A stretch of 18,970 nucleotides of DNA from Blautia sp. GTDB lineage: Bacteria; Bacillota; Clostridia; Lachnospirales; Lachnospiraceae. Both the position numbers and the translations under genes were made by a program. Location: assembly GCA_017420455.1 (NCBI GenBank), contig JAFOJB010000464.1, positions 1 through 18,970 of the forward strand, in the 5' to 3' direction. The notes under the pieces were generated by a model. It ran no database searches and was not told where the DNA came from. It saw nothing but the letters and a program-made list of their open reading frames with translations. Each line of letters opens with the position of its first letter. Position 1 is the stretch's first letter. Below are positions 1 through 18,970 of the stretch, piece after piece.

Positions 1-53
1 TCTGTGTGCTGTATGGAATGCCTGTATTTCAGGAATCCCATACAGCGCACAGA
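1..53. repeat. Long imperfect hairpin at window edge
   Basis: Outer arms TCTGTGTGCTGTATGG and CCATACAGCGCACAGA pair over 16 bp with one G-T wobble. The stem continues inward to a CCTG/CAGG tip with two mismatches, so nearly all 53 bases are in one stem. There is no T-run on either side, so it is a poor intrinsic terminator. It lies downstream of the minus-strand ABC operon and at the window edge, so its full extent and role cannot be judged. Confidence 0.5.
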
Positions 54-61
54 TGAAAGGA

Positions 62-82
62 CAGGGCTTTTTCACAGCCCCT
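62..82 (-). terminator. Weak candidate terminator of the minus-strand ABC operon
   Basis: Read on the minus strand, GGGCT and AGCCC form a 5-bp stem around an A-rich loop, followed by TGTCCTTTC, which is only a poor U-tract. It lies about 105 bases after the stop of the downstream ABC gene. Weak stem and weak tail make this tentative. Confidence 0.3.
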
Positions 83-186
83 TATTCTGATTATGTAATC
101 CTGGATGCCTGTGAATGAAGTTCACGCGGACAGGCCGGCGTATTCATTTCGTTACAGTTCCCGGCCGGCGCGGGAGGTGCCTTCGT

Positions 187-2037
187 TTACACTGCATTCC
201 CGGCAAACTGGGAATTGTACAGTGTGGTGTAGAAGCCGTTCCTGGCCATCAGGTCTTCGTGACTTCCCTGTTCGATGATCTTTCCGTCCTTCATGACCAG
301 GATGATATCGGCGTTGCGTATGGTGGAAAGACGGTGGGCGACGATGAAGCTTGTGCGCCCCTTCATCAGCCTGTCAAAGGCCTCCTGGATCTGAATTTCT
401 GTACGGGTATCGATACTGGAGGTCGCTTCGTCGAGGATGAGCATCGGAGGCAGGCAAAGCATCACGCGGGTGATGCAGAGAAGCTGCTTCTGCCCCTGGC
501 TCAGGCTGTTGTCGTTGACCATTGTATCCAGCCTTTTGGGCATACGGCGGATGAATTCCCAGCTGTGGGAGGCTTTGGCCGCCGCGATGATCTCTTCGTC
601 CGTGGCGTCCGGTTTTCCGATCCGGATATTATCCCGTACGGTACCTGACAGGAGCCAGGTTTCCTGCAGCACCATGCCGAAGTTTTTCCGCAGGGAAGGG
701 CGGGATACGGTCCGGATGTCCTCCCTGTCGATGGCGATGGAGCCCGCATTGATATCATAAAAACGCATCAGAAGGTTGATAAAGGTGGTTTTTCCACAGC
801 CTGTAGGTCCTACAATGGCGACCCGGGTTCCAGGCCTTACATCCAGCGAAAAATGCTCGATCAGCGGTTTGTCCGGAGAGTAGGAGAAGAAAACATCGTG
901 GATCGCCATCCCGCCGCTGACGGAGGGAAGCTCCTTTTCCGGATCCGGGGTCTGGGGCTCTGCTTCTATGAGCTCGAACACCCGGGCGGCGCAGGCCAGA
1001 GCATTCTGAAGCTCCGTCACCACGCTGCTGATATCGTTGAAGGGCTTCATGTACTGGCTGGCGTAGGAAAGGAGGACGGACAGACCGCCTACGGTAAGGC
1101 TGCCGCTGAGGATGCGGAGAGCTCCTGTCAGGGTTACCAGGGCGTAGATCACATTGTTTACCGCCCGGGTGGAAGGATTCGTCAGGGAGCTGAAGAAAAC
1201 CGCTTTCCGGGAATACTGCTCCAGATCTCTGTTGATCTCGCGGAAGCGTTCGGAAGCACGATTTTCATAGCCGAAGGCCTTCACGATCTTTTCGTTTCCG
1301 ATCATCTCCTCGATCAGGCCCGTCTGCTCGCCTCTGGTCTGGGTCTGCTTCCGGAACATCTGGAAGGTACGGGAGGAAATAAAGCTGGCCACCAGAAAGC
1401 TTACGGGGGTGAGGACCAGAACCATCAGGGTGATGGATATGGATTTCTGCAGCATGAAGATCAGAGTCACGATGATGGTGATCACTCCGGAGAACAGCTG
1501 AGAGAGACCGAGGAGCAGACCGTCTGACAGCTGGTCAACGTCCGCGATGACTCTTCCTACGGTGTCGCCGGTGCTGCGGCGGTCCAGGTAGGAGAGGGGG
1601 AGAATCTGGATCCGCCGGATCGCTTTGGAACGGATATCCCGCACTACCCGGTAGGCCAGACGGTTGTTGATCAGGTTCATGATAAAGGTTGCGGCGGCGG
1701 TGAGGAGCACCAGGACAAGAATGCGGGAGAGGTAGCGGGCGACAAGAGCAAAGTCTACCCGTCCTTCTCCAAGGATCCCGTCAATGGCGTCTCCAAACAG
1801 GATCGGGATGTACAGCTGCAGGACGACACAGGTTCCGGCCAGCAGGATAGAAAGCACCAGCAGGATCCGGTAGGCGCCGATGAAAGACAGCACCTTCCGG
1901 AAGGTTTCCTGACTCTTCCTTCTGTTATTGACAGCTTCGTCCGTCGTATCCTTTGTGCTGTTTCCGGTGTTTTCCTTTCCGGTGTTTCCGGAGTTTTGTG
2001 TTCCGGTTTTGCTTTTCTTATCGAAGCGGGAATTCAT
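187..2037 (-). CDS. ABC exporter half-transporter, catalytically complete subunit of a heterodimer
   Basis: This 616-residue protein is an ABC exporter half-transporter: an N-terminal transmembrane domain (type IV, MsbA-like) fused to an ATPase domain. A polar Ser/Thr/Asn/Lys-rich tail of about 40 residues comes first, then hydrophobic segments to about residue 340. The ATPase has Walker A GPTGCGKTT (410-418), a variant signature LSQGQ (512-516), Walker B MLILDE with catalytic Glu537, and the switch His568. A complete Walker B/His pair with LSQGQ is the pattern of the TM288/BmrD-type subunit of heterodimeric exporters. It should pair with the subunit encoded just upstream, whose stop overlaps this start as ATGA, indicating translational coupling. 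Substrate is unknown; drug, lipid or peptide export are all possible. No regulator is adjacent. Confidence 0.93.
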   Translation of the reverse strand: MNSRFDKKSKTGTQNSGNTGKENTGNSTKDTTDEAVNNRRKSQETFRKVLSFIGAYRILLVLSILLAGTCVVLQLYIPILFGDAIDGILGEGRVDFALVARYLSRILVLVLLTAAATFIMNLINNRLAYRVVRDIRSKAIRRIQILPLSYLDRRSTGDTVGRVIADVDQLSDGLLLGLSQLFSGVITIIVTLIFMLQKSISITLMVLVLTPVSFLVASFISSRTFQMFRKQTQTRGEQTGLIEEMIGNEKIVKAFGYENRASERFREINRDLEQYSRKAVFFSSLTNPSTRAVNNVIYALVTLTGALRILSGSLTVGGLSVLLSYASQYMKPFNDISSVVTELQNALACAARVFELIEAEPQTPDPEKELPSVSGGMAIHDVFFSYSPDKPLIEHFSLDVRPGTRVAIVGPTGCGKTTFINLLMRFYDINAGSIAIDREDIRTVSRPSLRKNFGMVLQETWLLSGTVRDNIRIGKPDATDEEIIAAAKASHSWEFIRRMPKRLDTMVNDNSLSQGQKQLLCITRVMLCLPPMLILDEATSSIDTRTEIQIQEAFDRLMKGRTSFIVAHRLSTIRNADIILVMKDGKIIEQGSHEDLMARNGFYTTLYNSQFAGNAV

Positions 2038-3848
2038 GCCAGTACCTCCTTTCTGATGCTGTTTCCGGAAACCGGACGCTCTTCGGGAAACTGCGAGTAA
2101 TAGATTTCCTGATAAAGTCCGCAGGTCTGCAGGAGTTCTTCGTGGGTTCCCTTTGCCGCCAGATGTCCGTCGTCCATCACCAGGATCTGATCCGCGCTGC
2201 GGATGCTGGAGGTTCTCTGGGAGATGATAAATACGGTCATATCTCCGGGAAGGCCTTTGACAGCCTGGCGGAGCTTCAGGTCTGTGGCGAAATCCAGTGC
2301 GCTGGCGGAATCGTCCAGAATCAGGATTTCAGGCTTTTTCACCAGGGCTCTTGCGATGGTGAGGCGCTGCCTTTGCCCGCCGGAAAGATTCCTTCCGTTC
2401 TGTTCGATCATGCTGTCCAGGCCTTTGCTTTTCCCTTCCACGACTTCCCTGGCCTGGGCGGTGTCCAGGGCTTCATACAGCTCGGAATCACTGGCTTCCG
2501 GGTTTCCCCACAGCAGGTTATCCCGGATGGTTCCCTTGAAAAGCACGGCCTTCTGGGGGACCACGCCAATCCTGGCGATGAGCTCTCCCTCCGGATAGTC
2601 CCGGACATTTTTCCCTTCGATCCAGACGCTGCCCTTGCTGGCGTCATAGAAACGGGGCAGCAGACTGGCAAGGGTGGATTTTCCGCTTCCGGTTCCTCCG
2701 ATAATGCCTACGGTCTGGCCTTTTTTTACGGAAAAATCGATATCCGTGACAGCTTCGTCTCCGGCACCTGCATAGGTGAAGGAAACGTGGTCAAAGCGGA
2801 TAAAGGCGTTGTCCGGAGCCTGAGAAGCACGGGATGGAGCGCCGGCGGCCGTTCTGGACACGGCATCGGCAGTCCTGTCCGCGTGTTTTTCCGGATACAC
2901 CATCCCGGGACGGATATCCAGGATGGCGCTGATCCGTTCCTGACAGGCGATGGATTTGTTGATGGTGATGATCAGGGAGGCCAGCTTGACCAGTTCTACC
3001 ACGATCTGGGCCATGTAGTTATATAAGGCGACGACATCTCCCTGCCGGATATTACCGAGACTGACGCGGAGCGCTCCCTGGCGGATCAGGAGAATGGCTG
3101 CGATGTTGATAATGGCGAAGGTAGCGGGGTTCATGAGGGCGGAGATCCGTCCTACAAATTCGTTGAAGCCTGTCAGAGCCTGGTTCCTGCGGTCGAATTC
3201 CCGGATTTCTTCCGGCTCCTTCCGGAAGGCCCGGATCACTCTGACGCCGGTGAGGTTTTCTCTGGTAAGGCCCAGAAGAGAATCCAGGGCATTCTGCACC
3301 TTCTTGTAAAGCGGGATGGTGATGAGCATGATCCCGTATACGACGATACTCAGCACCGGGATCGCCAGGGCGAAGATCAGCGCGCATTTCACGTCGATGG
3401 TGAAGGCCATGACCATGGAGCCGAAGACGATAAAGGGGCTCCGGAGAAGAAGGCGGAGCGACATGTTGATCCCATTCTGTACCTGGTTCACATCGCTGGT
3501 CATACGGGTGATGAGGGTATCTGTTCCAATGGTGTCGAGCTCCGTGTAGGACAGCGACTGGATATGGTCGAAAAGATCCTGCCGGAGACGGGACGCGATC
3601 CCAACGCTGGCTTTGGCGGCAAACCATTGCGCGGTGAAGGAAAATACCAGGCCCAGAACAGCCAGTAAGATCAAAAGGAGAAAGCTCCTGGTAATCTGTG
3701 ACGTGCTGTGCCCGAGGATGCCTTTATTGATGACGGCCGCCACGATGAGCGGAACCAGAAGATCCATCAGAGACTCCAGCAGCTTGAACAGAGGAGCAAG
3801 GATGGTTTCCTTTTTATAATTTTTAAAATACGGCAGCAGTTTTTTCAT
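2034..3848 (-). CDS. ABC exporter half-transporter, degenerate-site subunit of a heterodimer
   Basis: This 604-residue transmembrane-ATPase fusion is the first gene of the minus-strand pair. I start it at the ATG at 3848 because AAGGAGG lies six bases upstream and the protein then begins MKKLLPYFKNYKKE, typical of the family; the longer frame to 3887 has no such site. Walker A is canonical GGTGSGKST (384-392) and the signature is canonical LSGGQ (488-492). However, the catalytic Glu is Asp513 (ILILDD) and the switch His is Gln544 (ISQR). This Asp/Gln combination marks the degenerate subunit of TM287/BmrC-type heterodimers. A low-complexity Ala/Arg/Ser linker at about 308-350 joins the two domains. 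Its LSGGQ would complete the active ATP site of the partner. The upstream region has AT-rich sequence but no convincing promoter that I can name. Confidence 0.93.
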   Translation of the reverse strand: MKKLLPYFKNYKKETILAPLFKLLESLMDLLVPLIVAAVINKGILGHSTSQITRSFLLLILLAVLGLVFSFTAQWFAAKASVGIASRLRQDLFDHIQSLSYTELDTIGTDTLITRMTSDVNQVQNGINMSLRLLLRSPFIVFGSMVMAFTIDVKCALIFALAIPVLSIVVYGIMLITIPLYKKVQNALDSLLGLTRENLTGVRVIRAFRKEPEEIREFDRRNQALTGFNEFVGRISALMNPATFAIINIAAILLIRQGALRVSLGNIRQGDVVALYNYMAQIVVELVKLASLIITINKSIACQERISAILDIRPGMVYPEKHADRTADAVSRTAAGAPSRASQAPDNAFIRFDHVSFTYAGAGDEAVTDIDFSVKKGQTVGIIGGTGSGKSTLASLLPRFYDASKGSVWIEGKNVRDYPEGELIARIGVVPQKAVLFKGTIRDNLLWGNPEASDSELYEALDTAQAREVVEGKSKGLDSMIEQNGRNLSGGQRQRLTIARALVKKPEILILDDSASALDFATDLKLRQAVKGLPGDMTVFIISQRTSSIRSADQILVMDDGHLAAKGTHEELLQTCGLYQEIYYSQFPEERPVSGNSIRKEVLA

Positions 3849-4075
3849 GGGTTCCTCCTTCAGGGCATAAAGGGATGTCCAGTTCATTCATATCTTCTTT
3901 ATCATATCATATCCGGCGGGGAAAACACAGGACTTTTATGCTTTAGTGGATTATTGCTTCAAATTCCGTCAGGAGAAGACAGGGGGACGGCAACCCTCTG
4001 GCAGCGAGTGAATCCCGGGAACGGACATGATAATGCGGACGGGAGAGGAGACGACCGCCTCCTCTCCCTGTGTTC

Positions 4076-4145
4076 CTGCAGTCAGGAAGGCCGACAGACA
4101 ACGAAAACACATCAGTCCACAACCGGTGAGGCCGTGAACTGTAGC
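4076..4145 (+). repeat. Fragment of the GTTAC-type dispersed repeat
   Basis: Aligned by eye without gaps to the reverse complement of 18735-18804, 60 of 70 positions match. It ends in GTGAACTGTAGC, a variant of the GTGAACTGYAAC terminus of the complete element near the right edge of the window. No matching left terminus is visible upstream, so this looks like a half element. Confidence 0.75.
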
Positions 4146-4151
4146 CAAAGG

Positions 4152-4182
4152 GGAAGACAAAAGAACCGTCCCCCTGTCTTCC
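4152..4182 (-). repeat. Small hairpin with GGGGGACGGTTC loop
   Basis: Arms GGAAGACA (4152-4159) and TGTCTTCC (4175-4182) pair perfectly over 8 bp. On the minus strand the loop reads GGGGGACGGTTCTTT. The same loop core recurs at 17166-17178 inside a different stem. The GGGGACGGTTC core is, from memory, a common intergenic motif in Clostridia. Confidence 0.7.
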
Positions 4183-4216
4183 AAAGGAGCAGTCTCAGAT
4201 TTCTGCAGAGCGAATG

Positions 4217-4245
4217 TTGAAAAAATGCTGTAGAAATGGTAGTAT
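4217..4245 (+). promoter_or_regulatory. Candidate sigma-A promoter of the HAD gene
   Basis: TTGAAA (4217-4222) and TAGTAT (4240-4245) are separated by 17 bases. The inferred start lies about 20 bases before the HAD start codon. It begins 35 bases after the end of the neighbouring repeat composite. Confidence 0.5.
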
Positions 4246-4271
4246 GAAAAAGAACACAGGAGGTTGAACGG

Positions 4272-4964
4272 ATGGGCAAGATCAAGGCGATCCTATGGGA
4301 TATCGATAATACGCTGCTGGATTTTCAGGCCGCGGAAAAGGCCGGAGTCCGGATAGGCTTTGCCGCTTTCGGCATGGGAGAATGTACGGATGAAATGATA
4401 GAGCGGTATTCGGAAATCAACAGAAAATACTGGGAGGCTCTGGAACGCGGCGAGATGTCGAAGCCGGAGATCCTGGTGGGAAGGTTCCGGGAATTTTTTG
4501 AGAAGGAAGGGCTCCCTGTTGAAAAAGCCTCAGAATTTAACGATCTCTATCAGGTGAACCTCGGCGAAACGATCTGCTATAACGACCATTCCTATGAACT
4601 TGTAAAATCCCTGAAGGGAAAATATCTTCAGTATGCTGCTTCCAACGGAACAAAGGCGGCGCAGGAAAAAAAGCTGATGAAGTCTGGATTTATGGACTTG
4701 TTTGACGGGGTTTTTATTTCCGAGGATATCGGGACCGAAAAACCCATGGCGGGATTTTATGAAGCAGTTTTTCAGGCTGTCCCCGGCATCCGTCCGGAAG
4801 AGTTCCTCATGGTGGGAGATTCTCTGACAAGTGATATCAAGGGTGGGAACGATGCCGGAATGCTCACCTGCTGGTATAATCCGAAAGGGAAACCCAACAC
4901 ACAGAAGGAACCGGCAGATTACGAGATCCGGAGCCTGGGAGAGATCCAGGGGATTCTGGAGTAG
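4272..4964 (+). CDS. HAD-family hydrolase, YjjG-like nucleotidase
   Basis: This 230-residue cytoplasmic protein is a HAD-superfamily phosphatase. Motif I is DIDNTLLDF, with nucleophile Asp10 and acid/base Asp12. Motif II is SNGT (124-127), motif III Lys157 in GTEKP, and motif IV GDSLTSDIKGG with Asp183 and Asp188. The helical cap after motif I and the ending GGNDAGMLTCWYNP resemble the YjjG group, which removes phosphate from nucleoside monophosphates, including non-canonical pyrimidines (house-cleaning role). The exact substrate cannot be read from sequence. AGGAGG lies eight bases before the ATG and a promoter candidate is upstream. The next gene, phosphoglucomutase, follows on the same strand after 304 bases filled by a hairpin and a miniature element, so cotranscription is uncertain. 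Confidence 0.88.
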   Translation: MGKIKAILWDIDNTLLDFQAAEKAGVRIGFAAFGMGECTDEMIERYSEINRKYWEALERGEMSKPEILVGRFREFFEKEGLPVEKASEFNDLYQVNLGETICYNDHSYELVKSLKGKYLQYAASNGTKAAQEKKLMKSGFMDLFDGVFISEDIGTEKPMAGFYEAVFQAVPGIRPEEFLMVGDSLTSDIKGGNDAGMLTCWYNPKGKPNTQKEPADYEIRSLGEIQGILE

Positions 4965-4974
4965 CAGACAGAAT

Positions 4975-5026
4975 CTGCTGCGGACCGTATTCCGGACGGC
5001 TTTGCAAAGCCGTAATCCGACAGCAG
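4975..5026 (+). terminator. Hairpin after the HAD gene
   Basis: ACGGCTTTGCAAAGCCGT (4996-5013) is a perfect 18-bp palindrome. Outside it, CTGCTGCGG (4975-4983) pairs with CCGACAGCAG (5017-5026) with one bulge. It begins 11 bases after the HAD stop codon, where a terminator would be expected, but there is no T-run after it. It may be a structural repeat or mRNA 3' end instead. Confidence 0.4.
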
Positions 5027-5036
5027 GCATATCAGA

Positions 5037-5220
5037 GTTACTATTCACTGCTCTCCACAACATTCGGAATTCCCGCCCTGCGGGCTCTCCTGGCGCTTCG
5101 CGCCTGAATTCCTCATCTTGTGGAGTAACAGCTTTCGCAGTCCTGCCCGGATATGAGACCGGATTTTCCGTGCAGGCACAAAAATCCGGTCTCATATCCG
5201 GGCAGGCTGTGAATAGTAAC
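5037..5220. mobile_element. 184-bp miniature inverted-repeat element with 8-bp target duplication
   Basis: The ends are exact inverted repeats: GTTACTATTCAC (5037-5048) and GTGAATAGTAAC (5209-5220). They are flanked directly by ATATCAGA at 5029-5036 and again at 5221-5228, a perfect 8-bp target duplication. Inside are a hairpin with a perfect 26-bp stem (5142-5167 with 5181-5206) and a branched stem opening with CTCCACAA/TTGTGGAG. There is no room for a transposase, so it must have been moved in trans. It sits between the HAD gene and phosphoglucomutase, with its right duplication about 24 bases before the latter's ribosome site. Confidence 0.85.
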
Positions 5221-5268
5221 ATATCAGAATATTTCTGTGAAGAATAGGAAAAAAGGAGGGTTTGAAAA

Positions 5269-6960
5269 ATGAATGCAATGGAAAGGTACGAATGCTGGCT
5301 GAAAAGCCTCTCCGTGGACGATCCGCTTCGAAAGGAGCTGGAGAGCATCGCGGGAGACGAGAAGGAGATCAACGAGCGCTTTTATCAGGAAATCGTGTTT
5401 GGAACCGCCGGCCTCCGGGGCATCTGCGGCGCGGGGACAAACAGGATGAATGTTCTTACCGTGGGAAGAGCCACCCAGGGAATCGCGAACTACATCCTGA
5501 AATCCGGCGCTGACCCGGAAAAAGGACTTGCGGTTGCCTATGACTGCAGATATCATTCCCAGGAGTTTTCGGAGCTGGTGGCGGAGATCATGGCCGGAAA
5601 CGGGATTAAAACCTATCTGTTCCCGGATATGCGGCCTACCCCCGAGCTCTCCTTTGCCATCAGAAAACTGGGCTGCATTTCGGGTGTGAACATGACGGCA
5701 AGTCATAATCCGAAGGAATACAACGGCTACAAGGTATACTGGTCCGATGGCGCGCAGATTTCCGGTGAGGTTTCCGACGGGATGCTTTCCGAGATCCAGA
5801 AGCTGGATTTCTTTGATGACTTTAAGAGGCTGCCCCTTGCCGAAGCGAAGGAGAAAGGCCTGGTGGTGATGCTGGGCGAAGAAATGGACAGAGAATATCT
5901 GGACTATGTTAAGGGGATGAGCCAGCATGGGGACGAAGAGCTGGATAAATCGGTCAGCATCGTCTATACCCCGCTGAACGGAGCCGGCTCCATCCCGGTC
6001 CGGACGGTCCTCACAGAAATGGGCTTTACGAATTTCCATATCGTTCCGGAGCAGGAAATGCCGGATCCGGAGTTCACCACGGTCGGGTATCCGAACCCGG
6101 AGGACCCGAAGGGCTTCGAACTGGCGGAAAAGCTGGGAAAGGAAGTCAAAGCAGACGTACTGATCGCTACGGATCCGGACAGCGATCGTATGGCCATCGA
6201 GGTACCCGGAGAGGACGGGGAATATCATTTCCTGAACGGCAATCAGACAGGCGCCATGCTGATCGCCTATATGGCTGAAGGGATGAAGGAGAATGGAAAG
6301 CTTCCCGAGAAGGCTGCCCTGATCAAATCCATCGTCACCGGTGATATGGGCGCTGCCATCGCGAAGAGCTATGGGATCGAGGTCTTCCAGACCCTGACCG
6401 GTTTTAAGAACATCTGCGGGAAGATCCATGATGTGAATGAAAAGGGGTACAGCTACTTCTTCGGATATGAGGAGAGTATCGGCTGTGCTCCGGGAGAGGC
6501 TGTCCGGGATAAGGACGGCGTATGCTGCGCCATGCTCATCGCGGAGATGGCAGCGTACTATAAAAAGAAAGGAATGAGCCTGCCGCAGGCGCTGGAGGAG
6601 CTTTACAAAAAGTATGGATATTTCAGTGAGGAGCAGGTCTCTCTGGTACGCAAAGGCGTGGAAGGCGCTGCCCTGATCGGCCGGATCATGGACGCTTTCC
6701 GGGACGGGAAGCCGCAGGCCTTCGGTGACTTCAAGGTACAGAAGACCACGGATTATCTTCACGGTTATGAGGATATCCCGGCCTCGAATGTTCTGAAGTT
6801 TGACCTGGCACCCGGAGTCTGGTTCGCCATGAGGCCTTCCGGTACAGAGCCGAAGATCAAGTTCTACTATTATGCAGTGGCAGATGACAAGGAACGCTCC
6901 GCCGGTCAGGTAAAGCAGATGCGCGAAGCCGTAGATGCGATGATCGCGGATATCAAATAA
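5269..6960 (+). CDS. pgcA: Alpha-phosphoglucomutase / phosphomannomutase family enzyme
   Basis: This 563-residue cytoplasmic enzyme belongs to the alpha-D-phosphohexomutase family. It interconverts glucose-1-phosphate and glucose-6-phosphate, linking glycolysis to glycogen and envelope sugar synthesis. The phosphoserine loop is TASHNPKEYNG with active Ser145. The metal loop is DPDSDR (302-307), the sugar-specificity loop GYEES (399-403), and the phosphate-binding loop RPSGTEPK (522-529). The order and length fit the long Firmicutes PgcA type; mannose-6-phosphate activity is also possible. AAAGGAGGG precedes the ATG by about eight bases. A second ATG three codons later is less well placed. The last codons form the first unit of a 34-bp tandem repeat. 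The product symbol is by family; substrate preference is inferred. Confidence 0.93.
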   Translation: MNAMERYECWLKSLSVDDPLRKELESIAGDEKEINERFYQEIVFGTAGLRGICGAGTNRMNVLTVGRATQGIANYILKSGADPEKGLAVAYDCRYHSQEFSELVAEIMAGNGIKTYLFPDMRPTPELSFAIRKLGCISGVNMTASHNPKEYNGYKVYWSDGAQISGEVSDGMLSEIQKLDFFDDFKRLPLAEAKEKGLVVMLGEEMDREYLDYVKGMSQHGDEELDKSVSIVYTPLNGAGSIPVRTVLTEMGFTNFHIVPEQEMPDPEFTTVGYPNPEDPKGFELAEKLGKEVKADVLIATDPDSDRMAIEVPGEDGEYHFLNGNQTGAMLIAYMAEGMKENGKLPEKAALIKSIVTGDMGAAIAKSYGIEVFQTLTGFKNICGKIHDVNEKGYSYFFGYEESIGCAPGEAVRDKDGVCCAMLIAEMAAYYKKKGMSLPQALEELYKKYGYFSEEQVSLVRKGVEGAALIGRIMDAFRDGKPQAFGDFKVQKTTDYLHGYEDIPASNVLKFDLAPGVWFAMRPSGTEPKIKFYYYAVADDKERSAGQVKQMREAVDAMIADIK

Positions 6961-7074
6961 CCGCTGATGCCGGATGACCGCGGATATCAGATGACCGGTG
7001 ATGCCAGCTGACCACAGATGGCAGACGACCGCTGATGCCGGATGACTGCGGATATCAGAAGACTGCAGGCAGAA
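6939..7074 (+). repeat. Four tandem 34-bp repeats across the phosphoglucomutase stop codon
   Basis: Units begin at 6939, 6973, 7007 and 7041. The first halves read GATGATCGCGGATATCA, GATGACCGCGGATATCA, GCTGACCACAGATGGCA and GATGACTGCGGATATCA. Units 1-3 end in versions of GATGCCG; unit 4 diverges at its end. Unit 1 contains the last codons and stop of the gene, so the array seems to have grown out of coding sequence. The 34-base period is not a multiple of three, so it is not an extended protein repeat. Confidence 0.8.
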
Positions 7075-7085
7075 AAAAGAAAACA

Positions 7086-7130
7086 CGCCAGGTGTGCGCC
7101 GTGCCTTCACGGCGCATACCTGGCGGCTTT
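7086..7130 (+). terminator. Terminator after phosphoglucomutase
   Basis: CGCCAGGT-TGCGCCGTG pairs with CACGGCGCA-ACCTGGCG around a CCTT loop (7086-7125), a very strong stem with one mismatch. It is preceded by an A-rich run and followed by a short GCTTT tail. The stem is typical, the T-run weak. Confidence 0.65.
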
Positions 7131-7138
7131 ATCGCACA

Positions 7139-7185
7139 AAAAGGCCCCCTGCCTTCATGGATCGTCGTGAAGGCGGGGGGCCTTT
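7139..7185 (-). terminator. Intrinsic terminator of xfp
   Basis: On the minus strand AAAGGCCCCCCGCCTTCA pairs with TGAAGGCAGGGGGCCTTT around a 10-base loop, with one mismatch, and is followed by a run of Ts. It lies ten bases after the xfp stop. The stem also ends in T on the plus strand, so it may back up the phosphoglucomutase terminator. Confidence 0.85.
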
Positions 7186-7194
7186 GGCATTACA

Positions 7195-9582
7195 TTATTC
7201 TTCCCATTTCCACTGGGCGACTTCCGGGAGGTCTTCGCCGTACATATGGATGAACTGCTTGTGCTCGACAAGCTTGTTGCTCATCTTCTGGTACAGGTAG
7301 GCGCCTCTGTTGCCAAGCCTGGGCAGGAACTTCAGGGCTTCCTGGACCAGGTGGAAGCGGTCTACATCATTCTGGACGCGGACATCGAAGGGTGTGGTAA
7401 TGGTTCCCTCTTCCTTGTAGCCGCGTACATGCATCAGACGGTTGTTGTGACGACGGTAGGTCAGCTCGTGTACCAGGCTTGCATAGCCGTGGAAGTTGAA
7501 GATGACCGGCTTGTCTGTGGTGAAGAGCATGTCGTACTCTGCATCGGAAAGGCCGTGCGGATGCTCGTTCTGAGGCTGGAGCTTGAAGAGGTCGACCACG
7601 TTGATGAAACGGATCTTAACTTCAGGAAGCTCTTTGTTCAGGATAGAGACTGCGGCAAGTGCCTCCAGAGTAGGAGTCTCTCCTGCGCAGGCGAATACGA
7701 TATCCGGTTCCTGGCCGGCGTCGTTGCTCGCCCACTCCCAGATCCCGATACCCTGGGTACAATGCTTGATGGCCTCCTCCATGGTAAGCCACTGGGGTCT
7801 CGGATGCTTGGAAGCAACGATGACATTGACATAGTTGCGGCTGCGGATGCAGTGGTCGAAGCAGGAGAGCAGGCAGTTTGCATCCGGCGGCAGGTACAGG
7901 CGGACGACGTCTGCCTTCTTGTTGGCGATGTGGTCCATGAAACCCGGATCCTGATGGGTGAAGCCGTTGTGGTCCTGCTGCCATACGGTGGAGGCCATGA
8001 TCAGGTTGAGGGAAGCGATCTCTTCTCTCCAGGGAAGCTGATTGCAGACCTTCAGCCATTTCGCGTGCTGGGCAGCCATGGAATCGATGATCCTCGCAAA
8101 GGCTTCATAGGTAGCGAAGAAGCCGTGGCGTCCGGTAAGCAGGTAGCCCTCCAGCCAGCCCTCGCACATATGCTCGGAAAGCATGGAGTCCATGATCCTT
8201 CCATCCTGGGAAAGGAATTCGTCTGTAGGATAGGTTTCCGCGTTCCAGTCACGTCTGGCTGCCTCGAAGGCATGGTTCAGGCGGTTGGACATGGTTTCGT
8301 CCGGCCCGAAGATACGGAAATTCTTGCTCTCTTCATTCAGCTTGAAGATATCACGCACAAACTTGCCCAGTTCGATCATATCCTGTCCGTCTGTTTCGCC
8401 GTGCTGCTTCACATCGTAAGCGTAGTCCCGGAAATCCGGCAGGCGAAGATCGCGAAGGAGAAGGCCTCCGTTTGCGTGAGGATTGGCGCCAAGCCTTCTG
8501 TTCCCTGTGGGAGTCAGAGCTTCCAGCTCCGGAAGAAGACGGCCGTTCTCATCGAAGAGCTCTTCCGCGTGATAGCTCTTCAGCCATTCGAGCAGAAGAT
8601 CCAGGTGCTCCGGTTTTTCCATGGTGATGGGAACCTGGTGGGCACGGAAGCTGTTCTCGATGGGTTTTCCGTCTACAACCTTGGGACCGGTCCAGCCCTT
8701 CGGAGTACGAAGGACGATCATGGGCCAGAAGGGACGGGAGGCGTCGTTGTTCTCGCGGGCGTTCTTCTGGATCGCCAGGATCTTTTCGACGGCGGTATCC
8801 AGGGCTTCTGCCATCTTGCGGTGCATGGGCATCGGGTCCTCCCCTTCTACGAAGATGGGATCCCAGCCGTTGCCCTTGAAGAAGCTTTCGATTTCCTCAT
8901 GGGAGATACGGGCGAAGATGGTCGGGTTGGCGATCTTGTATCCATTCAGGTGAAGGATGGGAAGGACAGCACCGTCCGAAACAGGATTCAGGAACTTGTT
9001 GCACTGCCAGGAGGTGGCAAGGGGACCGGTCTCTGCTTCACCGTCTCCGACCGCGACGGTGGCGATCAGGCCGGGATTGTCGAAGACCGCGCCGAAAGCG
9101 TGGGCGATGGAATAGCCCAGCTCGCCGCCTTCATTGATGGAGCCCGGAGTTTCCGGAGCGCAGTGGCTGGGAACGCCGCCGGGGAAGGAGAACTGTTTGA
9201 AAAGCTTCTGCATTCCTGCTTCGTCCCTGCTGATGTTGGGATAGACTTCGCTGTAGCTGCCCTCCAGATAGGTGTTGGCGATGAAAAAGTTTCCGCCGTG
9301 TCCGGGACCGGACAGGAAGATCATGTCCAGATCATACTTTTTGATGACACGGTTCAGGTGGGTGTAGATGAAGTTCTGTCCGGGTACGGTGCCCCAGTGT
9401 CCGACGATTTTTTTCTTCACCATCTCTCTGGTGAGGGGCTTTTTCAGCAGGGGGTTCTCCAGCAGATAAAGCTGCCCGGCAGAGAGATAGTTTGCGGCCC
9501 GGAAATACTTGTCCATTTTCTGGAGAAGCTCCTCGGTGATCGGGCCTTTTTCTTCGCAGACGGAGTTAAGATTGTTTTCCAT
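7195..9582 (-). CDS. xfp: Xylulose-5-phosphate/fructose-6-phosphate phosphoketolase
   Basis: This 795-residue thiamine-diphosphate enzyme cleaves xylulose-5-phosphate (and often fructose-6-phosphate) with phosphate. The products are acetyl-phosphate plus glyceraldehyde-3-phosphate or erythrose-4-phosphate. Family marks include GHWGT (61-65), SGPGHGG (91-97), the [18 protein letters not shown] block (141-158), and the cofactor motif starting [14 protein letters not shown] at 179. Length is full for the family. AAAGGAG lies seven bases before the ATG. It is a single-gene unit with its own terminator and is divergent from marR, with 202 bases between them. Acetyl-phosphate yields acetate and ATP, so this is a fermentative shunt. 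Dual substrate use is usual for long Xfp enzymes but cannot be proved here. Confidence 0.96.
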
Positions 9583-9618
9583 ATGACGCTCCTTTCTTTC
9601 CGCATATTTTACCTGACT

Positions 9619-9647
9619 ATTATACTATGGAATCGCAGGAAATACCA
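9619..9647 (-). promoter_or_regulatory. Candidate xfp promoter
   Basis: On the minus strand a perfect TATAAT lies at 9624-9619, about 36 bases before the xfp start. The hexamer 17 bases upstream is TGGTAT, a poor -35, which could mean dependence on an activator. An ACCAT half-site (9644-9648) overlaps that position. Confidence 0.5.
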
Positions 9648-9661
9648 TAGAGAATTTCTTA

Positions 9662-9690
9662 TTGACAATGGTATAAAACCATCGTAAAAT
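9662..9690 (+). promoter_or_regulatory. Strong sigma-A promoter of marR and the ABC pair
   Basis: TTGACA (9662-9667), a 17-base spacer and TAAAAT (9685-9690) make a near-consensus promoter. The spacer itself contains the palindrome ATGGT-ATAAA-ACCAT (9668-9682), a possible operator. The predicted start falls about 9697, giving a leader of roughly 90 bases that contains a TGCGGCA/TGCCGCA inverted repeat (9715-9721, 9741-9747). Confidence 0.75.
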
Positions 9691-9706
9691 ATGTAGCGTG
9701 CTACAT
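9691..9706. promoter_or_regulatory. Candidate MarR operator over the transcription start
   Basis: ATGTAGC and GCTACAT are exact inverted arms around a two-base centre (GT). The site begins right after the -10 box and covers the predicted +1. Size and symmetry fit a MarR dimer site, and autorepression by the adjacent marR product is the simplest reading. Confidence 0.5.
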
Positions 9707-9784
9707 TTGCAGCATGCGGCACAATATAAACAGATATTTTTGCCGCAGTATACGCAGTTTTAAAAGTTTCGAAGTGAGGTGTTT

Positions 9785-10225
9785 ATGACCGGAGATGCAG
9801 GTTTTCTGATCAAATACATCAGTGACCAGATGAAGGCCATGGTTGACCAGTCCATGAAGAAATGGGATCTGACCCTGTCGCAGATGCGGGTGCTGCAGGT
9901 GCTGAATTCTTCTGGCGGGGAAGCCTCCCAGAGAGAGATCGAGAAGCACCTGAACGTCTCTCATCCTACCGTGGTGGGGCTGGTCGGCAGACTGGAGAAA
10001 GGCGGTTTCGTCACCTGCCGGATGGATACCCAGGACCGCAGGAACAAGATTGTTACCATGACGGAGAAAAGCAGGCAGCACAAGGCGGAAATGGAAGAAG
10101 GGCACAGACGGATGGAGGAAAAGCTGAATCAGGGACTCAGTAAGGAAGAGCAGGAAGACCTGCAGCGGATGCTCCGGATCATGGCGGAGAATATCCGGGA
10201 GTATCATCAGAGCGTAAACCGCTGA
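9785..10225 (+). CDS. MarR-family transcriptional regulator
   Basis: This 146-residue protein is a MarR winged-helix regulator. The helix-turn-helix spans about residues 49-72 (SQREIEKHLNVSHPTVVGLV), followed by the wing with the family mark DTQDRRNK (81-88). Flanking helices at both ends would form the dimer interface; the C-terminal one is charged and probably coiled. I choose the ATG at 9785 because a GTG two codons earlier (9779) overlaps the GTGAGG ribosome site. It is the first gene before two ABC exporter genes on the same strand, the common arrangement for a repressor of a drug exporter released by a ligand. The promoter carries two palindromes it could bind. The ligand is unknown. 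Confidence 0.92.
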   Translation: MTGDAGFLIKYISDQMKAMVDQSMKKWDLTLSQMRVLQVLNSSGGEASQREIEKHLNVSHPTVVGLVGRLEKGGFVTCRMDTQDRRNKIVTMTEKSRQHKAEMEEGHRRMEEKLNQGLSKEEQEDLQRMLRIMAENIREYHQSVNR

Positions 10226-10256
10226 CTTATGTTTTTCTGCCTTCTTCGAGGACGGA

Positions 10257-10289
10257 CGGCAAAACGGACAAGGAATGTCTGTTCTGCCG
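10257..10289 (+). other. Hairpin between marR and the ABC genes
   Basis: Arms CGGCAAAACGGACA and TGTCTGTTCTGCCG pair over 14 positions with one mismatch and one wobble around a five-base loop. No T-run follows, so it is more likely an RNA processing or stabilising structure than a terminator. It lies in the 123-base gap between the two genes. Confidence 0.45.
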
Positions 10290-10348
10290 GGACAGCATAA
10301 AAAACACAGCAGGCACTACAGCCTGGAACAGAAAGGAGATAACGGAAA

Positions 10349-12082
10349 ATGATAAAAACGCTTCTCAAAAGTGTGCGGGAATACAGGAGAGCGTCGATCC
10401 TGACGCCGGCCTACGTGGCGCTGGAGGTCGTGATGGAATGCATTATCCCGCTGGTCATGGCACGGATGATCGATGAGATGACCGGAGAATCCCTGACTCC
10501 GGTATTCAAATATGGGACGATCCTCATCCTGATGGCCTTTATGTCCCTGTTCTGCGGGACGATGTCAGGAAGGCAGGCTGCGACGGCATCCTGCGGCTTC
10601 GCGAAAAACCTGAGGCAGGATCTTTTCTTCCATATTCAGGATTTCGGTTTTGCGGACATCGACAGGTTTTCCACCTCCTCTCTGGTCACCAGAATGACGA
10701 CGGATGTGGCAAATGTGCAGAATGCCTTCCAGATGCTGATCCGAATCGCGGTGAGGACACCTCTGATGATCGCTTTCTCGGTGGTGATGAGCCTTCGGGT
10801 GAATGTACGGATGTCCCTGATCTTCCTGGCGATCCTGCCGGTGCTTGCTGCCGCCCTGTTTGGGATCATGTTCACGGTATTTCCGATCTTCCGGCGGATC
10901 TTCCGTAAATACGACGCGCTGAATAATTCCGTGCAGGAAAATGTTGCCGGGATCCGGGTGGTCAAGTCCTTTGTACGTGAGGATTACGAGAAGAAGAAAT
11001 TCGGGATTGCCTCGGAGGATGTCCGCAGGGAATTCAACCATGCGGAGAATATCATCGCCCTGAACTTCCCGATCATGATGTTCTGCATCAACCTGGCCAT
11101 GCTGCTGGTAAGCTATTTCGGCGCAAGGATGATCATCTCCTCCCATGCGACCAGCCTGACGACCGGTGAAATGTCCTCTCTGATCACCTACGGCATCCAG
11201 ATCCTGAGCTCCATGATGATGATGTCCATGGTCGTGGTCATGACCTCCATGGCTTCCGAATCCGCAGAGCGTATCGTAGAGGTGCTGAATCACGAAAGCA
11301 CCCTGACTTCTCCGGAAAACGGCAGGACGCATGTGGAGGATGGGAGTATCCGGTTCGAGAACGTTTCCTTCCGTTATTCGGAGAAAAACACAAAATACGC
11401 GCTGACCGATATCAATCTTTCCATTCCTTCCGGGCAGACCGTGGGGATCATCGGCGGTACGGGATCCTCCAAATCCACCCTCATCCAGCTGATCTCCAGG
11501 CTCTATGATGTCACGGAAGGGGCTGTGCTGGTAGGCGGCGCGGACGTGCGCTCCTACGACCTGGACGCTCTCCGGAACGAGGTGTCGGTGGTGCTGCAGA
11601 AGAATGTCCTGTTTTCCGGTACCATCAAGGAGAATCTCCGCTGGGGCAAGGAGGACGCGACGGATGAAGAGATCCTTCATGCCTGCAGACTGGCCCATGC
11701 AGATGAGTTTGTAGAGCAGTTTCCGGATAAATACGATACCATGATCTCCCAGGGAGGAACGAATGTGTCCGGCGGGCAGAAGCAGCGGCTCTGTATCGCG
11801 AGAGCCCTTCTGAAAAAGCCGAAGATCCTTATTCTGGACGATTCCACCTCGGCGGTGGATACGAAAACGGACGCCCTGATCCGCAGGGCTTTCCGGGAAG
11901 AGATTCCGGATATCACCAAGATCATTATTGCGCAGAGAGTTTCTTCTGTGCAGGACGCGGATCAGATCCTGGTCATGGACGGCGGAAGGATCGTGGAGAG
12001 AGGAACCCACGAGGAGCTTCTTTCTCTCGGCGGGATTTATCGGGAAGTATATGATTCCCAGACAAAGGGAAAGGAGGCTTAA
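10349..12082 (+). CDS. ABC exporter half-transporter, degenerate-site subunit of second heterodimer
   Basis: This 577-residue protein has an exporter-type transmembrane domain in about the first 310 residues and an ATPase domain. The Walker A is GGTGSSKST (369-377), with Ser in place of the usual Gly before Lys. The signature is VSGGQ (473-477). Walker B reads ILILDD, putting Asp498 in the catalytic Glu position, and the switch His is Gln529 (IAQR). This is the TM287/LmrC-type degenerate subunit; the Walker A change adds to its likely poor ATP turnover. GGAG lies ahead of the ATG. It follows marR by 123 bases and precedes its partner by three bases, so all three are probably one operon. Drug or toxic-compound export is inferred from the MarR link; the substrate is unknown. 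Confidence 0.93.
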   Translation: MIKTLLKSVREYRRASILTPAYVALEVVMECIIPLVMARMIDEMTGESLTPVFKYGTILILMAFMSLFCGTMSGRQAATASCGFAKNLRQDLFFHIQDFGFADIDRFSTSSLVTRMTTDVANVQNAFQMLIRIAVRTPLMIAFSVVMSLRVNVRMSLIFLAILPVLAAALFGIMFTVFPIFRRIFRKYDALNNSVQENVAGIRVVKSFVREDYEKKKFGIASEDVRREFNHAENIIALNFPIMMFCINLAMLLVSYFGARMIISSHATSLTTGEMSSLITYGIQILSSMMMMSMVVVMTSMASESAERIVEVLNHESTLTSPENGRTHVEDGSIRFENVSFRYSEKNTKYALTDINLSIPSGQTVGIIGGTGSSKSTLIQLISRLYDVTEGAVLVGGADVRSYDLDALRNEVSVVLQKNVLFSGTIKENLRWGKEDATDEEILHACRLAHADEFVEQFPDKYDTMISQGGTNVSGGQKQRLCIARALLKKPKILILDDSTSAVDTKTDALIRRAFREEIPDITKIIIAQRVSSVQDADQILVMDGGRIVERGTHEELLSLGGIYREVYDSQTKGKEA

Positions 12083-12085
12083 TCG

Positions 12086-14044
12086 ATGGCGGAGCAGAAA
12101 AAACCAATGGAAAATAATGAGAAAAAACCAGAGGGCTTCCGGGGAAAAATGCCTCCGGTGAAGAAGGGAACCTTCGGCCGTCTTCTGAAGTACGTCGGCG
12201 CCCATTATAAACTGGAAATGATCGTGGTGCTGATATGTATCGTGATCGTGGCAGTTTCCTCTGTCATTTCCACCATGTTCATGCAGCGGCTTATCGACGA
12301 CTGCATCCTTCCCGGGATCGATGCGGGAATAGAGGCTGTAGCAGGGATCATGGGGCGGATCATTGCCAGTATGGCCGTCATCTATCTCCTTGGCGTCGTT
12401 GCAGGTTTTCTGCGGGCCAGGATCATGGCGAAGGTTACCCAGGGGACCCTCCACAATCTCAGAGAAGATATGTTCAATACCATGGAAACCCTTCCGGTCC
12501 GGTATTTCGATACCCACACCCACGGGGAGATCATGAGTACCTATACCAACGATACGGATACCATACGGCAGGTGATCGGCCAGTCTCTTCCCACCCTGAT
12601 CCAGTCTGTCCTTTCCATCGTATCCATCTTCCTGATGATGGTCAACTACAGCATCTGGCTGACTATCGCAGTCATTCTGATCCTGATCCTCATGACAAAG
12701 GTTTCGAAGAAATTTGCCGGGACCAGCGCGAAATATATGATGGCGCAGCAGAAATCCCTGGCAAAGGAGGAGGGCTTTATCGAGGAGATGATGGAAGGCC
12801 AGAAGGTCGTGAAGGTCTTCTGTCATGAGGAGGAGAACAAAAAGGAATTCGCAAGGCTGAACCAGCAGCTCTTCTCCGATGGCGAGACCGCGAACAAGGC
12901 CGGAAATGTGCTGATGCCGATCCTGGCGAATATCGGAAACCTGATGTATGTGCTGCTTGCCTTTATCGGCGGCATCATGGTCATCCTGAAAACGCCGAAC
13001 CTGCAGCTTACCGGGTTTTCTGTCGTGACTATCGGTATTATCGTATCCTTCCTGGGAATGTCCAGACAGCTTTCCCAGACGGTGGGACAGATTTCCATGC
13101 AGGTGACGATGATCGCCATGGGTCTTGCCGGAGCCGCCCGGGTGTTTGAGCTGATGGACCAGGAACCGGAACAGGACGAAGGATATGTCACTCTGGTGAA
13201 TGCGAAATATGACGAGAACGGCCAGCTTCAGGAGACGGAGGAGAAAACCGGCATGTGGGCCTGGAGACATTTCCACAAGCAGTCCGATCAGTCGGTCACC
13301 TACAGGAAACTGGAGGGAGACGTGGAGATGGTCGAGGTGGATTTCGGATATACACCGGACAAGATGGTTCTTCATGATATCACCCTGTATGCGAAACCGG
13401 GGCAGAAGATCGCCTTTGTCGGCGCTACTGGCGCGGGGAAGACGACCATCACCAACCTGATCAACCGTTTCTACGATATCCCGGACGGAAAGATCCGTTA
13501 CGACGGGATCAATATCAATAAGATCTGTAAGCCGGATCTCCGGCATTCTCTGGGAGTGGTCCTGCAGGATGTCAATCTCTTTTCCGGCACGGTCATGGAC
13601 AATATCCGATATGGACGGCTTGACGCCACGGATGAGGAGTGTATCGCGGCGGCGAAGCTGGCCAACGCGCACGATTTCATCACCAGGCTTCCGGAAGGCT
13701 ACCAGACCATGCTCACCGGAAACGGTTCCCAGCTTTCCCAGGGCCAGCGACAGCTCCTCTCCATCGCCAGGGCCGCGGTAGCCGATCCGCCGGTCATGAT
13801 CCTGGATGAAGCGACCTCCTCCATCGATACCAGGACCGAAGCCCTGGTGCAGAAGGGAATGGACAACCTGATGAAGGGAAGAACGGTATTCGTCATCGCC
13901 CACCGCCTCTCCACCGTACGGAACAGCGACGCCATCATGGTGCTGGATCACGGACGTATCATAGAGCGGGGAACCCACGACGACCTGATCGCCCAGAAAG
14001 GAACCTACTACCAGCTGTATACAGGAGCCTTTGAACTCGAATAA
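12086..14044 (+). CDS. ABC exporter half-transporter, catalytically complete subunit of second heterodimer
   Basis: This 652-residue half-transporter carries a Lys/Glu/Pro-rich N-terminal tail of about 30 residues, a six-helix-type transmembrane domain and an ATPase domain. Walker A is GATGAGKTT (446-454), the signature LSQGQ (550-554), Walker B MILDE with Glu575, and the switch His606. This is the TM288/LmrD-type active subunit. An extra segment at about 358-410, containing TGMWAWRHFH, sits between the membrane and ATPase domains; I recall a similar insert in other clostridial homologues, so it is a subfamily trait. AAGGAGG lies inside the end of the upstream gene, three bases separating stop and start, so the two subunits are made together. 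No terminator is evident after the stop. Confidence 0.93.
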   Translation: MAEQKKPMENNEKKPEGFRGKMPPVKKGTFGRLLKYVGAHYKLEMIVVLICIVIVAVSSVISTMFMQRLIDDCILPGIDAGIEAVAGIMGRIIASMAVIYLLGVVAGFLRARIMAKVTQGTLHNLREDMFNTMETLPVRYFDTHTHGEIMSTYTNDTDTIRQVIGQSLPTLIQSVLSIVSIFLMMVNYSIWLTIAVILILILMTKVSKKFAGTSAKYMMAQQKSLAKEEGFIEEMMEGQKVVKVFCHEEENKKEFARLNQQLFSDGETANKAGNVLMPILANIGNLMYVLLAFIGGIMVILKTPNLQLTGFSVVTIGIIVSFLGMSRQLSQTVGQISMQVTMIAMGLAGAARVFELMDQEPEQDEGYVTLVNAKYDENGQLQETEEKTGMWAWRHFHKQSDQSVTYRKLEGDVEMVEVDFGYTPDKMVLHDITLYAKPGQKIAFVGATGAGKTTITNLINRFYDIPDGKIRYDGININKICKPDLRHSLGVVLQDVNLFSGTVMDNIRYGRLDATDEECIAAAKLANAHDFITRLPEGYQTMLTGNGSQLSQGQRQLLSIARAAVADPPVMILDEATSSIDTRTEALVQKGMDNLMKGRTVFVIAHRLSTVRNSDAIMVLDHGRIIERGTHDDLIAQKGTYYQLYTGAFELE

Positions 14045-14066
14045 AAATCAGCCCCCTTTTCTCACA

Positions 14067-14090
14067 GCCGGTGAAACCGTGAACGGCAAT
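14067..14090 (+). repeat. Short fragment of the GTTAC-type dispersed repeat
   Basis: These 24 bases match 21 of 24 positions of the right end of the 202-bp element (ending 18936): GCCGGTGARACCGTGAACKGCAAY. Only the terminus is present; no other end or target duplication was found. It lies just after the ABC operon and directly before the asr promoter candidate. Confidence 0.55.
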
Positions 14091-14091
14091 G

Positions 14092-14120
14092 TTGAAATTA
14101 CGTCGTTACTATTGTAAGAT
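14092..14120 (+). promoter_or_regulatory. Candidate promoter of asrABC
   Basis: TTGAAA (14092-14097) and TAAGAT (14115-14120) are 17 bases apart, about 75 bases before asrA. The spacer holds TTAC-TATT-GTAA (14106-14117), a small palindrome that might be an operator. The -10 box is imperfect. Confidence 0.45.
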
Positions 14121-14195
14121 ATAAGAGGGAGGGTTTCAGTTGGGAAGATGGAAGAATTACAGTGGCTTTGCTTATAAAAAAAGGAGGTGCTGCAA

Positions 14196-15218
14196 GTGGG
14201 CTATCTATTGAAAAAAGAAGGGTTTGACCGGGTCCTGGCTGAGCTTGGAAAGAGGTACAGGCTTTATGCCCCTGTCCGGAAAATCGGTGAAGGGAGATTT
14301 ACCGACACAGATGTGGTCCGCTATGATTTCGTCAGGTCTGTCGATGAGATGGAACTGGACCGGAAATCGGACTATGCATTTAAAGAGATCCTGACACCGC
14401 TCTCCGAGACGCTCTTTTTCTTCACGGAGGACGAGGTCAAGACAGCGGACCGCGATGCCAGAGAGATTCTGATATTCCTGAAGAGCTGCGACATGCATGC
14501 CGTGAAGCGTCTGGATCAGATTTATCTTGACAACAGATTTGCGGATCCCTTCTACAAAGAAATCCGCGGCCGTGTCCGTTTTGTGCTTCTCGGATGTCAG
14601 AAATCCGGTGCAGACTGTTTCTGCGTGGATATGGGTACAAACCGTACAACGGATGGATATGTCTTTTCTCTGGACAGGACAGAGGAGGGCTTTTGCTGCA
14701 GCGTACGGGAAGAATCCCTCGAACCTCTTTTTGCGGAGAACAGCCAGGAGACACGGGACGTCGAGCCCGGATATGTGACCGAAAACCAGACCCATGTCAC
14801 AATTCCGGAGGAGATTCCGAACAGTATATACGGAAACCCGGTGTGGGATGAATACAGCGCGCGGTGCATCGGCTGCGGGCGGTGCAATTTCGCATGTCCT
14901 ACCTGCACCTGCTTTACCATGCAGGATGTCTTCTATACGGACAACGGAAAAGCCGGTGAACGCCGCAGAGTCGGTGCCTCCTGTATGGTCGACGGCTACA
15001 CCAATGTCGCCGGGGGCGGCCAGTACAGGCGTTCCAAAGGAGAACGGATGCGCTTTAAGGTGCTTCACAAGATCTGCGATTTCAAAAAACGTTTCGGCTA
15101 TCAGATGTGCGTGGGCTGCGGACGCTGCGATGCGATCTGCCCCGAGTATATTTCCTTCTCTGCCTGTATCAATAAAGTGAATGCGGCAGTACAGGAAGAA
15201 AACGGCAGGGAGGTGTAA
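14196..15218 (+). CDS. asrA: Anaerobic sulfite reductase subunit A
   Basis: AsrA is an iron-sulfur electron-transfer subunit of the NADH-dependent sulfite reductase, which reduces sulfite to sulfide by six electrons in the cytoplasm. This 340-residue protein has two C-terminal ferredoxin-type clusters: CIGCGRCNFACP (Cys224, 227, 230, 234) and CVGCGRCDAICP (Cys305, 308, 311, 315). Further cysteines lie at about 134-143 in CQKSGADCFC. I start it at the GTG at 14196, eight bases after AAGGAGG. A GTG at 14187 overlaps that ribosome site and is less likely. AsrB starts two bases after the stop, and asrC follows, giving the standard three-gene operon order. Identity rests on the whole operon as well as on the motifs. 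Confidence 0.93.
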   Translation: MGYLLKKEGFDRVLAELGKRYRLYAPVRKIGEGRFTDTDVVRYDFVRSVDEMELDRKSDYAFKEILTPLSETLFFFTEDEVKTADRDAREILIFLKSCDMHAVKRLDQIYLDNRFADPFYKEIRGRVRFVLLGCQKSGADCFCVDMGTNRTTDGYVFSLDRTEEGFCCSVREESLEPLFAENSQETRDVEPGYVTENQTHVTIPEEIPNSIYGNPVWDEYSARCIGCGRCNFACPTCTCFTMQDVFYTDNGKAGERRRVGASCMVDGYTNVAGGGQYRRSKGERMRFKVLHKICDFKKRFGYQMCVGCGRCDAICPEYISFSACINKVNAAVQEENGREV

Positions 15219-15220
15219 TA

Positions 15221-16039
15221 ATGGGAGCAGTGAATGTGTCCATGAATATGCAGGATAACCCTTATGTACCGTTTCCGTCCAGAATCCTGGAGGTGATCCG
15301 GCACACGCAGAAGGAGTATACCTTCCGTATGGAGTTTGCCGGCGAAGTGAAGCCTGGCCAGTTTTTTGAAGTTTCCATGCCGAAATATGGTGAAGCGCCG
15401 ATCTCTGTCAGCGGGATCGGCCCTGGCTTTGTCGACCTTACCATCCGCAGGGTCGGACGTGTTACAAATGAAGTATTTGAAAGATATGAAGGGCAGAGCC
15501 TCCTGATGCGGGGACCTTATGGCAACGGATTTGATGTTTCCCTTTATGAGAACGGAGAAGTTCTTGTTGTTGCCGGCGGCACCGGTGTTTCTCCCGTGCG
15601 CGGCGTGATTGAGGCACTTTCGCTGACGCAGGACGCGAAGGACAAGCATGTCATCGTCGGATTCAGGAGTCCCGACGATATCCTGTTCAGAAGCGATCTC
15701 AGGAACTGGGCGGACAGACTGGATCTGATCCTGACTGTAGACGGCGCGCCGGAAGGCTACGAAGGCAATATCGGACTTGTGACGAAGTTCATTCCGGAGG
15801 TAACGATCCGGGATGCAAAAAAGGCACAGGCCGTGGTGGTCGGTCCGCCGCCCATGATGCGTTTTTCCGTCATGGGACTTCTGCAGAAGGGCTTTCAGGA
15901 AGAGAATATCTGGGTCTCACAGGAACGCAAGATGTGCTGCGGACTCGGAAAATGCGGGCACTGCCGTATCGGGGATAAATATGTCTGCCTCGACGGCCCC
16001 GTTTTCAATTATACTGTCAGCAAGGACATGCTCGATTAA
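15221..16039 (+). CDS. asrB: Anaerobic sulfite reductase subunit B
   Basis: AsrB is the flavoprotein that takes electrons from NADH and passes them to the iron-sulfur and siroheme subunits. The 272-residue sequence has a ferredoxin-reductase fold: a flavin-binding barrel to about residue 105 (with RRVGRVT and MRGPYGNGF) and a nucleotide-binding domain with VVAGGTGVSPVRG (116-128). A C-terminal cysteine set binds a 2Fe-2S cluster: MCCGLGKCGHCRIGDKYVC (Cys240, 245, 248, 256). This resembles dihydroorotate dehydrogenase PyrK-type subunits, but the position between asrA and asrC settles the call. GGGAGGTG lies in the end of asrA, six bases before the ATG, so translation is coupled. Confidence 0.93.
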   Translation: MGAVNVSMNMQDNPYVPFPSRILEVIRHTQKEYTFRMEFAGEVKPGQFFEVSMPKYGEAPISVSGIGPGFVDLTIRRVGRVTNEVFERYEGQSLLMRGPYGNGFDVSLYENGEVLVVAGGTGVSPVRGVIEALSLTQDAKDKHVIVGFRSPDDILFRSDLRNWADRLDLILTVDGAPEGYEGNIGLVTKFIPEVTIRDAKKAQAVVVGPPPMMRFSVMGLLQKGFQEENIWVSQERKMCCGLGKCGHCRIGDKYVCLDGPVFNYTVSKDMLD

Positions 16040-16113
16040 AGCGCCTCCTGCGGCAGAAATGACGGATGTCAGACAGATATGCTGCAGAAAGCCTCGATCT
16101 GGAGGAAAAACAT

Positions 16114-17097
16114 ATGGATATAAATGTAAAAAAGCTTAAAAAGAATGCATTCCGCTATTCCAAGGTAAGGGGTGAGACTGCGTCCCGGGTGCGTATTCCC
16201 GGCGGTGTGATCAACGCGAAGGCTATGGTGCGCGTGACGGAGATCGCGGAAAAATATGGCAACGGAACCATCTTTATCACCAACCGGCAGGGCATCGAGA
16301 TCCCCGGCATCCGGCTGGAGGATATGGATGCTGTCAATAAGGAGCTTCAGTTTATCATCGACGAATCCGGGGTCAACCAGGAAGAATTTGAAGGCGGTTA
16401 CCCCGCTTCCGGTACCAGGAATATTGCTGCCTGTCCCGGCAAGCGTCTTTGTCCTTTCGGCTGCTATGATACCACGGAATTTGCAAGGAAGATGGATAAG
16501 CTGATCTTTCCAAACAACCTGCACATGAAGGTTGCCTTTACCGGCTGCGCCAACGACTGTGCCAAGGTCCGCATGAATGATTTCGGCATCATCGGTATGA
16601 CTGAGCCGCAGTATGATCCCAGCCGCTGCGTAGGCTGCGAGCAATGTGTCAAATACTGCCAGAAGCGTTCCGTAGGGGCTCTCAAAGTGGTAAACGGCAA
16701 GATCGAGCGCGATCCGGATCTGTGCATCGGCTGCGGTGTCTGTGTCGCCTATTGTCCGACCCGTGCCTGGACCAGGAGCAGGGAACATTATTTCCGCCTG
16801 GTGATCCTCGGCCGCACCGGCAAACAGAATCCCCGGCTTGCAGAGGATTTTATCAAGTGGGCGGATGAAGAGAGTATCCTGAAGATCGTCAAAAACTGCT
16901 ACGCTTTTGCCGAAGAATACATTGATAAGGATGCCGTCGAGGGTAAGGAGCATATTGGTTACATCTGCGACCGTGCCGGCTTTGAGACCTTCTGCAGATA
17001 CATCCTGGAGGGTGTTGATCTTTCGGATAAGGCAGAGATTGCCACCCGGGTTTACTGGGGCGGCAAGAGATACGACAGAAGCAACAATCTGAAATGA
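16114..17097 (+). CDS. asrC: Anaerobic sulfite reductase subunit C (siroheme subunit)
   Basis: AsrC holds the siroheme where sulfite is reduced. The 327-residue protein has a sulfite/nitrite reductase half-domain with the siroheme-cluster cysteines in C-x5-C (Cys107, 113) and C-x3-C (Cys145, 149). Two ferredoxin clusters are inserted after it: CVGCEQCVKYC (Cys172, 175, 178, 182) and CIGCGVCVAYC (Cys204, 207, 210, 214). I start it at the ATG at 16114, where GGAGG lies eight bases upstream and the protein begins MDINVKKLKKNAFR, like known AsrC. The frame extends upstream to 16066, but those 16 residues have no ribosome site. All eight ferredoxin and four siroheme-cluster cysteines are intact, so the enzyme should work. 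Confidence 0.95.
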   Translation: MDINVKKLKKNAFRYSKVRGETASRVRIPGGVINAKAMVRVTEIAEKYGNGTIFITNRQGIEIPGIRLEDMDAVNKELQFIIDESGVNQEEFEGGYPASGTRNIAACPGKRLCPFGCYDTTEFARKMDKLIFPNNLHMKVAFTGCANDCAKVRMNDFGIIGMTEPQYDPSRCVGCEQCVKYCQKRSVGALKVVNGKIERDPDLCIGCGVCVAYCPTRAWTRSREHYFRLVILGRTGKQNPRLAEDFIKWADEESILKIVKNCYAFAEEYIDKDAVEGKEHIGYICDRAGFETFCRYILEGVDLSDKAEIATRVYWGGKRYDRSNNLK

Positions 17098-17154
17098 AAT
17101 GCGATCTGTTTTACGTTAAAAAGCTCTCAAAGAATGTCTGCAGATCGGTATTTA

Positions 17155-17189
17155 GGAGGAGAAAAGGGGACGGTTCCTTTTTCTCCTCC
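17155..17189 (+). terminator. Hairpin with GGGGACGGTTC loop between asrC and dinB
   Basis: GGAGGAGAAAA (17155-17165) and TTTTCTCCTCC (17179-17189) pair exactly over 11 bp around the loop GGGGACGGTTCCT. T-rich sequence follows on the plus strand. It sits 57 bases after asrC and 27 before the end of convergent dinB, so it probably ends both transcripts. The loop is the same as in the hairpin at 4152-4182 while the stem is different. Confidence 0.65.
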
Positions 17190-17216
17190 TTTTCTCCCCG
17201 TGTGTTCTGAGAAGCT

Positions 17217-18623
17217 TCAGGAAAACCCTTTGTGTATGGAGTCGACGCCATAGGAGCGGCGGATCTTTTCCACCATTTCATTGAGGCGTTTTTCTGTCTC
17301 TGTTTTTTCACGGGAGTGCTTTATATTTTCTGCCTTTCCGGAACGGGTCCGGGGAGGTTTTTTCTTTATCTTCGTATTTGTATCCGCAGACAGTGTATCC
17401 TGCGGACGGGGACGGCTGCCCACAGGGCTGCTGTCAGCTGCGGGACCTGGAACGTCCGGCGGGGAAGGGGCGGCGGACAGATAGTCAAAGAGGTCCATCT
17501 GGCGGAATTCTCCCTTATCCAGGCTGCTGGCGGAGACGCCTATGAGGCGCAGAGCGTATCCCCGGTCGAAGAGCCCGTCTTTTTCTCTGGTCAGACCGGA
17601 GAGCAGCTCTTTGGAATGCCGGTACAGGGATTCGAAATCATTCACCGAGCGTTCCAGCGTCTTTTGTCTGGAATGGCGCTGAAACTGGTCCGTCTTTACC
17701 ATGACGCCTATGGTAGAGGCAAAGACGCCGTCCTTTAGAAGCCGTTCGGAAACCTTGCGGCACAGATGGGAAAGGATTTCCGGAACAGCCTTGTCGTAAT
17801 TGTTACGGTCGATATCGAAGGCGGTGGTGGTTTCGTTGGAATAGCTTTTGGCTTCTTCTGCTTCGGTCTGCAGGACATCGCTGCCGATGCCGTTGCACCG
17901 GAGAAAGATGTATTCGCCGGCTTTCTCTCCCAGATAACTTTGCAGCAGTGAGAGGGGCGTTCCCGCTGCCTCTCCGATGGTGCGGATACCCAGGCGGGAA
18001 AGCTTTGCGGCTGTCTGCCTGCCGCAGCCATGAAGCTCTCCGATGGGCAGAGGCCACATTTTGGAAGGAACCTCCTCAGGCAGCAGTGTGTGGACTTTAT
18101 CCGGCTTCTCGAAATCACTGGCCATTTTTGCCAGGATCCGGTTGACAGATACACCTACATTCACTGTGAATCCCAGACGCTCCCGGATGGCGTCTTTCAG
18201 CCTTCCGGCGATGTTCAGGATGGAAGAAATGTTTTCATGGTCAAAAGAAACCAGCGTTTTTCCTTCTGACATATCCATGTAAGCCTCGTCGATGGAAACC
18301 TGTTCCACCACGGAGCTGTATTCCCGCAGTATTCTGATAAAAGCGCGGGAATACTCCCGATATGTCGTAAAGTCCGATTTCACCAGGACCAGGGAGGGAC
18401 ATTTCTGCAGAGCCTTTACCACTGGTTCCCCCGTCTTTATTCCGAATTTCTTTGCAGGGATGGATTTTGCCGTGATGATTCCATGCCGCGTCTCTACGTC
18501 TCCACCCACGGCTGAGGGAATGGTCCGAAGGTCCACCGCTTCCGAATCTTCTTTGAGACGTTTTACCGCTGACCAGGAGAGAAAAGCAGAATTCACATCC
18601 ACATGAAAAATAATCGTCTCCAT
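17217..18623 (-). CDS. dinB: Y-family DNA polymerase (DinB/Pol IV type)
   Basis: This 468-residue protein is a translesion polymerase that copies past damaged bases. The palm motifs are HVDVNSAF with Asp9, and SIDEAYMD with Asp112 and Glu113, the catalytic metal ligands. A thumb helix-hairpin-helix (LHGCGRQTAAKLSRLGI, about 197-213) and a little-finger domain (about 255-368) follow. QMDLF (375-379) is a sliding-clamp binding motif. After it comes an unusual Pro/Ser/Lys-rich linker of about 60 residues and a terminal helix ending RRSYGVDSIHKGFS, seen in related Firmicutes polymerases. The first motif is the variant common in Clostridia rather than the Enterobacteria form. No strong ribosome site precedes the ATG. 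A TATAAT lies close upstream; I see no clear LexA site. Confidence 0.92.
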   Translation of the reverse strand: METIIFHVDVNSAFLSWSAVKRLKEDSEAVDLRTIPSAVGGDVETRHGIITAKSIPAKKFGIKTGEPVVKALQKCPSLVLVKSDFTTYREYSRAFIRILREYSSVVEQVSIDEAYMDMSEGKTLVSFDHENISSILNIAGRLKDAIRERLGFTVNVGVSVNRILAKMASDFEKPDKVHTLLPEEVPSKMWPLPIGELHGCGRQTAAKLSRLGIRTIGEAAGTPLSLLQSYLGEKAGEYIFLRCNGIGSDVLQTEAEEAKSYSNETTTAFDIDRNNYDKAVPEILSHLCRKVSERLLKDGVFASTIGVMVKTDQFQRHSRQKTLERSVNDFESLYRHSKELLSGLTREKDGLFDRGYALRLIGVSASSLDKGEFRQMDLFDYLSAAPSPPDVPGPAADSSPVGSRPRPQDTLSADTNTKIKKKPPRTRSGKAENIKHSREKTETEKRLNEMVEKIRRSYGVDSIHKGFS

Positions 18624-18651
18624 AAATTTCTTATTGAAAATATCCTGTGAG

Positions 18652-18657
18652 ATTATA
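18652..18657 (-). promoter_or_regulatory. Possible -10 box for dinB
   Basis: A perfect TATAAT on the minus strand lies 28 bases before the dinB start. No good -35 is seen 16-18 bases upstream. If used, the leader would be only about 20 bases with a weak AGGAT as its sole ribosome-site candidate, so expression may be low or controlled. Confidence 0.4.
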
Positions 18658-18734
18658 CACTGTGGCTCCGTAACTCTCCTTTATCCTAACAGAAAAGCGG
18701 TTTCTTGTCGAGAACCATGGCCGCTGTTTCCATT

Positions 18735-18936
18735 GTTACAGTTCATGGTCTCACCGGCCGGGGACAGATGTGTTTTCGGCGTCTGTCGGCCCTCCTGACT
18801 GCAGAAGAATCTTTGTCTGCGTCTGCAGGACGTAAAGACCTTTGACTGCGGACAAAGATTCTTCTGCAGTCCGTCAGGACGCCAGACACTCTGAAAACAC
18901 ATGCAGTCCCCGGCCGGTGAGACCGTGAACTGCAAC
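18735..18936. mobile_element. 202-bp palindromic miniature element with 8-bp target duplication
   Basis: The left end GTTACAGTTCATGGTCTC and the reverse complement of the right end, GTTGCAGTTCACGGTCTC, begin terminal inverted repeats of about 32 bp with three differences. TTTCCATT lies directly outside both ends (18727-18734 and 18937-18944), a perfect 8-bp target duplication. The palindrome continues inward; the central arms (18799-18817 and 18851-18869) pair exactly over 19 bp starting CTGCAGAAG. No transposase is present. Half of it recurs at 4076-4145. Nothing else is seen in the last 300 bases. Confidence 0.88.
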
Positions 18937-18970
18937 TTTCCATTTGTGCTTGAAAAAGGCAGGGGAATCA

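Follow-up and report, generated by a model that had tools for sequence, protein, structure and literature searches.

The small dispersed repeats of cyanobacteria are very short mobile repeats, and the ends of the IS66 family are generally known to begin with GTAA. The IS66 elements ISPpa5a and ISPpa7 are reported with 8-bp repeats (PMC3281130). MITEPsy1 of Pseudomonas syringae is described as a 100-bp element with no gene, with terminal inverted repeats and a target duplication, and is thought to be moved in trans; the duplication is given as 4 nt and the element is ascribed to ISPsy2, which the table of that report enters as IS5? (PMC3189936). REP and REPIN sequences with RAYT transposases are described as high-copy short palindromes located mostly between genes (PMC3116915). 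When the open-licence literature was searched by title or abstract start, no paper describing the ends reported here or an IS66 MITE in Clostridia was found, and six 12-base end sequences matched only five papers, unrelated by title.

The locus examined here is a 202-bp near-complete palindrome flanked by perfect copies of TTTCCATT, and it lies in the window, by which we mean the whole 18,970-nucleotide stretch of DNA that was analysed. Its features are as follows.

18727..18734, no strand: left copy of the 8-bp target duplication, TTTCCATT (sequence read and flank comparison)
18735..18936, plus strand: probable palindromic, non-autonomous MITE of 202 bp (inverted repeats, fold, relatives in the genome)
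18735..18765, plus strand: left end arm of 31 nt, the first 24 bp of which are the shared end motif GTTACAGTTCAYGGNCTCMCCGGC (arm pairing, motif search)
18797..18817, plus strand: left arm of the inner stem, exact over 21 bp (read by eye; within computed arm I1)
18851..18871, minus strand: right arm of the inner stem, exact over 21 bp (read by eye; within computed arm I1)
18906..18936, minus strand: right end, the inverted left end, 94% complementary (arm pairing, motif search)
18937..18944, no strand: right copy of the 8-bp target duplication, TTTCCATT (sequence read and flank comparison)

The initial annotation had placed a near-full palindrome with a perfect 8-bp duplication at 18727..18944, and these coordinates were exact; the further exact inner stem that it described is present, but at 21 base pairs rather than 19. 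As RNA, the 202-bp element folds at -140 kcal/mol on the plus strand (z -15.5) and at -144.1 kcal/mol on the minus strand (z -18.1), and on either strand none of 200 dinucleotide shuffles folded as well. No transposase gene is carried by the element; the only listed ORFs of at least 80 aa across it are minus-strand frames of 84 and 95 aa. It starts 111 bp beyond the start codon of its left neighbour (17217-18623, minus strand), which, judged by eye, looks like a gene for a DinB-type DNA polymerase. The contig stops 26 bp past the right 8-bp repeat, as expected where a repeat breaks short-read assembly. As in MITEs, terminal inverted repeats and many dispersed copies were both found, and the earlier reading as a non-autonomous miniature transposon was borne out by high-copy ends, the lack of a gene, the 8-bp flanks and evidence of insertion in relatives.

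Two further elements were located in the window.

4122..4145, minus strand: third end motif, with 2 mismatches, closing on the right a decayed element that may begin at about 3985 (motif search)
5029..5036, no strand: left 8-bp duplication of the second element, ATATCAGA (end-pair scan)
5037..5220, plus strand: second element, 184 bp, with ends GTTACTATTCACTGCT and GTTACTATTCACAGCC and hairpins at -102.9 kcal/mol (end-pair scan, fold)
5221..5228, no strand: right 8-bp duplication of the second element, ATATCAGA (end-pair scan)

The second element (5037-5220) has GTTACTATTCAC ends and lies 48 bp ahead of an ORF at 5269. The decayed relative (about 3985-4145) sits between two divergent ORFs; a GGGGACGGTTCTTTTGTC stretch adjoins its end motif and is also seen beside some other family copies.

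The window's own genome (G000; assembly 77.9% complete) was searched with the ends of the element, as had been suggested earlier. The 24-bp end motif was found at 140 places with up to 3 mismatches, and the reversed pattern, used as a control, at none. A 218-bp query returned 74 matches in this genome, which is not a copy number because a palindrome can match both strands and only 40 of 182 candidates were scored. Among 61 genomes searched with the long query (its own and 60 others; 36 of the same genus) only the own genome matched, and among 64 genomes of the genus the end pattern matched only the own genome and G079, the latter at two places with 3 mismatches. Since the other searched genomes had no long-query match and nearly none had the end pattern, the species of the window seems to have had a private burst of this hairpin family. 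The end matches in G079, a sister species, are weak (L124, L125); one is by eye a 37-bp unit with no 8-bp repeat.

Copy sizes were surveyed in the stretches around 100 listed end matches of the 140. A unit of 30 to 45 bp was closed by 28 of 110 unique ends (right end with at most 1 mismatch), and all 28 units measured exactly 37 bp, with the form GTTACAGTTC-N17-GGACTGTAAC. Longer copies of 46, 77, 102, 122, 133, 148, 164, 202 and 514 bp were also present; complete copies span about 37 to 514 bp, with common ends and a varying interior, and the 514-bp copy folds at -336 kcal/mol. Inverted end pairs in S. arabinosiphila also measured 33 and 34 bp, so the length of 37 bp is not absolute. Only 7 of 48 complete copies in the window's genome lay inside ORFs of at least 150 aa, compared with 7428 of 9600 random points. 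A further long palindromic subfamily, with family ends and a different interior, was cut by contig ends (L077:1-164, L067:12613-12919). Four other loci (L016, L017, L018 and L029) had inner modules as in the family with different outer ends (TTACAGCGGACGG...), and at 4 to 9 of 24 sites both of their inner arms were altered alike.

Complete copies were chosen for a flank comparison blind to their flanks, with flanks swapped between copies as the control. Exact 8-bp flanking repeats were present in 10 of 48 complete copies and a 7/8 match in another 4, compared with 0 of 1,392 swapped pairs at 7/8 or better. The 36 copies of 37 bp matched at 8/8 in 6 cases, 7/8 in 3 and 6/8 in 5 (swapped: 0 of 1260 at 7/8 or better), and the 12 longer copies at 8/8 in 4, 7/8 in 1 and 6/8 in 2 (swapped: 0 of 132). 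Exact repeats of 9 to 11 bp were found in none of the 48. The idea that the copies would be flanked by 8-bp duplications was thus correct for 14 of 48 copies, at a level never seen in swapped flanks, but not for the 34 that matched at 6/8 or less (7 of these at 6/8), so in most copies the repeat has decayed, has recombined or was never present.

Insertion was visible directly in several relatives. A 148-bp copy is nested in another family member in locus L065, at the target CATCAGTC; with at most 2 substitutions allowed, the uninterrupted form of this site was found at 29 places across the fetched loci, part of which overlap one another. In locus L084 a 37-mer is nested in another 37-mer (the outer unit was counted by eye), and the inner one has its own 8-bp repeat. 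In S. arabinosiphila (L158) one region is present three times: two paralogues hold a 148-bp element between copies of GCCAGTAA, and the third is an empty site without the element and with a single GCCAGTCA. The single 8-mer anticipated at an empty site was therefore found for a related element, in addition to the two nested insertions. Together, the nested copies and the empty paralogous site show real insertion for relatives of the window copy.

Relatives were also sought in other genomes. The 37-bp pattern GTTACAGTTCN17GRACTGTAAC matched 61 stretches in the genome_contigs set, from 16 assemblies by accession prefix, mostly titled Lachnospiraceae or its genera and one Oscillospiraceae; a few single matches may be chance, as equal base frequencies predict about one. 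Among 66 listed 37-mers, three had their own 8/8 repeats (L145, L174, L193) and one a 7/8 repeat (L173). Another feature is that 48 run on into a GCATCCAGCCC hairpin; these form the final 37 bp of longer elements, for the most part 145-148 bp in length. Inverted GTTACNNTTCA ends formed 198 pairs in loci L140-L203, of which 38 unique ones matched at 7/8 or better; 31 had full 8/8 matches, among them one artefact of a tandem duplication. Two pairs were discarded, one of 2900 bp in L158 as a tandem duplication and one at 4780254-4783028 as chance. Fifteen of the 31 elements with 8/8 repeats measured 145-147 bp and paired a GTTACAGTTCAC end with a GTTACTATTCAC end, which indicates that the GTTACAG and GTTACTA end types work together. 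A single 31-bp palindrome on a viral contig (L201:991-1021), shorter than 37 bp, has GTTACAGTTC ends and perfect 8-bp repeats, TGACACTT. Neither the element nor the 37-mer matched Rfam, phage or plasmid records, and a 22-base end pattern gave 0 matches in genome_contigs and viral_contigs, sets that may exclude the own genome.

When 1.6 Mb of the 6.35 Mb of S. arabinosiphila were scanned for ends separated by at most 100 kb, 1705 pairs were obtained, 15 of which matched at 7/8 or better, all at 8/8; swapped flanks from 51 near pairs matched at this level in 10 of 2550 cases. These 15 comprised 13 pairs of 98-195 bp, a 1992-bp composite and a 2458-bp element. The last of these, and a second element from a viral-contig search for relatives with a ten-sequence alignment, are autonomous.

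G088:C1:917384-919841 (S. arabinosiphila): autonomous element, 2458 bp, with a perfect 16/16 terminal repeat, GTTACTATTCACAGTC, and a flanking 8-bp repeat, ATTGCAAC
L359:3373-5812 (viral contig): second autonomous element, 2440 bp, with ends GTTACTATTCACA, repeats TTTTGCGC and a transposase 47% identical to that of the first

Both have the sister end GTTACTATTCAC, 8-bp repeats and IS66-like transposases. Two reading frames lie in the 2458-bp element, one for a 587-aa protein and one of 121 aa, the latter with no profile match. The 587-aa protein has the IS66 transposase domain (PF03050, DDE_Tnp_IS66; 41.6 bits, cut-off 23.1) and scored 150.8 bits against the NCBIfam IS66 equivalog, under its cut-off of 180. 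In a search with this protein that scored 7995 candidates, 503 relatives reached E <= 0.001. Eight IS66 elements on plasmids were then picked from 30 listed relatives. In six, terminal repeats that start with GTAA at one or both ends are accompanied by a perfectly matching 8-bp repeat, as in ISGka4 (GTAACTATTCAG) and Chlorohelix (GTAACAGTTCAG), and in two a terminal repeat with an 8-bp repeat was not seen. Each of the six is weak singly, given terminal-repeat scores of 14, 14, 14, 13, 12 and 12 of 16, two cases from one Planococcus strain, and 2 of 35 random windows in which a de novo search found a terminal repeat of at least 14/16 with an 8-bp repeat. The window family shares the 8-bp direct repeats of IS66, and its ends have T as the third base where these plasmid elements have A; as they start with GTTA and not GTAA, with similar letters after that, we call the family IS66-like and do not file it as IS66.

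Other searches for a partner gave none: ORFs inward of the ends in the window's genome (listed by length only), unpaired S. arabinosiphila ends judged by eye, insertion sequence ends in viral contigs with the end patterns, loci with PF01609, and viral contigs searched with a single protein. The 1992-bp composite (L224; G088:C1:287369-289360) consists of two same-orientation copies around an Rpn gene (PF12784), with outer repeats GTGTAATT. The Rpn/PDDEXK_2 nuclease was rejected as a partner, since only 1 of 18 PF12784 loci in S. arabinosiphila was framed by ends in this way and the window's genome has none, and we judge the gene to be cargo between the two copies. A 1907-bp insertion sequence of S. 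arabinosiphila (L307-L314; 461-aa DDE_Tnp_1 protein, ends CAATGTCATTTAGTTAA) lay by eye within GTTAC element ends in 6 of 8 copies, one of them visible on one side only; the end invaded in the L313 copy resembles that of the IS66-like element, and exact 10-bp repeats were present in 5 of 7 copies with both ends visible.

The best explanation, with a probability of about 0.86, is that the window feature is a gene-less 202-bp MITE whose ends (GTTACAGTTCAYGG...) would serve as recognition sites for an IS66-like DDE transposase supplied in trans. As its end sequences are like those of IS66-type transposons, the hairpin family likely borrows an enzyme of that type. The transposase would recognise both GTTACAGTTCAYGG ends and join the element to a target staggered by 8 bp; the host's repair would then convert this stagger into the 8-bp direct repeat. 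An element with exactly GTTACAGTTCAC ends and its own transposase was not found in these searches; the match is to the sister class GTTACTATTCAC, and mixed-end elements join the two, from which we infer that an IS66-like enzyme moves the end class of the window in trans. The PF03050 transposase had 0 matches in the window's genome; the incompleteness of the assembly (78% complete) may account for this, or the enzyme may have been lost after the burst. The initial annotation had held that the GTTAC terminus names no source; the source can be narrowed to IS66-like by way of the elements with GTTACTATTCAC ends and the plasmid IS66 elements with GTAAC ends. We further infer that the interiors of the palindromes became larger through inverted duplication and correction between arms, and not for a cellular function. 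The inner arms of 17 copies had the same change at 29 sites (2000 shuffles: mean 7.1, maximum 22), a count that overstates events because related copies inherit common changes, and such joint changes fit either correction between palindrome arms or selection for the hairpin.

The very stable folds and the excess of joint arm changes would also suit palindromes retained because they function in the cell, as structured RNAs or as transcription terminators, and a role of the near-complete fold as RNA had been raised at the outset. That option found no support in Rfam: the window and six loci with relatives had no match at gathering score. Among 28 intergenic copies with both neighbours, only 3 lie between convergent genes (9 divergent, 16 co-directional), the ends are kept while size and interior vary, and the joint arm changes also fit copy correction, so we regard such a function as very improbable. 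Mobility through a DDE family other than the IS66-like one, again with a stagger of 8 bp (IS256, ISL3, IS1595, IS6 or an undescribed family), with the IS66-like ends arising by convergence on a short motif, is easier to entertain and still decidedly unlikely. It would account for the window end class GTTACAGTTCA having no autonomous partner among those found, only the sister class GTTACTATTCA having one. Yet the 15 elements with 8/8 repeats join GTTACAG and GTTACTA ends, an S. arabinosiphila insertion sequence whose 538-aa frame matches PF00872 weakly has different ends, GGTAGTGTCAAG, and so does the 461-aa DDE_Tnp_1 element. The window's genome had 0 matches to PF00872, PF01610, PF12762 and PF01609 (IS256, ISL3, IS1595 and DDE_Tnp_1). 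Of the families first named as sources of 8-bp duplications (IS256, IS66, ISL3 and IS6), IS66 was matched in ends and repeats, and transposases of IS256 and ISL3 were not found in this genome.

The origin of the 37-bp copies may be considered apart from the enzyme. They could be remnants of larger elements that collapsed in place, through recombination of an outer end with a same-orientation inner end, and that kept the old 8-bp repeat; we hold this to be possible at a little under even odds. The 145-148-bp elements consist of about 110 bp and a terminal 37-bp palindrome, have outer and inner ends in direct repeat and would leave 37 bp upon deletion, and one 148-bp element in the window's genome (L071) has a complete 37-mer as its left part. 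On the other hand, 36 copies of 37 bp were found against 12 longer complete copies in the fetched loci of that genome, where contig ends cut longer copies more often, and the inner 37-mer of L084 has its own 8-bp repeat; both the excess and the nesting are also compatible with collapse, and neither excludes it. Alternatively, the 37-bp stem-loop would be a complete, independent DDE transposon and long hairpins (202 bp, 514 bp) would move folded, one stem base offering both ends. Movement as a cruciform or single-strand hairpin would then explain why many family members are palindromic, and the stem-loop would be among the smallest DDE transposons with an exact target duplication; we consider this combination unlikely.

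These comparisons point to IS66-like elements as the likely source of hairpins that abound between the genes of a single Clostridia-like genome and that are met again in gut Lachnospiraceae. Its commonest short form, 37 bp, is unusually small for a mobile element. If this unit moves alone, it would push at the minimum size for DDE transposons with two ends, and it offers a clean substrate for the question of how two ends so close together pair.

Among known systems, the cyanobacterial small dispersed repeats resemble this family as very short mobile repeats, and REP and REPIN sequences resemble it as high-copy, intergenic short palindromes. To our knowledge, REPs make no target duplication; what sets the family described here apart from REP and REPIN is an exact target duplication of 8 bp together with an IS66-like partner. 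MITEPsy1 has a 4-nt duplication where this family has 8 bp, and the family adds near-complete palindromes and units down to 37 bp. IS66 elements with one large transposase gene (ISGka4, ISMno2 and those of the Planococcus, Anoxybacillus and Chlorohelix plasmids) share the 8-bp direct repeats, and their ends GTAACTATTCAG and GTAACAGTTCAG resemble the GTTACTATTCAC and GTTACAGTTCAC ends of the family; they encode a transposase whereas the window copy encodes none, and the third base of their ends is A where here it is T.
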